NCBI GenBank assembly: GCA_003244105.1
Contig: QHBK01000004.1
Location: forward strand, 1-64,000
Reading direction: 5' to 3'
DNA length: 64,000 nt
DNA from: Candidatus Eremiobacter antarcticus
GTDB taxonomy: Bacteria; Vulcanimicrobiota; Vulcanimicrobiia; Eremiobacterales; Eremiobacteraceae
Shown here: positions 1 through 64,000 of the stretch, in pieces
How positions within the stretch are numbered: the first letter of the stretch is position 1
Layout of the letters: every line of letters begins with the position of its first letter
Made by a program: the position numbers and the translations under genes
The notes under the pieces: generated by a model
Seen by the model: only the letters and a program-made list of their open reading frames with translations
Databases searched by the model: none
What the model was told of the DNA's origin: nothing

Positions 1-118
1 CAGATGAAGTACTGGCTAACACACTTTACGATTATAGTGCCTTTTGAACACCGCAGACCGTGCAGATGAGTCTGTTCGCGTCGAGTATTCGCCAAGTATG
101 CTCATAGAATGCATTGCA

Positions 119-352
119 GCGGCCGCGCAAATCGATGCTCTCCACTTCGCCATGATAAAGCGCGTGCGCTTTAGAGCGGCGCGGATCGGTTCGACGACGT
201 GACGGCTCTCGACTCGAGCCCGTGGCCACTTCTGGCAGCATCGACGCGTACAAGGTGTAGTTCTCGGCATTGATTAGCGTGATATCGCATCGGGAATGCG
301 CCTTGCACCGCTCTAACTCGCGCGCCGCCGCCAAGCCGGCGAATCCCCGCCC
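119..352 (-). pseudogene. Type II NADH dehydrogenase (NDH-2) fragment, frameshifted
   Basis: On the minus strand one frame reads FAGLAAARELER, then DITLINAENYTLYASMLPEVA. This is the N-terminal FAD-binding region of NDH-2-type flavoproteins. A second frame then continues with RHVVEPIRAALKRTRF, and the first frame resumes with GEVESIDLRGR. Two frameshifts are therefore needed to rebuild a contiguous protein. No NAD-binding half or C-terminus follows, so only about the first 80-90 residues of a roughly 400-residue enzyme remain. It lies downstream of the DUF1622 pair on the same strand and may once have been in their transcript. Family assignment rests on the motif order; no start codon is credible. 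Confidence 0.6.
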
Positions 353-632
353 AAGGTGGCGACTAGCGCCTTTTGCTTCACAGCTCTTATGGGCCTTGGC
401 ATGATCCGAGGTGGTTCCGCCACCGACAATGGGCGTCGAGTAGCCCAAAACGCCGACGTGATTCAATTGCGACTTATTCCGTGCGACGAAAGCGTCAAGC
501 CGCTTGTTGATGGCGATGGGCGCATTCCAATGGTGCATGGGGAGCATGCCGAAAACTCCTCGCTTCGACTGGCAACATTCATGGCTTATGCGTATCCTCG
601 TACTGCATGCTCGCAACTGCCGATGCCGGCTG

Positions 633-947
633 TCAACCGGTGCTTGCAGCGCCGCCAAGCCACCGGCGTTCGGCCGCGAACACCGTCTTCAGCACCGTTC
701 GCATCGCCACAATCGCTGCGAACATCGCGATCTGTGACCAGCTGTGCACTGGGAGCGTCTTCAAGAGCGTCGCGGCCACCTCAAAACTCAAGCCCCAAAG
801 TGCCCCGTCGGCCACCGTCATGCGCGCCGTTTTGACGTCCGACTTCCTCCAGATCAGCATCCACGCCGCCGCGATTACGTGACCGAAGACCAGAAGCGTC
901 CCCACGAACTCGATCACCTCGATGGCTACCGTGAAAGCGCCGTTCAT
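633..947 (-). CDS. Small membrane protein, DUF1622-like (second paralogue)
   Basis: This 104-residue protein has an N-terminal membrane helix (about residues 8-30) and a second hydrophobic stretch around 75-90. Its C-terminal half, with SFEVAATLLKT and AAIVAMRTVLKTVF, mirrors the DUF1622 pattern of the upstream gene (FELAADILRT, AIIVLRTALNYFL), so the two look like diverged tandem paralogues. The start codon overlaps the upstream stop by 4 nt, implying translational coupling. The function of the family is unknown. It sits in a region of decayed genes but is itself intact. Confidence 0.55.
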   Translation of the reverse strand: MNGAFTVAIEVIEFVGTLLVFGHVIAAAWMLIWRKSDVKTARMTVADGALWGLSFEVAATLLKTLPVHSWSQIAMFAAIVAMRTVLKTVFAAERRWLGGAASTG

Positions 948-1300
948 GCGGGCCGCTGGGCCAGGTCCCGCTGCCGCGCTTTGTCTATCTCCTGCTGAAG
1001 GAAGTAGTTCAAGGCGGTGCGCAGCACGATGATGGCGCCGAGTTGGCCTATTTCATTCCAGGTCGGAGCCACGGCCGTCCGTAAAATATCAGCCGCAAGT
1101 TCGAATTCGAGCGCCAATGTAAGCCAGCGGCCTAGCCGCAGCCGCGCATCTTCTTTTGATTGCTCGGAGGCGACTCTTCGGAAAAAGAGAGAGATTGCGC
1201 GCACCGTCGCTTCGATCGCCGCTAAGCCGATGATGACCGCTGCCCCGGCCTCGATGATGATCGCGAGATCCACCGTGATGCTCTTGAACAGCGACTCCAT
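944..1300 (-). CDS. DUF1622 family membrane protein
   Basis: This 118-residue protein matches the DUF1622 layout: an N-terminal membrane helix (about 12-35), a basic loop with RRVASEQSK, then LGRWLTLALEFELAADIL, PTWNEIGQL and IVLRTALNYFLQQE. Proteins of this family are small inner-membrane proteins of unknown role. The length is normal for the family and the frame is clean, which contrasts with the broken genes on either side. It is followed by a diverged copy with a 4-nt overlap. Confidence is high for the family and nil for the function. Confidence 0.8.
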   Translation of the reverse strand: MESLFKSITVDLAIIIEAGAAVIIGLAAIEATVRAISLFFRRVASEQSKEDARLRLGRWLTLALEFELAADILRTAVAPTWNEIGQLGAIIVLRTALNYFLQQEIDKARQRDLAQRPA

Positions 1301-1603
1301 GCGGCTATGGCCCTGCTAGCTATCGAACTGGAGGAGTACGGCGCGCCACCGCACTTCCCGCATTCGCGGACAAATAGTTACTCGGTTGCGCCTTGTCACG
1401 CAAAGGCCTTAAATACCTTCGGCCGAGCACCATGCCTACCAAGCTACCAGGCGCGTAGTCTCAGTTCCAGCGAGCGTCTGACAGGGCGGCGCGCAGCCGC
1501 TGCTCACCGGCTTTGGCGTGGCCATCGAGTTCTTCGAAGACGCGTATTGCGCCGCAGTCGGCTTGTCGTAGGCGAGATCGGCAGGCAAAGAAGCCAGACT
1601 GCG

Positions 1604-1779
1604 ATGACGGAGCGCGAGATAAGCAGCTCGCTCGGGCAGTCCACGAAGTGAGCGGATGGGGCGTTGATTACCTCCGGGCTCAGATCGAACAGATCATAAG
1701 CTTAGGGGCAAGCGATGATGAGGTGCGCAGGATCAATCGAAACTTAATCGACCGATTGTCGAACAAGCAACGAGGATAG
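1604..1779 (+). pseudogene. Small unrecognised gene or gene remnant
   Basis: The stretch 1301-1788 has no convincing intact gene. A coding-like tail, HEVSGWGVDYLRAQIEQIIS followed by a charged helix ending DRLSNKQRG, is open to 1779. An ATG at 1604 starts MTEREISS in another frame, and the natural reading seems to need a one-base shift between them near 1620-1640. Alternatively a GTG at about 1648 starts an intact peptide of about 43 residues. No family was recognised. The tail is predicted helical and amphipathic. This could be an element cargo gene that has decayed. Confidence 0.3.
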
Positions 1780-1788
1780 GAGCGCTCT

Positions 1789-2396
1789 CTAAGGCACTGA
1801 GAGTGCCGTGCGTCGGGCGTAGTTCCTGTTCCCGGTTATGATTTTACCCTCGCTATCAGGCCCTAACAGTTCATCATCATTAGGCTCATGAGCGCGTGGA
1901 GGCGGCAAGCCGTACCTTTGGTGCGCATGCTCTACAGCTAGTTTGAGAGCAGCTTCGCTGGGCATATCCGGCACCGAGTTATCCACTTCAGCTTTGTACG
2001 TTTGGGCCTTGTCCACCGTCAGCTTGCGCTCAAGCTGGAGCAGCAAACTGAAGTCCCTCAGGCTTGGCTACAGCTCGTGTTGCAGGTCCTGTTTGTTGAG
2101 TGTGGGGTCCAAAAGCGCGCGCAGCATGAAACGTCTCTTGAGTTCACGGATGACAGCCAGATCGTCAAGCCCTCGGGCCAGTTCTGTCCAACCAAGGGTC
2201 CGACAAGCTTGCCTTGCGACGACCTGTGCATACTGCCGCATAAGCCTCTGCCACTCAAACTTTGCGCTCCATCGCTTGAGGGTGACAACGGGCAGCTCTT
2301 CTCCTCGTCGGGCATATTGCTCATGCACCTTTCAAGAGTGCACCCGTCACCCTGGGCGATGTATTCCTCAAAGGCGCGCAGCGCTCGCTCGTTCAT
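1789..2396 (-). pseudogene. Phage terminase small-subunit-like protein, broken
   Basis: Three minus-strand pieces join into one protein of about 200 residues. The first begins MNERALRAFEEYIAQG; a one-base shift near 2327 leads into EQYARRGEELPVVTLKRWS and FEWQRLMRQY. After an in-frame TAG at 2068-2070 the same frame continues with LQLERKLTVDKAQTY to 1789. The helix-turn-helix-like TLKRWS...W pattern resembles small terminase subunits and related phage DNA-binding proteins; this is a resemblance, not a proven match. It lies beside a broken integrase, consistent with a decayed prophage or integrative element. Confidence 0.45.
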
Positions 2397-2522
2397 CAGC
2401 GCATATCCCTAAGGTCAGTGACAGGGCGCTCGCACAATAAAAAAGCGGTACGTCCGTCAGCAACCGACTTGTATGCGTCATCAGATTCACACCCAATACC
2501 CTGTCGTACAGCACCGTTCTAG

Positions 2523-3617
2523 ACGTACCGCCTAAAACGCGGAAAGGCGCGCGCCGTCAACAACGGCTCTCCGGCTTGGGCACGCAAGGCTGCCGAGAAA
2601 AAGCTTCATGAGTTGCTGGCCAAGGTCACCGATGGTCGCTATTTTGACGCGGGTAAGCTCACTGTGGAGGAATACGCATAGAAGTGGCTTACGGAGGTCA
2701 CGCATCGTGTCAAACTGCGAACGGTAAAGACATATAGGCGCTGGCTGCACGACCACATCCTACCAAGCATTGGTAATCTTCATCGCATCCGTCAAAGCGC
2801 AGCACCTTCGCGACCTGTATAGTGGTATGTTGGCGTCTGGCCGCAAACGCGGACGATCAAAGGGCCAAGGTCTGCACCCGCAGTCGGTAGTACACGCTCA
2901 CCGCACTGTGCACACGTTGTTCGCCGACGCAGTCGACGGGGGCGTTGCCGAACGCAATCATGCTGCCGGCATGAGCAAGCGGCTGCCTCGAGTCCCGCGT
3001 CTCGAACAGCGCGCGCTAACCAGTGATGAAGCTAAGAGGCTTATCGAGAGCGCGAAAGGCACGCGCCTATACACATTTTGTAAGCCCGGCCCTTTACACT
3101 GGTGCGCGTCGCGGCGAATTGTTAGCGCTTACGTGGCCTTTCGTCGATCTTGACGCAGCCCGCATGACAATCACTCATAGTCTGAGCGATGAGGGCACGG
3201 TAGGAACCAAAGCGCGAGCGCTCACGAGTACGGTGGTGCTGCCGGCCGCGGCGGTGGCCGTGCTTCGTGCGCACAAGGCAGCGCAGGGCTGCCCAGCGCC
3301 TAGCAAGTGGGCCGCTATACTCTGACCGGGGGTTTGTATTTGCAAACGAGTTAGGACAGCCGTGGAAGCTCGACAGCCAGGCGACATTGTTCCGATCGAT
3401 TGCCAAGCAGGCCGGACTTGATGCAGCGGTGCACATCCACACGCTCCGGCATACGTTTGCGAGCCTGGCCCTTCGAGCTGGCGTTCCGATCACAACGCTG
3501 GCGGCTACCCTAGGAGTTGACACGAGTATGCTCATGCGTGTTTACGGCCGCCAAATACCCTCAGCTGAAGCCACAGCAGCGGCAGCGCTCCAGGAAGCGC
3601 TGGCAGGCGGCCAGTAA
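2523..3617 (+). pseudogene. Tyrosine recombinase (phage-type integrase), degraded
   Basis: The protein can be followed across frames. A core-binding region reads HELLAKVTDGRYFDAGKL, with an in-frame TAG at 2679-2681 where a W-containing SAM-like helix continues (KWLTEV). A shift near 2780-2800 leads to KAQHLRDLYSGML, a second near 3070-3090 leads to LYTGARRGELLALTW (catalytic Arg box), and a third near 3300-3320 leads to HTLRHTFASLALRAG (H-x-x-R box) and MRVYGR with the likely nucleophilic Tyr. All catalytic boxes remain recognisable, so the decay is recent. No start codon is clear. It points toward the tRNA-Thr 140 nt downstream. Confidence 0.85.
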
Positions 3618-3756
3618 GTGGGCAACAAACGGCGATTCACACCTGTTTATTATCTGACCTGTGACTGTGTCGTGACTACGGAGTCATAGTAGAATGGCAG
3701 CAAAGAAGCTGTAAATGTGCCGAAGCCTTGTGTGACGGGCATTTGCACAAAAACAT

Positions 3757-3828
3757 GCCGACGTAGCTCAGTGGCAGAGCAGCGGTTTCGTAAACCGCGG
3801 GTCGTCAGTTCAACTCTGACCGTCGGCT
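3757..3828 (+). tRNA. tRNA-Thr (anticodon CGT)
   Basis: A full cloverleaf can be drawn: acceptor GCCGACG/CGTCGGC (7 perfect pairs), D stem GCTC/GAGC, anticodon stem GCGGT/ACCGC around loop TTCGTAA, 5-nt variable loop, T stem GTCAG/CTGAC with loop TTCAACT, and discriminator T. The anticodon CGT reads ACG (Thr). CCA is not encoded. It lies 140 nt after a decayed integrase and only 22 nt before a phosphoesterase start codon, so it could be both an old integration landmark and part of a tRNA-mRNA co-transcript. Confidence 0.95.
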
Positions 3829-3850
3829 TCTGTGAAAAAGACTGTTCAAG

Positions 3851-5212
3851 ATGAGACGTTCATTTCGAGGCCTCAGAACGTTCGGCGCGCTTTTGCTTCC
3901 GAGCGTTCTTGCCGTGACGCTCGCGGCTTGCGGCGGCGGCGAGCAAGGAGGGCGCCTGTTCCCCACGTTCGTGCCCCGGCCGACCACCATCCGTTCCGCC
4001 TCCCACATCAAGCACGTCGTCATCATCGTGCAAGAAAACCGAAGCTTCGACAACATGTTCAACGGCTTTCCCGGCGCGGACACGGTGCAGAGCGGCCGGC
4101 GCCACGATGGCGCGGTCGTACCCCTGATCTCACGCCCGTTCGAGTCAGGCGGGATCGATTTGGGGCATTTTCACGGGAGCTTTCGCACTGCGTACGCGGC
4201 CGGCGCGATGAACGGTTTCGATCTCGAGGAGACCTTCGGCGCCACCAATCAAGGCTACAAACCGATACCAGGGCCGCCCAACTACGCGTATTCCTATCTT
4301 CCTCCGTCAGAGACTCTACCGTACTGGCAACTGGCGCAACGCTATACGCTTGCCGACCGCATGTTCCAGTCCAACAGCGGACCGAGCTTTCCGGCGCATC
4401 AGTACTTGATCGCGGCCCAGTCGGCCAATGCGGACGAAGTGCCGTCCTCAGCCCCTTGGGGCTGTGATGCGCCGCCGGGAACGACGGTGTCGCTACTAGG
4501 GCCGAGCGGCCAAGACATCCCCGGCCCCTTCCCTTGCTTCGACTACCCCACGCTTGCCGATGAGCTGGACAACCACGGTATAACGTGGCGCTTTTACGCG
4601 CCGCAGCTTCAGACCATGGGCGGCATCTTCTCGGCCTACGATGCCGTTCGCCACATCCGCTTCGGTCCGGACTGGAACGCGAATGTCATCTCGCCCGAGA
4701 CGACCGTGCTGCAAGACATCGCAGCAGGCAATCTCGCGCAAGTCACTTGGATCGTTCCGGGATTTCCCAATTCCGACCACGCTCTGGCTGCGAGCGCCAC
4801 CGGGCCCCAATGGGTCGCTTCCATCGTCAACGCCATCGGTGCAAGCCCGTATTGGAATGATACCGCCGTCTTCATCACTTGGGACGATTGGGGCGGCTGG
4901 TACGACCACGTCGCGCCACCGCAACTCGACCCGATGGGCCTGGGATTCCGCGTGCCCTTGATCGTCGTCTCGCCCTACGCGAAGCACGCTTATGTCTCGC
5001 ACGTGAATCACGAGTTCGGCAGCATCTTGAAGTTCACCGAAGCCACCTTTGGGCTCTCACCGCTCAACGTGTCCGACGGCCGGGCGGACGACTTTGTCGA
5101 CTGCTTTGATTTCTCGCAGGCCGTGACGCCGCTTCAGGCCGTTCGCACGACCGTTCGAGCGGAGGATTTCCTGCGGCAAGCGCCCTCGCACCAACCACCC
5201 GACCCGTACTGA
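3851..5212 (+). CDS. Secreted phosphoesterase lipoprotein (phospholipase C / acid phosphatase family)
   Basis: A lipoprotein signal with a lipobox ending LAAC (Cys at about residue 27) precedes a PF04185-type domain. Visible hallmarks are [18 protein letters not shown] (metal/active-site segment, about residues 61-78), an internal [13 protein letters not shown], and [15 protein letters not shown] near the end. Such enzymes hydrolyse phospholipids or phosphomonoesters outside the cytoplasm. Length (453 aa) is typical. It is one of three family members here (others at 15304 and 32650). The ATG is only 22 nt from the tRNA 3' end, with no clear Shine-Dalgarno, so expression may rely on read-through from the tRNA promoter. 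The exact substrate cannot be told. Confidence 0.88.
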
Positions 5213-5341
5213 TCACCAAGCGAGTCGTTTGCCCGGGCGGCGGGGCGGGTAATCACTTTGCAAGCCGCGGGCCTGTCGCCAAGCGACCGAGCCCTATCCC
5301 GTAACGATCAACGAAGTGAAGTAAGGAAGGACTAAGTTCTG

Positions 5342-5953
5342 ATGCGCACCTCGAGTCACGTTTGCATCTCAGCCCTCGTGGCGCTGAGCGTCGTTGGCAT
5401 TCTCAGCGCTTCGCCGGCGCAGGCATTTTCCGGCTCATGCCCCACAAAAACGTCTCTGTTCGGGTCCGTGCAATCGATGAAAGGATCGGACATCATCTTA
5501 CGTGTTGCCTCAAGCGGTCAGGAGAAGACGACGGCGCAGGTCGTATCCACCAAGGGCGCATCCATGATGTCAGGTGGCATGTCGGTGAAGCCCGGGGCTT
5601 TCCTCGGCGCGGTCGGCTGTTATAACATGCGGTCGACCGACACGAGCATGATGACGCCGAACAGCCGCTTCGCGAAGACCGTTTTCCAAGCATCGCAGAT
5701 CACGCTCGCCCAAAGCGCATCGTCGTTTCCGAAGCGCATGCTCGTGACGGAGCTGATGACCGGCACGCTTCACAAGATGCAGTCGCGCACGTTCGTCGTG
5801 CAGACCGAATCTCCGCATGGTTCAGTGCTCGTGAAGACGTCGCAGCCTGTGAGAGCCAAGGACGGCGACATGGTGACGGTACGAGGAGCATTTTCGCCCA
5901 ACGGCACGTTCACCGCGACCAAGGTGGAAGTCAACCCATCGGCGCCCCAATAG
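5342..5953 (+). CDS. Secreted protein, DUF5666-like
   Basis: The 203-residue product has a Sec signal peptide ending ASPAQA (cleavage near residue 28). The mature part has two similar beta-rich segments of the type G-x-(hydrophobic) with ILRVASSGQEKTTAQVV and FVVQTESPHGSVLVKTSQ. The closing GDMVTVRGAFSPNGTFTATK is the pattern of DUF5666/OB-like secreted repeats (alteration of a value, then a G-F-x-G-T-F-x-A loop). The start ATG has a good site, AAGGAAGGAC. A strong terminator follows at 5976, so it is likely monocistronic. Function unknown. Confidence 0.6.
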   Translation: MRTSSHVCISALVALSVVGILSASPAQAFSGSCPTKTSLFGSVQSMKGSDIILRVASSGQEKTTAQVVSTKGASMMSGGMSVKPGAFLGAVGCYNMRSTDTSMMTPNSRFAKTVFQASQITLAQSASSFPKRMLVTELMTGTLHKMQSRTFVVQTESPHGSVLVKTSQPVRAKDGDMVTVRGAFSPNGTFTATKVEVNPSAPQ

Positions 5954-5975
5954 AAGCTCACAAGAACGGCTCGAC

Positions 5976-6003
5976 GGGACTCCAGATTGGGGTCCCATTT
6001 TTT
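5976..6003 (+). terminator. Rho-independent terminator
   Basis: An 8-bp stem GGGACTCC / GGGGTCCC (one G-T pair) with a 5-nt loop is followed by A and six T. It sits 22 nt after the stop of the secreted protein gene. Confidence 0.85.
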
Positions 6004-6175
6004 GCGCGACACTCGTCGCACCAGGACAACCCGATGGCTAGGCGTGCCAAATGAGGGTCGTACGGCCCGAAGGGTGCGGCCCCGGTAGGGCTTGCCCGAT
6101 ACCTTCTTCAAAAGGTCGCCTTGCGGCGTTCGCAACGCGGCAACCGCTGCGGTCCAATCTCCTAGAGGTCCTCGC

Positions 6176-7828
6176 ATGAATCGACGCCTCCTCAGCGCCC
6201 TCATCTGCTCGTCGCTCATCGTCGTCATGGTTGGTTGCACCAAGGTGGGCACGACGACGAGTACCGCCAGCGGCAACGGCCGCAACCCTTGGACGCTTGC
6301 CGGTCACTTGCGGATCGCCGGCGTGTCCGAGCCGGACAACATGAACACGCTGCTTGGCGAGCAGCAGATCGAGATCGACCTGTCCATGTTCTGGGGCGGT
6401 TATCTGTTCAATTGGAACGACCAAAACGAGTTCGAGCCCGAGCTTGCGACCGAAGTCCCCACGACCAAAAATGGAGATATCAGCAAGGACGGGCTGGCGA
6501 TCACCTATCATCTGCGCAAAGGCGTGCACTGGCAAGACGGGCCGCTGTTCAACGCCGACGACGTCATCTTCACGTGGCACGCCGTCATGAATCCGCGCAA
6601 CAACGTTCAGACGCGCAGCGGTTATGATCTGATCAAGGCGATCGACAAGAAGGACGACTATACGATCGTCGTTCATCTCAAGGAGCGCTACTCGCCGTTC
6701 ATCGCCTCATTCTTCTCCATGTCGTCGACGGCGTATGCCATGTTGCCGAAGCACTTGCTCGCGCGGTACCCAGACCTCAACCACGTCGCGTTCAACTCGA
6801 AACCGGTCGGCACCGGCCCGTTCATCGTAAAAGAATGGAAGAAGGGCGAGATCATCCGCATGGTCGCAAACCCCAACTATTGGCGCGGAGCGCCTAAGCT
6901 GCAGCAGGTGGATTATAAGATCATTCCTGACGAGACGACGATCCTGACGCAACTGCGCACGCATGAAGCGGACATGGAGTACAACGCTCCTGCTTCACAG
7001 ACCCCGAGCTACGGGTCAATCACCGGCGTCAACATCTACAAGACGCCGTTCACGCAGTACCGCATGATCGCGATGAACATGACGAATCCCATTCTAGCCG
7101 ACGTGCGGGTCCGTCAAGCGCTGACGTATGCGGTCGACCAGCAAGAGCTGATCAATACGGTCAGCCACGGCGTAAACATCAAGGGCGACAGCGATCAGCC
7201 GCCGTTCTTGTGGGCGCACGCCGACGGCCTCAAACAGTACTCGCACGACCCGCAGCAGTCGGCCGCCCTGCTCGATCAGGCAGGCTGGAAACTCGGGTCC
7301 GACAAGCTGCGCTACAAGAACGGACAGAAGCTCTCCCTCGAGATGTCGGGGGCGACTGGCTCTGCGGAGACTCGCAACCTCGAGGCCATCGTCCAGCGCG
7401 AGTGGCGCGACGTCGGCGTGGAAGGGGTTGTGAAGAACTACAACACCGCCTTGTTCTTCGCGAACTACGGGGCCGGCGGCATCTTGCAGACCGGCAAGTT
7501 CGACACCGGTTTCTACTCGTGGATCAACGGCGTGGACCCGGACGACGCGACCCTGTTCATGTGCAACCAGTTCCCACCCAAGGGGCAGAACAACTTTCAC
7601 CTCTGCAGCCATGACCTCGACGCAGCGGAGAGAATCGCGCTGACGGAGTACGATCAAGACAAGCGCAAAGCAGCCTACGATCGCGTGCAGCACATCCTCG
7701 CGGAACAGCAGCCGCTCATGATCGTCTGGTGGGTGCGCCGTCAGGATATCGTCAATAGCGATCTAAAGAACTACAAGCCGGCCCACGCGGTCACGACGTT
7801 TTGGAACACGTGGGAATGGCAGCTATGA
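6176..7828 (+). CDS. ABC transporter substrate-binding lipoprotein, family 5 (peptide/nickel type)
   Basis: The chosen ATG gives a short signal peptide with lipobox MVGC (Cys 21) and lies after AGAGG; the longer upstream reading has no signal peptide. The 550-residue product shows SBP family 5 landmarks: ITYHLRKGVHWQDG, FNADDVIFTW, VGTGPFIVKEWKKGE, NYWRGAPKLQQVDYKII and VRQALTYAVDQQELI. It should capture oligopeptides or similar ligands and hand them to an Opp/Dpp permease, but no permease or ATPase gene is adjacent, so it is an orphan receptor. A paralogue lies at 29325. The ligand is unknown. Confidence 0.9.
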   Translation: MNRRLLSALICSSLIVVMVGCTKVGTTTSTASGNGRNPWTLAGHLRIAGVSEPDNMNTLLGEQQIEIDLSMFWGGYLFNWNDQNEFEPELATEVPTTKNGDISKDGLAITYHLRKGVHWQDGPLFNADDVIFTWHAVMNPRNNVQTRSGYDLIKAIDKKDDYTIVVHLKERYSPFIASFFSMSSTAYAMLPKHLLARYPDLNHVAFNSKPVGTGPFIVKEWKKGEIIRMVANPNYWRGAPKLQQVDYKIIPDETTILTQLRTHEADMEYNAPASQTPSYGSITGVNIYKTPFTQYRMIAMNMTNPILADVRVRQALTYAVDQQELINTVSHGVNIKGDSDQPPFLWAHADGLKQYSHDPQQSAALLDQAGWKLGSDKLRYKNGQKLSLEMSGATGSAETRNLEAIVQREWRDVGVEGVVKNYNTALFFANYGAGGILQTGKFDTGFYSWINGVDPDDATLFMCNQFPPKGQNNFHLCSHDLDAAERIALTEYDQDKRKAAYDRVQHILAEQQPLMIVWWVRRQDIVNSDLKNYKPAHAVTTFWNTWEWQL

Positions 7829-7898
7829 GATGCCGGCCTGCGCGGCTCATTTCAGTAGGCCGAAGGGCACCGCTTCTGACGATGATTGAGGTACGCTA

Positions 7899-8093
7899 GT
7901 GGCACATACCATCAAGTGCGGGTCGACGGCATGTCATTGCATGCTGGAAAACGACCCGGGAACGCCCGAATTCTGCAGCGATGCTTGCGGGAACAGCTCA
8001 AGCGATGAGGCCGAATCGTGTTCGTGCGGACATGAGGAGTGCGGCAAGCTGCGGGAGCTCGGCAGCGGACCAAAGCCGACGAATCCAAGCTGA
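7899..8093 (+). CDS. Bacterial metallothionein (SmtA/BmtA type)
   Basis: This GTG-start protein of 64 residues carries nine cysteines in the order C7-x4-C-x-C-x11-C-x3-C-x10-C-x-C-G-H-x2-C-G. This is the layout of cyanobacterial SmtA (C-x4-C-x-C, then a YC-x3-C pair, then CGH-x2-C). Such proteins bind Zn, Cd or Cu(I) in a cytoplasmic metal cluster. A paralogue with nearly identical spacing is encoded at 18325-18540 on the other strand. No ArsR/SmtB-type repressor gene is adjacent. Small inverted repeats just after the stop (8097-8110) may end the transcript. Metal specificity cannot be read from the sequence. Confidence 0.75.
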   Translation: MAHTIKCGSTACHCMLENDPGTPEFCSDACGNSSSDEAESCSCGHEECGKLRELGSGPKPTNPS

Positions 8094-8189
8094 GCGCCGA
8101 AACATTTCGGTTCCCCCGCCGGGGTTTATCCGGGCCAAAGGGGGGTACAAGTAAGCGGGCCGGCGACTCCCGGCCATAGGAGTGGTGGA

Positions 8190-8453
8190 ATGAGTATTCT
8201 TGCTTGGATCGTGGTCGGCATTATAGCCGGATTTCTAGCGAAGATGGTCGTTCCGGGAGAGGGCCCTGGGGGCATCCTGGGCGACATGATCATCGGTATC
8301 ATCGGAGCTATTCTCGGCGGTTGGATCTACAACGCACTCGGACACACAGGCGCGACCGGCGTCAACCTCCCGAGCATCATCGTGGCGTTCATCGGAGCTG
8401 TCATCTTGCTGCTCATCATACGGGCGGTCACCGGCAGAAGGGCCGTCGTCTAA
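8190..8453 (+). CDS. GlsB/YeaQ/YmgE family membrane protein
   Basis: An 87-residue, Gly-rich protein with three membrane helices (about 2-20, 30-50, 58-80). The family pattern is clear: the N-terminal ILAWIVVGIIAGFLAKMVVPG, the GGILGDMIIGIIGAILGGWI segment, and a final VILLLIIRAVTGRR. The family is often labelled transglycosylase-associated and is linked to stress responses; its molecular role is not established. The ATG follows AGGAGTGG. A strong terminator lies 22 nt downstream, making this a single-gene transcript or the end of one with the metallothionein. Confidence 0.88.
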   Translation: MSILAWIVVGIIAGFLAKMVVPGEGPGGILGDMIIGIIGAILGGWIYNALGHTGATGVNLPSIIVAFIGAVILLLIIRAVTGRRAVV

Positions 8454-8475
8454 CAGACCTCGCAGACATAAAATG

Positions 8476-8504
8476 GGAGCCGACGAGTCGGCTCCTTTTT
8501 TTTT
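8476..8504 (+). terminator. Rho-independent terminator after glsB-like gene
   Basis: A perfect inverted repeat GGAGCCGAC / GTCGGCTCC with a minimal GA centre is followed by nine T residues. Confidence 0.92.
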
Positions 8505-8542
8505 GCAAAGAACTCAAGCGCGCGGCGCAGAAAAGCGCGGCC

Positions 8543-10057
8543 GTGCGCTCGCTCTTCCTGAACGCAGACATCGCCACGCTCGATGACGCGCATCCGGCCG
8601 GCCGCTGCCTGCTGGTCAACGACGGCGTCATCGAAGGCGTTCTGGACGACGCTCCGACAGGCTTGCCCTGGGCAGTCAAAGTCATCGACTGCGAGGGCGG
8701 TTTCATGGTACCAGGCTTTCACGATTGCCACGCCCATCTGACCGCCACCGGTCTCTTGAGCGGCAAGCACGATCTAAGCGCTTGTCGGGACATCGACTCC
8801 ATGCTGAAGCAGCTCGAGCAGTTGGCGGCCTCGGAGCAGATCATCTTCGCCGGCAACTTCGACGAGACGAAGCTCGCAGAACGCAGGCATGCCAGCCTGC
8901 GGGAGCTCGACGCGGCTTGCGGCGATAGGCCCGCGCTGCTCTCGCGCGTGGACGGACACTCTTGCGTCGTCAACTCAGCGGCCCTCGCGTTGCTCGGTGT
9001 AGATACAGCTCAAGCGGGCGTCGACCGTGACGAGCAGGGAGCGCCGACCGGCAGGCTGTTCGGCCCGGCCAACTACGCCGTTCAGGTCGGATTCGTGAAC
9101 CGCATGCCGTTCAAACAGCATCGCCGCGCCGACCGCGAAGCGGCGGGGCTTGCCCTGAGTGCGGGAATCACCACGCTGCACAACGTCATCGAAGGCGATG
9201 CTTCCTACGAGATCCTGCGCGAGATCTACATCGACAACGCGGTGCTCCCGTTGCACGTCATTCCTAAGTCGTGCTCGACGAACATCGGCAAGATCAAAAG
9301 GCTCGGGGGCAAGCTCTTCGGCGGCGATATCTTTGTGGACGGCTCGATCGGATCGCGAACTGCGGCGCTCGAGGACCGCTACCGCGACCTCGACTCACGC
9401 GGGCTGCTCTACTTGCGGCGCGAGCGATTGGCGGAACTGTTCTTTGAAGCCGCGGAAGCCGGTCTATCGCCGGGCGTGCATGCGATCGGGGACGACGCCA
9501 TCGAACAAGCCGTGGGGGCGTGGGAAGATGTGCTGGCAAGACGCGGCTCGCTTGACGGTTTGCGGCCGTCGATCGACCACTTCGAGATCGCCCGTCCGGA
9601 CCACATCACGCGCGCGGCGCGCCTCGGGGTTTTCCTCTCGATGCAGCCCGCATTTGACTATCTCTGGGGCGGCCAAGGCGGGATGTACGAGCAGCGCCTG
9701 GGCCAAGAGCGGGCGGTTTCCATGAATCTTTTGGGCACGGCTCGGCGCGCCGGCTGCGTCGTGTGCGCGGGCTCCGACAGCCCCGTGACGAACATTTCTG
9801 CCTTGCTGGGAATCCACAGCGCCGTCAATCACAATGTACCGGCGGAGCGTTTGTCGGTCGACGAGGCGCTGCGCTGTTACACGTGCGATGCGGCCAAGCT
9901 ATCGTTCGGCGAGGACCGCTGCGGACGGCTCATGCCTGGCATGGCGGCGGACCTAGCGATCCTGGAAAAGCGGCTGGACTCCGTAGCCGCCGACAGCATC
10001 AAAGACGTGCAAGTGAGGATGACGGTGGTCGACGGCGTCGTGCAGTATCCGGCCTGA
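8543..10057 (+). CDS. Amidohydrolase, YtcJ/AepA type
   Basis: Metal-dependent amidohydrolase (amidohydrolase_3 class). Landmarks are VPGFHDCHAHLTATG (metal His pair), VDGHSCVVNSAALALLG, FVDGSIGSRTAALEDRY, GVHAIGDDAIEQAV, SIDHFEIARPDHI and CAGSDSPV (catalytic Asp). The C-terminal beta-barrel ends with GMAADLAILEK. The open frame extends upstream through the terminator and glsB, so an internal start is needed. GTG at 8543 gives an N-terminus beginning MRSLFLNADIATLD, normal for the family (504 aa). No strong ribosome site is seen, so the start is tentative. The stop overlaps the next start (TGATG). The substrate is unknown; family members hydrolyse N-acyl, formamide or imide bonds. Confidence 0.82.
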   Translation: MRSLFLNADIATLDDAHPAGRCLLVNDGVIEGVLDDAPTGLPWAVKVIDCEGGFMVPGFHDCHAHLTATGLLSGKHDLSACRDIDSMLKQLEQLAASEQIIFAGNFDETKLAERRHASLRELDAACGDRPALLSRVDGHSCVVNSAALALLGVDTAQAGVDRDEQGAPTGRLFGPANYAVQVGFVNRMPFKQHRRADREAAGLALSAGITTLHNVIEGDASYEILREIYIDNAVLPLHVIPKSCSTNIGKIKRLGGKLFGGDIFVDGSIGSRTAALEDRYRDLDSRGLLYLRRERLAELFFEAAEAGLSPGVHAIGDDAIEQAVGAWEDVLARRGSLDGLRPSIDHFEIARPDHITRAARLGVFLSMQPAFDYLWGGQGGMYEQRLGQERAVSMNLLGTARRAGCVVCAGSDSPVTNISALLGIHSAVNHNVPAERLSVDEALRCYTCDAAKLSFGEDRCGRLMPGMAADLAILEKRLDSVAADSIKDVQVRMTVVDGVVQYPA

Positions 10058-11034
10058 TGGCGATGAGACAAGCAACGGATGACGTCCGGCCCGTCACGCT
10101 AGCAGAGGTGGTCGCCGCGCGGGAGCGCATCGCGAACGTCGTGGTCCGAACGCCGGTCGTTTCATTAGACCTGGGACCGGGTGCGCCCGACATCCGGCTC
10201 AAACTGGAAAACCTCCAGCCCATCAACGCCTTCAAGTTGCGGGGCGCCGCCAACGCGGTCGCTCTGCTACCCCAAGCGGAGCGGGCGCTTGGGGTGTGGA
10301 CCATCAGCGCCGGCAACGCCGGCCAGGGAGTGGCATACGCGGCGCGGGCTGCCGGCGTTCCATGCACCGTCGTGGTGATCGAGACGGCGCCTGCCTCCAA
10401 GATCGAGCGCATGCGAAGTCTGGGCGCTCGGCTCGTCATGGCTCCCTTCGATGCCTGTTGGGCCGCTTTGGAAGCTCGTTCGTTCCCCGGCATCGAGGGA
10501 ACGTTCGTCCACCCGTTTGACGATCCTGACTTTATCGCAGGCAATGCGACCATGGGGCTTGAGATCCTCGAGCAGGTTCCGGATGCGCGCGCCGTTATCG
10601 CCGCGATCGGCGGCGGCGGCCTCATCGCGGGCGTCGGTTCCGCTGTCAAAGCGTCACGCCCGGATGTCAAAGTCTGGGGTGCGGAGCCTGAAACCGCGGC
10701 GCCGGGAGCGCTTTCATTTGAGTGCGGCGAGCCGCAGCAGTTCGCCAACTGGCAGGCATCCTTTGTGGATGGCGCCGGAGGCAAAAGCATGTTCCCGCGC
10801 ATGTGGCAGCGGATCAAAGACGTCGTCGACGGGTCCATCGTGGTCACGCTCGATCAGACGAAAAACGCCATGCGGCTCATGGCCGAGAAGAACCGCGTCA
10901 TTTCCGAAGGCGCGGGCGCCCTGCCCGTCGCAGCGGCATTGACGGGGAAGGCGGGCCGCGGACCGATCGTAGCCGTGGTCTCGGGTGGTAACGTCGATTT
11001 GAAAGTGTTCGCGCAGCTGATCGGCATCTGTTAG
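10057..11034 (+). CDS. PLP-dependent threonine/serine dehydratase-like enzyme
   Basis: Fold-type II PLP enzyme of 325 residues. The PLP lysine lies in PINAFKLRGAANAV (about residue 51), the phosphate-binding glycine loop is AAIGGGGLIAGVG, and the end carries VAVVSGGNVDL. No regulatory ACT domain follows, so it resembles catabolic threonine/serine dehydratases or serine racemases rather than biosynthetic IlvA. The ATG sits in TGATG with the amidohydrolase stop, so the two are coupled; together they may degrade an acylated hydroxy amino acid (inference). The usual Ser before Phe-Lys is Ala here, as in some substrate-shifted members. Confidence 0.85.
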   Translation: MAMRQATDDVRPVTLAEVVAARERIANVVVRTPVVSLDLGPGAPDIRLKLENLQPINAFKLRGAANAVALLPQAERALGVWTISAGNAGQGVAYAARAAGVPCTVVVIETAPASKIERMRSLGARLVMAPFDACWAALEARSFPGIEGTFVHPFDDPDFIAGNATMGLEILEQVPDARAVIAAIGGGGLIAGVGSAVKASRPDVKVWGAEPETAAPGALSFECGEPQQFANWQASFVDGAGGKSMFPRMWQRIKDVVDGSIVVTLDQTKNAMRLMAEKNRVISEGAGALPVAAALTGKAGRGPIVAVVSGGNVDLKVFAQLIGIC

Positions 11035-11070
11035 CCCGCTGACGCCCTCGCGCTGCGCCCCAACGTTCGG

Positions 11071-11087
11071 CTCGCCGCTACGGCGAG
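11071..11087. other. Perfect hairpin at convergent gene ends
   Basis: CTCGCCG / CGGCGAG with a 3-nt CTA loop; the loop is the stop codon (TAG) of the minus-strand NUDIX gene. There is no T run on either strand, so it may be a weak bidirectional terminator or mRNA-end protection only. Confidence 0.4.
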
Positions 11088-11638
11088 GCGTGCAAGATCC
11101 CGAGATGATCCAGAGCGGTATAAATGGACGCGACTTGGCTTTGAGCGCGTACGCGGCGTTCTCGCACCTGTGCCAGCACCGTATCCAGCGGCAGCAGCAC
11201 CGTCTCGATGTCCTCAGTCGCATCTTGTGCCGCCATGCCTTCCGCCCTTGCATCGAACGCGAGGTACAGATGCAGTTGGCCGGTTGAACTCGTGGGATCC
11301 ATCGCGAAGGTCGCGATGAGAGAGAAGTCAGAGGCGACGTAGCCCGTCTCTTCCTCGAACTCACGGCGTGCGCAATGCTCAGGATCCTCCCCCGCCTCGC
11401 GCATACCGGCAGGGAGCTCCAGCACGAAATCGGCGATGCCGTGCTTGTACTGCCGAGTGAAAACGACGTGCCGGTCCGGCGTGATCGCGAACGTCACTGA
11501 AAAACCGGCATGTTCGCGCACGTAGTAGGACTCGACGAAGGAACCGTCCGGGAGGCGGCAGGCATCTCGCCGCAGCCGGTACCACGGCGATTCGACGACA
11601 TATTCCGAGGACAGCACTTCCCATTTGCCTCTTGGCAT
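11078..11638 (-). CDS. NUDIX hydrolase, ADP-ribose pyrophosphatase-like
   Basis: The 186-residue product has the complete Nudix box, starting at GMREAGEDPEHCARREFEEE and closing with TGY (G-x5-E-x7-REx2EEx-G). It is preceded by VFTRQYKHGIADFVLELPAG, the QYR-type substrate segment of ADP-ribose pyrophosphatases. The start chosen is the ATG giving MPRGKWEVLSSEYV, because the earlier residues of the open frame are unlike the family. The expected reaction is hydrolysis of ADP-ribose or another nucleotide sugar to AMP plus a sugar phosphate. It is convergent with the dehydratase gene and stands alone. Confidence 0.85.
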   Translation of the reverse strand: MPRGKWEVLSSEYVVESPWYRLRRDACRLPDGSFVESYYVREHAGFSVTFAITPDRHVVFTRQYKHGIADFVLELPAGMREAGEDPEHCARREFEEETGYVASDFSLIATFAMDPTSSTGQLHLYLAFDARAEGMAAQDATEDIETVLLPLDTVLAQVRERRVRAQSQVASIYTALDHLGILHASP

Positions 11639-11884
11639 CGTATGCGCGTTCGGGAGGCCGGCGCGACGCCCATTTCCTCCGGCCGGGGGCCGCAATGCCT
11701 CGATGTCACGTGACGCCCGCTTTGGGAGGCGGCCCAAAACCATTTGCCCGCGAAAAACGTATTAGTGATGAGCGGCATCCGTTCGCCCTGCGGGAGCCGC
11801 TCTTGCTTTTGGCCTATGCGCCCTCATCCAGGCCGTGATGAAGGCTCGCTCCCAGCGTTGGCGGCCCGACCGATATTGTAAGGG

Positions 11885-12652
11885 ATGGTTTCCCCCCTTA
11901 TCGAGGTCGATCAGCTCAGCAAGCGCTTTGAGACGACCGTAGCCGTCGACCGCATCTCCTTCTCCGTCCGCGCGGGCGAGATCTTCGGCTTTCTGGGCCC
12001 GAACGGCGCCGGAAAGACGACGACCATCAAGATGCTCACCGGACTGTTGCGGCCGACCGGCGGCAGCGCCCGTCTAGACGGATACGACGTCACGCGCCAG
12101 CCGCTGCAGGCCAAGCGCATTTTCGGGTACGTGCCCGACGAACCGGCCCTGTACGGCAAGCTCACAGCCCTCGAGTTCCTCAATTTCATCGGCGACGTCT
12201 ACCGCATGAAGGCCGATGCAAAGGCCCGCCGCATTCGAGAGCTGCTCGCGCTCTTCGATTTGCAGGACGATGCCGGCAGCCTGTTGGGCGGTTTTTCGCA
12301 CGGCATGAAACAGAAGGTCATGCTGTGCTCCGCGCTGTTGCATCAGCCCAAGATCTATTTTCTGGACGAGCCGACCGTCGGCTTGGATCCCCGCAGCGCC
12401 AAGTTGCTCAAGAACATCCTCCGGGGCATCGCGGAAAGCGGCGGCGCGATCTTGATGTCGACGCACATCATGGAGATTGCGCAGGCGTTGTGCGACCGCA
12501 TAGCAATCGTGGACAAGGGGCACATCGTCGGGTTGGGCACGGTCGCGGAGCTGCGCTCATCGGGCGGACAAGGTTCTTTGGAAGAAGTTTTCCTCACGCT
12601 GACGGCGACCGACGAAGAACGCAGGCTGGCGGCCTTGGCGAACTCCGTGTGA
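11885..12652 (+). CDS. ABC transporter ATP-binding protein
   Basis: The 255-residue ATPase has Walker A FLGPNGAGKTTTIKML (about 38-53), signature-like FSHGMKQKVMLCSALL, Walker B IYFLDEPTVGLDPRS and the switch His in LMSTHIMEIA. The layout is that of CcmA/NatA/DrrA-type ATPases of ABC-2 exporters. The start ATG is preceded by AAGGG. The stop overlaps the GTG of the membrane partner (GTGA), so they form one transporter. The substrate is unknown. Confidence 0.92.
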   Translation: MVSPLIEVDQLSKRFETTVAVDRISFSVRAGEIFGFLGPNGAGKTTTIKMLTGLLRPTGGSARLDGYDVTRQPLQAKRIFGYVPDEPALYGKLTALEFLNFIGDVYRMKADAKARRIRELLALFDLQDDAGSLLGGFSHGMKQKVMLCSALLHQPKIYFLDEPTVGLDPRSAKLLKNILRGIAESGGAILMSTHIMEIAQALCDRIAIVDKGHIVGLGTVAELRSSGGQGSLEEVFLTLTATDEERRLAALANSV

Positions 12653-14292
12653 CCACTCGCAGGTCCTTCGCTCCCCGCACTCCGCCGAACGAAGGTTGGT
12701 CTTGGAGCATGGGCAGCGTCGCGGAGATGATCGCCCTGACCCGCTGGATTTTGCACCAGCGCGCGCTGGCAGCGCGTCGCGACTGGTCAAGCCAAGCGCT
12801 GTACGCGGTGGTCATCTCCGCAGGCATCGGTCTCTTCACCGTGATTGCGCTCGGCAGCTATGTCGGCGCGAGGACGCTGGCGGCAGATCGCGCGCTCAAG
12901 CTGCTCCACAGCATTCCATCCTGGGCATTTCTGATCTACCTGTTCACCGATATCTTCATCGCCTTCGGTCAGGCGCTGGGCGATCTCTACATGTCGGCTG
13001 ACATGCCGCTGCTGCTGGTCATGCCCTTGCGCACATCGAGCATCGTGGTGGCGAAGTTCGTGGCCGGCGTCGTCCAAAACGAGATGTATGTCGCCGCAAT
13101 ACTGGCGCCATTCGTCATCGGCTTCTTCGCCGGCACGCACGCCCCGCTGTGGGCGTATCCTGTCGCCTTGCTCGCCGTGGCTGTCTTCCCGGCAATGCTC
13201 TACGCCGTGTTGGCCTGCGTGACGATCCTCGCATTGCGGTATATCCCGGGGCGGCATGCCAAAGAAACGCTGTGGATCTTGGGCGCCGTCGTGCCGACCA
13301 TCTTTTGGGTGGCAAGCTTCTCCGGCATCTCGGAGGCAAGCGGAGATCTGGCTTCTATCCACTTGCCGCCCTTGCCCAACTGGCTGCCCAGCACGTGGAC
13401 TGGGAACGTGGTAGCGTTCCTGGCGCAGCGGGAGCCGCTTCCCGCATTCGGGTGGCTCCTGTGCCTGCTCTTCGCTGCGGTGGTCGTCTGTCCGGCGGCT
13501 TTGGCTTTCATCTCGCGCAGCTTCGAGCGCGGATGGAGCGAGTCGCTCATGGTTCCCAAGCGGGCGGGGCGTGTTCGCGTGCGCAAACAGCTTGCGCAAC
13601 TGCCATGGATCGCTCTGCTGCAAAAGGACGTTTGGGTGCTGATGCGCACGCCGCAGCTTTGGTTCAGCCACATCACGTCGCTCGGATTCGTGGCCTATTT
13701 ATTGGTTGGTCACAAAGCGCAAACGCCGTTGATGCCCCTGACCATCCAGCTGGCGATGGCGCAGATCGGTTTTGTGGCTATTCTGGCCGGCCTCAATCCC
13801 GGTATGACCGCATTATCGCTGGAACACGGGTCCGCTTGGCTTTTGAAATCCACGCCGCTGGACGCGCTCGACATTCTCAAGTCCAAACTTGCGATCACCT
13901 GGTTCCAAACGGCCGTCGTAGTCACGCTTGGGGCAGGCGCCATCGCGTACGGCTACGGGCTGAACTCAAGTGGGGCGGGAGCGCTGGTGGCTTTCGCCTT
14001 GCTGATGGCCTTGTGTTCGGTGTGCTGCGGCATCGCGTTTGACACCACGTTCCCTTCCTTTCATTGGGAGAACCCGAACTCGATCAATCGCGGCATTCGT
14101 ATGGTGGTCCCTTTCCTGGCCGGCGTCGCAGTGTTGTTGGTGTGTGCGGCCTTCCTGGCGATGGCGCGAGTGCTGCTGCACGGCGCCGAAGCGGTCGTCG
14201 TCGGTTTGGTGCTCAGCTTGTTGACGGTGGCCTTGGTCGCCGAGCGCACGCTGCGCACGGCGCTGCGAAACATCGCAGCGTTGGAGCTTTAA
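12649..14292 (+). CDS. ABC-2 type transporter membrane protein, large
   Basis: The 547-residue product has about 12 hydrophobic segments. It shares the layout of the large permeases that pair with CcmA-like ATPases: a first half with AFLIYLFTDIFIAFGQALGD and ADMPLLLVMPLRTSSI, then a cytoplasmic basic loop near KRAGRVRVRKQLAQL, then a second half with LLQKDVWVLMRTPQLW. The GTG at 12649 overlaps the ATPase stop by 4 nt; an ATG at 12709 is an alternative that removes 20 residues. It would form the translocation path for the upstream ATPase. The transported molecule is not evident. Confidence 0.8.
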   Translation: MTTRRSFAPRTPPNEGWSWSMGSVAEMIALTRWILHQRALAARRDWSSQALYAVVISAGIGLFTVIALGSYVGARTLAADRALKLLHSIPSWAFLIYLFTDIFIAFGQALGDLYMSADMPLLLVMPLRTSSIVVAKFVAGVVQNEMYVAAILAPFVIGFFAGTHAPLWAYPVALLAVAVFPAMLYAVLACVTILALRYIPGRHAKETLWILGAVVPTIFWVASFSGISEASGDLASIHLPPLPNWLPSTWTGNVVAFLAQREPLPAFGWLLCLLFAAVVVCPAALAFISRSFERGWSESLMVPKRAGRVRVRKQLAQLPWIALLQKDVWVLMRTPQLWFSHITSLGFVAYLLVGHKAQTPLMPLTIQLAMAQIGFVAILAGLNPGMTALSLEHGSAWLLKSTPLDALDILKSKLAITWFQTAVVVTLGAGAIAYGYGLNSSGAGALVAFALLMALCSVCCGIAFDTTFPSFHWENPNSINRGIRMVVPFLAGVAVLLVCAAFLAMARVLLHGAEAVVVGLVLSLLTVALVAERTLRTALRNIAALEL

Positions 14293-14342
14293 CCCCTCAA
14301 AACGCAGCGATTTAGAAGACGCGAGATGTGGTATGAAGGTGT

Positions 14343-15221
14343 ATGCCGCATAGCGCCCGTGTCTCGATCGTCGTCGCAGTTACGTTGTGCTTCCTGCTCA
14401 CAGCGCGGGCAAGCGCATCATGCTCGAGCAGCGCGCGCGGCACGAACGTCGCAAGCATCGCGTACGGCGAAGATCTGCTCTTCCAAGCCCTCGACCTGTA
14501 TGCGCCGCGCCACGTCCGCGGTGAACCGATAGTCGTGTTCGTGCACGGCGGAGGCTGGATCCAAGGCGACAAGGCGCAGTACAAAGCGCTCGGACGAGCC
14601 TTTGCTGACTGCGGCATCGCGTTTGCCGCCGTCAACTACCGGCTCGCGCCCGCGGCGCGTGTCGTGGAGCAAAGTCGCGACATCGCAGAGGCGATACGCT
14701 GGCTGCGTACCGCTGCGGATGCCTATGGCTATGCGCCGCGCCGCCTGTTCTTGATGGGACATTCCGCTGGAGCGGAACTCGCGGCATACACCGTCACCGA
14801 TGACGAGTCGTTGCGCATGGCCGGATTAGGCAAGCGGAGCATCGCCGGCGTCATCGCGATGGACGGCGCTTCGTACGATCCCACGCTGGACGCCAAGCAG
14901 AACGCCGGCAACGAACCGTGGTTCGAGCGCCTCGCTTTCGGCGCAAACGTCGCTCAATGGAAGCGCTACGACATCTCGCGACGTTTGCAAGGAGACGAAC
15001 CGCCGTTTCTGATCGTTCACGGATTGCTTGATCAGGTCGTGTCCGCTGCGCAGCCTCGGCAGCTTGTGAGCGCGCTGCGGGCAGCCGGCGATGACGTCGC
15101 GTACCTGCAGCCTCGCGCCGATCACTCAAGCGTGGTGAGCGACATGATGACGATGCCGGACGATCCGATTTTATCGGCGATCGCGCGCTTCGTCCGGTCC
15201 GGCTCGCTGCAGTCGATTTAA
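14343..15221 (+). CDS. Secreted alpha/beta hydrolase (esterase, BD-FAE/HSL-like)
   Basis: A signal peptide (about residues 1-25, ending ARASA) is followed by a carboxylesterase fold. The oxyanion segment is VVFVHGGGWIQGDK, the nucleophile elbow GHSAGAELAAY, the acid segment IVHGLLDQVV and the His in PRADHSSVV. It should hydrolyse small acyl esters in the cell envelope. The start has GAAGGTG six bases upstream. Length (292 aa) is typical. It lies just downstream of the ABC-2 pair with a 50-nt gap and may be co-transcribed. Confidence 0.86.
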   Translation: MPHSARVSIVVAVTLCFLLTARASASCSSSARGTNVASIAYGEDLLFQALDLYAPRHVRGEPIVVFVHGGGWIQGDKAQYKALGRAFADCGIAFAAVNYRLAPAARVVEQSRDIAEAIRWLRTAADAYGYAPRRLFLMGHSAGAELAAYTVTDDESLRMAGLGKRSIAGVIAMDGASYDPTLDAKQNAGNEPWFERLAFGANVAQWKRYDISRRLQGDEPPFLIVHGLLDQVVSAAQPRQLVSALRAAGDDVAYLQPRADHSSVVSDMMTMPDDPILSAIARFVRSGSLQSI

Positions 15222-15303
15222 GCCCAAGTCCAATCCGAAAGGGATCCCCTTCAGCGGCAGCGAGCGAAGGTCTGCAAGTTTGCGCCGGGTAAAGCAGTCG
15301 AAC

Positions 15304-16215
15304 ATGAAGCCTTCCGTTGCCCGCCTCGTCCTAGCCTTGAGCGGATGCGCCATCGTGCTCTCCGGCTGCGCGCAGAAGCAGACCGCGATGGCGACGCAGC
15401 ACGCGGCCGCAGCCGTCAAAAAGGTGGTTACCGCGCCCAGCGGCCAGCGGCTGCCTCGGCCGGATCACGTCATCATCATCGTCGAAGAGAACCATTCGCG
15501 CTCCGGCATCATCGGCAACCGCGAGGCGCCGTACATGAACGAGATGGCGGCGCGAGGGGCCGTCTTCACTCAATCGTATGCGATCACTCACCCGAGCGCT
15601 CCCAATTATAGCGCGTTATTTTCCGGCGAGACCAACACGAACGGCGACGGTTGCCCTGCCGCCGGCATCGACAAGACCGCTCCCAATCTAGGCTCGGAGC
15701 TGATCGCCGTGCACTATACCTTCGTGGGCTACTCGGAGACCATGCCCCGCGCGGGCTATGAGGGCTGCGGTTACGGCTTCGGCCATGCTAGCTACGCCCG
15801 CAAGCACAACCCATGGGTCAACTTCTCGAACGTGCCGCCCGAATCCAATCAACCGCTGGACGCCTTGCCGCCCTACGAACGCTTGCCGACTGTGAGCTTC
15901 ATCGTGCCGAATCAAGCGCACGACATGCATTCAAGCTCGATCGAAGACGCCGACGATTGGCTGCGCGCACGCATGAAACCGCTCATCGACTGGGCGATGA
16001 CCCACAATTCGCTCGTCATCCTCACCTGGGACGAAGACGACCGCGGTGAGAACAACCGCATACCGACGATCTTATTGGGACCCATGGTCAAGCCGGGAAC
16101 GTACGGCATTCGCATCGATCACTATAGCGTCTTGCGCACCATCGAGGACATGTACGGCTTGCCGCACGCGGGCCACTCGAGCGAGGCCCGCACGATCACG
16201 GAGTGCTGGCATTAG
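15304..16215 (+). CDS. Short phosphoesterase lipoprotein (acid phosphatase-like)
   Basis: A lipoprotein signal (IVLSGC, Cys about 22) leads into a PF04185-type domain. It shows VIIIVEENHSRSGIIGN, a Pro/Ser-rich THPSAPNYSALFSGETN, VSFIVPNQAHDMHS and an ILTWDEDD near the C-terminus. At 303 aa it is much shorter than the other two copies in the window and lacks their WDDWGG motif, so it is closer to bacterial acid phosphatases of the superfamily than to phospholipase C. The ATG start was chosen because it immediately precedes the signal peptide. It probably releases phosphate outside the cytoplasm. Confidence 0.82.
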   Translation: MKPSVARLVLALSGCAIVLSGCAQKQTAMATQHAAAAVKKVVTAPSGQRLPRPDHVIIIVEENHSRSGIIGNREAPYMNEMAARGAVFTQSYAITHPSAPNYSALFSGETNTNGDGCPAAGIDKTAPNLGSELIAVHYTFVGYSETMPRAGYEGCGYGFGHASYARKHNPWVNFSNVPPESNQPLDALPPYERLPTVSFIVPNQAHDMHSSSIEDADDWLRARMKPLIDWAMTHNSLVILTWDEDDRGENNRIPTILLGPMVKPGTYGIRIDHYSVLRTIEDMYGLPHAGHSSEARTITECWH

Positions 16216-16236
16216 TTGATCGGCGGATCCACCCCC

Positions 16237-18045
16237 ATGTACGTGATGCACTCACTGAACCTTGGACAGGGTTCCAAGCCGGCGGGCCGCATCGAGTGGC
16301 GCCGCATCCTGCGGTACTTCGCGCCCTACTGGCGCCAAGAAGTCTTCATCCTCTCGTGCATCCTCTTCACAAGCGTGTTGGGCCAGTTGCCGCCGCTCTT
16401 CACGAAATGGATCATCGACGGCGCCATCGCCGGCAAGAACCTCCATCAGTTGCTGCTCGACGTCGGCGGCATGGTCGGCGCGGCCCTTTTGGCAAGCGCC
16501 ATCGGAGGCTGGCAAGGCTACCTCAACGCGTTCGTGGGCGAAGGCATCATGCGAGACATGCGGGATGCGCTCGTGACGCATCTGCACTCCATGCCACTGT
16601 CGTTCTTCACGTCTACCAAGACGGGCGAGATCATGAACCGCGTCTCCAACGACGTGGATGCCGTCGACAACGTCGTCACGGGGACGCTCGTGACGCTCGC
16701 GACCAACGTCGCCATCATCGCGACCACGATCATCGCAATATTCCTCTTGGACTGGCGGCTTGCGCTGCTCTCCATGGCGGTGGTCCCGCTCATGGTGATT
16801 CCGCTCGCTCCCGTCGGCCGCAAGATGTATGCGATCCGTAAACGCACGCGCGAGCAGCGTGACGTCATCGAAAGCCTGTTGCAAGAGACGCTGTCGCTGT
16901 CGGGCATAACGCTCGTCAAGTCGTTCGTTCGGGAATCGACCGAAGCAAAGCGGTTTCACGAAGCGGGGACCGACCTCATGAAGCTCGAGATCAGGCTCGC
17001 GCTTGTGGGCCGCTGGTTCATCGCCCTCATCGGCGCGCTCGTGATCATCGGCCCCGCCATCGTCTGGCTGGGCGGCGGTTGGCTCGCGATCCGTTCTGGT
17101 CTGGGCGTCGGCACGATCGTCGCGTTCGTCGCGTACCTCGGTCGCCTGTACGGGCCGGCCTCTGCGCTCATCGGCGTGCAGGTGCAGCTCGTGAGCGCTT
17201 TCGCCGTTTTCGAGCGCATCTTCGATTATCTCGACATGGCGCCAGAGTCACCGCAGCGTCCGAATGCCATCGACTTGGGGGTTGCGCGAGGCGACATTGT
17301 CTTTGAAGACGTGCGCTTCGGCTACTCGGCGGATCGTTTAGCGTTGGACGGGGTGTCGTTCCACGCGCGGCCGGGCGAACTCGTCGCATTCGTCGGTCCA
17401 AGCGGCGCAGGCAAGACCACCATCATGCAACTGCTGCCCAGGTTCTATGACCCACAAGGCGGCCGCGTGGTGATGGACGGGTATGACGTCAGGGATCTGA
17501 CGTTGGGTTCGCTGCGCCGCAACATCGGCATCGTCACGCAGGAGACCTATCTGTTCCACGCGAGCATCGCAGAGAACTTGCGCTACGGCGGAGCGGAGGC
17601 GACCGACGCCGAGTTGCTCGCAGCCTGCAAAGCGGCCAACATCTACGATCTGGTCGCGAGCTTGCCGGAAGGCCTCGGCACGATCGTCGGAGAGCGCGGC
17701 CACAAGCTCTCGGGCGGCGAGCGTCAGCGCATAGCCATCGCTCGCGTTCTGCTGAAAAATCCGCGCGTGCTGATCTTGGACGAAGCGACCAGCTCTCTCG
17801 ATTCGACCTCGGAGCGCCTCATCAAAGAAGCACTCGTGCCGCTCATGCAGGACCGCACGAGTCTGGTGGTGGCGCATCGTCTTTCGACGGTGTTGCGCGC
17901 AGATGTCATCAACGTCGTCGACGGTGGCCGTATCGTCGAATGCGGCACGCACGGTGAGCTGCTCAAGGAGAAAGGCTTGTACGCGAGCCTCTTCGCCGCT
18001 CAATTCTTCGTGGCGGAAGAACTCAGCGACGGCGCGCTGGTCTAA
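16237..18045 (+). CDS. ABC exporter half-transporter, MsbA-like
   Basis: The 602-residue fusion comprises a six-helix type I exporter domain (about 30-330) and an ATPase. Motifs seen are Walker A VGPSGAGKTTIMQLL, Q-loop IVTQETYLFHAS, signature KLSGGERQRIAIARVLL, Walker B RVLILDEATSSLD and H-loop VVAHRLST. It should work as a homodimer exporting lipids, drugs or peptides. GGCGGA precedes the ATG at 16237; a TTG at 16216 abutting the previous stop is a possible alternative. The membrane domain shows no specificity signature that I can read. Confidence 0.9.
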   Translation: MYVMHSLNLGQGSKPAGRIEWRRILRYFAPYWRQEVFILSCILFTSVLGQLPPLFTKWIIDGAIAGKNLHQLLLDVGGMVGAALLASAIGGWQGYLNAFVGEGIMRDMRDALVTHLHSMPLSFFTSTKTGEIMNRVSNDVDAVDNVVTGTLVTLATNVAIIATTIIAIFLLDWRLALLSMAVVPLMVIPLAPVGRKMYAIRKRTREQRDVIESLLQETLSLSGITLVKSFVRESTEAKRFHEAGTDLMKLEIRLALVGRWFIALIGALVIIGPAIVWLGGGWLAIRSGLGVGTIVAFVAYLGRLYGPASALIGVQVQLVSAFAVFERIFDYLDMAPESPQRPNAIDLGVARGDIVFEDVRFGYSADRLALDGVSFHARPGELVAFVGPSGAGKTTIMQLLPRFYDPQGGRVVMDGYDVRDLTLGSLRRNIGIVTQETYLFHASIAENLRYGGAEATDAELLAACKAANIYDLVASLPEGLGTIVGERGHKLSGGERQRIAIARVLLKNPRVLILDEATSSLDSTSERLIKEALVPLMQDRTSLVVAHRLSTVLRADVINVVDGGRIVECGTHGELLKEKGLYASLFAAQFFVAEELSDGALV

Positions 18046-18057
18046 AGACAGCCCGGA

Positions 18058-18258
18058 CTATTCGTTGGTGATGTCGGCCTGCTCGTCGTCCGAGCCCGGA
18101 TCCTCTGTTCCCTCATCGATCTTGCGGCCGGTGTCGTCACCGAGATCCGTCGGCGTATCCTCGTATTCGGGGAACTCGTGCGGCTTGGACGGCACGTCCG
18201 GATTCGGCACCCGTTCGGCGCCTTCGCTTTGACCAGGCATCTGAGATCTGTCTTTCAT
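18058..18258 (-). CDS. Small acidic disordered protein
   Basis: A 66-residue, strongly acidic, Pro/Gly-rich protein (PHEFPEYEDTPTDLGDD, then TEDPGSDDEQADIT) with no hydrophobic core, predicted disordered. The ATG at 18258 follows AGAGAAGCAGCAC, a plausible ribosome site. It is the last of a run of tiny minus-strand genes that includes a metallothionein. Not recognised; a stress or metal-linked role is only suggested by position. Confidence 0.5.
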   Translation of the reverse strand: MKDRSQMPGQSEGAERVPNPDVPSKPHEFPEYEDTPTDLGDDTGRKIDEGTEDPGSDDEQADITNE

Positions 18259-18324
18259 GTGCTGCTTCTCTTTCCGGCGCGGGAATGCGCCATGCCTGGG
18301 CATATGTACCCGCCCATGGCAGCA

Positions 18325-18540
18325 TCAAATCCCTTGGCGGTTGGCCAAAGACTCTGGATTGAGTGCGCTCGGGGCTTCGTCTGCGGCTTTTCCCTCGATG
18401 CCGCCACAAGCCGCGTGGCCGCAGTCGCAACGGCCGCCCTTGCCGGAACGTTCCCGGCACCGGTCGCAGCAGAAGGGCTCGGGGGATGCCGTCGAGATCG
18501 TGCAAAGGCATGCCTCGTGCGCACAGCTCACGTTGTCCAT
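18325..18540 (-). CDS. Bacterial metallothionein (SmtA/BmtA type), second copy
   Basis: The 71-residue product has the cysteine frame C6-x4-C-x-C-x10-C-x3-C-x9-C-x-C-G-H-x2-C-G, with one extra Cys at 25. It nearly superposes on the copy at 7899 and on SmtA. The C-terminal 25 residues are a non-Cys tail. The start ATG follows TAGGAGCAAAGG, a strong site; a longer upstream reading lacks it. The neighbours are two other small proteins. Two diverged copies 10 kb apart suggest different metals or different regulation. The region is a minus-strand stress-gene-like run. Confidence 0.72.
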   Translation of the reverse strand: MDNVSCAHEACLCTISTASPEPFCCDRCRERSGKGGRCDCGHAACGGIEGKAADEAPSALNPESLANRQGI

Positions 18541-18570
18541 GCCTTTGCTCCTACCCACAAACGGCGCATC

Positions 18571-18777
18571 TCAACGCCGCTTGCCCAACTCGAGCGAATG
18601 GCCGGCGTCGACAAAGAAGTAGCCGAGCGACAAGAGCGCCCGCGCCACCCGCCGCCGGGCGGATATCCGCTTGATGCGCAGGCGCCGGGCCCGCGCGGCC
18701 AAACGCCGGCTCGCGGCAACGGCTAGGAGTTCCCCGCGTCGCTGCGACGCCGCGTCGTGCATCGTATGATCGTGCAT
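18571..18777 (-). CDS. Small basic protein, unrecognised
   Basis: The 68-residue product is Arg/Ala-rich in the middle (ASRRLAARARRLRIKRI) and ends with a weakly hydrophobic SLGYFFVDAGHSLELG. The start ATG is preceded by GAGGTGAAAGCAC, giving a good Shine-Dalgarno, and the gene lies 30 nt upstream of the metallothionein, so the pair may be co-transcribed. It could be a peripheral membrane or nucleic-acid-binding peptide; no family was recognised. Confidence 0.45.
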   Translation of the reverse strand: MHDHTMHDAASQRRGELLAVAASRRLAARARRLRIKRISARRRVARALLSLGYFFVDAGHSLELGKRR

Positions 18778-18849
18778 GTGCTTTCACCTCACTTTCTCAA
18801 GAGATGCCAGCGCCGTGCGCGGCATCGAAATCGATAGGGTAGAAGAAAT

Positions 18850-18878
18850 CAAAAAAGCCCTCGCATTTCTGCGGGGCT
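18850..18878 (-). terminator. Rho-independent terminator of the 37-aa gene
   Basis: Read on the minus strand, AGCCC-CGCA / TGCG-A-GGGCT forms a stem with a 4-nt loop and one bulged base, followed by a run of six T. It lies 36 nt after the stop of the small gene at 18914. Confidence 0.8.
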
Positions 18879-18913
18879 TCGTCTGCATCACCGAGAGGGC
18901 TGCGCTTGAGCGG

Positions 18914-19027
18914 CTAGCCGCTGCGCATCAACTCGAAGATCTCCCCGCAAGTCTGAGAAGCCGCAGCGCGGCCTCCGTCATCGGTGGACGGAAAAGCCGC
19001 TGTGCGTTGCGACGTCGTATCGATCAC
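18914..19027 (-). CDS. Hidden 37-aa small protein gene with complete expression signals
   Basis: A GTG at 19025-19027 (minus strand) is preceded by GAGAGGAGGAGCC, one of the strongest ribosome sites in the window. It opens a 37-codon frame with N-terminus MIDTTSQRTAAF and C-terminus QTCGEIFELMRSG. A near-consensus promoter (19085-19114) lies about 50 nt upstream of the ribosome site and a terminator follows, so it forms a complete 230-nt transcription unit. The peptide is soluble, with one Cys and a predicted C-terminal amphipathic helix. No homologue was recognised. It could be a stress or regulatory peptide, or an ORF within a small RNA. Confidence 0.65.
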   Translation of the reverse strand: MIDTTSQRTAAFPSTDDGGRAAASQTCGEIFELMRSG

Positions 19028-19084
19028 GGCTCCTCCTCTCATGGCGAAGAACAAAAACAGTAAGAGCACCGCTCTTGAGCAGAA

Positions 19085-19114
19085 ATAATATCATGCGGCC
19101 AAGTGCGTTGTCAA
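19085..19114 (-). promoter_or_regulatory. Sigma70-type promoter of the 37-aa gene
   Basis: On the minus strand: TTGACA at 19109-19114, an 18-nt spacer, and TATTAT at 19085-19090. The predicted start of transcription is near 19078. It overlaps the region just upstream of the cyclophilin gene on the other strand, so the two may be divergently controlled. Confidence 0.75.
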
Positions 19115-19168
19115 CCCGAAGCGGACTCCAGGAAAAGACTGTACGACCGCCTGCACGAAGCGCAAGGG

Positions 19169-19687
19169 ATGCCACAACGCGAGCCTCCGACCACCCAAGA
19201 GGCCATCTCCGCCGTCGCACAAGCGCGCGACTCGCAAGCGCGCGTCACGACGTCGCGCGGCGACATCGTGTTCTCCTTTTATCCCGATGACGCGCCGTTG
19301 ACGGTGGCCTCGTTCATCAAACTTGCGCGCGGCCGGTTTTACGACGGCCTGACGTTTCACCGCGTCGTGCCGGGATTCGTCATCCAAGGAGGCTGCCCCG
19401 AGGGAACGGGCAGCGGCGGTCCCGGCTATCAGTTGAAAGCGGAATTCAACGCCCGCTCGCATGTGGCAGGCACGGTGGCGATGGCGCGCTCGCAGTCGCC
19501 CGATTCGGCCGGGTCGCAGTTCTATATCTGTCTCGAGGACGCCACGTTCTTGGACAAGCAATACACGGTCTTCGGACAGGTGACGGCCGGCATGGATGTT
19601 GTCAAGCAAATCAAAGTCGGCGATGTCATGACGAAGATCAGCATCGAACCGACAAACAGCACAGAGACCCGCAGGGCAAACACCTAG
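19169..19687 (+). CDS. Peptidyl-prolyl cis-trans isomerase, cyclophilin type
   Basis: The core shows TSRGDIVFSFYPDDAPLTV, YDGLTFHRVVPGFVIQGG and AMARSQSPDSAGSQFYICL, the standard catalytic segments of bacterial cyclophilins (Arg and Phe of the active site are present). No signal peptide is seen, so it is cytoplasmic. The ATG at 19169 gives 172 aa with a 26-residue N-terminal extension before the domain; a GTG at 19103 would add 22 more residues but overlaps the minus-strand promoter. It catalyses proline isomerisation during protein folding. It is upstream of the sdh genes with a 90-nt gap. Confidence 0.9.
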   Translation: MPQREPPTTQEAISAVAQARDSQARVTTSRGDIVFSFYPDDAPLTVASFIKLARGRFYDGLTFHRVVPGFVIQGGCPEGTGSGGPGYQLKAEFNARSHVAGTVAMARSQSPDSAGSQFYICLEDATFLDKQYTVFGQVTAGMDVVKQIKVGDVMTKISIEPTNSTETRRANT

Positions 19688-19775
19688 GCCGTCTAATCGC
19701 GCCTGAGCGCACCGGTCGCCACAGCAACATCAACGTCAACAATGCGCCGCGCGCAAAAGGTAGGGCGCTGCAGCC

Positions 19776-21455
19776 GTGATTTTGGATCATGACGTCGTCG
19801 TGCTCGGTGCCGGACTCGCCGGCATGCGCGCCGCGTTGGAAGCCGCTCGCGCGGGCGTCAAGGTCGCCGTCGTGTCCAAGGTCCATCCCGTGCGCAGCCA
19901 TTCGGGCGCGGCCCAAGGCGGCATCAACGCGGCCATCGGCAAGGACGACTCGTGGGAGATCCACGCCTTTGACACGATCAAGGGCAGCGATTATCTCGCC
20001 GATCAAGACGCGGTTGAGATCATGGCGAGCGAGGCGCCGCGAGATATCATCGAGCTCGAGCACATGGGCGTCACGTTCTTCCGCGACGATCAAGGCAAGC
20101 TCGGGACCCGCGCCTTCGGCGGCGCTTCCAAGGCACGCACGTATTTCGTCGGGGACATCACGGGCCAAGCGTTGCTCTACACGCTGTACGACCAGATACT
20201 CAAAGCCGGCGTCCAGATCTACGAAGAGTGGTTCGCGACCGCGCTCTACACAGTCGAGGGCGCTTGCCGCGGCGCGGTCTGCATCGACATGCTCAGCGGA
20301 GAGCTTCATCTGCTGCGCGCCGGGGCCATCATCATGGCAAGCGGCGGGTGCGGCCGCGTCTACGAGCCCAGCACCAACGCGCTGATCTGCACGGGCGACG
20401 GCATCGCGCTCGCCTACCGGGTGGGCGCGCCGCTGATGGACATGGAGATGGTGCAGTACCATCCCACCACGCTCAAGGGCAGCGGCTTTTTGATGACCGA
20501 GGCGGCCCGCGGCGAGGGCGCCTATTTGCTCAACGCCTCAGGCGAGCGTTTCATGCAGCGCTATGCGCCCAAGATGATGGAGCTCGCCTCGCGCGACGTC
20601 GTTTCGCGTTCAGAAACGATCGAGATCGCGGAGGGGCGCGGCGTCGACGACTGCGTGTTCTTGGACCTGCGCCATCTAGGGCCCGAAGTGGTCATGCGCA
20701 AGCTGCCGCAGATCCACGAGATGGCGCTCGACTTCCTGGGAATCGACATGCTGACTACTCCCGTGCCCGTCCGGCCAGGCATGCATTACATCATGGGCGG
20801 CATCAAGACAGATGCCACCGGCGCGACCGCGATGCCGGGGATGTATGCGGCCGGCGAATGCGCCTGCGTGAGCGTTCACGGCGGCAATCGCCTGGGGGCC
20901 AACTCCCTGCTCGACACGCTCGTTTTCGGGCGGCGGTCCGGAGCTGCCTCGGCAAACTACGCGAGGCAAGTCCAGCCCTTGACGTCGGGGGAAGATTTCT
21001 TGCGCAGCGAGCAAGTGCGCATCGCAGCCTTGCTCGAGCGCCCGTACGAAGGCGAGACCCACGCGCGGTTGCGTTTGGAGCTCGGGACCATGATGGACAG
21101 AAATGTGGGCGTGTATCGCGATGAGGCGGGACTTCAAGCAGCCTTGCAAACGATTCAACAGCTGAAACAGCGGTATCAGCATGTGGCCGTGGGCGACAAA
21201 AGTCGGGTCTACAATCAGGCTTTGACCTTCGTGCTCGAACTGGGCTATATGTTGGATATCGCGGAGACGATCGTGTACAGCGCGCTGACGCGCACGGAAA
21301 GCAGAGGAGCCCAATCGCGCACCGACTTTCCAAAGCGCAACGATGCGGAATGGCTCAAACACGTCGTCATCCATTCCCACGACGGACAGGCGCCGGCCAT
21401 CGATTTCTCACCGGTCAGCATCACCAAGTGGCCACCCCAAGAACGGACGTATTGA
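19776..21455 (+). CDS. sdhA: Succinate dehydrogenase/fumarate reductase flavoprotein subunit
   Basis: FAD-binding [20 protein letters not shown] is followed by the covalent-FAD histidine segment [18 protein letters not shown], the catalytic stretches [24 protein letters not shown] (in parts) and [14 protein letters not shown], and [18 protein letters not shown]. The length of 559 is normal. The GTG start follows AAAAGGTAGGG. It interconverts succinate and fumarate and passes electrons to the Fe-S subunit encoded 30 nt downstream. The operon ends with a soluble CCG subunit in place of membrane anchors, placing the complex in the SdhE/thiol-reductase-like class. Confidence 0.95.
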
Positions 21456-21485
21456 CATGCCGACTCTGCGTGGAGCCGTCGCCGC

Positions 21486-22475
21486 ATGAAATGGACCATC
21501 GTCGTCGGACGCTACGACAAAGATCAGCCCGCCGGAAGCGGCTACCCGCCGCCGTTTGAATCCGCCGCTGCAAAACGGTATCAGACCTTCGAGGTCGATC
21601 TTCCCGAGCATGCGATGGTGCTGGACGCCTTGATCCAGGTCCGCGAGTATCAAGATGAGAGCTTGGCGGTGCGCTGCGCCTGCCGCAGCGCCATTTGCGG
21701 CTCCTGCGCGATGTGGATCAATGGGCACGCGAACCTCGCGTGCACCAGCAAGCTGCGCGACTTCACGGTCGACGGCAAGGTGACCGTTGAATCGCCGCCC
21801 TCGATGCCGCCCATCCGCGATCTTGTCTGCGACATGACCCCCTTCTGGCAGAAAAACCGCCAAGTGCGTCCCTGGCTCGAGGGCAAAGAGCCGGTGCCCG
21901 CGGGCGAAGAGTACCGCGTCCCCAACGCCGCCATGGAGAACCTCATCCAGGAGGTCGGCTGCATCTCATGCGGCGCCTGTCTGATGGATTGCGAATCGTT
22001 TGCGGTGAACCAGAACTTCCTCGGACCGGCTGCGCTCGCCAAGGCGTATCGCTATACTGCCGATCCGCGCGACGCTGAGACTCGCGATCGCCTGAAGACG
22101 TACAGCGAACCAGACGGGGTGTGGGACTGCACGCACTGTTACGAGTGCGTCCAGCAGTGCCCCAAAGGCGTAGCGCCACTCGAGCAGATCCTTAAGTTGC
22201 GGCGCATGGCCGTGGAGGAAGGCTTCACAAACAATGCGGGCACGCGCCATGCGTATGCGTTTGCCGAATCCGTCAAGGACAGCGGCCGGCTGAACGAGCT
22301 CACGCTGATGCCCAAATCGTTCGGCCTGTTGAATATCCGTGCGCAACTGCAATCGCTGCCCGCTGCCTTCAACATGGCGCGCGCCGGCAAACTGCCGCCG
22401 CTCATCCATAAGAAGATCCCGGGACTCGCGCGCATCAAGTCCATCTTCGCGAAAGTCGGCGGCAAGTTCAAATAG
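21486..22475 (+). CDS. sdhB: Succinate dehydrogenase/fumarate reductase iron-sulfur subunit, 4Fe-4S variant
   Basis: The 329-residue subunit has a [2Fe-2S] ferredoxin motif RCACRSAICGSCAM with a distal Cys, then CISCGACLMDC and CTHCYECVQQCPKG. Both later motifs are C-x2-C-x2-C-x3-C. In classical SdhB the third motif lacks the second Cys and binds [3Fe-4S]; here that Cys is present, as known for archaeal SdhABE enzymes, so two [4Fe-4S] clusters are expected. The C-terminal 80 residues are an extension rich in basic and hydrophobic residues that could contact the CCG subunit. The gap to the next gene is 19 nt. Confidence 0.93.
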   Translation: MKWTIVVGRYDKDQPAGSGYPPPFESAAAKRYQTFEVDLPEHAMVLDALIQVREYQDESLAVRCACRSAICGSCAMWINGHANLACTSKLRDFTVDGKVTVESPPSMPPIRDLVCDMTPFWQKNRQVRPWLEGKEPVPAGEEYRVPNAAMENLIQEVGCISCGACLMDCESFAVNQNFLGPAALAKAYRYTADPRDAETRDRLKTYSEPDGVWDCTHCYECVQQCPKGVAPLEQILKLRRMAVEEGFTNNAGTRHAYAFAESVKDSGRLNELTLMPKSFGLLNIRAQLQSLPAAFNMARAGKLPPLIHKKIPGLARIKSIFAKVGGKFK

Positions 22476-22494
22476 CCGGCACAGGAGACATCGA

Positions 22495-23379
22495 ATGAAG
22501 GTTGCCTTTTGGCCCGGTTGTGTGTCCAAAGGCGCATGCCCGGAACTGTATGTCTCGACACATAAGGTCGCAGACGCGCTCGGCCTCGAGCTGGTCGAGC
22601 TCGAGGAAGCACCCTGCACCGGCGCAGGCGTGCTGAGCGAGCAGAATCCGGCGCTCGCGGATTCGCTGAACGGGCTGACGCTTGCCATGGCCGAGCGGCA
22701 AGGTGCGGATCTCATGACGATCTGCAGCACCTGTCAAGGAGTGCTGAGCGGAACTCAGTTCCACCTCGCCAACGATCCTGCGCGTCTAGCGCGGGTCAAC
22801 GAGACGCTAGCGTCGAGCGGGTATGAATATCGCGGCACGACCAAGGTGAAACATCTGCTGTGGATCCTGGTCGAAGATATAGGCTTGGACCGCCTCGCTT
22901 CGCTCGTGAAGCACAAGCTCACGGGGCTCAACGTCGCGCCCTTCTATGGCTGTTACATCTTGAGGCCCGAGGAATATCTAGGCCTGAAAGAACGGCCCGA
23001 GCGGTCGACCTACTTGGAGCAGATCATCGCGCTCATCGGTGCGACGCCTGTGGAATATCTCGGCAAGAGCAAGTGCTGCGGCTTTCCCATGTTGACGATG
23101 AACCGCGAGGTCTCGCTGAAGATGGGCGGCAAGCACATCTTGGAAGCCAAGTCCAAGGGGGCGGACGTTTTGGTGACGCCGTGCCCGCTCTGCCATTTGA
23201 ATCTCGACGGTCAGCAGCCCGATGCGGCCGGCGTGATGAAACAGCCGCTCGGCGTGCCGATACTGCATCTGCCTCAGCTGCTCGGGCTTGCGTTCGGCTT
23301 CGCGCCCGAAGACCTGCGCCTCAACCATCACGTCATCAACACGAAGGCGGCGCTCGAAAAGGTCGAACTGAAAGTCTAG
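22495..23379 (+). CDS. CCG-domain subunit of succinate dehydrogenase/fumarate reductase (SdhE/HdrB-like)
   Basis: The 294-residue protein has two cysteine-rich CCG domains as in heterodisulfide reductase HdrB. The second is complete (YGCYILRPEE, SKCCGFPML, TPCPLCHLN) and could hold a non-cubane [4Fe-4S]. The first has C9, C41, C77 and C80 but Thr42 in place of the second Cys of CCG, so it is probably degenerate. No transmembrane helix is present. In archaeal SdhABE and methanogen thiol:fumarate reductase this part replaces the haem/quinone membrane anchor. The start has AGGAGA seven bases upstream. Confidence 0.9.
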   Translation: MKVAFWPGCVSKGACPELYVSTHKVADALGLELVELEEAPCTGAGVLSEQNPALADSLNGLTLAMAERQGADLMTICSTCQGVLSGTQFHLANDPARLARVNETLASSGYEYRGTTKVKHLLWILVEDIGLDRLASLVKHKLTGLNVAPFYGCYILRPEEYLGLKERPERSTYLEQIIALIGATPVEYLGKSKCCGFPMLTMNREVSLKMGGKHILEAKSKGADVLVTPCPLCHLNLDGQQPDAAGVMKQPLGVPILHLPQLLGLAFGFAPEDLRLNHHVINTKAALEKVELKV

Positions 23380-23399
23380 TTCTTCACCCGCTAGCGACG

Positions 23400-23855
23400 T
23401 CAGCCGTGGAAGCGCTTGGGCGTCGGCGGCCCACCGCTGCCGTGCCTGATCCCGTCGAAATGACTGCCGCCGGCAAGGCGCTTTTGCAGGATGAGGTGAT
23501 TGCCGCTGGCCCCGCGGCAGTAGTCGATCGAATCGCAGATGCGTTGCATCAGCGCAATGCCGCGGCCGGCTTCACAGAACGGGTCGGGCATCTTTCGGCG
23601 CGTCAGTTCGAAGCCGGGCCCGTAGTCCACCACGTCGATAGTGATTCGTGTCGGCTGGATTTCCATCAACAGCTCGAACTGAACAGGCTCTGCGGGATTG
23701 CACGCGTGACGCGCGACGTTCCCAAGGGCCTCGACGATGGCGAGCACGATGCCGGCCGCCGTTTCTTCCGTCACGCCCGCGCCGCGCAACCGGTTTGCGG
23801 CTCGCTGGACGGCGCCTTCCATAGTGGTGTGACGATCGCTGATTCGCTGGATCAC
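23400..23855 (-). CDS. RsbW-like anti-sigma ATP-binding protein (GHKL)
   Basis: A single HATPase_c_2 domain of 151 residues: N-box AIVEALGNVARHA, G1 box VVDYGPGFELT, G2 box GRGIALMQRICDS. There is no sensor, dimerisation or phosphoacceptor domain, as in anti-sigma-factor or anti-anti-sigma kinases of the RsbW/SpoIIAB group. No partner sigma factor or STAS antagonist is encoded nearby, so it is an orphan. The C-terminus is extended by 25 Gly/Pro/His-rich residues beyond the fold. It is divergent from the molybdenum hydroxylase operon. Confidence 0.82.
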   Translation of the reverse strand: MIQRISDRHTTMEGAVQRAANRLRGAGVTEETAAGIVLAIVEALGNVARHACNPAEPVQFELLMEIQPTRITIDVVDYGPGFELTRRKMPDPFCEAGRGIALMQRICDSIDYCRGASGNHLILQKRLAGGSHFDGIRHGSGGPPTPKRFHG

Positions 23856-23994
23856 GTCTGGCCTCGTTCTACGGATGGCGTGTGGCGCTGGGCTGTAGCC
23901 CTAGGTTTCGCGGCTTCCCGATGGGCGGCAGACAGCTCACTTCTCGTTCATATATAGTCGGCGGGCCATGACGACGCTTGAAGCAGCGGGTTTC

Positions 23995-24022
23995 TTGAAA
24001 CGGCGCTCACGTATGGTATAAT
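23995..24022 (+). promoter_or_regulatory. Sigma70-type promoter of the molybdenum hydroxylase operon
   Basis: TTGAAA at 23995-24000, 16-nt spacer, TATAAT at 24017-24022. The predicted start near 24029 leaves a leader of about 45 nt before the first gene (GTG at 24075). Confidence 0.75.
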
Positions 24023-24074
24023 TCGGCCAGCAGGCTGAACGAGTCGTTCCCGTTTTTGAACATGAGGACAATCT

Positions 24075-24600
<526 letters not shown>

Positions 24601-24608
<8 letters not shown>

Positions 24609-27048
24609 GACGCGCCAAGTCTCCACGGCGACGAATGCAGACAGCGCGGCGTACGGCCTCACGCCGGACGCCGAAGTGACCACGATCACGCAGCGTGCGG
24701 CGTCCGCGCACCCCGACAAGCCGGAGGGCTTTTCGGTCGTCGGCAAGGCGTTGCCCAAAGTGGACGGCTTCGCGAAGGTTACCGGCAGCGTCAGATTCAC
24801 GGACGACTTGGTCTTGCCGCGCATGGCGTTCGCAAAGCTGCTGCGCAGCACCCAGCCGCATGCGCGCCTCAAAAAGGTCGATTGCAGCAAGGCGTTGGCG
24901 GTGCCCGGCGTCATCGCTGTGGCGACCGGTTCGGAGTTGCCGGTTCGTTACGGCATATTGCCATCCAGTCCTGACGAGACGGTGTTCGCCATCGACAAAG
25001 TGCGCTACGTAGGCGATCCCATCGCGGCCATAGTGGCTGACGATGAATTGACGGCCGAAGAAGCGCTCGAGTGCATCGACGTCGAGTACGAGCCGCTGCC
25101 GGCGATCATGTCGATCGAAGCCGCGCTGCGCGAAGACCTGCCCAAGATCCATGAGGAGAGCCGCAAGCGCAACAACGTGCATAAGGACGTGCACTTGGAA
25201 TTCGGCGACATCGACGGGGGGTTCGCGGCCGCCGACCGCATCTTCGAAGACGAGTTCTTCTTCGAAGGGAACACGCACGCTCCCATGGAGCAGCACAGCG
25301 CGCTTGCGGAGTTCGGCGCGGATGGAAAGCTGACGCTGTGGGCATCCACGCAGACCCCGCATTACCTGCACCGCATCGCCGCCGCTGTCTTGGACATGCC
25401 GGCTAGCCATGTACGCATCATCGCCCCGCCGGTAGGCGGCGGCTTCGGCGGAAAGACAGAGCCGTTCGCTCACGAGTTGGCAGCCGCGCATCTCGCTCGC
25501 AAGACCGGCCGCCCGGTCAAGATCACCCTGACGCGCGAAGAGGTGTTTTACGCTCATCGCGGGCGGCATCCCGTGAAGTTTCACTTGAAGACAGGCGTGC
25601 GCAACGACGGCAGCATCACGGCGTGCCATCTTCAAAGCTGGCTGGACGGCGGCGCTTACGGTTCGTACGGGGTCGCCACCACGTATTACACGGGGGCTTT
25701 GTCACCGGTCACCTACGTGCTGCCGGCCTACAAGTTCGACGGCTGCCGGGTCTACACGAACAAGCCGCCGTGCGGCCCCAAGCGCGGCCACGGTACGACG
25801 CAGCCCCGCTTCGCCTTTGAATGTCATCTCGACAACATCGCGGCGGCGCTGGGTCGTGACGCGGCTGAATACCGCAAGCAGATCGCGGTGACCCCGAACT
25901 CCACGACGGTCAACCATCTGCGCATCACCACGTGCGGTATCCGCGAGTGCATCGACGCCGTCACGGCCAAGACGAACTATTCCGCGCGCCACGGCAAGCA
26001 GCTAAGAGGTCAAGGCGTGGGCATCGCCGCGAGCGCCTATCTGTGCGGCGCAGGCTTGCCCGTTTACTGGAACCCGATGCCGCACTCGGGAGCCATCGTG
26101 AAGGTCGACCGCGGCGGCGGCGTCACCGTATATTGCGGCACGGCCGAATGCGGCCAAGGCTCCGACCACATGCTCGCCGTCATCGTCGCCGAGACGCTCG
26201 GGGTCGATATCATGGACGTGCGCGTGTGCGCAGGCGACACGGATCTCGCGCCCGTCGATCTCGGATCGTACTCGAGCCGCGTGACGTTCATGGCGGGCAA
26301 CGCGGCGCACGACGCGGCGGAAAGAGTGCGCCTGCAGATCGCCCAGGCGGCCGCCGAGCTGCTCAAGATACCTGCCAACACCTGCGGCTTCGCCCAGCGG
26401 CGCGTCTTTGACATCGCAGATCCGCAGCGCTCGGTGTCGTTCGTCGAAGCGGCTCAAGAAGCCGAGGCGCGCTTTGGCACGCTCTCCGGGGTCGGCTCAT
26501 ACACGCCGCCCAATCTGTCGGGCGACTACAAAGGCTCGGGTGTCGGACCGTCTCCTGCCTATTCGTACAGCGCCTGCGTCGCGGAAGTTTCCGTCGACAT
26601 GGAGAGCGGCGAAGTGCATGTCGACAAGCTCACGGTGGCGCATGACTGCGGACGCGCGCTGAACCCCGACTTGGTCGAGGGCCAAATCGAGGGCAGTGCC
26701 TACATGGCCTTGGGTGAAGCGCTCATGGAAGAATCCGCCTTCCGCGCGGGGGAGCACAAGATCCCCAACCTGCTCGACTATAAGACGCCCACCATCTTGG
26801 ATACGCCTCCCATCGAATCGATCATCATCGAAACCGACGACCGCGAGGGACCGTTCGGCGCAAAAGAATCGGGCCAAGGGCCGCTCAATCCCGTGATTCC
26901 GGCGATTGCGAACGCCATCGCCGACGCCATCGGCAGCCGCGTGCATTCAACGCCGATCACGCCGGAGAAAATCCTAAAAGCCATCGACGCGGCGAGCGGC
27001 GGGGTCTTGCGGCTGCGTGCGGCCAAACCAGTGCACGCCCCCGTCTGA
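24601..27048 (+). CDS. Molybdenum hydroxylase large (Moco) subunit, 4-hydroxybenzoyl-CoA reductase alpha-like
   Basis: The 815-residue Moco subunit starts its domain at GKALPKVDGFAKVTGSVRFT. It then shows PVGGGFGGKTEPF, CGPKRGHGTTQPRFAFE (active-site Arg region), YCGTAECGQGSDHM and the closing FGAKESGQGPLNPVIPAIAN with the conserved catalytic Glu region. The RGHGT and KESGQGP variants fit the 4-hydroxybenzoyl-CoA reductase branch better than xanthine dehydrogenase. The N-terminus has about 45 extra residues. The stop overlaps the FAD-subunit start (TGATG). The actual substrate is unproven: no CoA ligase or benzoyl-CoA reductase gene lies in the window. Confidence 0.85.
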
Positions 27049-28034
27049 TGCTGCGCCTTCCGCCCTTTGAGTACGTCGCCGCCACGTCGCTCGATTCTGC
27101 CGTCGAGCGGCTGGCCGCCGAACCGCACGCGATGGTCGTCTCGGGCGGCACCGACCTCTATGCCAACATGAAGCAACGGCTCTTCACGCCGCCGACCCTC
27201 ATAGGGTTACGCGCCATCCCCGATTTGCGCTTCATCCTCTTCAACGAGGTCGCCGGTTTGACGATTGGCGCCACCACGACGATCACGGACATCGCCACGA
27301 GCGCCGTGGTGCGCCGGCACTATCCCGCGCTCGCAAACGCGGCTGAGCTCGTCTCCACGCCGCAGCTGCGCAACATGGGCACCATCGGCGGCAATCTGTG
27401 CCTCGACACGCGCTGCAATTATTACAATCAGAACCTCGACTGGCGCAAAGCGCTGGGCTTTTGCATGAAAAAAGACGGCGACGTGTGCAAGGTCGCTCTG
27501 AGCAGCCCCAAGTGCGTTGCGGTCAATTCATCGGACACTGCGCCCGTGCTGCAGGCCTTTGGCGCGCGCGTCCGGCTGCGGGGCCCTCAAGGGGAGCGGG
27601 AAATCCCAATCGCCGACTTCTACCGCAACGACGGGATGTTCGCGTGGAACAAGGCGCCCGGCGAGATACTCAGCAGAGTCCTCGTGCCGCCGCCGCCGGC
27701 GGGCACGCGCAGCGCCTATCGCAAACTGCGCTTGCGCAACTCCTTCGACTTCCCGATCGTCAGCGTGGCAGCAGTCGTCGTCAGAAACGAGGCGGGCGTG
27801 TGCACCGACGCGCGCGTCGTCATCAATGCCGTAGCATCGCAACCGCTCGAGATTCCGCTTGCAGCTCAGGCTCTGATCGGCAGTGCTCTCGATGCGTCCG
27901 CCTTGCAGGCCGCTGCGGAGGCCGCTTTCGCCTTGGGCAAACCGCTGGACAACACGAGCGGCTCCATCCCATACCGCAAGCGCATGATCAGGGTCTTCGC
28001 GCGGCGCGCTCTCGAGGATTGCGCCGCAGCCTAA
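27048..28034 (+). CDS. Molybdenum hydroxylase FAD subunit with extra 4Fe-4S loop (HcrB-like)
   Basis: The FAD-binding signature is MVVSGGTDLYANMKQ with LRNMGTIGGNLCLDTRCNYY. An insertion follows that carries four cysteines: RCNYYNQ, GFCMKK, DVCKVA and PKCVAV, before NSSDTAPVL. In 4-hydroxybenzoyl-CoA reductase beta subunits the matching insertion binds an extra [4Fe-4S] cluster that lets low-potential electrons enter for a reductive dehydroxylation. Its conservation argues that this complex also runs reductively. Length is 328 aa. The last gene of the operon; a hairpin follows. Confidence 0.9.
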   Translation: MLRLPPFEYVAATSLDSAVERLAAEPHAMVVSGGTDLYANMKQRLFTPPTLIGLRAIPDLRFILFNEVAGLTIGATTTITDIATSAVVRRHYPALANAAELVSTPQLRNMGTIGGNLCLDTRCNYYNQNLDWRKALGFCMKKDGDVCKVALSSPKCVAVNSSDTAPVLQAFGARVRLRGPQGEREIPIADFYRNDGMFAWNKAPGEILSRVLVPPPPAGTRSAYRKLRLRNSFDFPIVSVAAVVVRNEAGVCTDARVVINAVASQPLEIPLAAQALIGSALDASALQAAAEAAFALGKPLDNTSGSIPYRKRMIRVFARRALEDCAAA

Positions 28035-28042
28035 TCACGCCC

Positions 28043-28061
28043 GCGCAAACGTCAGTTGCGC
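28043..28061 (+). terminator. Possible weak terminator hairpin
   Basis: GCGCAA / TTGCGC perfect 6-bp stem with a 7-nt loop, then only TTT, between convergent genes. The short T run makes it uncertain. Confidence 0.35.
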
Positions 28062-28069
28062 TTTGCGCT

Positions 28070-29326
28070 CTAGGCGGGCACGAGCGCTTCTGCGACCAGA
28101 TTCTTCACGACTGCGCCGCCTTTGATCACGAGCACGGCTCGCGCAGGGTCGTCGAAGATGTCGGGATCGGCGAGCGGGTCACGATCGAAGGCGACGATGT
28201 CCGCGAGCTTGCCCGCTTCGACAGTGCCGAGCAGGCGGTCTTGACGCATGATGCGCGCGTTTCCGATGGTCGCGCACTCGATGGCGCGCATGGGTGAGAG
28301 AATGCGCGCTTTGAGCGCGAGCTCGAGTCCGCGCCGGTCCTGACGACGACCCAACAAATCGGATCCCGAGCCGATGAGGACTCCTGCCTTTTCCGCTAGC
28401 TTGATGCTGCGCGCCATGGCGGATTCGCAGCCTGCTACGCGCGGCACGACGGCTTCCGGCAATCCCCATTTCTTCCACTCTTGCGCCATCAGGTGGCAGA
28501 CCGCGAGCGTCGGGTCGAGAGCCGCGCCCGCTTCGGCCATCGCGTCCGCAGTCGGCTCGTCCAGCATGGTGCCGTGTTCGAAACACTCCAAGCCGGCTTC
28601 CAGGCCGTTGCGGATCGCGTTGACGTTGTGCGCGTGGCCCGCGACGTACGTGTCGCGCGCCTTGGCCTCCCAGACCGCGGCTTTGAGTTCCTCGACGGTC
28701 AGCTGTGTGTCCTCGAGCCGGTCCGTCGTCGACACGACGCCGCCGCTGATGAAAGCCTTGAGTTGGGTCGCACCGCGGCGGAAGTTCAGGCGCGCCTGGC
28801 GCGTGACTTCGTCAGGCCCATCGCAGATGGCGATCATCTGCACGAGGCCGGGCAGCGACAGAACCGTGTCTTGATGGCAGAAGGGTCCGCTGATATTGCC
28901 GTGGCCGCCGGTCTGCACGATCGCAGCGCCCGAGGGAAAGACGCGCGGACCTGCCACTGCACCCGATTCGATGGCGCGCACCAAACCGCCGTCGACGCCG
29001 CTCATGTCGCGCACGGTCGTGAACCCGGCCTCGAGGCACAGCCGGCAGTTCTCGAACGTCCAAGCGGCGATCTCAGCCGGCGATACGAGTCCGGGATCGC
29101 CCTCGGCTGCGAAATCGTAGACCAGTCCCAGATGCGCGTGCGCGTCGATCAGCCCCGGCAACAGCGTCAGGCCCTCGCAGTCAATGACTTGCGCGTCATG
29201 GTTTCGAAATGTCGAGCTGCTTGAGACCTTTGAGATGAGCTGGTCTTCGATGAGTATGGAAGCCGCGGGCGCCGGATCCGCTCCGGTCGCATCGATGAGC
29301 CGGCCGCCGCGCAACACGATCGACAT
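28070..29326 (-). CDS. Amidohydrolase, Xaa-Pro/Xaa-Arg dipeptidase-like
   Basis: The 418-residue enzyme has the binuclear amidohydrolase set: LPGLIDAHAHLGLVYD (HxH), carboxylated Lys in TQLKAFISGG, AGHAHN, CFEHGTMLDE and the Asp in IGSGSDLLGR. The barrel end is GTVEAGKLADIVAFDRDP. This pattern fits the prolidase-like amidohydrolases that cleave dipeptides or N-acyl amino acids. No signal peptide. The ATG has GGAGGTTGC upstream, inside the divergent gene: the two start codons overlap in CATG. The divergent gene is a peptide-type binding protein, supporting peptide use. Confidence 0.85.
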   Translation of the reverse strand: MSIVLRGGRLIDATGADPAPAASILIEDQLISKVSSSSTFRNHDAQVIDCEGLTLLPGLIDAHAHLGLVYDFAAEGDPGLVSPAEIAAWTFENCRLCLEAGFTTVRDMSGVDGGLVRAIESGAVAGPRVFPSGAAIVQTGGHGNISGPFCHQDTVLSLPGLVQMIAICDGPDEVTRQARLNFRRGATQLKAFISGGVVSTTDRLEDTQLTVEELKAAVWEAKARDTYVAGHAHNVNAIRNGLEAGLECFEHGTMLDEPTADAMAEAGAALDPTLAVCHLMAQEWKKWGLPEAVVPRVAGCESAMARSIKLAEKAGVLIGSGSDLLGRRQDRRGLELALKARILSPMRAIECATIGNARIMRQDRLLGTVEAGKLADIVAFDRDPLADPDIFDDPARAVLVIKGGAVVKNLVAEALVPA

Positions 29327-30971
29327 GAAAGCAACCTCCGTTCCCGACTGTTTTGCGCGCGAACGGCCTCGGCCTTTTGCGTGGCGGCGGCTGGCGTCAG
29401 GCGCCGCCATTTGCATCGCAGCGCTGCTCGCATGCAGCTGCCGGCATTCCGTAAGCACCGGCACGGCGGATACGCTCGTCTTCGGGCGCAATAAGGACGC
29501 GCTCAATTTGGACCCCGCTTTGGCCCAAGACGGCCTGTCGCTCTCGCTCGATGAGGTGATGCTCGAGGGCCTGACGCGGTATCGCCCAGGCTCGTTCAAC
29601 ATCGAGCCCGGCCTTGCGACTTCCTGGAAGGTGGATGGCACCGGCCGCACGTGGACTTTCACGCTTCGCCGAAACGTAAAGTTTCAAGACGGCACCAGCT
29701 TCGACGCCGGCGCAGTGAAATTCAACATCGACCGCTGGCGCTTGCGCGACTCGCCGTATCACAAGTACGGCATTTTCACGTATTATCAGAGTCAATTCGG
29801 GGGCTTTCCGGGCATCATCGCGGCCGTCCAGGTCCTCGCGCCGGACAAGATCGTGCTGCATCTGTCGCATCCCATGGCGCCGCTGCTGGCCAATCTCGCC
29901 GAACCTGCGTTTGCGATGTCCTCCCCCACTGCTATCCGCGCGCACGGGGCCGACTACTTCCGCCGTCCCATCGGCACTGGACCGTATGCCCTGAGCGAGT
30001 GGATCAAAGATGACCACATAACGCTGCGCAGATTTGACGGTTACTGGGGTCCGAAACCGCGCATCACAACCGTAGTCGTACGCGACTTTCCAGATCCCGC
30101 TGTGACTCGTCTAGCCTTGGAGAACGGTGATATCGACGGCTGGGAGTTTCCCCGGCCGGATGACGTCGCTGCGCTGAGCGGCAATGCGAACATGCGCGTC
30201 TATCAACGCCCGCCCAACAGCACCATGTACCTGGCGATCAACACCCAAAGGCCCGCGTTGAACGACGTGCGCGTCCGGCGAGCCATCAACGAAGCGATCG
30301 ACGCGCGCACGATCACGCAACGGCTCTTCGAGCGGGGCACGGTCCGCGCGAAGAGCTTTCTGCCCCCGACGGTCTGGCCGCGCGGCGTGCCGACCGCGTA
30401 CCGCTACGACCCGCCAGATGCCAAGCGGCTCTTGCGCGAGGCGGGGTATCCTCACGGTTTCAAGACCCGGCTGTGGTACATGACGGCGCCACGGCCCTAC
30501 TTGCCCCAGCCGGAGCGCGTCGCAGAAGCGATCCAAGCCGATCTCAAAGCTGTGGGCATCGATGCGGCTCTGCAAGGCCTCGAGTGGGGGACGTTCTTGC
30601 ACCGGGTGATGAATGCGGAGCACGATCTCACACTGGCCGGCTGGACAGGCGACAACGGCGATCCGGACAACTTTCTGTACCCGCCGTTGGATCTCGATAA
30701 CGCGCACCCACCCGGCGCCTACAACCTAGCTTTCTGGCGTAATGCTGCGTATCATCGGCTCATCGTGGCGGCGCAGAGCACGCTGCCTATACATGAGCGC
30801 GCTCGCCTTTACGTGCAGGCGCTGCGGCTGATCCACGAAGATGCGCCGGTGGTTCCGATCGCCTATCCCACGACGGCCGTCGTGTTCAGCACGCGGGTGG
30901 CAGGTGTCGTCCCCGCTCCCGACGGCTCCGAGATGTTTCAGCACCTGCACTTCAAGCGCGATGGTGATTAG
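29325..30971 (+). CDS. ABC transporter substrate-binding lipoprotein, family 5 (peptide type)
   Basis: The 548-residue product has an Arg-rich N-region, hydrophobic core and lipobox LLAC (Cys about 37). The domain shows WTFTLRRNVKFQDGTSFDA, IGTGPYALSEW, FDGYWGPKPRITTVVV, VRRAINEAIDARTIT and GWTGDNGDPDNFLYP. The last motif and its GDNGDPDNF context are typical of dipeptide/oligopeptide receptors. No permease genes are adjacent. The start codon overlaps that of the divergent dipeptidase-like gene and no ribosome site is visible upstream, so leaderless or alternative initiation is possible. The stop overlaps the next convergent gene by 4 nt. Confidence 0.86.
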   Translation: MKATSVPDCFARERPRPFAWRRLASGAAICIAALLACSCRHSVSTGTADTLVFGRNKDALNLDPALAQDGLSLSLDEVMLEGLTRYRPGSFNIEPGLATSWKVDGTGRTWTFTLRRNVKFQDGTSFDAGAVKFNIDRWRLRDSPYHKYGIFTYYQSQFGGFPGIIAAVQVLAPDKIVLHLSHPMAPLLANLAEPAFAMSSPTAIRAHGADYFRRPIGTGPYALSEWIKDDHITLRRFDGYWGPKPRITTVVVRDFPDPAVTRLALENGDIDGWEFPRPDDVAALSGNANMRVYQRPPNSTMYLAINTQRPALNDVRVRRAINEAIDARTITQRLFERGTVRAKSFLPPTVWPRGVPTAYRYDPPDAKRLLREAGYPHGFKTRLWYMTAPRPYLPQPERVAEAIQADLKAVGIDAALQGLEWGTFLHRVMNAEHDLTLAGWTGDNGDPDNFLYPPLDLDNAHPPGAYNLAFWRNAAYHRLIVAAQSTLPIHERARLYVQALRLIHEDAPVVPIAYPTTAVVFSTRVAGVVPAPDGSEMFQHLHFKRDGD

Positions 30972-31402
30972 CGCGCCGGTTTGCGGCAACACAGTTCCAG
31001 CTTGGTGCCGCACGGATCTTCGAAGAAAACCGCCGGGTAAGTCTCCCAATCAGCTGAGCGTTCCACAGATAGCGCGCCCATGCCGGGGAGCGACGCCCCC
31101 ATTTCTTCGAGCCGGCTCAACGACGAAAGCCGAAAGGCGATCCGGGTCGACGTTGGCTGCATGCCGGCGTCTTCGATGACCCCCAGAAAGAACGAGGCCG
31201 CGCCCGCAGCCGGCGCAGAGTAGTACTCAAGGACGTTGCACGGCGTGGTCTCGCCCACGTCTTTCCAGTCACCGGCGGCGTCGACGTGCGCAAAGCGTTG
31301 GACGCTCAATCCCAGTGCCGGCATGAGCTTGTCATAAAACCGCTGGGCCTTCGCAAGCGACGGAACCCTCATATCGATGTGGTCGAATCCCTCGAATTGC
31401 AA
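30968..31402 (-). CDS. VOC-fold protein (glyoxalase/dioxygenase superfamily)
   Basis: The 144-residue protein begins with FDHIDMRVPSLAKAQRFYDK, the first beta-alpha-beta unit of the VOC fold, and ends with AVFFEDPCGTKLELCC, the last strand with the metal-position Glu. A His near residue 8 and this Glu could bind a metal. Such proteins include glyoxalases, epimerases and resistance proteins; the specific role is not evident. The stop overlaps the binding-protein stop on the other strand. Confidence 0.82.
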   Translation of the reverse strand: MQFEGFDHIDMRVPSLAKAQRFYDKLMPALGLSVQRFAHVDAAGDWKDVGETTPCNVLEYYSAPAAGAASFFLGVIEDAGMQPTSTRIAFRLSSLSRLEEMGASLPGMGALSVERSADWETYPAVFFEDPCGTKLELCCRKPAR

Positions 31403-31506
31403 CGTCGTTCTCCTTGTGTGCAGGGCGTACGGTGTCTAAGAGCGCTTTCAAGGCTTGCAGAGACAGCCTTGCATGACCCGGCAGCCAAGCGGGTACAAGC
31501 TCGGTC

Positions 31507-32628
31507 GTGACCATCTCGAAGAACGGCGGCCCCAAGGCTAAGCGTAATGCCAAGCAGCCCGCGCCCGTGCCGCTTGCGCTAGAGCCGGAGGAGTCCGCCA
31601 AAGCGGCCGGCTTGCGCTACGTCAGCGATCTCATGCCGGGCCTCGTGCGCGAGAAGGACGGCGACTCGTTTCGCTACCGAGACCAAAGCGGGGACATCAT
31701 CACCGACGAGAAGACGCTGCGCCGCATCAAGTCGCTGGCTATTCCGCCTGCCTATCAGCACGTATGGATCTGCCCGCACGAGCACGGGCATCTGCAGGCG
31801 ACGGGGCGCGACGCCCGAGGCCGCAAGCAATATCGCTACCATCCCCGCTGGCGTGAAGTGCGCGACGAGACGAAATACGGGCGGATGATCCAATTCGCGC
31901 AGGCGCTTCCCGGCATCCGCCGGCGCGTCGAAGAGGATCTCGCTCAGCCGGGTTTGCCACGCGAAAAAGTGTTGGCCACCGTCCTCAAACTGCTGGAATC
32001 GACGCTCATCCGCGTCGGCAACGAAGAATACGCAAAAGCCAACCGGTCGTTCGGGCTGACCACCATGCGCAACCGCCACGTGAAGGTCTCAAAGTCGGAG
32101 CTTCGATTCACGTTTCGCGGCAAGAGCGGCAAGGACCATAACGTCGGGATCAAAGATCGCCGTTTGGCAGGCATCGTGCGGCGCTGCCTCGATCTGCCAG
32201 GTCAAGAGCTTTTTCAATATCTGGACGACGACGGCGCCCGCCAGTCGATCGATTCCGCCGACGTCAACGAGTATTTGCGCGAGATCGCGGGAGACGCGTT
32301 CAGCGCCAAAGACTTCCGCACGTGGGCCGGCACTGTGCAATGCGCCTTGTCGCTGCAAGCCTTCGAGGATTGCGAGACCGCGGCTGACATGAAGAAGAAC
32401 GTCAACGAGGCGATCAAAGCGGTGGCGCAGATGCTCGGCAACACGCCCACGATCTGCCGCAAGTGCTACGTCCACCCCACCGTCCTTGAAGCCTACCTTG
32501 AGGGAACGTTGCTCGGATGGCTGCCGGCGCGCGGCGAGGCGGTGCAGGCGGAGGGCACGGGAGATCTGCGGAGAGAGGAGCGCGCAGTAGCCGATCTGTT
32601 GCGGCGCCGGCTGAGCGAGGCGGCCTGA
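31507..32628 (+). CDS. DNA topoisomerase IB (poxvirus-like)
   Basis: The 373-residue enzyme has an N-terminal DNA-clamp domain (SFRYRDQSGDIITDEKTLRR, GRKQYRYHPRWREVRDETKY) and a catalytic domain with GNEEYAKANRSFGLTTMRNR, FRGKSGKDHNV, FRTWAGT and the nucleophile Tyr in CRKCYVHPTVLEAY. These are the signatures of bacterial poxvirus-type IB topoisomerases, which relax supercoils through a 3'-phosphotyrosine. GTG start. An approximately 40-residue basic N-terminal leader precedes the domain. It stands alone on the plus strand. Confidence 0.93.
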   Translation: MTISKNGGPKAKRNAKQPAPVPLALEPEESAKAAGLRYVSDLMPGLVREKDGDSFRYRDQSGDIITDEKTLRRIKSLAIPPAYQHVWICPHEHGHLQATGRDARGRKQYRYHPRWREVRDETKYGRMIQFAQALPGIRRRVEEDLAQPGLPREKVLATVLKLLESTLIRVGNEEYAKANRSFGLTTMRNRHVKVSKSELRFTFRGKSGKDHNVGIKDRRLAGIVRRCLDLPGQELFQYLDDDGARQSIDSADVNEYLREIAGDAFSAKDFRTWAGTVQCALSLQAFEDCETAADMKKNVNEAIKAVAQMLGNTPTICRKCYVHPTVLEAYLEGTLLGWLPARGEAVQAEGTGDLRREERAVADLLRRRLSEAA

Positions 32629-32649
32629 AAGGCCGAAATCAGAAGCGGA

Positions 32650-34113
32650 TCATCGCGTCGCCGGCTTTCCGGCCGCGCCTACGGGCAGCAGCAACGGCTT
32701 GCGGGGCGCTTGGCTGAAGTCGAAATCAGCCCGCAGATCGCCGAGAATCGAATTGTTCTCGCGCACGTCCGGGCGGGGATCGGGGCGTCCGTCCGTCTTC
32801 GGATCGATGCGCGCGCCGCCCAAGAAGTCGTCTTCGATGAACTTGACGTACGCGTCGAAGCTCAGGGTTTGATGATCGATGTAGCCGCGCTTGGCATACG
32901 GGCTGATAACGATAGCAGGCACGCGCAGACCATATCCGTTTTGATCGACGGTGGGCGGCACGACGTGGTCATAGAACCCGCCCCAGTCATCCCATGCCAA
33001 GAAGATGGCGGTGCTGTTCCAGTCGGGACTCTGCATGATGGCGTTTACCAGGCCCGTGACGTACCCTTGCCCGTCGCTCACGAGAGCGGGCGGATGTTCG
33101 CTGTACTTGCTGTTCGGGCAAATCCATGAGACGGCCGGCAGCGATCCGGCCTTGGCAGCCGCATAGAACTTGGAGATGTCCTGGATGTTCTGCAGCTCGC
33201 CATCTGATTTGACGGTATCGAAGTACGGCAATGGGTTCCAGATGCCCGGCGTCTTCGCGCGTTGCCGCCGCTGCACGCCATTCATTGAATCGTCTTCGGT
33301 GTCCGGTTCGAAGCCCGCGAACACGTAGTATGCCCAACTGACATGTTGCTTGTGCAGCAGGTAGGTGAGATCGGTCCAGGCGTAGTCCGGCGGCCCTGAC
33401 TGGGCTTGGCCGGCATTGACCTTGTGCCGCTTTCCGGGCTTGCCCGCACGTGCGGGCCGCTGCGGGCTTTGCACTTCGTTGACGCAGCTCATGGGATCGG
33501 CTGCCCTCGAGCATTTCGCGGACCATTCGGACACCATGAAGAGATGCTGCGGCAGACTCCACGATGCGTTGGGCTCAAACATCTTGTCCTGCAGCACGAA
33601 GTTGTTTGCGTACGCCCAGTAGTTGGCGATCTCGCGCTGGTCATGGTAGCCCATCACGTCGGCGTTGCGGTCGCCGGCGCAGCGTGGGTCGGTGCTAAAG
33701 CCGGCGCAGCGCTTGCCGCCGCGCAGAGCCTGCGTGATGAAGCCGTCCATTTTTCCGCTGTCGATATCGGCCCGGGCGTTCGTCTCGCCGTGAGGGCCCC
33801 CGCGGTTGAGATCGTTTGCATCGTGATACGGCCGTACGCATGGCCCCTGATTCGGATCTGGGATGCACGCGGTCGGCACGCCGTTGCGCATAGGAATACC
33901 GTCGGCGCCGGGATACGTGCCGAAATAGCTGTCGAACGAGCGGTTCTCTTGCATGATGATGACGACGTGCTTGATCTTGTGGATGTCGTCGGCGCCTGAG
34001 GCGGTTACATTATGCGTCTGGGCGGTCGAATGCGAGCGCACAGTCAGACAGAGGCAGATGACCGCCGCAACGGCGGCAAGCGTCAAGAGGCGGAAAGCAT
34101 TGATGTTCTTCAT
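32650..34113 (-). CDS. Secreted phosphoesterase (phospholipase C family)
   Basis: An N-terminal signal sequence (about 1-31, [17 protein letters not shown]) is followed by the PF04185 domain: [64 protein letters not shown] and [16 protein letters not shown], then [17 protein letters not shown]. At 487 aa it is closest to acid-phosphatase/phospholipase C proteins with a Cys-containing loop region. A TATAAT lies only 12 nt before the ATG and no Shine-Dalgarno is visible. This is the third phosphoesterase in the window, so phosphate or phospholipid scavenging is emphasised in this genome. Confidence 0.88.
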
Positions 34114-34125
34114 GGTGTCAGACCC

Positions 34126-34131
34126 ATTATA
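34126..34131 (-). promoter_or_regulatory. -10 box suggesting a near-leaderless transcript
   Basis: TATAAT on the minus strand, 12 nt from the ATG of the phosphoesterase. Transcription would start about 5 nt before the ATG. A -35 element is weak. Confidence 0.45.
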
Positions 34132-34181
34132 ACGCCCATGCCGCCCGCGCGCGTTAGAGAACCATGTGAAAGAACCAAGGC

Positions 34182-34961
34182 TTAGCCGGAGGGCGGGTAT
34201 TGCGCCAGGGCGATCTTGGTCAGCAGCTCGTCGTCGCCCAGCGTCGCGACCGACGCGCCGAGCTTGGGGCGTAGCACGGCCGCAATCTTGGCGGCGGCCT
34301 TGCGGGCGGCATCGGGATCGAGTGTGGTTCTGCGCTCGGAGTACCGCTCGGCCAACGCGATCTCATACGGACTCAAAGCAGCGATGTGCAATTCGCGATC
34401 GTCGGGCGAAGATGACGTGCCGGGCCGCAGCCAGACTTTGGGGTCGCTCACTTCGAAGGCGCGATCGCGTATGACAAGGGTGCCGGCGGCATAATCCCCG
34501 AGCCGCTTGTTCTGGGACGAGAGCACCATGCTCACCACCGAGAGCGCATAAAAACCCAGCAATTGCTCGACGATGCGCGTGAGGTTCCGCACGCATGAAT
34601 CGATGAAGGCGACCGGGTAGCCGCCATCGCGAACCGTGCGGATCCCAAGCACCCTTTTCCCCGGCGTCTGCCCGTTCCAGATCTGCTCGAAGAAGATGAA
34701 GTACCCGTACCAGATCAGGAAAAACAAAACGATTCCCACGGCTAAGGCGGTCGATTCCGCGTTCTTGCTGCCCAGGCGCAGGGCGGCGCCGATCACGCCC
34801 GCGCGCTTGAGCACGACGATGCCGCCGATGAACAAGACGATCGACGCGGCAAGCTGGATGAAGCCGTCGATGACGAGCGCGAGAAAGCGGCTACCCAAGC
34901 CGGCCAGCTCGTAGTAAAATGCGATGCTTTCGGGCGTGCGGATGGTGACCGAGCGCTCCAT
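34182..34961 (-). CDS. RDD family membrane protein
   Basis: The 259-residue protein carries the RDD domain: [20 protein letters not shown] (R and D of the motif), a second helix, [20 protein letters not shown] and the third helix before [16 protein letters not shown]. The C-terminal 80 residues form a soluble helical tail with [20 protein letters not shown] and [17 protein letters not shown]-type segments, seen in RDD proteins near MoxR clusters. The family role is unsettled; some members are ion antiporters. It is co-directional with DUF4139 (48-nt gap) and near SpoIIM. Confidence 0.88.
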
Positions 34962-35008
34962 CCGCTCAATCCCTCGGGCTTGCGTTCATGCCGCGCGCAG
35001 ATATGACG

Positions 35009-36463
35009 TCATGAGGGAACGCTCACGCGCATCGTGTAGCGCAACGTCTGCTTGCTGTTGGCGGGCAGCCGGATATTCCATGTGGACGTCGTCGCCGAGC
35101 TCTTCTCATGATGGTAGTTCTCGGCGATGATCTGCCAGTTGGCCGTCGGCATCGGCTCGACGATCTTCACGGGCTGCATCTGGTCCTTAGCATTGTGCAG
35201 CTCGATTTCGTACGAGCTTTCATAGATGTAAAACGACGATTGCCGGTACTCGTGGAAGTCCGTCTGCTTCTTGTTGGCGGTGACATCGAACGCTTCGCCG
35301 AGATGAAGGCGGACTTTCTCGTGCTTGGGCGTGTGATCGATGGCATCTTCGCCGACGAATTGAGCGTTGCCCTTGGAATCTTTCTTGTAGATGCGCACGG
35401 TGCCTCTGGGCAGCGGAATGCCCAAACCGCCGCCCCCGTTTGTGAACTCCAGGTAGACGCCGAATTTGAGCTTCTGTCCCAGATCGGCCGTGGCGCTCGT
35501 GTAGTAGTAGGGAGAGCCGCGCAGCTCCAGCGCTTTGCCCACGGGTATGGAAGAGGCCGAGAGCAGAGCCACTTGCTTTGTCTGTTTGTCCGCGATTGTC
35601 GTCGGGCGCGCCAACGAGTATAGATGATATTCCAACAGGTTTTCGTTCGTCACCGCGTTCGGCGAGGTCACCGAGATGCGGCCTAATGTTTTGGCGACGT
35701 TATCCTCACTTGGCGTCCGGTTCACATCGCCTGCGACCAACTGCAGCTTGGCATTGCGATACGTCGTGCCGCTTTCATTGCCGAGCGTGATGAGGCCGCT
35801 CAAGTCCAGGCGCGAATCAGCAGCGTTGAGCTCGCCCACGTAATCGGCGCGCCAGGAAAGTCCGCCCGTGAGATAGCTGAGCTCGATGTCTTGAGCGGCC
35901 GCGGACTCATTGTCAAGATCGATGACGAGCGTGGGGCGGTCGCGCAGATTGGCCGGCAACGACGGGAAAATGAGCCGGCCGTCGACTCCCGTCTCTATGC
36001 GATTGCCGTATTGCAAAACCACTCCGTCGTTGGTGCTCAGCACGACTGCCCTCTCCCGCGTCTGCTTGCCGGTGGCGGGATTCATGTGCACGACTGTGAC
36101 CGTCTTGCCGACGTATTTCTCCAGCAGCTTCTGGGGCGAAAGCAAGTCGTAGTTGAAATTCTGTTCGATCATGCTGATGGCTCCGGGCGCGGATATGCTG
36201 CGCAGCAAAGCGGTGGCCGGGTTGATCTGGGCGCTGACGTCGCGAAACGCGACATGGTCGGATCCTTTGGGGAGCTGGATGCGCCGCTGATCTTTGACCA
36301 GCGCAAGCGAGGAATTGTAGATGGTCACCGCGACCGATTGTTGGTCTGATAGCGTGCTCAACTCTTCGGCTGGCTCGGCGGCGGCAGAGGCGGCGCTGGC
36401 CGCGCTGGCGGCGCACAGCGCAACCGCAGCTGCAAGGGCGAGAAGGGAAGCTCGTTGGATCAT
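35009..36463 (-). CDS. Secreted DUF4139 family protein
   Basis: The chosen ATG follows GGAGAC and gives a signal peptide with an Ala-Ser repeat (AASAASAASAAAEPAEE) at the cleavage region. The 484-residue product has a beta-rich N-terminal domain (SVAVTIYNSSLALVKDQRRI) and the DUF4139 core LSYLTGGLSWRADYVGEL, TYRNAKLQLVAGDVNR, FTNGGGGLGIPLPRGTVRIY. This is a periplasmic or secreted protein family of unknown biochemical function. It is followed by the RDD gene. Longer in-frame extension upstream has no signal sequence and was rejected. Confidence 0.82.
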   Translation of the reverse strand: MIQRASLLALAAAVALCAASAASAASAAAEPAEELSTLSDQQSVAVTIYNSSLALVKDQRRIQLPKGSDHVAFRDVSAQINPATALLRSISAPGAISMIEQNFNYDLLSPQKLLEKYVGKTVTVVHMNPATGKQTRERAVVLSTNDGVVLQYGNRIETGVDGRLIFPSLPANLRDRPTLVIDLDNESAAAQDIELSYLTGGLSWRADYVGELNAADSRLDLSGLITLGNESGTTYRNAKLQLVAGDVNRTPSEDNVAKTLGRISVTSPNAVTNENLLEYHLYSLARPTTIADKQTKQVALLSASSIPVGKALELRGSPYYYTSATADLGQKLKFGVYLEFTNGGGGLGIPLPRGTVRIYKKDSKGNAQFVGEDAIDHTPKHEKVRLHLGEAFDVTANKKQTDFHEYRQSSFYIYESSYEIELHNAKDQMQPVKIVEPMPTANWQIIAENYHHEKSSATTSTWNIRLPANSKQTLRYTMRVSVPS

Positions 36464-36621
36464 AGCTGTCTCCGTTGTGGTAGGGTATGAGGCTGATCCG
36501 GCAACGGCAGCGGTTCTACACCGTGATACGCAGCGAGCGGCCGCGAGGATAAGCCATATGCGATTCGACCGCGAGTCCGTGAGCTCAATGAACTCTATCG
36601 GCGCTTTGAGAATGCGCAAGC

Positions 36622-37608
36622 ATGCGTCAAGCCGCGTTCGTGAATCAGCGTCAAGCGGGGTGGCAGCAGCTTGAAGCGCTGCTGAGCCTGGCAGAACGGC
36701 GCGGCTTGCGCCGCCTGGAGCCCGAGCAGGTAGCGGAGCTTGGAACCCTCTACCGCTGGCTGACTTCGGACCTCGCCTTTGCGAATGCGCGGCGCTACGA
36801 TGTGACGCTGCAGGCGTATTTGAACCGCCTCACCGCGCGTGCGCATGCGCTGGTCTACGCCCGCCGTCAGTCGGGCGGTGTGCGAACCGTCATCGACTTC
36901 TACCGCCGGACGTTTCCGGCTGAGGTGCGGGCGTCGCGTGCGCCGATCGCGATATGCGCCGGTGTCTTCATCGCCGCGTCCGTGGCGGCATACGCGCTGA
37001 TCAGCGCGCAGCCATTGAACGCTTACGTGTTGCTTCCCGCCCAGCTCATCCAGCCGATACACCACGGATTGCATGAGACCAACTTCGAGCCGGCCGTCCG
37101 CGGAATCGGCACGCCGACACTCTCGGCAGAGATCATGACCAACAACGTGCGCCTCGCGTTTCTGGCGTTCGCTGGCGGCGTGACGCTGGGGATCCTGACG
37201 CTGTATCTGCTGATCTTCAACGGATTGACCCTCGGTGGAATGGCCGCGCTGTACGCTCAAGCGGGCTTTGGCCGAGATTTCGCCGCGACCGTCGCGCCGC
37301 ACGGCGTGATCGAGCTCTCGGCGGTGCAGATTGCCGCAGGCGCAGGGCTGCTGTTAGCGGCCGCCGTGTTGAGCCCCGGGCGTTTGCGGCGCGTGGACGC
37401 GATGCGTCGCAACGGCAGACGCGCAGGCGTCTTGATCCTCGGCGTCGCTTCGATGCTGGTGGTCGCCGCCGCCATCGAAGGCGGCTTTTCACCCCAAAAA
37501 TACTCGCAAGAGGCGCGCATCGCGTTCGGGGTCATCACCGCGGCCCTGATGCTGGCGTATTTTCTGCTGGCCGGGCGGGAAAAAAGCGCCGAGGCGGCGT
37601 CGCCTTAG
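36622..37608 (+). CDS. SpoIIM/DUF95 family membrane protein
   Basis: This 328-residue protein has an N-terminal soluble helical part (QRQAGWQQLEALLSLAERRG, LYRWLTSDLAFANARRY) and five membrane helices; the conserved FLAFAGGVTLGILTLYLLIFNGLTLG and the HGVIELSAVQIAAGAG motif identify the family. SpoIIM-type proteins in non-sporulating bacteria occur with RDD, DUF58 and MoxR genes and are likely envelope factors. Here it is alone on the plus strand between minus-strand partners: its stop overlaps the DUF58 stop (TTAG), indicating a local inversion relative to the usual order. Confidence 0.9.
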   Translation: MRQAAFVNQRQAGWQQLEALLSLAERRGLRRLEPEQVAELGTLYRWLTSDLAFANARRYDVTLQAYLNRLTARAHALVYARRQSGGVRTVIDFYRRTFPAEVRASRAPIAICAGVFIAASVAAYALISAQPLNAYVLLPAQLIQPIHHGLHETNFEPAVRGIGTPTLSAEIMTNNVRLAFLAFAGGVTLGILTLYLLIFNGLTLGGMAALYAQAGFGRDFAATVAPHGVIELSAVQIAAGAGLLLAAAVLSPGRLRRVDAMRRNGRRAGVLILGVASMLVVAAAIEGGFSPQKYSQEARIAFGVITAALMLAYFLLAGREKSAEAASP

Positions 37609-38972
37609 AGCAGGCTGCGCGCCTTGACCTCGATATAGGCGTTGATCAGCGCCACCGTCAGCTGTCTGGCAGGCACGTCGATGACCGGAATGCCACGGCG
37701 CACGAGCATGGCGGCCGCCTTGCGCCGCTGCTCCAGCAGGGTGGCTGCAACGCCCGCTTTGTAGGCGTCGTGGACGCTCTTCGGCGGTTGAGCGAGCGCG
37801 GCGCTGAGCGCCTCATCGTTCATCAGGACGCACAGCGCGAGATGGCGCGGGCTGATCTGCGCCATGTTCGCCAACGCAGCCGCGCAAGCGACCGGGTCGA
37901 ACATGTCGGTGAAGAAGATCACCAAGCTGCGTTTGGGCTGGCGCCTTCGCAAGTAAGCGAAGCCGCGCGCGTAATCCGACTCTTCGAACAGCGGCTGCAG
38001 ATCGTACAGGCGGCGCGTCATGCCGTTCGCATGGCTTGCCCCTGCTCGAGGCGCGATGTATTCAAGGATCTCGCCTGCAAATGCGAGCAGCCCGACCTTG
38101 TCGTCGGCCAGCGCGGCGATGTGGGCGACGGAAAGCGCGGCGGTCACGGCGTAGTCGAATTTTCGCTGGTCTCCGAGCTGCGGCGTCATAAGCCGACCAG
38201 CGTCGAGCACGAGGTTGACCGTCTGACTTCGTTCGACGTCGTACTGCGCCACCATGAGTTTGCCGCGCCGCGCCGTCGCCTTCCAGTTGATCGATCGGAA
38301 TTCGTCGTCGGGCACCCACTCGCGCAGGGCATCGAATTCTCCGCCTTGTCCGCGCAACCGCAGCTTTCTAAACCCCGCGGCGGAAAGGCGTCCGCGTCGC
38401 GCTAGTTCGCCATAGCGCTCGACCGCTGACAAGTCCGGAAAAATGCGCACGTTCTGTTCGACGCCGCACCGAAAGCGTCGCACGAAGAGGCCGACGCTGT
38501 TGCGAACCGAGACGAAGAGCGGCTGCAGGCGCGCCTCGCCTCGTAAGCGCGGAACGACGGCAAGTTCGTCCACCTTGCGGCGCCGCGCGCCGACACGGCC
38601 GCGCAAAGGCTGCTCGGGCAGCACGAGCTGGTCGATCGGAGTCTCGACGATCTCGTATTCCAGGTCCGCGGCGCTGCGGTTGACGATTTGATAGCGCAGC
38701 CGCCCCGGCTTACGGAGGGATAGATGTTCGCAGGGCAGGCGCTCGGCCTGAAATTCTGCTCGCCGAGGTCCCATCGCGAAGTCCGCCGCGACGGCGCACA
38801 GCAGCGCGATCGATGCAAGAGCCGCTGCCCGCAACAGCACCGGCGCAGCGGCGCTGAGGGCGACCAGCGTGGCAATCGCGAGAATGCATTGCACCAGGCG
38901 AGCCGTGATCCAGGGGAAGCGCCCGCTCGACTCCCCGGCTTTCGGGTGCAGCCGCAAGGGCGCCATGCTCAC
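37605..38972 (-). CDS. DUF58 domain protein (VWA-like)
   Basis: The 455-residue protein has two N-terminal membrane helices (about 25-70), a beta-rich stretch, then the DUF58 core GQGGEFDALREWVPDDEFRS with INWKATARRGKLMVAQYDVE and VNLVLDAGRLM, followed by a VWA-like region ending KRSLVIFFTDMFDP. It is the usual partner of a MoxR ATPase, possibly a substrate or adaptor. GTG start at 38972 overlaps the MoxR stop (GTGA); an ATG two codons later is equally possible. Convergent overlap with SpoIIM. Confidence 0.9.
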   Translation of the reverse strand: MSMAPLRLHPKAGESSGRFPWITARLVQCILAIATLVALSAAAPVLLRAAALASIALLCAVAADFAMGPRRAEFQAERLPCEHLSLRKPGRLRYQIVNRSAADLEYEIVETPIDQLVLPEQPLRGRVGARRRKVDELAVVPRLRGEARLQPLFVSVRNSVGLFVRRFRCGVEQNVRIFPDLSAVERYGELARRGRLSAAGFRKLRLRGQGGEFDALREWVPDDEFRSINWKATARRGKLMVAQYDVERSQTVNLVLDAGRLMTPQLGDQRKFDYAVTAALSVAHIAALADDKVGLLAFAGEILEYIAPRAGASHANGMTRRLYDLQPLFEESDYARGFAYLRRRQPKRSLVIFFTDMFDPVACAAALANMAQISPRHLALCVLMNDEALSAALAQPPKSVHDAYKAGVAATLLEQRRKAAAMLVRRGIPVIDVPARQLTVALINAYIEVKARSLL

Positions 38973-40036
38973 TCGGCGGTTCCCGCTCCCAAGGCAGCCG
39001 CTGCCGTGTTCTCGGGCTCGCTGGGATCCGGAGCAGCCGCTTCGCGGGAATTCACCTCGAGCGCAGCCGGAGGTTCCTTGGGCACGGCCACGGAGTCAAG
39101 AATGCGCCTCAAGACAGCAGCGGCGCTCACCCCTTCGACTTCCGCTTCCGGTCTGATCAGCAGCCGGTGGCCGAGCACGTTCGGCGCGGCGCGCTTGACG
39201 TCGTCAGGCGTCACGAAGTCACGTCCATCCATCGCCGCGCAGCATTGAGCGGCGATCAGCAGCTGCAAGGCGGCGCGAGGGCTGGCGCCGAGCCCGACAT
39301 CTGCGGCCGTCCTTGTTTGCGCCACGATTTCATAGCCGTACTCGCGCACGGCCGCTGACGCATGGATCGTCCGGACCTCGCGGCGCGCCGCTGCGAGATC
39401 TTCAAGCGATACGAGCGCCGCGATCCCGAGGCGGTCTAGGAAGCGCGCGTCAAAGCCGTCGGCGCCGCGAGCCAAAAGCTCGAGTTCTTCCGCGCGCGAC
39501 GGGTACTCGGTGTTGCACTTGACCATGAAGCGGTCGATCTGCGCCTCCGGCAGCGGGTACGTGCCTTCGTACTCGATCGGGTTCTGGGTCGCGCACACCA
39601 TGAACAACTCGGGCAGCGGCAGGGCAACGCCGTCGATCGTCACCTGGCGCTCTTCCATGCCCTCGAGGAGCGCGGCTTGTGTCTTGGGAGGCGTGCGATT
39701 GATCTCGTCCGCGAGCAGAAGGTTGGTGAAGATGGGGCCTCGCCGCGTGGAGAACTGGCCGCTTTGCGGATTGAAGATCGTCGTGCCGACGACGTCCGAG
39801 GGCATCAAATCCGCCGTGAACTGGATGCGGCGGAAGTCCGCGCCCAAGACCAATGCCAGCGCTCGCACGAGCAACGTCTTGGCGGTGCCCGGAACGCCTT
39901 CGATGAGGGCATGCCCTTGGCCGAAGAGCGCGAGCTCAAGGGCGAATATGGTGTCGTCTTGACCGACGACGGCCTTATGCAGACCGTCGTAGATGCGGGC
40001 GGCGAGCGCCGAGACGGGTGTGCCCATGCGACGCAT
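38969..40036 (-). CDS. MoxR family AAA+ ATPase
   Basis: Walker A IEGVPGTAKTLLVRAL, MoxR loop DLMPSDVVGTTIFNP, Walker B LLLADEINRTPPKTQAALLE with GMEERQVTIDG, sensor segment CATQNPIEYEGTYPLPEAQ and QIDRF arginine finger region. The C-terminal lid includes LGASPRAALQLLIAAQ. The 40-residue Ala/Pro/Glu-rich tail (SREAAAPDPSEPENTAAA) is an addition to the family. It should act as a chaperone-like remodeller with the DUF58 protein. The ATG has AAAGGAGC; it starts inside the DUF4350 gene (62-nt overlap). Confidence 0.93.
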   Translation of the reverse strand: MRRMGTPVSALAARIYDGLHKAVVGQDDTIFALELALFGQGHALIEGVPGTAKTLLVRALALVLGADFRRIQFTADLMPSDVVGTTIFNPQSGQFSTRRGPIFTNLLLADEINRTPPKTQAALLEGMEERQVTIDGVALPLPELFMVCATQNPIEYEGTYPLPEAQIDRFMVKCNTEYPSRAEELELLARGADGFDARFLDRLGIAALVSLEDLAAARREVRTIHASAAVREYGYEIVAQTRTAADVGLGASPRAALQLLIAAQCCAAMDGRDFVTPDDVKRAAPNVLGHRLLIRPEAEVEGVSAAAVLRRILDSVAVPKEPPAALEVNSREAAAPDPSEPENTAAAALGAGTAE

Positions 40037-41273
40037 GCTCCTTTCGCAGCGATATGCAGATGTCCGCAGCGCGGATGAGTTCGGACGCCGAGGGCTTTTC
40101 GTAACCGGAAATTCGATCGAGTTCCATCAAGGCGAGCGCGGCGCGCTCGCCGCGTTCGCCGCCGTCCAGCCGGAGCGCAAGAGCCGTGGCGGTCGTGCCG
40201 GCCGGCAATCCCAAAGCGTGGGCAAGGTCCTGGCGGCAAAGCTCGGCCAAGTCGCGGACCGCTTTGCGCGCCGCATCGCCGCGCTGCATCAACCAGGCAA
40301 CCGACGTGAGGTATTCATCCGACGATCGTTCTGTGTCTGCGGGCGGCCGTATTGCGGGGCCGAAGCGTATCAAACCTCCGGCAAGCCACAGCACTATCGT
40401 GCCGATCGCCAGCACAAGTCCAAAGCGCACGTTTCGCGGCAAGATCGTCCACCAGGTGTCGCCGTTTTGGAATCCGTGCGACCATTCATCAAATGCCACC
40501 GTCGCGCCCGGACGAAGGCCAGCGGCGGCGATATTGTAAGCGAAGCGGGCATTGCCGGCAAGCCTGAGCCGTGAGTTCTGGAACAGCGACTCGTCGGTGA
40601 TCACAAGCACGCTGCCCTTTCCGATCTGATACCAGCCGGCGAGGACGCCGCCAGAATCGGCGGCGATAGGCGTTACTCGTGCGCTCTCGTCGAACGGGAT
40701 CCGCAGCGCGCTTTGCGCGGCAATCGTCGTCACGCCTTCCGTAAAGGCGGACGGCACGAGGCCGAGAGACTCCCTACCGTGCGAGTGCGCGCGAGCAACG
40801 GGCGGGAAGCCCAGCGGCGTCGTCTCATCGGCACTCGTGTTGCGGGAAAGCAATCGGCTGGAATTTTGCGGCTCCGCTGCGCTTCCGTCGAGGAGCCATA
40901 CGAGCCGTCCGCCTGCCGCCACCCAGTTACGCAGCTGCGCATAGTCGCCGGCGGCAAAACCTCCCACGCTCTTGCCGGCTTGCGCCAAAGCAACAGCATC
41001 GGAAGAGCTGTTGGCGACGATCAGCACCGCCACCGCTCCGTTCAAGTAGGCGGGTCGCCGCTCAAAGGGCTGCGTCGAAACACCTTCTCGGCGCAACAGC
41101 TCCGACCACGCCCGGTAACCGCCCGGCCGATAATCAAAACTCGAGTAGCTGTCAAACGCTGCGGTTGCGCTTTGGCGCCGCCCTTCGTTCAGCAGGCCCA
41201 AGAAGACGAAGCACGCAAAAACGGCGACGACAATTGCGGCTTCAGCCGCTGGAAAAGCGCGGGTTTGCTTCAC
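39975..41273 (-). CDS. DUF4350 domain protein
   Basis: The 432-residue product has an N-terminal membrane helix (AAIVVAVFACFVFLGLL), a DUF4350 domain (SFDYRPGGYRAWSELLRREG, ANSSSDAVALAQAGKS, LRNWVAAGGRLVWLLDG), VFDEWSHGF-type segment as VAFDEWSHGFQNGDTWW, and a second membrane helix about residues 290-310. Such proteins always occur between MoxR and DUF4129 genes. The GTG start overlaps the DUF4129 stop (GTGA). The much longer open frame upstream of GTG is a shadow of the DUF4129 gene. Confidence 0.85.
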   Translation of the reverse strand: MKQTRAFPAAEAAIVVAVFACFVFLGLLNEGRRQSATAAFDSYSSFDYRPGGYRAWSELLRREGVSTQPFERRPAYLNGAVAVLIVANSSSDAVALAQAGKSVGGFAAGDYAQLRNWVAAGGRLVWLLDGSAAEPQNSSRLLSRNTSADETTPLGFPPVARAHSHGRESLGLVPSAFTEGVTTIAAQSALRIPFDESARVTPIAADSGGVLAGWYQIGKGSVLVITDESLFQNSRLRLAGNARFAYNIAAAGLRPGATVAFDEWSHGFQNGDTWWTILPRNVRFGLVLAIGTIVLWLAGGLIRFGPAIRPPADTERSSDEYLTSVAWLMQRGDAARKAVRDLAELCRQDLAHALGLPAGTTATALALRLDGGERGERAALALMELDRISGYEKPSASELIRAADICISLRKEHASHGHTRLGARRPHLRRSA

Positions 41274-42262
41274 GACGCGATGAGCGGCCGCAATGCCAAG
41301 AACGCAGCGCGCGCCTCGGACCAATCCTGTTCGGACGGCGTGCGTTCGGCATAGGCGATGAAGCTGAAGATGGCCGCCAGCGCGTCGAAATGCGAAGAGG
41401 CCGGCCGCAGCACGCGCATGACCAGGCGCCGGTATTCTCCTGCGGTGCGCGAGGCGTCGTAGGCGATAGCGCCGCCTCGGTCGAGGCAGGCCAAACTTGC
41501 TTTGAACAGCGCGGCTATCGCTTCGGCATACTCGCCACGCGCCGCGTGCGCCAAACCACGGCGGTAGAGGTCGTCGGCGTCGATGGGCGCCGCCAGCACA
41601 GCGCCCAGAGCGGTGTGCTGCCGTCCGCGCCTCGTCCGCACACTTCTCAAGAGCCCTGCCGTGACGTACACCGCGGCGGCCAGCAGCGCAAGCACGAACG
41701 CGCCGGCGATCAATTCTCCGAACAGCGGCACGGATGAGGCGCCGCGGAAAACCGCTCCCAAGACTTTGGCAAGCAATCGGCCTAGCCAATCCAAGAAACG
41801 TTCCAGCAGGCTGCGGGCGGGTGGAGGTGCCGGCCCGGAACCCACGGCATCCCGATACGGCTTTTGACCGAGGATGAGGGCCACAGCGTCTTTGGGCGGC
41901 GAACGAGGCGCTGCGCTCGCTGGTCCGCCCGAGTCGAGACGTCGCACCGAAGCGGTCAAGAGCGTCAACGACTGCGCTTGCAGACGGCGATTCTTCTGCG
42001 CAGCGATCGCGCGCAGACACGCTTGCAGCCAGTGGTCCGCAGTGAATCCTCGCGCATGGGCACCTGCCGGAAGATGAGCCGCTGGCATAGCGCCGGAACC
42101 GCGCCGGTGCAACCGTAGGCGCGAAGCCCCGGCTGCGAGTTCACGCGCGGCCGAGCGAACCGCCTGTCTATATCCTGCCGGCTCCAAGGGGAGCGGTTGC
42201 GCGTTGCTCGCCATTATGATTTGAAGCACAAGCGCCGCCGCAACGGCGAAGGGCAGCGACAT
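41270..42262 (-). CDS. DUF4129 domain membrane protein
   Basis: The ATG sits in TGATG with the upstream stop. The 330-residue protein has a signal-like N-terminus (about residues 1-19), a helical exported region, a membrane helix (about 185-207) and the C-terminal DUF4129 segment LYRRGLAHAARGEYAEAIAA with LDRGGAIAYDASRTAGEYRR. In other bacteria this domain is the tail of transglutaminase-like proteins of MoxR clusters; the transglutaminase part is absent here. Role unknown. Confidence 0.82.
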   Translation of the reverse strand: MSLPFAVAAALVLQIIMASNAQPLPLEPAGYRQAVRSAARELAAGASRLRLHRRGSGAMPAAHLPAGAHARGFTADHWLQACLRAIAAQKNRRLQAQSLTLLTASVRRLDSGGPASAAPRSPPKDAVALILGQKPYRDAVGSGPAPPPARSLLERFLDWLGRLLAKVLGAVFRGASSVPLFGELIAGAFVLALLAAAVYVTAGLLRSVRTRRGRQHTALGAVLAAPIDADDLYRRGLAHAARGEYAEAIAALFKASLACLDRGGAIAYDASRTAGEYRRLVMRVLRPASSHFDALAAIFSFIAYAERTPSEQDWSEARAAFLALRPLIAS

Positions 42263-43284
42263 CAAGTTGCGACGGGCGGAAGCTGCGCTGGCGACTCCGT
42301 CAAGCGCTGCATCAAGATCTGCAGGTCGAAACCCTCGCGCCGGATGCGGATGTCGTAGTAGAAGACGGAGACCGCGACAATCGCAAAGGGATAGAAGAAC
42401 ATCTGCGCCAGGCTGGCGAGGATGACGTACAGCGCAGGCGATTTTCCGTAATATGCGAGCAGCATGCCGCTGCCGGCGCCGAGCAGCTGCGCCGCGAAAT
42501 TGACGAGTATCAACGTGATGGCGAGCGCGAATGCGCGCTTCGCCTGCTTGCCTCCGAAGATGCGGCTAAAGGCGCTCGCAAAAGCCTTGATAGGGTCCGA
42601 TTTTTCGACGACAAGCGCGATGAAGGACAGGGCAAAGGCCAGATAGAGCATCGCCATGACGCCAATCGTCACAATGCCGACAACCACCAAGAAAACGGCC
42701 AACAACACTGCGGCGGCAGAGGTTCCCCGCAAGAATGCCCCGGCGGCTACGATGACCGCGCTCAGCGCGCCCATGACCAGCACCAGCGCGAACAGCCCCA
42801 CGACCACGACCGCGATCCATACAAAGAGCAGGATGATCATGCGGAACCAGCGCTTGAGCGCCATCCGGTAGCATTCCGCAAAGCGCACGGGCAATCCGAG
42901 ATACGCACGCGTGACACCGAGGACCACAGCGGCGTTGGAGAGCGGAAAGCCCAGAAACACTATGGCGAGCGCGATAAACGTCCATGAGTCCGCAACGTGC
43001 AGACGGGCGAGTTTCGACGGGTCCGGCGGTGTCGCCGGAGAGTGCATCGCTTGTTGGATCATCGAGAGGTAGACGTCGAAGATATCTTTGGTCTGGAAAT
43101 ACTGCGCGATAGCGGTCGGGATCAGCACGACGGCGACCAGGCCCGTGAACGCCGCCACATGGCGGAAGTAGATGTGAAAAGCCCGATCGAGCAGCTCGCC
43201 TAACGGCAGCGGCCGCAAATGCAGCATCGTCTGCGCGGTTGCGGATTGTCGCGGTGTCGAGACAAACGGATCGTTGTACGACAT
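42262..43284 (-). CDS. Multipass membrane protein (glycerophosphodiester phosphodiesterase membrane-domain-like)
   Basis: This 340-residue protein begins with LRPLPLGELLDRAFHIYFRH, the opening of the GPDPase membrane-domain / DUF7544-type family, and has six to seven membrane helices, one with a very Val-rich core (WIAVVVVGLFALVLVMGAL). No soluble phosphodiesterase domain follows. It heads the operon DUF4129-DUF4350-MoxR-DUF58, with 1-nt overlap to the next gene. Its presence at the head of MoxR clusters is common; function not known. Confidence 0.7.
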   Translation of the reverse strand: MSYNDPFVSTPRQSATAQTMLHLRPLPLGELLDRAFHIYFRHVAAFTGLVAVVLIPTAIAQYFQTKDIFDVYLSMIQQAMHSPATPPDPSKLARLHVADSWTFIALAIVFLGFPLSNAAVVLGVTRAYLGLPVRFAECYRMALKRWFRMIILLFVWIAVVVVGLFALVLVMGALSAVIVAAGAFLRGTSAAAVLLAVFLVVVGIVTIGVMAMLYLAFALSFIALVVEKSDPIKAFASAFSRIFGGKQAKRAFALAITLILVNFAAQLLGAGSGMLLAYYGKSPALYVILASLAQMFFYPFAIVAVSVFYYDIRIRREGFDLQILMQRLTESPAQLPPVAT

Positions 43285-43363
43285 CGTAAACGCCGATCGT
43301 GAGACAGAAGTAAGCGCCGTTTTTCTTGAGGGTCAATTGCGCTTCCTGGAAGAAGCGCGCTGC

Positions 43364-44386
43364 GTGAACCATGCAGCCGCGTTCGACTGCGGCGAGCGCG
43401 CCGCAGTTGTGACGACGCGCGGCGACATCGTCGAGAGCGAGCATCATGTCTGCCACATTGTGGTGGACAAGCACGGCGCTGCGCTGGAAGCGCGCGGCGA
43501 CGTCGACCGGCCTGTGTATATGCGCTCGAGCGCAAAGCCGCTGATCTGTGCGACGATCGTCGCCTCCGGTGCCGCGGACCGCTTCGCCTTCAGCGACCAA
43601 GAGATCGCGATCGCCGCCGGCTCTCATAGCGGCGAGCCGTATCATGTGGATGCGGTCGAAAGCATGCTGCGCAAGATCGGATTGGACGAGTCAGCTCTGC
43701 AATGCGGCGCCCATGCGCCGATCCACGAGCCGAGCGCCCAGGCTCTGTGCAAGAGCGGAGAATCTCCGAGTGCAATCCACAACAACTGCTCGGGCAAACA
43801 CGCGGCTATTTTGGCGTTGGCCGTGCATCGTGGCGCGCCCGTTTCGACCTATCTAGCGCGCGACAATCCGGCGCAAGCGGAGATACTGGCCTCCTGCGCC
43901 GAGCTGCTGCAACTTTCCGAGAGCGATCTCATCGTCGGCACGGATGGCTGCGGAATTCCTGTCATCGCAGTCTCCATGCGCGCTGCCGCGCGCTTCTATG
44001 CCAAGCTCGCAGAGCCGGACCAGTTTCCGCAGCGGTTTCGCGCCGCGTTGGCCCGCCTCTGCGATTCCATGACGAAGTATCCGCAGTATGTCGCGGGAAG
44101 CGGCCGTTTCGATACCGATCTCATGCGGACGGCGGCGGGAACCGTCGTCTGCAAGGGTGGGGCCGAGGGTTACCACGCAAGCGCCGCGCTGGGGCTGGGG
44201 CTCGGTATGACCGCCAAAGTGGCGGACGGCAACTACCGCGCGATCGCGCCGTTCGTCATGGACCGGCTTCAACGGCGCGCGGCGCTGGATGCCGAGCAGC
44301 TGCAGGCTCTCGAAAGACATCGTCGTCCGGCGATCAGAAATCACGCGGGCCGCACTGTGGGGGAGATACGCGTTCTGCGGCTGTGA
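43364..44386 (+). CDS. L-asparaginase II family protein
   Basis: PF06089-type asparaginase. Visible motifs are TTRGDIVESEHHVCHIVV, VYMRSSAKPLICATIV, IAAGSHSGEPYHVDAV, HNNCSGKHAAILAL and GTDGCGIPVIAVSM, with the later TAAGTVVCKGGAEGYHA. This class is related to Rhizobium etli AnsA and hydrolyses asparagine to aspartate and ammonia in the cytoplasm. The start is uncertain: GTG 43364 (used) gives 340 aa; GTG 43409 would trim 15 residues, and upstream TTG would overlap the divergent membrane gene. Nearby nitrogen genes fit. Confidence 0.85.
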   Translation: MNHAAAFDCGERAAVVTTRGDIVESEHHVCHIVVDKHGAALEARGDVDRPVYMRSSAKPLICATIVASGAADRFAFSDQEIAIAAGSHSGEPYHVDAVESMLRKIGLDESALQCGAHAPIHEPSAQALCKSGESPSAIHNNCSGKHAAILALAVHRGAPVSTYLARDNPAQAEILASCAELLQLSESDLIVGTDGCGIPVIAVSMRAAARFYAKLAEPDQFPQRFRAALARLCDSMTKYPQYVAGSGRFDTDLMRTAAGTVVCKGGAEGYHASAALGLGLGMTAKVADGNYRAIAPFVMDRLQRRAALDAEQLQALERHRRPAIRNHAGRTVGEIRVLRL

Positions 44387-44398
44387 CGGCGGGTCCGG

Positions 44399-45514
44399 TC
44401 AGCTGTTCTTGTAGACCAGTTCCCCGCTGATGTACACGTGCGTCACCTCGTGACGGCGGTTCCAAACGACGAAATCGGCGCGAGCACGCGGGCTCAACGT
44501 CCCGACATCATCTTCGACTCCGAGGGCTCGAGCAGGCGCCCAGGTAGCGCACTCGACAGCTTCCGGCAGCGTGATGCCGGTGGCGGCTATGAGATTGCGT
44601 ACCGCTTGATCCATCGTTAGGCGGCTGCCTGCGATGACACCATCTTTGGTGCGCGCCACTCCGCCCTCTTCCACCAAACCATCAGTCAGCGGCATGTGGT
44701 CGGTCGTCAGCACGAGGTTGACGCCCTTGAGACGGTACAGCAGGGCTAGATGCTCGGCGGACACGTGGATGCCGTCGGCGATGACCTCGCAAAAGACCGT
44801 TGGATCGAGCAAATAGGCGGTGAGCAGCGATGATACGCGATGATGCAGCGGGGGCATGGCGTTGAACGCGTGCGTCAGGATGCGGTAGCCTTCTTCGATG
44901 GCCGCGTTGCCGATGGCATACGTCGCGCCGCTGTGTCCGGCGGCCAGGCTGGCGCCGCGGTGCCGCAACTCTGCGGCGGCCGGTCGCGCCTCTTCGATCT
45001 CCGGCGCCATCGTGACGCGCAAGCGCCCGCCTTGCCAGGTCTCCAAGAGCGCTTCGATGCGGGCGGGTGTGGGAGTGAGCAAGAACTCGCGCGGGTGCAC
45101 GCGCCGATAGTCGGGATTGAGGAACGGACCCTCGAGGTGCACGCCCAACGAGCGCGCCCCGCTTGAAGGCGAACGCGTTTCTTGCGAGATGATGCTCGCG
45201 GCGCGCAGCATAGGGTCCCATGGTCCGGTCATGACGGACGGCAGAAAGGACGTGACCCCGTAGCGCGGAGCTTGCGCCGCCATTGCGCGCAGCGTCTCCA
45301 CCGGTTCGGTGTTGAACCACGAGCGGCCCGTGCCGTTGACGTGCAGGTCTATGAGTCCCGGGGTGACGATGCTCCCAGGCGGCAACTCGCGATCGGCCTT
45401 GCGTACGCCGTCTTCCACTGCGACCACGCGTCCGTCGCTGATCCGCATGCAGCCCTGCTGCGCCGTGCCGTCCCCTATCGCGAATAGCGCCGGACCGAAA
45501 GTCGTGCCCTGCAT
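44399..45514 (-). CDS. nagA: N-acetylglucosamine-6-phosphate deacetylase
   Basis: The 371-residue amidohydrolase has TPGLIDLHVNGTGRSWFN, GVHLEGPFLNPDYRRVHPRE, the metal ligand region GHSGATYAIG and THAFNAMPPLHHR, and the catalytic Asp in LTTDHMPLTDG. These match NagA, which deacetylates GlcNAc-6-P to GlcN-6-P during amino-sugar and peptidoglycan recycling. ATG start. The neighbour on the same strand is a phosphohexomutase, fitting amino-sugar metabolism. No NagB or PTS gene is nearby. Confidence 0.9.
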   Translation of the reverse strand: MQGTTFGPALFAIGDGTAQQGCMRISDGRVVAVEDGVRKADRELPPGSIVTPGLIDLHVNGTGRSWFNTEPVETLRAMAAQAPRYGVTSFLPSVMTGPWDPMLRAASIISQETRSPSSGARSLGVHLEGPFLNPDYRRVHPREFLLTPTPARIEALLETWQGGRLRVTMAPEIEEARPAAAELRHRGASLAAGHSGATYAIGNAAIEEGYRILTHAFNAMPPLHHRVSSLLTAYLLDPTVFCEVIADGIHVSAEHLALLYRLKGVNLVLTTDHMPLTDGLVEEGGVARTKDGVIAGSRLTMDQAVRNLIAATGITLPEAVECATWAPARALGVEDDVGTLSPRARADFVVWNRRHEVTHVYISGELVYKNS

Positions 45515-45573
45515 GAAACCGTGCGTTCGCGGAGCGCTTGCCTCTCGCCCCCCGCCCGCAGGGGCGGAGACTT

Positions 45574-46923
45574 CTAGCTGCGGATGAGCGCCAAGACTTC
45601 GTCGCGCTTTGCCGCCAGCAGTTCGGCTGAGTCAGCTTCGACGTTGAGCCGCAGCAGCGGTTCTGTGTTCGAGGGCCGCACGTTGAACCAAAAGTCATCG
45701 TAGGAGACCGTCACGCCGTCCAAATGATCGATCTTGCGAGCATCCGAGAAATGACGCTCGAGTTCGCGCAACTTGGCGGTCACATCGTCGACCTTCGTGT
45801 TGATCTCACCAGAACGAAAGCGCCGATCCAACGGGCGCAGCAGCTCGCTCAGCGGCTTGTTCTCTTGTGAGAGCAACTCCAAGACGACCAGCAGCGCGAT
45901 CAGCCCGGAATCGGCGTAGTAATGATCGCGGAAGTAGAAATGCCCGGAATGCTCGCCGCCGAAGATCGCGTTCTCCTCGCGCATCACCGACTTGATGATG
46001 GAGTGGCCCACACGCGTGCGCACCGGCCGGCCCCCTTCGGCGACGATGAGCTCCGGAACGCCGCGCGAACAGATCAGGTTGTAGAGAATCGTCGCCCCTG
46101 GATGCTTGCGCAGCAGCATCTTTGCCACCAACGCGGTGACCATATCGCCGCCCACCAGTTCGCCGCGCTCATCCGTGATGAACACGCGGTCGGCGTCGCC
46201 GTCGAAGGCAGCTCCCAAATCGGCTTTGTGCTCTCGGACCGCGCGCTGCACGTCGCGCATGTTCTCTGGTTCTATGGGACTGGCCGGATGATTCGGAAAG
46301 GTGCCGTCAAGATCGAAATACAGGGGAAACACTTCTAGGGGAAGGCGCTTGAAGACGGCCGGAACGATATGACCGCCCATGCCGTTGGCGCAATCGACCA
46401 CGATGCGCAACGACCTGATGCTGGCCAGATCGATGAACGACAGGCAATGGTCGACGAATTCCGGCAGCACATCGCGCTGATAAATCGTGCCAGCCTTTGG
46501 CGCAGGCTGGAACTGGTTACGCGCCACCAAGTCGCGAATCGCAAACACGCCGGTCTCGGCGGAAAGCGCGATCGCCTGCTCGCGGCACAGTTTGAAACCG
46601 TTGTACTCCTTGGGATTGTGCGATGCGGTGATCATGGCGCCGGCGGGATAGTCGAAATGGCCCACGGCGAAGTACAGCTCATCGGTGGACGTCAACCCCA
46701 GATCGACGACGTCGGCTCCCTGACCGGTCACGCCCCGTGCGAAGGCTTCGAAAAGCGCTTGAGAGCTCGTGCGCATGTCGCGACCGACGGCGACGACGGT
46801 CACGTTCAAGAAGCTCACGAACGCACGCCCGATGCGCTCGGCCGTGACCTCATCCAGCTCTGCCGGATAGATGCCTCTGATGTCGTAGCTTTTGAAGATG
46901 TCGAGATCGACTTGAGTGCGCAT
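45574..46923 (-). CDS. manB: Phosphomannomutase/phosphoglucomutase
   Basis: The 449-residue enzyme has the alpha-D-phosphohexomutase four-domain order: FKSYDIRGIYPAELDE, catalytic Ser in AMITASHNPKEYNGFK, Mg loop AAFDGDADRVF, sugar-binding GGEHSGHFYF, and phosphate-binding VRPSNTEPLLRL. It interconverts hexose 1- and 6-phosphates for glycan precursors. The ATG is preceded by AGTAGG six bases downstream of the stop of a 42-codon membrane peptide gene, so the two are probably coupled. It is followed by nagA. Confidence 0.93.
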   Translation of the reverse strand: MRTQVDLDIFKSYDIRGIYPAELDEVTAERIGRAFVSFLNVTVVAVGRDMRTSSQALFEAFARGVTGQGADVVDLGLTSTDELYFAVGHFDYPAGAMITASHNPKEYNGFKLCREQAIALSAETGVFAIRDLVARNQFQPAPKAGTIYQRDVLPEFVDHCLSFIDLASIRSLRIVVDCANGMGGHIVPAVFKRLPLEVFPLYFDLDGTFPNHPASPIEPENMRDVQRAVREHKADLGAAFDGDADRVFITDERGELVGGDMVTALVAKMLLRKHPGATILYNLICSRGVPELIVAEGGRPVRTRVGHSIIKSVMREENAIFGGEHSGHFYFRDHYYADSGLIALLVVLELLSQENKPLSELLRPLDRRFRSGEINTKVDDVTAKLRELERHFSDARKIDHLDGVTVSYDDFWFNVRPSNTEPLLRLNVEADSAELLAAKRDEVLALIRS

Positions 46924-46929
46924 CAGGAC

Positions 46930-47058
46930 CTACTGGGCGCGGTTGAGGGCCGCGTAGTGCTGCAGCCAGACGATGGTGGCGACCACCACCGCCAGCATCA
47001 AGAGAAGACGCCACAGCTTGGGCGGCTGTGGCGAGTTCAGACGGTTCCCGAAAGCCAT
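46930..47058 (-). CDS. 42-aa single-pass membrane peptide
   Basis: Frame open from ATG at 47056-47058 to TAG at 46930-46932. The product begins MAFGNRLNSPQPPKLWR and then has one clear membrane helix (LLLMLAVVVATIVWLQH) and a short polar tail. It sits between glnA (48 nt upstream) and the hexomutase (6 nt downstream) on the same strand. The Shine-Dalgarno is weak, which lowers confidence; the clean amphipathic-TM-tail design and tight packing support it. Could be an orphan envelope microprotein. Confidence 0.5.
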   Translation of the reverse strand: MAFGNRLNSPQPPKLWRLLLMLAVVVATIVWLQHYAALNRAQ

Positions 47059-47106
47059 TCACGGCGGTTCGGCGCGACGGTCCCGCGGCGCCTGCCGCGG
47101 CCCGTA

Positions 47107-48555
47107 TCACAAATCGTGATAGAGATAGAATTCGTAGGGATGGGGACGGATTTTGACCTCTTGCACTTCTTTAATGCGCTTGTACTGCAGCCACGTGTCG
47201 ATGAGCTCTCGGGTGAACACGTCGCCTTCCAGCAAAAAGGCGTTGTCTTTCTCGAGGGCGTCGAGCGAGGCTTCCAAGCTGCCCGGGACCGATTTGATGC
47301 GCTTGGCCTCGCGCTCGGGCAAATCGTAGATGTTCTTGTCGAGCGGGCCGAAACCGGCTTTGACTGGATCGATCTTCTTCCGAATGCCGTCCAGGCCAGC
47401 CATCAGCAAGGCCGCGAAGCACAGGTACGGATTGGCAGCTGAGTCGGGCGGCCGGAACTCTATGCGTTTCGATTTTGAAAACTTGGGACCGAAGAAGAAC
47501 ACCGGAATGCGGATGGCCGCGGAGCGGTTGCCTTTGGAAAACGCGATGTTGACCGGCGCTTCGAAGTGCGGCACGAGCCGTTTGTACGAGTTTGTCGTCG
47601 GGGCGCAAAACGCCATCAGCGCGTCGATGTGCGTCAGCAAGCCGCCGATGTAGTAGTGCGCCAGCTGCGACAGTTCGGCATAACCGTCGGCGGCGTAGAA
47701 CAGATTTTTTCCGCCCTTCCACAAGCTCTGATGCACGTGCATGCCGGAGCCGTTGTCCCCGAAGAGCGGTTTGGGCATGAACGTGACGGTCTTTCCGTGG
47801 CGGCGCGCGACGTTGCGCGTGACGTACTTGTAGATCATCACGTTGTCGGCTTGCTGCAGCAGCGTGTCATAGCGGATGTCCAGTTCAGTCTGGCCGGCGG
47901 TCGCGACTTCGTGGTGATGCATCTCCACGGGGACGCCCCAGTCGATCAAGCTGAGCATCATCTCCGAGCGGATGTCCATATGCTTGTCGGAGGGCTGTAC
48001 GGGGTAGTAGCCTTCCTTGGGCCGCAAGCTATACCCGAGGTTTGGAGTCTCATGATCGCCTGCGTTCCAGTGCGCTTCTTCGGAATCGATCGCGTAGCCC
48101 ATCATGTACGGCTGAATGTCGAAACTGATGTGGTCGAAGATGTAGAACTCGAGTTCAGGGCCGAAGTACGCGACATCCGCGATCCCACTGTCCTGCAGGT
48201 ACCCTTCTGCGCGCGTGGCGATGTTGCGCGGGTCTTTCCCGTAGAGCTGCTGCTCGCGCGGGTCGAAGACATTGCAGATCAACGAAACGGTCGGAATGTT
48301 GCAAAAGGAATCGACGCGCGCCGACTCCGGCTGTGGCAGCAGCACCATGTCGCTTTCCTGGATCTCTTGAAAACCGCGTATGCTGGACCCGTCGAATCCG
48401 ACGCCGCTCACAAACGTGCTTTCATCCACCACGTCTGCGGGCACGGAAGAGTGCTGCCACATGCCCGGTATATCCACGAACTTGAAATCGACGATCTTCG
48501 CGCCGCTCTTCTTGATGAAGTCGAGCGCGGACTTTCCACTCGAGGCAGCCGGCAC
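47107..48555 (-). CDS. glnA: Glutamine synthetase type I, beta form
   Basis: The 482-residue enzyme shows FKFVDIPGMWQHSSVPA, FDGSSIRGFQEIQESDM, GPELEFYIFDHISFD, HHHEVATAGQTELDIRY, MPKPLFGDNGSGMHVHQSLW and FGPKFSKSKRIEFRPPD. The adenylylation-site loop NIYDLPERE with its Tyr is present, so activity control by GlnE-type adenylylation is possible. It makes glutamine from glutamate, ammonia and ATP. GTG start after AAAGGAG. The 48556-48776 leader contains a small inverted repeat (GCCGG-CCGGC) but no clear promoter. Confidence 0.95.
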   Translation of the reverse strand: MPAASSGKSALDFIKKSGAKIVDFKFVDIPGMWQHSSVPADVVDESTFVSGVGFDGSSIRGFQEIQESDMVLLPQPESARVDSFCNIPTVSLICNVFDPREQQLYGKDPRNIATRAEGYLQDSGIADVAYFGPELEFYIFDHISFDIQPYMMGYAIDSEEAHWNAGDHETPNLGYSLRPKEGYYPVQPSDKHMDIRSEMMLSLIDWGVPVEMHHHEVATAGQTELDIRYDTLLQQADNVMIYKYVTRNVARRHGKTVTFMPKPLFGDNGSGMHVHQSLWKGGKNLFYAADGYAELSQLAHYYIGGLLTHIDALMAFCAPTTNSYKRLVPHFEAPVNIAFSKGNRSAAIRIPVFFFGPKFSKSKRIEFRPPDSAANPYLCFAALLMAGLDGIRKKIDPVKAGFGPLDKNIYDLPEREAKRIKSVPGSLEASLDALEKDNAFLLEGDVFTRELIDTWLQYKRIKEVQEVKIRPHPYEFYLYHDL

Positions 48556-48776
48556 GTGATGCTCCTTTCGAACGAGAACCTTCGCGAGCGTGCAAGACCT
48601 AAAAGTCTGCAGCGCGGCCGGATAAAAGCCGGCGCACGCCTTTGCTCTGCATCGTCAGCGTCTCCGACAGTTTTTACACGTTTGCGCGAGGCCTTTTCGA
48701 CGGTTGACGCAGTTCCGCTCAGCCTCGTTGGACAAATGTCGTCCGGACGCCCACGCGAATCCTGTGGATAAGTGCG

Positions 48777-49598
48777 CTAAACCTGACAGCCTCGGCAGAA
48801 ATACGTGCTTTCGCCGCCGCTGTGGATGGACGAGATGCGGTGGCCGCAGCGCGGGCAGACGGCCTTTCCTTTGCCATGCACTCTTAAAAAGGACCGATCC
48901 TGTTTGTGCAGGGGGTGCTTGTGCTCGGCGTATTGCTGTTTGACGATTGCGGTGGCGTCGCTCAAAACCGTGCGAACGGCCGCATACAGCGCCGCGCGCT
49001 CGCTGTCGTCAAGCGTGGACGTACGCCGCAGCGGACGCAACCGCGCCTCCCACAGAATCTCATCCGCGTATGCGTTGCCCACGCCGGCGATAAACGCTTG
49101 GTTGCGAAGGACGTTCTTGATCTCTCCGCGGTGTTTGCGCAGGCGAGCGGCGAACGCCGCAAAGTCCAAGTGGGGGTCGCGCGCGTCGGGGCCGAGGTCT
49201 GCGAAGGTTGGGACGTCTGCTTCTGGCCGGCTTGTGAGGTATACGCGAGCCATCATGGTGGCATCGAGAAAACGCATCTCGTCTCCGCCCGCCAGCCGCA
49301 GGGTGAAACACGTCGCCGCAAGCGTCGGAGCAGCGCGACTGCAATATGCGAACCGGCCGCTGAGCATGGGGTTGATGACGAGCTGCTCGTCGCACTCCGC
49401 GAATCCGAAGAGCAGAAACTTGCCCCGGCGCCGCACGTCGCTCAGGACCCGGCCGCGCAGTGTTTCAGCGAAATCTTGCGCAGGGTGGCGGATGACAAAG
49501 GCACGCGCGGGATTCAGGACCACTTCGCTTATGGTCTTGCCGGCCAGGTAGCGAGTCAACGTCTCGCTCAGCAGCTCGAGCTCGGGAAGCTCCGGCAA
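48777..49598 (-). CDS. Formamidopyrimidine-DNA glycosylase family (Fpg/Nei)
   Basis: The 273-residue protein has the N-terminal catalytic PELPELE, a helix-two-turn-helix region (RNQAFIAGVGNAYADEILWE with conserved Lys-Asn at IKNVLRN), and a C-terminal zinc finger CPRCGHRISSIHSGG...YFCRGCQ. The start ATG gives Pro2 and Glu3 as required. It excises oxidised bases from DNA (base excision repair). The DNA-binding finger is complete. Whether it is MutM or Nei cannot be decided from the visible motifs: the Nei-like ending TYFCRGCQ is shared. Confidence 0.9.
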   Translation of the reverse strand: MPELPELELLSETLTRYLAGKTISEVVLNPARAFVIRHPAQDFAETLRGRVLSDVRRRGKFLLFGFAECDEQLVINPMLSGRFAYCSRAAPTLAATCFTLRLAGGDEMRFLDATMMARVYLTSRPEADVPTFADLGPDARDPHLDFAAFAARLRKHRGEIKNVLRNQAFIAGVGNAYADEILWEARLRPLRRTSTLDDSERAALYAAVRTVLSDATAIVKQQYAEHKHPLHKQDRSFLRVHGKGKAVCPRCGHRISSIHSGGESTYFCRGCQV

Positions 49599-49630
49599 TT
49601 AGAGCAGCCGGCGATCTTCGCGGTCGAGCG

Positions 49631-49978
49631 TCAGGTGGGCGACAGCTGTATGGTCACGTTGAAGGTCTGATTCTCGGTGACGGTGACGGAGGTGACACCG
49701 TGCAGCCCGGGCGCATCCGCTGTCACGACCTCTTGTCCGATCGGCACGTTCGTGAGGGTCGCAACGCCGTTGGCGCCGCTGCGAGCGACCACGCCCCCGG
49801 CCGACACGAGCGCGTCCGCTACCGGCGCATTATTGGTGGTCGAGCGGCAGGTCGCCATGATAGTGCCATATTGCTGCACGCCGATAGCGTTCGGATTCGG
49901 GCACCCCGAAAGGAGCAGCGCGGCTCCTGCGACCGCCGCAGCGACAAGGCTTCGGGACGAAGGGGACGGCCTTTTCAT
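49631..49978 (-). CDS. Lipoprotein with carboxypeptidase-regulatory-like domain
   Basis: The 115-residue product has a lipobox LLSGC (Cys 26) after a basic n-region. The rest is one beta-sandwich of the carboxypeptidase-regulatory/PEGA type: PVADALVSAGGVVARSGANG, then VATLTNVPIGQEVVTADAPG and a final strand TFNVTIQLSPT. The ATG at 49978 was preferred to an upstream in-frame ATG since it begins the signal. Divergent from the TPR gene. Confidence 0.68.
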   Translation of the reverse strand: MKRPSPSSRSLVAAAVAGAALLLSGCPNPNAIGVQQYGTIMATCRSTTNNAPVADALVSAGGVVARSGANGVATLTNVPIGQEVVTADAPGLHGVTSVTVTENQTFNVTIQLSPT

Positions 49979-50073
49979 GAAAAGAACTCCGCTCAGCGTA
50001 GTTAGCACCCCGCCTCACGTTCGCCCGGGACGAAAGCGCCCCTGGTGCCTCGCCGCTTTCCCGGAAGGCCCGA

Positions 50074-50102
50074 TTGCGCCCGGCGCGGCGGAGCGCTATA
50101 CT
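50074..50102 (+). promoter_or_regulatory. Promoter of TPR gene, leaderless arrangement
   Basis: TTGCGC (50074-50079), 17-nt spacer, TATACT (50097-50102). The ATG at 50112 lies 10 nt after the box, so transcription would start within about 3 nt of the ATG. Confidence 0.6.
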
Positions 50103-50111
50103 ATTACGCAC

Positions 50112-51287
50112 ATGAAAGCGCCGCGTCTTCGCATCGTCAGCGCATTGATGGCCGCCGCGATCATCGCGATGCTGACCGCAGTCTCTTCCGCAGCGCCGGC
50201 AAATCCGCTCGACGGCTCAAACGCTCAGGCGAGCGAACTCCTGAATCAGGCGGCACGCGATGCGGCCGCCGGCCACAACACGGTCGCGCGCCAGGCGTTG
50301 ATCAAAGCGGCCGCTATTGATCCCTCGAACATGGCAGTGCAGAAACTGCTGGGCGATGTCGAGTACCGTCTCGAGCACTACGCCGCGGCGGCAACGGCGT
50401 ACCGCTTGGTCTTGGCGCGTGACCCCACGAATAAGGAAGTGCATAACCGTTTAGGCGGCGTGTATGCCGCCCAAGATGATCTCGCCAATGCAACGGCGGA
50501 ATTCCGCCGCAGCTTGCCGCTTTCCGAAGGTTTTATCAACCTCGTGCAGACCTACGCTGACATCGGCAAGCTGGGTGACCTGGAAGCCGAGTACTTCCGG
50601 GATATGGAGCACGAGCCGTACGAGCCGATCGCTCACTACAACTTGGGCTACATCTACTACTATGAGAAGAAGTATGGCAACGCCATCGCTGAGTACCAGG
50701 CAGCACTGGATCGCGGATCGCGCTATAATGATGCGCGCAACGCGTTGGGAATGGTGTACGGCGACCTGGGCCGATACGACCAGGCCATTGCTGAATACAA
50801 GAACGTCTTGAAGCAAGACCCCACCTACTACCTTAGCTGGATGAATTGGGGCGTCGAACTGATCCGCCAGGGCAAATACGACGAGGCGATCGAGAAGCTC
50901 AACCAGGCGATCGAGATCAAACCCGACTACGCGCGTTCGTACGACAACCTCGGCGTCGTGTACGACTACCGCGGTGATTTCAACAAGGCAGTGGAGTTGT
51001 ACGAGAGATCACTGGCGCTCGATCCGCGCCAGCGCGAGGCGTATCAGAACCTCGGCAGCATCTATTTCACCCATAACCTCATCAATCTGGCTGAGGCGGC
51101 CTTCATCAAAGGTTTGGCGGTGGCTCCTCACTTCGCCGACTTACATTTCAACCTCGGCGTGGTCTATCAGCATCAGCGCAAGTTCGCGCTCGCGGCTCAG
51201 CAGTACAAGGACGTGCTGGCGGTGGCACCCGACAACGCGAGCGCGCGCGCTCAACTCGCGACCGTTCAAGCCGCCATCACCCGCTAA
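50112..51287 (+). CDS. Exported TPR-repeat protein
   Basis: A signal peptide (residues 1-28, SALMAAAIIAMLTAVSSAAPA) is followed by nearly continuous TPR units to the end of the 391 residues. Repeat landmarks are A-Y-x-LGxVY and L-P-type pairs, e.g. NALGMVYGDLGRYDQAIAEY, NWGVELIRQGKYDEAIEKLN and NLGVVYDYRGDFNKAVELYE. About nine repeats fit. It should be a periplasmic or surface scaffold. There is no Shine-Dalgarno and the promoter suggests a leaderless mRNA. The partner is unknown. Confidence 0.88.
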   Translation: MKAPRLRIVSALMAAAIIAMLTAVSSAAPANPLDGSNAQASELLNQAARDAAAGHNTVARQALIKAAAIDPSNMAVQKLLGDVEYRLEHYAAAATAYRLVLARDPTNKEVHNRLGGVYAAQDDLANATAEFRRSLPLSEGFINLVQTYADIGKLGDLEAEYFRDMEHEPYEPIAHYNLGYIYYYEKKYGNAIAEYQAALDRGSRYNDARNALGMVYGDLGRYDQAIAEYKNVLKQDPTYYLSWMNWGVELIRQGKYDEAIEKLNQAIEIKPDYARSYDNLGVVYDYRGDFNKAVELYERSLALDPRQREAYQNLGSIYFTHNLINLAEAAFIKGLAVAPHFADLHFNLGVVYQHQRKFALAAQQYKDVLAVAPDNASARAQLATVQAAITR

Positions 51288-51313
51288 ACGCTCGAACCAA
51301 GCTCTAGTCTCTG

Positions 51314-51697
51314 CTAGGAAGCGCTCCTCTTCGCGGCGATGACGTCCACTTCTATGAGAGCGCCTTTGGGAAGCGCAGAAGCCCCGGTCGTGGTCCTGGC
51401 CGGCCGGTGGGATCCGACGTAGCGCTCGTAGACCGCATTGACGGCGGCGAAGTGTGCGAGATCGGCCATGAAGATATTCACCTTCACAACATCGCCGAAG
51501 CTCGAGCCTGCCTCTTGCAAAATCGCGGAGATGTTGCGAAAAGCCTGATCTGCCTGAGCCTCCACTCCATCGGCAAGCTCGCCGCTTTTGGGGTCGGTTC
51601 CCAGTTGGCCGGCGGTAAACACCAGTCCATCATTTTCCACCGCTTGGCTGTACGCTGCTACGGGGGTCGGGGCGTTGGGAGACGAAATCAATCGCAT
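51314..51697 (-). CDS. RidA family deaminase
   Basis: The 127-residue protein begins MRLISSPNAPTPVAAYSQAV; motifs GLVFTAGQLGTDPKSGELAD, QADQAFRNISAILQEAGSSF and RTTTGASALPKGALIEVD with the key Arg-Thr are those of RidA/YjgF. It removes reactive enamine/imine intermediates formed by PLP enzymes such as the dehydratase at 10057. Longer N-terminal residues in the open frame do not fit the family. Convergent with the TPR gene. Confidence 0.92.
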   Translation of the reverse strand: MRLISSPNAPTPVAAYSQAVENDGLVFTAGQLGTDPKSGELADGVEAQADQAFRNISAILQEAGSSFGDVVKVNIFMADLAHFAAVNAVYERYVGSHRPARTTTGASALPKGALIEVDVIAAKRSAS

Positions 51698-51746
51698 CTC
51701 GCATTGTGCAACGCTCTGCCGGGCGCAACCTGCCCGAGGAGGTGTC

Positions 51747-51959
51747 ATGGCGACGACGATCATCTACACGAAGCCGGGCTGCCCATATTGTGCCGCCGCA
51801 CTCGCGGATTTCCAAAGCCGGGGCGTGCCATTCCGCCAGATCGACGTGCAACACGATCTCGCCGCGCGCGAGCGCATGCGGGCGTTGTCGGGCGGATTGA
51901 GAGTGCCGACCATCGTGGGCGAAGACGGGAGGGTCTCAGTCGGTTTCGACGGCGCCTGA
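51747..51959 (+). CDS. Glutaredoxin-like protein
   Basis: The 70-residue protein starts MATTIIYTKPGCPYCAAALA with the CPYC redox site, then a cis-Pro LRVPTIV and GFDG end, the thioredoxin-fold hallmarks of a small glutaredoxin. The strong site GAGGAGGTG precedes the ATG. The stop is 73 nt before the GAF gene. It probably reduces mixed disulfides; no glutathione-specific evidence is visible. Confidence 0.88.
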   Translation: MATTIIYTKPGCPYCAAALADFQSRGVPFRQIDVQHDLAARERMRALSGGLRVPTIVGEDGRVSVGFDGA

Positions 51960-52031
51960 ACGGTTCACGACTGACGGGCGTGCCCGTCCCTGCCGATACT
52001 AAAGACGGCGCCTTCGGGTGACCGTTTTCCT

Positions 52032-53846
52032 ATGACAGAGATGACGTTCCGTTCGCCGCTCGATGAGGCGCGCTGGGTCGAGAGCAGCATCCTCAAATCG
52101 AGGCTGCTGTCCGTCGGTGTTGGCGCAGTTCTCCTCGCCATGCTGCCTTGGCCGTATCCGCGCTGGACGCAGGCCCTCATCGTCGCGATGTGGCTGGCGC
52201 AGGGACTCGTTGCAGCGAGCTTCGTGCGGAGAGCGACGACCGTCAAGCAGATCCGCTGGTCCGGGCGCATTCTGCTCGCGGCCGACACCCTGGAACTTGC
52301 GTCTGTCGCCTATCTGTACATGCCCCTGTTGCCCGAAGCATGGCTCTCCATGTTCCTCCCGATCACGTGGGGCGGGATACGAGAACGCATCGCCGGCGCC
52401 GTCAGCGCAGCCGCGCTGACGACCGTATTGCTCGTGGTGTCCTTCATCTTCCATCCGCCGCCGCCGGCGCCGGAGTCGTACGTCAGCAGGCTCATCTACG
52501 ACGCCAGCATCGTGTGGCTGTTCGTGTTCGCTGTGCGATTGCTCGTGCGCGGGGTGGCCGTACGCAGCGACGTCCTGGCCGTGCAACGCGAAAAGCTCGA
52601 GAAGGCGGCGAGCGCGCAGTCTCAGCTGCGCAGCCTCTCCGACGTGCAAGCATCCACGATCAAGAAGGTGACGGAGCTGGCCGTGAGCCTGCTGCGCGAG
52701 CGTCAGCTCGACGCGTTGCTCGACCGCATGTTGGACGTCACGATGCAATCGTTCGGTTTCGCCAGCGGCTCGATTCTGGTGGCTGAAAGAGATAAGGAAG
52801 CGTACGTCTATCGGGCCATTCGCGGCTACCCGCCAAGCGCAGAAGCGCTGCTGCGAAAGCGGCAGGTCTCGTTCGCCATGGCGGAGCTGAAGCTCGACAA
52901 ACGCTTTTCCTTGACTCCGTCGCTGTTCTACGCACCCGCCGAACGCCAGACCTGGTACACCGATCCAGAGATGTGCCGGCATCCGGATCTCGTGAACCAA
53001 CGCCGCGCCGATGGGGGGGCATGGCACGAAGCGGACTGCTTGATCTTCACGCTCCTCAGCTCATCGGGCGAGGTCATCGGGCTGCTGGTCCCCGACGCTC
53101 CTTTAGAGGGCCGAGTGCCGTCGCATGAAACGCTGGACGCGATGAGTCTGTTCGCGCGTCTCGCCGCCGCCGCCATCGAGAACGTCCACATCGTGACGAC
53201 TGAGAAGAGCCGGGCGAATACGCTCAGCGAGCAAAACGTCGAGATGAAGCGGCTCTATGCAAACGTGGAGGCGCTGGCAGAGGAGCGCCGCCTGCAGGCC
53301 GACCGGCTGGCGCGGATCCTCGAGTTGACGGCGGCCATCTTCCGCGAGCGCAACCTCAAGACGATGCTTCGCCGCATCCTCAAGGTCGCGGTAGATACCT
53401 TCGGTTTTTCGGCCGGCACGATCTTGCTGCGCGATCCCGCTCGCGATGTTTTCATCCGCCACGCGGCCGTCGGCTACTCGCAAGACGTCGAGGGCGTGGA
53501 AATGACCGGCGAGGACGTGCGCTCGGACATGACGCCGGTGACGCGCGTGCGCGAGACGTACTACTACATTCCGATGGAGCTGCATCACTCGGGTGGCGTC
53601 ACGCGTAATCCCGATCGCTTGGAGCTGCCGCGCATTCTGCCGGGCGATTGGCATGAGAACGACCTGTTGATATTCCCGATCTTCGACTCCGTCGGCACGC
53701 TGATCGGCGTGCTGTCCCCCGACGATCCCAAAGACCATCGCATACCGAGCGATGAGACGATCCGCACGATCGAGGTCTTTGCGCAGCTGGCCGGCATGGC
53801 CGTGGAAAGCGCGCGGCTGCGCGCGGAAACGACCGTCTCAGTCTAA
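52032..53846 (+). CDS. Membrane-anchored two-GAF sensor protein
   Basis: The 604-residue protein has about five membrane helices in the first 170 residues, a coiled coil (EKLEKAASAQSQLRSLSDVQ), a GAF domain at about 220-385 (SFGFASGSILVAERD to AIENVHIVTTEK), a second coiled coil, and a second GAF at 430-600 (FGFSAGTILLRDPARDV to GMAVESARL). No kinase, GGDEF or DNA-binding domain follows, so output must come from a partner or by conformational coupling. The ligands of GAF are unknown. ATG 52032 has no strong site. Confidence 0.82.
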   Translation: MTEMTFRSPLDEARWVESSILKSRLLSVGVGAVLLAMLPWPYPRWTQALIVAMWLAQGLVAASFVRRATTVKQIRWSGRILLAADTLELASVAYLYMPLLPEAWLSMFLPITWGGIRERIAGAVSAAALTTVLLVVSFIFHPPPPAPESYVSRLIYDASIVWLFVFAVRLLVRGVAVRSDVLAVQREKLEKAASAQSQLRSLSDVQASTIKKVTELAVSLLRERQLDALLDRMLDVTMQSFGFASGSILVAERDKEAYVYRAIRGYPPSAEALLRKRQVSFAMAELKLDKRFSLTPSLFYAPAERQTWYTDPEMCRHPDLVNQRRADGGAWHEADCLIFTLLSSSGEVIGLLVPDAPLEGRVPSHETLDAMSLFARLAAAAIENVHIVTTEKSRANTLSEQNVEMKRLYANVEALAEERRLQADRLARILELTAAIFRERNLKTMLRRILKVAVDTFGFSAGTILLRDPARDVFIRHAAVGYSQDVEGVEMTGEDVRSDMTPVTRVRETYYYIPMELHHSGGVTRNPDRLELPRILPGDWHENDLLIFPIFDSVGTLIGVLSPDDPKDHRIPSDETIRTIEVFAQLAGMAVESARLRAETTVSV

Positions 53847-53880
53847 GCTCGGGTTCCCAGAAGCGGGCCGCACCGCCGGC

Positions 53881-55206
53881 CTACATGGAGAGATACGCCT
53901 CGATCTCCCACGGATGCACCTGCGTGCGATATGATTCCCACTCTGCGAGCTCGGCTTCGCGCAGCCGGTGATAGCTGTGGTCGCCGAGCGCCGCCCGCAT
54001 AAGCGGGTCGTCGTCTAGAGCGAACACGGCTTCCTGCAGGGACGCGGGCAGCTGCTCGATGCCGAGATTCAGCCGCTCTTCATCGCTCAGCGACGTCACC
54101 GGCGATTCGACCGGATCGCCGGGCGCGAGCGAGCGCTTCACGCCGTCCAAGCCGGCTTTCAGGACGCACGCGAGCGCCAGATACGGGTTGCATAACGGAT
54201 CGGGCGACCGAAGCTCGACGCTGACCTCGGGCAACGCTTGTTGCGGTACGCGGATCAACGCGCTCTTCGCGCGCAGCGACCATTGGATGTAGGCGGGCGC
54301 ATCGTAGCCCGCGACTAGGCGTTTGTACGAGTTGACGGTGGGGTTGGTCACGGCCGTGAAACCGCGCGCGTGGGCCAGCAAACCGCCGATGTACGAAAGA
54401 CCAGTCTCGCTCAAGGAGCCCGGATTCGGAGCGCCGGCGTCGTGGAAAGCATTCTTTCCGTCGCGCATCAAGCGCTGCGCGATGTGAAGGCCGCTGCCGT
54501 CCTGATCCGTGAACGGCTTGGGCATGAACGTCGCGTGCAGGTTGTGCCGGGCGGCTACGGTCTTGACCACGACGCGGGCGGTGGCGATGGCGTCAGCGAG
54601 GCCCAGCACGTCGGGGGCATTGAGGTCGATCTCATGCTGGCCGTGCGACACCTCATGATGCGTCGCCTCGACGTGAATGCCCATGTCTTGCAGCGCCATG
54701 GCGGCATCGCAGCGCGCGACGTCTCCTCGGTCCATCGGGCTGAGGTCGAAATACGAGCCGCGGTCCGTCGTGAAGGTGGTCGCGGCGCCGTCTTTGGGAT
54801 GCTCGAAGAGAAAGAACTCAAGTTCCGCGCTTGCCTGCGCGCTGAACCCTTCACGTGTCACCTCTTCCAAAACCCGCCGCAGCGTGCTGCGCGTGCAGCC
54901 CTCGAAGGGCGAGCCGTCGGGGTTGTGCACGTCGCACAACAAGCGGGCTTCGACTGGGGAGCCCGGCGGCGTCCACAACACCGCGAACGTGCGCGGATCC
55001 GGAGCCAAGTACATGTCGGACTCCTCGTGGCGCACGAACCCTTCGATGCAAGAGCCGTCGAACGCCACTTTGTCGTCCAACGCCGCTTCCAGTTCCGCGA
55101 CCGGGATGGCGACGTTCTTGGTGACCCCGTGGATGTCGTTGAACTGGAGCCGCACCAGGCGCACGTCGAGGTCTTTGGCGCGCCGCAGAAGATCGCGCTT
55201 GGTCAT
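53881..55206 (-). CDS. Glutamine synthetase type I, alpha form
   Basis: The 441-residue protein has GSI landmarks: LQFNDIHGVTKNVAIPV, VAFDGSCIEGFVRHEESDMY, SAELEFFLFEHPKDG, THHEVSHGQHEIDLN, FMPKPFTDQDGSGLHI and VELRSPDPLCNPY. Its length and lack of the beta-form adenylylation loop put it with Bacillus-type GSI-alpha or a glnA-like catabolic ligase. It overlaps the PucR gene by 4 nt and is last of a five-gene run with aminotransferase. It may act on glutamate/ammonia or on an amine such as a polyamine; substrate not shown. Confidence 0.88.
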   Translation of the reverse strand: MTKRDLLRRAKDLDVRLVRLQFNDIHGVTKNVAIPVAELEAALDDKVAFDGSCIEGFVRHEESDMYLAPDPRTFAVLWTPPGSPVEARLLCDVHNPDGSPFEGCTRSTLRRVLEEVTREGFSAQASAELEFFLFEHPKDGAATTFTTDRGSYFDLSPMDRGDVARCDAAMALQDMGIHVEATHHEVSHGQHEIDLNAPDVLGLADAIATARVVVKTVAARHNLHATFMPKPFTDQDGSGLHIAQRLMRDGKNAFHDAGAPNPGSLSETGLSYIGGLLAHARGFTAVTNPTVNSYKRLVAGYDAPAYIQWSLRAKSALIRVPQQALPEVSVELRSPDPLCNPYLALACVLKAGLDGVKRSLAPGDPVESPVTSLSDEERLNLGIEQLPASLQEAVFALDDDPLMRAALGDHSYHRLREAELAEWESYRTQVHPWEIEAYLSM

Positions 55207-56423
55207 TGCGGCTCCTCCGACGCGTTCATCTGGCGGATCGCGAGCGCAGCTCGCAGCGAGAGCTGATCCTTGGTCGTCTTGAGGTCGACGTTGAGGATCT
55301 GCGAGATCTGATTTAAGCGATAGAAGATCGTGTGGCGGTGGACTGACAGCCGTTCGGCCGCGACCTTCACGTTCTCACCGGCCTCGAGGTAGAGCTGCAG
55401 CGTTTTCAGCAGATCGGTCTTATGGCGGCGGTCGTAAACGGCCAACGGTTCGATCAGGGCAGCGGCAAAGCTCGCAAAGGCCTCGCGATCGCCGCCGCCG
55501 TGAAGCAGCGCGAATATTCCGAGATCCGGATAGACGGCGACCGAGCCAGGGCCGAAGAGGCGGCGCCCCAGCGAAAGCGCTTCGCGGGCTTCACGCAAGG
55601 AAAGCGGCACGTGCAGCAGCTCCTTGTGGAAGGCGCCGATGCCGCAATTCACCGACCGCGCTGATCGTTGCGCGGGCAGCTCGCGCACGACGTGGGCCGA
55701 TGCCTGGCGCGCGCGGGCGACGTCCACTTGGTGCCGTATCGGAAAAAGCGTGACCACCTGTCCGGCAGCCGGGCTCAAGGGGCACAGCGCCTCGGTCGCG
55801 GCCAGCGCGTGCGTGATGAGCTCGCGCGCCGCCTGCGGCGCAATGCCTTCGACGTCGAAGATCGCGGCCAACAACGCCGCCGGTAAAGGGACACCCGCCG
55901 CCGCGGCTTCTTGCCTCACACCTGCCGAATCGCCCAACTCGCCCGTGAGAAAACGCTCCCAGAACAAGCGCCTGGCCTGGCTCGGCATGGATCCCCGCCG
56001 CAAGTGGTCCACAGCGGCGACGCTGGCGGTGATGCGCAAGGCCGGTGCGACGTCGCTACGCGATTTGCCGCGCACGAAGAGCGTGACGTAGCCGGGCACC
56101 GCGTTGGAATCGCCGTGACCGGGCATGTGGGCGCAGAATCCTTGCATGGAATCTGAGATAGCCGCTTGCACGACGACGCCGTTCTTAGCTGCCTTCACGC
56201 CGGCTTTTTGGTAGAAGGGCAGAAACGATGGCGGCAGTGGCCCCGGCAGACCCTTCGGTTCCGCAAGCGCGAGGTGACGCCACTGGTCGTCTTCGATCAG
56301 GACGGCGCCGCCGGTCGCCTCGCAGAGAAGTTGGGCAAGCGCTTTGAGCCCGCCACCTCCCGAAAGCAGACTGGCAGCGCGTTCGCTCAGGCCCGCGAGC
56401 TCGTCTGCGGTCATCTCGGCCAA
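55203..56423 (-). CDS. PucR family transcriptional regulator
   Basis: The 406-residue protein has a GAF/NreC-like N-terminal sensory part (LAQLLCEATGGAVLIEDD), a central region with GIGAFHKELLHVPLSLREAR, and a C-terminal HTH of the PucR type (LKTLQLYLEAGENVKVAAER, SVHRHTIFYRLNQI). PucR-type regulators usually activate purine, amine or amino acid catabolism in answer to an inducer. Its start is ATG. It overlaps the glutamine synthetase start by 4 nt, so it probably controls this operon. Confidence 0.88.
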   Translation of the reverse strand: MAEMTADELAGLSERAASLLSGGGGLKALAQLLCEATGGAVLIEDDQWRHLALAEPKGLPGPLPPSFLPFYQKAGVKAAKNGVVVQAAISDSMQGFCAHMPGHGDSNAVPGYVTLFVRGKSRSDVAPALRITASVAAVDHLRRGSMPSQARRLFWERFLTGELGDSAGVRQEAAAAGVPLPAALLAAIFDVEGIAPQAARELITHALAATEALCPLSPAAGQVVTLFPIRHQVDVARARQASAHVVRELPAQRSARSVNCGIGAFHKELLHVPLSLREAREALSLGRRLFGPGSVAVYPDLGIFALLHGGGDREAFASFAAALIEPLAVYDRRHKTDLLKTLQLYLEAGENVKVAAERLSVHRHTIFYRLNQISQILNVDLKTTKDQLSLRAALAIRQMNASEEPQ

Positions 56424-56448
56424 ACGTTGAAGATCAAGCTCGTGCGCC

Positions 56449-57729
56449 TCATGGCCCGATGCCGAAGATGAGGATGAAGAGATAGGCGCCGGTCGCCGCG
56501 ATGAGTGCCAGCGCGGTCAGCCAAGCGATGATATTAAAGGCCAATCCGTTCACGTGTCTGCCCATCAGCGCGCGATCGTTCACCAAACGCAGCATCGAGA
56601 TCACGACGACCGGCAGCAGCATGCCTGAGATGACCTGCGACCAGAAGATCAGCGTCAGCAGCGGCGCGCCGGGTATGAGGACGAGGAGCGCGGCCACACC
56701 GATGATGGCCAAATAGAGGCCGAAGAAGATGGGTGCTTCGCGAAAACGCTTGTCGATGCCAGATTCGAAGCCGAACGCTTCGCACACCGTGTAGGCGGTG
56801 GACAACGGCAGAACCGAAGCGGCGAACAGCGACGCGTTCAACAGGCCGACGGCGAAGAGCAGCGCTGCATACCTGCCCGCCAGCGGCTCAAGCGCGAGCG
56901 CGGCTTGACCGGCGTCCGTCACGTGCACGTGGTGCACGAAGAGGGTGGCTCCGCAGGCTACGATGATGAAGTAGGCGACGATGTCGGTGATGAACGAGCC
57001 GATGACGACGTCGGCCTGCGAGTACCGCAGCTCGCGCGGCTTGATGCCCTTTTCCACGACCGAAGCCTGGATATAGAACTGCATCCATGGCGCGATGGTC
57101 GTGCCGATCAGGCCGATGAACATCGCGAGATAGGCGGAGCTCCAGTGAAACGTCGGCACGACGGTGGCGTGGAGCACGACCGGCCAGTCGGGTTTTGCGA
57201 GCAGCCCGGACACGATGTATGTCAGGTACACGAGGCAGGCGAAGAGGAAGACCTTTTCGATGACCTTGTAGTTGGCGCGCAGCACGAGCACTGCCACGGC
57301 GACCGCCGCCAACGTCACCAGCACGAAACGGCTCACGTTGAAGACGTCGGCGCTCGCGGCCACACCGGCGAATTCCGCCACCGTGGTGAAGAGGTTGGTC
57401 AGCAGCAAGCCGACCATGATGAACAAGGTGATGCGCACGCCGAAGCGCTCGCGGATGAGGTCGGCCAGGCCCTTGCCCGTGATCACGCCTAAGCGCACGC
57501 ACATCTCTTGGATGACGATGAGCGCGAGGGTGACCGGGATCAACAGCCACAACAGCCCGAATCCGAATTGCGCGCCGGCCAGCGAATAGGTCGCGATCCC
57601 ACCCGCGTCGTTGTCGATGTTGGCGGTGATGAGGCCGGGGCCGACGATCGACAGAAAAATGAGCAGCGAGCGCCAGGGGCCGGCACGCTTCGATCGCGGC
57701 TTTCGGTCGACGGTTTCTACCAGTTCCAT
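56449..57729 (-). CDS. NRAMP-related transporter with non-canonical metal site
   Basis: Eleven-helix NRAMP protein of 426 residues beginning VGPGLITANIDNDAGGIATY. In canonical Mn/Fe NRAMP the TM1 motif is DPGN and TM6 is M-P-H; here TM1 reads DAGG and TM6 reads TTIAPWMQFYIQ, so the metal-binding Asn and Met and the His are lost. Family knowledge links loss of the Met with Mg2+-type specificity, as in NRMT proteins. It lies 63 nt from a soluble MgtE-N/CBS protein, supporting Mg2+ import. Specificity is inferred, not proven. Confidence 0.85.
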   Translation of the reverse strand: MELVETVDRKPRSKRAGPWRSLLIFLSIVGPGLITANIDNDAGGIATYSLAGAQFGFGLLWLLIPVTLALIVIQEMCVRLGVITGKGLADLIRERFGVRITLFIMVGLLLTNLFTTVAEFAGVAASADVFNVSRFVLVTLAAVAVAVLVLRANYKVIEKVFLFACLVYLTYIVSGLLAKPDWPVVLHATVVPTFHWSSAYLAMFIGLIGTTIAPWMQFYIQASVVEKGIKPRELRYSQADVVIGSFITDIVAYFIIVACGATLFVHHVHVTDAGQAALALEPLAGRYAALLFAVGLLNASLFAASVLPLSTAYTVCEAFGFESGIDKRFREAPIFFGLYLAIIGVAALLVLIPGAPLLTLIFWSQVISGMLLPVVVISMLRLVNDRALMGRHVNGLAFNIIAWLTALALIAATGAYLFILIFGIGP

Positions 57730-57792
57730 AACGCTCGATGGACGAGCGGCCGCAACGACCGCTCGAGAACAGACGGATCACGCCCTCGCGGC

Positions 57793-59103
57793 TTAGCCCA
57801 GATTCGACCTCGAACGCGACTTCCCCACGCGCGGGAACGACTTGCGCAATTTTTCGGGCAACAACACGTCGATGACGTCGTCGACCGTAACGATGCCGTG
57901 CATGCGGCCTTGTTCGTCGACGACGGGCACGGCGACGAAATCGTAGCGCGCGATGAGCGAGGCGACGTCTTCGCTTGAGGCGTGCAAATCGACCGTGACG
58001 ACGTCGTCGACCGCGATGTCCACGACGGACGCCTCCGGCTGCGCGGTCACGAGGTCCCGCAAGGACACGACGCCCAGAATGTTCTCTTGCGGATCGAGGA
58101 CGTAGATATAGTACACGAGCTCCGCATCCTTGGCGGCCGAACGGATGTGCTCGAAAGCTTGCGCCACCGTGAGGTTGGGAGGCAGCCAGAGATATTCGGT
58201 CGTCATGAGACCACCGGCGGTCGTCTCCGAATGCGAGAGCAGCTCCCGTACGTCGCGCGCCTCGTCGGGCTGCATCAGCGCGAGGATCTCCTGCTGCTTG
58301 TCGCGGTCGATCTCGCCCAGTAGGTCGGCGGCATCGTCCGGCGTCATGTTTTCGATGATGTCGGCGGCGCGGTCCGGCTGCAGGTCCTCCAGGATGGAAA
58401 GCTGCGTGTCGACATCGAGCTGCTCGAGCGCGTCGGCTGCCGTTGCCTCATCCAAGGATCCGATCAGCGAGGCCTGATCGCCGGCCGCGAGATCTTCGAT
58501 GATGGCTGCCAGATCTGCTGGGTGGATGCGGTCGATGCGGTCCTGCGAGACACGCAAGCGGATGGCGTCGCCGGGCATGTCGTGATGCAATGGCTGCACG
58601 GCGTCCCATGAGATCAGCGACGAGCGCACGCCTGAAGGGCTGGGCTTTTTCGCCAACTGCTGGCTGAAGCTGCGCAGCCCAAGGCGGCGCAGCAACCCCG
58701 GAAGCCCGACGTCGGCGGCGATGACGCGCAGATGCTCGCCCGCCGGTGCCAGCTTCACGTCGTTGACGCGCACCACTTTGCGCCCGTCGACGTCGACGAT
58801 CTGCTTGTCGAGCAGTTGCTTGGACAGCAGCAGCTGATCGCCGGCCAAGGTGGCCTGATTCATGTCAACCGGCGCCTTGCTCAAGGCGACGGCCTTATCG
58901 TCAAACGATGCGATGCTCGCAAATGGAGCATAGCGTGTGACGCCGTCGATGCCTTTGACGTACAATCCGACCACGGGCGGAAAGCTCTCGCCGCCGGAGA
59001 CGGCGATATCTTCTACCTTGCCGATGCGAAAACGCTGGGTGCCGGTGCGCAGTTGGACCGTCTGGCCGATGACTTCGCTTGCGAATGCATCGCGCAATTC
59101 CAC
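57793..59103 (-). CDS. Soluble MgtE-N/CBS Mg sensor with PRC-like N-terminus
   Basis: The 436-residue protein has two PRC-barrel-like modules in the first 150 residues (GKVEDIAVSGGESFPPVVGL and KQIVDVDGRKVVRVNDVKL), then the MgtE intracellular domain (IHPADLAAIIEDLAAGDQAS, DEATAADALEQLDVDTQLSI, TPDDAADLLGEIDRDKQQEI) and two CBS units (TTEYLWLPPNLTVAQAFEHI; DDVVTVDLHASSEDVASLIA). The membrane channel of MgtE is missing. It should sense Mg2+ and adenine nucleotides and control the NRAMP-related transporter encoded next. ATG start. Confidence 0.88.
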   Translation of the reverse strand: MELRDAFASEVIGQTVQLRTGTQRFRIGKVEDIAVSGGESFPPVVGLYVKGIDGVTRYAPFASIASFDDKAVALSKAPVDMNQATLAGDQLLLSKQLLDKQIVDVDGRKVVRVNDVKLAPAGEHLRVIAADVGLPGLLRRLGLRSFSQQLAKKPSPSGVRSSLISWDAVQPLHHDMPGDAIRLRVSQDRIDRIHPADLAAIIEDLAAGDQASLIGSLDEATAADALEQLDVDTQLSILEDLQPDRAADIIENMTPDDAADLLGEIDRDKQQEILALMQPDEARDVRELLSHSETTAGGLMTTEYLWLPPNLTVAQAFEHIRSAAKDAELVYYIYVLDPQENILGVVSLRDLVTAQPEASVVDIAVDDVVTVDLHASSEDVASLIARYDFVAVPVVDEQGRMHGIVTVDDVIDVLLPEKLRKSFPRVGKSRSRSNLG

Positions 59104-59147
59104 CGCTGGCTTCCTCCGGCGACACCGATGTCAAGTGAGGGCGAAGC

Positions 59148-60476
59148 TCAGGCCTCGCGAATGGCCCGTTCCAGGATGTCCACCGCTCTATCGATCTGCG
59201 TGCGGTCGACCACGAGCGCAGGCGTGAATCGCAAAGCGGAAAACCCACAGGGCAAGAGCATGAGCCCGTGCAGAAAGCACCGTTTCAAAACGCGGTCGCG
59301 GAAAGCCGGGTCGGGCGTCCGCGAAGCACGATCGGTCACGAAATCGACGGCCAGCATGAGCCCTTTGCCGCGGACGTCACCGATCGCAACGAAGCGTTCC
59401 TGCAACTCGCGCAGCTTCGCGATGAAATACCCGCCGAGTTCGGCGGCCCGCTCCACCAAACGCTCCTCTTCCATGACATCGAGCGTCGCTTTGGCTGCGG
59501 CGAGCGCGATGCCGTTGCCGCCGAACGTGTTGGAGTGCGCGCCTTGCTCGCCGAAATCGAGATCGGCGTCCAAAACGGTGGCCGCAACCGCCACGCCCGA
59601 GCCTAACGCCTTGCCGAGCGACGTGCAATTGGCGGTGACGCCGAAATGCTCGATGGCGAGCATCTTGCCGGTCTTGCCCATGCCCGCTTGGACCTCGTCA
59701 TCCACGTAGGCGATGCCGTAGCGGCTTGCGATATCGCGGATGATGGGCACCCACTCGGGCGGTGGAACGATGTAGCCGCCTTCGCCTTGGATCGGCTCTA
59801 CGAAGATGGCGGAAACCTCGTCCGGGGGTATGAGCTGCTTGAAATACAGTTCTTCCAGGATGCGCGCGCACCAGATGTCGCAATTCGGGTAGGTCATCTT
59901 ATACGGACAGCGATAGCACGTCGCGTACGGCAGGTGGTGCACGTCTGGCATGTTCGGCGTGAAGCGCGCGCGTTGGGCGATCTTGCTTGCCGTCATGGAA
60001 TTGGCACCCATGGTGCGCCCGTGGAAGGCCCCGATGAACGCGATCAGCCGTTTTCGAGTCGGCTTGTTCCAGCGAGTGGCCTTGATGGCGGCTTCGTTCG
60101 CCTCGGTGCCGCTGTTGCACAGGAAGACCTTTTTTGAGTGCAGTCCGGGGACGAGCCGCACCAAGCGCTCTGCGACCTCGGCTTGCAAAGGCGAATAGAA
60201 ATCCGGGCTGTTGATGAAGAGCCAGCGCTCCGCCTGCTCCGCGATGGCCTCGGCGACTTTCGGATGCGAATGGCCCGTCGCGGCGACCATGCCGCTCGTG
60301 AAGTCTAAGAAGACGTTGCCGTCGACGTCCTCGACGAGCAATCCAGAAGCGCGCTTGACGACGATGGGAGCCGTCTTCGTGCCGGTCGTGACGGTCGCGG
60401 ACTCGGCTGCGACCACACGGCGGCCTTCCGGCCCCGGTATGTCGTAGGTGGGGATCGGGGGAGAAGTCTCGAGCAT
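59148..60476 (-). CDS. Class III aminotransferase (GabT / archaeal-type ornithine aminotransferase-like)
   Basis: The 442-residue PLP enzyme has the GSGTEANEAAIKATRWNK-like region (FLCNSGTEANEAAIKATR), FIGAFHGRTMGANSMT, a Cys-bearing loop LPYATCYRCPYKMTYP, VEPIQGEGGYIVPPPEW, VDDEVQAGMGKTGKM and the PLP Lys in SLGKALGSGVAV. The loop and PPDEV are typical of Thermococcus/Pyrococcus-type ornithine aminotransferase/racemases and GabT. It probably starts the operon, giving semialdehydes or racemised amino acids. Substrate unproven. Confidence 0.9.
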   Translation of the reverse strand: MLETSPPIPTYDIPGPEGRRVVAAESATVTTGTKTAPIVVKRASGLLVEDVDGNVFLDFTSGMVAATGHSHPKVAEAIAEQAERWLFINSPDFYSPLQAEVAERLVRLVPGLHSKKVFLCNSGTEANEAAIKATRWNKPTRKRLIAFIGAFHGRTMGANSMTASKIAQRARFTPNMPDVHHLPYATCYRCPYKMTYPNCDIWCARILEELYFKQLIPPDEVSAIFVEPIQGEGGYIVPPPEWVPIIRDIASRYGIAYVDDEVQAGMGKTGKMLAIEHFGVTANCTSLGKALGSGVAVAATVLDADLDFGEQGAHSNTFGGNGIALAAAKATLDVMEEERLVERAAELGGYFIAKLRELQERFVAIGDVRGKGLMLAVDFVTDRASRTPDPAFRDRVLKRCFLHGLMLLPCGFSALRFTPALVVDRTQIDRAVDILERAIREA

Positions 60477-60577
60477 CCCTCGTGGTTCTGCGTTTCACGC
60501 TTGCTTACATCCCAAGCGAGGCTTGGCTGCGCCACAGCGCGCAAAGCGATGCGTGCTCAGCCAGCGAACGCGCCGCC

Positions 60578-61258
60578 ATGACGGCGATCGGGTTTGATTT
60601 CGATCACACGCTGGGCACCGACAACCAAGTGGAGCGTTTCGCGTTCGTCAAGGCCGCGAGCGACCTGGGCGCCGCACACGGAGTCGCAGTGAACGGACTT
60701 GCGGCGTTCGAGGCAATCGATCGTGAGATCCGATCTTTTCGAGCCGGGCAGTGCTCTCTCGAGGTGGCTCTTCGAAGAGCATTTGCTGCCACGCTGCCCG
60801 AGGCCGCCATCGACCATCGAGCGGCTGAGCGTTTCCGCGAGCTGGCAGTCCAAATGGTGCCTTCGTACGTGCGCGCGCTTCCCGGCGTCGATGCCTTATT
60901 GCACGCGTTGGATGATGCGTTGGTGCCGTACGCGATACTGACCAACGGCTGGAACCCGTTGCAGCAGCGCAAGGCCGACGCTGTCGGGTTTCGCGGTCCG
61001 GTGTTGGTCAGTGAGGATCTTGGCGTCCGCAAACCGGGCGCCGGCGCGTTCGCGAAACTGGGCGAAGTCTTGGGCGTGGATTCGACGGATGTTTGGTATG
61101 TCGGGGATGATCCGCACGCCGACGTGGGCGGCGCTCTAAGCGCAGGGATGCGCGCCATCTGGTTCGATTGGGAAGGCCGTCCGTACCCCGCCGAGCTCGC
61201 CGCTCCTACTGCGACGATTCACCGGATTGCGGACGTGCTTTCGGTGGTGCCGGTCTAG
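60578..61258 (+). CDS. HAD-superfamily hydrolase
   Basis: The 226-residue product has HAD motif I GFDFDHTLGTDN (nucleophile Asp, general Asp is His-preceded: DFDHT), motif II LTNGWNP, motif III Lys in RKPGAGAFAKLG, and motif IV VGDDPHADVGGAL. A small alpha cap is present (residues 15-95). The ATG at 60578 begins directly at motif I; upstream frame is unrelated. It should be a phosphatase on small metabolites. Monocistronic by position, convergent with the next gene. Confidence 0.88.
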   Translation: MTAIGFDFDHTLGTDNQVERFAFVKAASDLGAAHGVAVNGLAAFEAIDREIRSFRAGQCSLEVALRRAFAATLPEAAIDHRAAERFRELAVQMVPSYVRALPGVDALLHALDDALVPYAILTNGWNPLQQRKADAVGFRGPVLVSEDLGVRKPGAGAFAKLGEVLGVDSTDVWYVGDDPHADVGGALSAGMRAIWFDWEGRPYPAELAAPTATIHRIADVLSVVPV

Positions 61259-61271
61259 GGCAGCTTGCGCA

Positions 61272-62042
61272 TCAGACGCAGCCATTCGCCTTGTTCGACC
61301 ACTCGAGCTGCACCGTGTACGCGCCGATCTTCTTGGTCTGCCAAGCGCAGATATCGCCGATCTCTCCGTTGGCGTCGTCATACCAGCTTTGCCCTGGGAT
61401 GGGGTCGGTGACCGCCTCGCACAGCTCGTGCGACGCAGCGACGGTGATGGCGTCGAGCACAGGCATGCCGTTGAGACATCCGGTGCAGTCGGGCGACGGC
61501 AGGACGCCGTAGAGAATGTCCTTGCGGATGGCGTCATGATAGCCGCAAAACGACGCGCAAGACCGCGCTTTGCCGGCGACCGCCGTCACACCGCTGGGCA
61601 GATGGAACATGAACAGCGTGTTGGCACTCGGTTTCGGAAAGGCGGGATTATTGGCGATCTCCGCCTTGAGCCGCTTGCGAAGCGTCGCGTCACTGACCGT
61701 CCGCCGGTGAGAGGTTTCGAGCACGGCGGAACCGGCGTACGTGCCGGTCGCGATCGTGGTGCCGCCGGCGCTGTACTCGTTCAGTTCGCGCAGCACGGCG
61801 CTGCTCACGATGAAGCGATAGAAATCTTCGATGGATGCCATCAGCCCACTTTGCGGCGAGGTCAGCCACGCGTGTCCCCAAAAAATCGCGAAGACGTCGA
61901 CGGCCGCGATGACAGGTCCGCCGCGGTAGGTCAAGCGCGCCCCGGCGGGAGCCTGAACGGCAGCCGCCGTTGCGAGCCTCAACTCGTCGTCGGGGACTTT
62001 GATGGGAACGATTCGAACGGCGTTTCTTCTTGTGATTGCCAT
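61272..62042 (-). CDS. Conserved protein with HEL-E-type metallopeptidase-like motif
   Basis: The 256-residue product has no signal peptide by my reading. Strand-rich N-part (LTYRGGPVIAAVDVFAIFWG, then AWLTSP) leads to a Cys-rich area (SCASFCGYHDAIR, DCTGCLNGM) and AASHELCEAVTDPIPGQSWY, ending GEIGDICAWQ. The HELxEAxTDP element is like that of a bacterial secreted family of putative metal-dependent hydrolases; Asp-rich WYDDANGEIGD could ligate Ca. Function unproven. RBS: GGAGAAG. Confidence 0.5.
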   Translation of the reverse strand: MAITRRNAVRIVPIKVPDDELRLATAAAVQAPAGARLTYRGGPVIAAVDVFAIFWGHAWLTSPQSGLMASIEDFYRFIVSSAVLRELNEYSAGGTTIATGTYAGSAVLETSHRRTVSDATLRKRLKAEIANNPAFPKPSANTLFMFHLPSGVTAVAGKARSCASFCGYHDAIRKDILYGVLPSPDCTGCLNGMPVLDAITVAASHELCEAVTDPIPGQSWYDDANGEIGDICAWQTKKIGAYTVQLEWSNKANGCV

Positions 62043-62114
62043 GATCTATGCCGCTTCTCCGTTCGCTGAGCTCATCGGGTTCGTGTACTGCGGTCCAGCG
62101 CCTGTCCCTTCCAA

Positions 62115-62921
62115 ATGCTGACGAGTCGTTCGCTCGAGGACCGCATGGCCACGGCGTCGCGCGCCGCCCGAGCCGGCGGCACGTTGCTGCGCGAGAAGCT
62201 GGGCACTGATATCGGCGTGCGCTCGAAAGACGTGCGCAGCAATCTTGTGACGGAAGCTGATACGCAAAGCGAAGCGCTTATCCGCCGCATGATCGCAAAC
62301 GAATTTCCGGCTGACGCGCTGCTTGGCGAAGAGACTGGAGCGAGCGGAAACAGCGAGCTGGCGCGCTGGATCGTCGATCCCCTGGATGGAACGACGAACT
62401 ACTCGCATGGTTACCGCTGTTTTTGTGTGTCCATCGCCTTCGAGATGGCCGGCGTCGTCGAGCTGGGCGTCATCTACGATCCCATGGCCGGAGAGGAGTA
62501 CTGCGCCCGTCGCGGCCACGGGGCCAGCTGCAATGGCGAGCCGATCCGCGTCTCAGTGCAGGACGATCTGCGCGACACGCTGCTTGTGACGGGTTTTCCG
62601 GCTCATAGAGTCGACGATCCCGTCGGCAACCTGCGCCCGTTCGCCGAGTTCATGGCAAAGGCGCAAGCGATCCGTCGCGACGGGTCGGCGGCGCTCGATC
62701 TCTGTTACGTCGCTGGCGGAAGGCTCGACGGCTTTTGGGAGCCCGGCTTGCACGCGTGGGATATCGCGGCGGGTGCGCTCATCGTCGAGGAAGCGGGCGG
62801 CAGGGTCAGCGACTACAGCGGCAGGCAGGCGCAGCTCGACGCGGGCGAGATCGTCGCATCAAACGGTAAAGTGCACGAAGCGATGCTGGCGGTGTTGCGT
62901 CCGTATGCCGGCGGCGCATGA
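62115..62921 (+). CDS. Inositol monophosphatase family phosphatase
   Basis: The 268-residue enzyme has the Li-sensitive phosphatase motifs: LLGEETG (metal Glu), WIVDPLDGTTNYSHGYRCFC (motif A) and HAWDIAAGALIVEEAGG (motif B), plus RRDGSAALDLCYVAGG. It cleaves inositol phosphate or a related sugar phosphate (or PAP/NADP). Start ATG 62115 (alternative at 62145, 10 residues shorter). Its stop overlaps the YqeC start by 4 nt, so they are co-transcribed with the Moco genes. Confidence 0.92.
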   Translation: MLTSRSLEDRMATASRAARAGGTLLREKLGTDIGVRSKDVRSNLVTEADTQSEALIRRMIANEFPADALLGEETGASGNSELARWIVDPLDGTTNYSHGYRCFCVSIAFEMAGVVELGVIYDPMAGEEYCARRGHGASCNGEPIRVSVQDDLRDTLLVTGFPAHRVDDPVGNLRPFAEFMAKAQAIRRDGSAALDLCYVAGGRLDGFWEPGLHAWDIAAGALIVEEAGGRVSDYSGRQAQLDAGEIVASNGKVHEAMLAVLRPYAGGA

Positions 62922-63688
62922 ACGAAGCGCAAAGCTGGCGGCAAACACTCGGCCTGAGCGCTCGCGAGCACATCGCGCTCGTCGGCGGAGGAGGCAAGAC
63001 GACGACGTTGTGGTCCGTGGCAAAGGAACTTGCCACATCGGCGGGAGACCGGGGGACCATCGCGACGTCGACGACCAAGGCCGGGGCGCCGCCGGCCGGC
63101 GTTCCACTCGTCATTTGGAACGCCGACGCCGGTTATGGACAGCTCGCTGAGGATGTGAGCGCGGCGGCCCGCAGCACCTCACTCGTGGCCGTCGGGAGCG
63201 GCGTGCGCAACGATCGACTGCAGGCCGTAAACCCGCCGGTGCTCGATCAGCTGTTTTCTCAAGACGCCGCCCACGTCGTCAATGAGGCGGACGGCGCTCG
63301 CATGAAGCCCTTCAAAGCGCCGGCCCATCACGAACCGGTGCTTGCGAGATCCACCACTTTCGCCATCATCGTGCTGGGCCGAGACGCTATGCGGTCGCCA
63401 ATCGACGACGACCACTTGCATCGAGCCGAGCTCATAGCGCAGCTCGCAGGTGCGTCGTTGGGCAGCGAGCTGAGCGCCTCACACGTGGCGGCCATCGTGG
63501 CAACGTATATCAGCAAGATCAAATGTCAGGCGGCCGCGGCCCGCATTGCGTTGTTGATCAACAAACTTGACGACGGGCCCGACGAAGAGTCCGAGCGCGT
63601 GGTTCGGGCGGTGTCGCATCTTCCGCTCGATCGCATTGCCGGTGCCTGCCAGCTCACAATGGAAGCGCGGCTATGGCGCTTGCGCTGA
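62918..63688 (+). CDS. yqeC: YqeC-like molybdenum hydroxylase accessory protein
   Basis: The 256-residue protein has a P-loop VGGGGKTTTLWSVAKEL, TIATSTTKAGAPPAG and NEADGARMKPFKAPAHHEPV, followed by a helical end; this set fits the YqeC family (putative selenium-dependent hydroxylase accessory), encoded with MocA and the XDH-family hydroxylases. It likely helps deliver or mature the cofactor for the enzyme at 24-28 kb. It overlaps the IMPase (4 nt) and the MocA-like gene (16 nt). Confidence 0.85.
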   Translation: MNEAQSWRQTLGLSAREHIALVGGGGKTTTLWSVAKELATSAGDRGTIATSTTKAGAPPAGVPLVIWNADAGYGQLAEDVSAAARSTSLVAVGSGVRNDRLQAVNPPVLDQLFSQDAAHVVNEADGARMKPFKAPAHHEPVLARSTTFAIIVLGRDAMRSPIDDDHLHRAELIAQLAGASLGSELSASHVAAIVATYISKIKCQAAAARIALLINKLDDGPDEESERVVRAVSHLPLDRIAGACQLTMEARLWRLR

Positions 63689-64000
63689 GTCCGAGAATCG
63701 CCTGCATTGTGCTGGCGGCGGGAGCCGGCCGCCGTTTTTCCCATGACCGAGACAAACTGCTGATGGATCTCTCCGGCAAGCCGTTGCTGCAGCACGCCAT
63801 CGATGCGGCGGCAGCTTCGAGCTGCGTCGCCTGCTCTGTCGTCGTGGGCGACAATGCCGAACGAATCGCGAATGCGGTCGATCTGCGACGCTGCGCCCTG
63901 GTGCAGAACACTCAGCCTGACGATGGCATCTCGTCTTCGCTGCGCACCGGTTTGGGGTATCACATGGGCGAGGATGCCTGCATCTTCATGCTCGCCGACC
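63673..64000 (+). CDS. mocA: MocA-like Moco cytidylyltransferase (5' part)
   Basis: The frame is cut by the window end at 109 codons. The product begins with SPRIACIVLAAGAGRRFSHD and KLLMDLSGKPLLQHAIDAAA, the nucleotide-binding signature of MobA-like NTP-transferases, and continues QNTQPDDGISSSLRTGLGYH. That ISSSLRTGL pattern is of MocA and related Mo-cofactor cytidylyl/guanylyltransferases and of the purine-linked NTP transferases. Its closeness to yqeC supports maturation of the molybdopterin cytosine dinucleotide cofactor. ATG at 63673 overlaps the yqeC stop. Confidence 0.85.
   Translation, partial: MALALSPRIACIVLAAGAGRRFSHDRDKLLMDLSGKPLLQHAIDAAAASSCVACSVVVGDNAERIANAVDLRRCALVQNTQPDDGISSSLRTGLGYHMGEDACIFMLAD

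Follow-up and report, generated by a model that had tools for sequence, protein, structure and literature searches.

An operon-like locus of Ca. Eremiobacterota that places a metal-related gene pair beside PucR and a glutamine synthetase-like gene

Why should genes for a putative metal importer and a soluble MgtE-N protein lie in one run with genes for a PucR-family regulator, a glutamine synthetase (GS)-like enzyme and an aminotransferase? The locus that raises this question belongs to a Ca. Eremiobacterota genome and was analysed within a stretch of 64,000 nucleotides, hereafter the window. The Eremiobacterota are a little-studied group of soil bacteria. In the open-frame listing the five frames are all on the minus strand: a class III, pyridoxal phosphate (PLP)-dependent aminotransferase (59148-60476), the soluble MgtE-N/CBS protein MgtEN (57793-59103), an NRAMP-family transporter (56449-57729), the PucR-family regulator (55203-56423) and the GS-like enzyme (53881-55206). 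Gaps of 44, 63 and 25 nt and a 4-nt overlap (55203-55206) join them, and Pfam assigned Aminotran_3, PRC with MgtE_N and a CBS pair, Nramp, GGDEF_2/HTH_30 (PucR) and Gln-synt_N/C, respectively, in agreement with the families and the four junction lengths given by an initial annotation made from the sequence alone. That annotation had named terminators between the genes as evidence against an operon; no minus-strand terminator-like site was found in any of the four junctions, and those on that strand are all intragenic, with a total of 9 against 5.5 ± 2.9 in shuffled sequences. The observed anatomy of the five genes is operon-like, and the earlier view is supported here.

The transporter, initially described as a non-canonical NRAMP, proved to be an NRMT-type SLC11/NRAMP protein. 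Its best PDB match is EleNRMT (7qia, E 8.2e-107; runner-up 6.5e-29), a Mg2+ transporter of solved structure (PMC8806188), and it scores 361 bits against EleNRMT versus 104 bits against the best MntH, which places it nearer to NRMTs than to MntH/DMT. The NRMT signature, DxxG in TM1 and TxxA/T in TM6 replacing DxxN and A/CxxM (PMC8806188), is present in the window protein as DAGG and TTIA, with no methionine in TM6; among 41 NRMTs, DxxG was found in 41/41, the TM6 methionine was absent from 41/41 and Ser stood at the A/T position in 34/41. Judged by its sequence, the protein is a putative importer of Mg2+ (or Mn2+). In work by others, a riboswitch-less NRMT behaved as a Mn2+ transporter in assays, and rescue by such a protein was not improved by co-expressing its MgtE-N partner.

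MgtEN, which starts at a GTG codon, combines a PRC barrel, an MgtE-N domain and a CBS pair, and its fold matches the cytosolic domain of MgtE (2yvy/5x9g). The sequence stops past the CBS pair and contains no transmembrane domain corresponding to the MgtE channel pore. The Mg2+ ligands of TtMgtE (D91, D95, D226, D247 and D250) are invariant in 26/26 members of the class, and MgtEN thus has the MgtE-N domain and ligand-bearing CBS pair of the MgtE cytosolic sensor. As for the TtMgtE ATP site, the window protein has Y170, R187, D188 and F227 but not N203, and the F227 position is Leu in 17 of the 26 class members. Across 60 genomes MgtEN and NRMT co-occur with no exceptions, both being present in 56 and neither in four.

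In relatives, NRMT is usually preceded by an M-box Mg2+ riboswitch, which was observed at the head of MgtEN-NRMT or of NRMT at 29 loci and tracks NRMT, not PucR-GS; it was found ahead of MgtEN-PucR-GS at none of the ten loci where NRMT is absent. In the window, the M-box model RF00380 gave no match at E≤1 between positions 50000 and 64000, and a class-specific model gave none in the whole window. No other Rfam element was found in this operon either.

The gene association itself exceeds chance: in 52/52 relatives PucR lies -7 to 56 nt from the GS-like gene, and MgtEN precedes PucR-GS in the same orientation in all 80 class genomes that have both on one contig. The synteny check proposed initially was therefore borne out for the MgtEN-PucR-GS linkage, and it failed for the five-gene set as a fixed unit, the exact order being found in 4/53 genomes that carry the GS-like gene. 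Both NRMT and the aminotransferase are variable members. The former is the mobile part of the cluster, often elsewhere or inverted (inverted in three genomes), with a location that changes state at least six times on the NRMT tree, and the latter is linked to the cluster in the window's own family only. In nine genomes with NRMT located elsewhere, 21-43 nt separate MgtEN from PucR. MgtEN is hence inherited with NRMT and yet joined to PucR and the GS-like gene without it, which offers a natural-genetics handle on the role of soluble MgtE-N proteins beside NRMTs, a question standing since 2014. In several genomes a diguanylate cyclase gene on the opposite strand splits the metal genes from PucR-GS; this insertion, together with the NRMT inversions, indicates that co-transcription is dispensable. 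Outside the phylum, neither NRMT nor PucR was found near GS in any of 79 relatives from Bacillota, Actinomycetota, methanogens, Acidobacteria and other groups (within fetched flanks of at most 10 kb); MgtE-N-type matches there numbered just two, profile search included. Other classes of the phylum have MgtEN, but with no adjoining NRMT or PucR-GS.

The cluster could also consist of neutral neighbours, independent modules linked only by slow rearrangement of the block, with the five-gene operon as a local accident. The TPR, inositol-phosphatase and RidA/YjgF genes likewise persist near the cluster, and part of the linkage may therefore reflect slow local rearrangement; RidA (51314-51763, minus strand, Pfam), a long-term class neighbour outside the operon, lies within 10 kb of the GS-like gene in 34/41 genomes of other families. 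The relocations of NRMT and the splitting of the modules by an inserted gene point the same way, as do three genomes with MgtEN-NRMT and no PucR-GS and one with PucR-GS and no MgtEN-NRMT. Against this, the MgtEN-PucR-GS order and strand hold without exception while between-family identity is about 45-55%, MgtEN stays close to PucR when NRMT has left, and the canonical GSI glutamine synthetase of the same genome (GlnA, 47107-48555, minus strand, outside the operon), unlike the cluster, drifts in relatives from 5-21 kb to 21-57 kb away and does not retain its Fpg neighbour. We consider chance neighbourhood unlikely, though with a real share of the probability.

The PucR-family protein, which starts at TTG, has a GGDEF-like domain and a C-terminal HTH_30, both above the Pfam cut-offs, and its fold matches Rv2242, BAD_0249 and the CodY GAF domain. 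A GAF-like domain is predicted at its N-terminus, which fits the initial proposal of PucR as a switch that responds to an inducer. The first gene belongs to the class III aminotransferases by both PF00202 (E 1.4e-101) and the PLP lysine, K289 within SLGKALG. Its closest PDB entry is 7vno, a hypothetical 4-aminobutyrate aminotransferase; it falls under every NCBIfam equivalog cut-off shown, and no substrate was assigned.

The GS-like enzyme has intact metal ligands and an altered acceptor site on a GSI-alpha scaffold. In the window protein the Glu-flap E327 is replaced by D, the catalytic R339 by K and N264 by D; changes at these positions (E327D, R339K/A/V, N264D/A), with S52G or S53C, were observed in 23/23 class members, the arginine being lost (A/V) in sister families. 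E327 and R339 are mostly retained in the closest GS relatives outside the clade, which is itself monophyletic (support 100/99). GlnA, 5 kb away, has all listed catalytic residues canonical, and a second GS accompanies the GS-like gene in nearly every genome; a role as sole GS was thus rejected, with three drafts showing one GS only. A known polyamine synthetase was also rejected (gamma-glutamylputrescine synthetase, NF045547, 288 bits against a cut-off of 650), as was a broken gene in genome G025, where a split match is one open frame with an insertion. The initial assignment to GSI-alpha accordingly stands for the scaffold and not for an ordinary ammonia-assimilating GS; from its sequence, a candidate gamma-glutamyl-amine ligase is the better reading of the protein, and the automated name "type I glutamate-ammonia ligase" is apparently misleading for this clade.

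Alternatively, this GS homologue could have little catalytic activity or serve regulation, for instance by sensing metal-ATP or glutamate and acting upon PucR, and not be a biosynthetic ligase. The altered Glu-flap, the arginine lost in sister families and a gene that always overlaps or abuts PucR would suit such a role; the six metal ligands (E129, E131, E212, E220, H269 and E357) and R321, R344 and R359 are, however, invariant in the 23 members, which favours retained catalysis. We hold this alternative to be improbable. Least probable is that the operon supplies Mg2+/Mn2+ to an ordinary GS that assimilates nitrogen, PucR being the switch: the window protein scores above the NCBIfam cut-off for type I GlnA (TIGR00653, 452.1 versus 429.15 bits) and keeps those metal ligands and the ammonium-site D50 and Y179, but two sister-family proteins miss that threshold, at 396 and 402 bits, the Glu-flap and arginine changes are class-wide, a canonical GS coexists, and the 6/60 genomes without the GS-like gene retain another GS.

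The conserved cluster suggests that metal supply and the processing of an amine compound are linked in these cells. We regard it as plausible, with the case about evenly balanced, that two modules linked class-wide, metal homeostasis and amine glutamylation, are coupled and here fused into one operon. Against coupling stand the M-box that tracks NRMT, the inserted and inverted genes, the other persistent neighbours, the D50 and Y179 kept at the ammonium site, and the Mn2+ behaviour of a riboswitch-less NRMT whose MgtE-N partner gave no better rescue. We infer the ligase substrate, the direction of regulation and the physical coupling as follows. In the first module NRMT would bring in Mg2+ (or Mn2+) and MgtEN would sense metal in the cytosol and feed back on the transporter in trans, much as these domains act in cis within MgtE. 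In the second, the GAF-like domain of PucR would bind an amine or amino acid as ligand, and PucR would then switch on the downstream GS-like gene; its product, descended from glutamine synthetase, would be an ATP-dependent gamma-glutamyl ligase partnered by RidA and a PLP enzyme (the class III aminotransferase here; an aromatic-amino-acid-decarboxylase-like protein in a sister family, where an AADC-type decarboxylase, an aldo-keto reductase and RidA adjoin the GS-like gene). Both modules would form a single unit of five genes in the window lineage, which lacks the Mg2+ riboswitch of most relatives, and metal import would therefore follow the PucR/amine signal.

The linkage would most likely serve to balance cations or to supply the ligase with metal, since glutamylation would strip charge from a cationic amine while divalent metal enters. 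Of the metal/nitrogen coupling first put forward, the MgtE-N linkage to PucR-GS and the metal-related pair with conserved Mg2+ ligands held; the GS-cofactor rationale did not, because it is too generic, canonical GlnA needing the same metals and yet drifting away. A bolder version, to which we give a low probability, makes MgtEN a hub: it would sense Mg2+ (or Mn2+) in the cytosol and act in trans on NRMT and on the PucR/GS-like ligase alike, the operon trading inorganic for organic cations. In this version, a Mg2+ riboswitch would directly control the amine-glutamylating enzyme in genus g15, where transcription from the M-box could continue into PucR-GS. The cluster offers a testable tie of divalent-metal supply to amine metabolism, and the phylum has a member in culture, Vulcanimicrobium alpinus (PMC9758169).

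Among known systems, GSI-alpha GSs such as Methermicoccus 8oow share the fold, length and metal ligands of the GS-like protein, relatives outside the clade being 45-58% identical to it, but differ at the Glu-flap, catalytic Arg and Asn264 positions. Streptomyces GlnA2, GlnA3 and GlnA4 and PuuA/PauA are likewise second GS-fold genes with ammonium-site substitutions and an intact metal site; the window enzyme differs in its GSI-alpha scaffold and its distance from the GGputSyn cut-off, in keeping D50 and Y179 (unlike GlnA4/PauA7), and in that the identified cluster genes include neither a polyamine transporter nor another gene of Puu type. In the PucR-regulated GABA utilisation of Corynebacterium glutamicum, governed by GabR (PMC7652997), a PucR-type regulator reportedly likewise lies by an aminotransferase-type gene, whereas our cluster has no identified succinate-semialdehyde dehydrogenase and has ligase and metal genes instead. 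In Salmonella, polyamines and Mg2+ are co-regulated (PMC9972920), so that organic and inorganic cations are controlled together, as proposed here, but the genes are PhoPQ, MgtA/B and PaeA, with no comparable operon. The closest precedent is the NrmT/NRMT and MgtE-N pair with its M-box (PMC4072509; PMC8806188), which has the same signature and an adjacent soluble MgtE-N protein, with an M-box in most relatives. The MgtE-N/CBS neighbour of NRMTs was described before (Shin 2014, PMC4072509), so the initial statement that no standard system has this composition does not apply to the pair. The window lineage differs from this precedent in that the pair, lacking the M-box, sits inside an operon with PucR, the GS-like ligase and the aminotransferase.

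The five open reading frames claimed by the initial annotation, all on the minus strand, were reproduced exactly together with their spacings, and its family assignments were upheld. The genes are a class III aminotransferase (59148-60476), the soluble MgtE-N protein MgtEN (57793-59103), an NRAMP-related Mg2+ transporter type, NRMT (56449-57729), PucR (55203-56423) and a glutamine synthetase-like (GS-like) gene (53881-55206). The window corresponds to contig C4 in a 2.64 Mb genome; one close relative of this locus carries the label Candidatus Eremiobacterota. A search of open-licence papers returned no description of this gene combination. Whole-genome searches for conserved synteny, proposed in the initial annotation as a check, bore it out for a core and not for the full set. 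PucR abuts the GS-like gene in 52/52 relatives (spacing -7 to 56 nt), and MgtEN lies upstream of PucR-GS on the same strand in 80/80 genomes of the class Eremiobacteria in which the two share a contig, at a median distance of 3.0 kb (another 12 class genomes, where they are split between contigs, fall outside this count), while the complete five-gene order occurs in 4/53 genomes. The other orders were MgtEN-NRMT-PucR-GS (22/53), MgtEN-PucR-GS (16/53, one with NRMT 1.5 Mb off on the same contig), aminotransferase-MgtEN-PucR-GS (5/53), NRMT inverted in place (2/53) and orders cut by contig ends (4/53). The link was searched for beyond the class and not found.

The closest solved structure to the window transporter is EleNRMT (7qia, 361 bits), followed by a MntH (104 bits), and the NRMT signature DxxG/TxxA is present. 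NRMTs are a branch moving Mg2+ (PMC8806188), and since most of them are known to adjoin a gene encoding the MgtE cytosolic domain (PMC4072509), the MgtE-N and NRMT pairing is already described and not novel. Both genes are present in 56/60 genomes and both absent in 4/60, a count uncorrected for relatedness. MgtEN combines a PRC-barrel region with an MgtE-N domain and a CBS pair and has no membrane domain; its Mg2+ ligands D91, D95, D226, D247 and D250, aligned to Thermus MgtE, are invariant in 26 class members, and its ATP site is kept only partly across the class. The predicted structure (mean pLDDT 77, pTM 0.47; reliable for the domains, not for their arrangement) best matches the MgtE cytosolic domain, which in MgtE shuts the channel on Mg2+. 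A riboswitch-less NRMT paired with an MgtE-domain gene in Acidobacterium capsulatum acted as a Mn2+ transporter (PMC4072509), so Mg2+ is not taken as given for the window NRMT, whose lineage forms a separate branch of the NRMT tree.

A model built from class M-boxes (Mg2+ riboswitches) scored 139-176 bits in 29 loci (e.g., L065:7480-7654, L034:12098-12274, L059:9165-9332, L058:8795-8963) and ≤20 bits elsewhere; 24 of the 29 were also reported by Rfam (RF00380), the remaining five not having been submitted. M-boxes are common in the class, the window's lineage being among the exceptions, and lie ahead of MgtEN-NRMT, NRMT alone or an inverted NRMT. None was found in the window, in the loci with the five-gene order (0/4), in those with MgtEN-PucR-GS and no NRMT (0/10) or in several sister-family four-gene loci (L040, L045, L057, L061, L064, L072). 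This distribution ties the M-box to the NRMT unit and indicates that NRMT in the window's lineage is controlled in another way. One locus of genus g15, L039, has an M-box ahead of MgtEN-NRMT and PucR 31 nt behind, so that transcription from the M-box unit could possibly read through into PucR-GS there. Three window-family genomes (L056:3144-4397, L059:9407-10657, L068:11912-13171) have NRMT inverted beside MgtEN and equipped with an M-box of its own. In several genomes, the metal module and PucR are separated by an inserted PAS-GAF-GGDEF diguanylate cyclase gene that runs on the opposite strand (L034:7423-9456, L042:6835-9084, L201:11553-13289). In one relative's genome (G025, L192:8970-11556) PucR and the GS-like gene persist, the latter as a single open frame that carries an internal insertion; MgtEN and NRMT were searched for in that genome and not found.

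Building on the observed families, residues, gene orders and riboswitch positions, we propose that MgtEN may act in trans on NRMT, that PucR might sense an amine or amino acid via a GAF-like domain predicted by structural modelling, that the GS-like protein would glutamylate an amine, and that the linkage would serve to control divalent metal and amine together. In Salmonella, polyamines are balanced against Mg2+ (PMC9972920). The genes could instead be neutral neighbours, linked without joint function, which we consider rather unlikely but not negligible: RidA stays ≤10 kb from the GS-like gene in 34/41 genomes and TPR and inositol-phosphatase genes often stay near the cluster too, so local conservation may account for part of the linkage. 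As controls, the canonical glutamine synthetase gene, glnA (47107-48555 in the window), is 5-21 kb or 21-57 kb away from the cluster depending on the family, and the gene next to it, Fpg, does not stay with it.

The aminotransferase, for which the models searched gave no readable substrate, is the first gene in the window's family, 17-455 nt from MgtEN in 12/12 genomes; neighbours of the GS-like gene in the sister family are an AADC-type decarboxylase (aromatic amino acid/DOPA/tyrosine type; 7xin, 391 bits), an aldo-keto reductase and RidA (L034:3273-4781, L193:12619-14061, L194:13119-14528 and similar). Both settings point to amine metabolism. A convergent gene for a protein with GAF domains (52032-53846) adjoins the GS-like gene; of the three families seen, two retain it at this place.

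The genome carries two glutamine synthetase genes. Another glutamine synthetase is present in nearly all genomes carrying the GS-like gene and is retained in those without it, which makes the GS-like gene accessory. Its product falls within a strongly supported Eremiobacteria clade inside GSI-alpha (100/99). The positions S52/S53, N264, E327 (Glu flap) and R339 (catalytic arginine), in enterobacterial numbering and made equivalent by our alignment, are changed relative to the canonical enzyme in 23/23 class sequences, whereas the nearest relatives (Bacillota, methanogens) mostly retain E327 and R339; the metal ligands and R321, R344 and R359 are invariant in class members. Among the Bacillota, the Desulfotomaculum group (L080, L082, L084; also L078, L081) has two or three closely spaced glutamine synthetase genes, some of which have a non-canonical Glu-flap residue and lack the E357 metal ligand. 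In the sister families every change (S→G, N→A, E→D, R→A/V) shrinks the side chain, which would enlarge the acceptor pocket; the window's family has milder changes (S→C, N→D, E→D, R→K). The acceptor site is likewise altered in known gamma-glutamyl-amine ligases, but GlnA4 and PauA7 have lost D50 and Y179, which the GS-like enzyme keeps; weighing the changed acceptor site against these two retained residues, we predict that the GS-like enzyme likely uses an altered acceptor.
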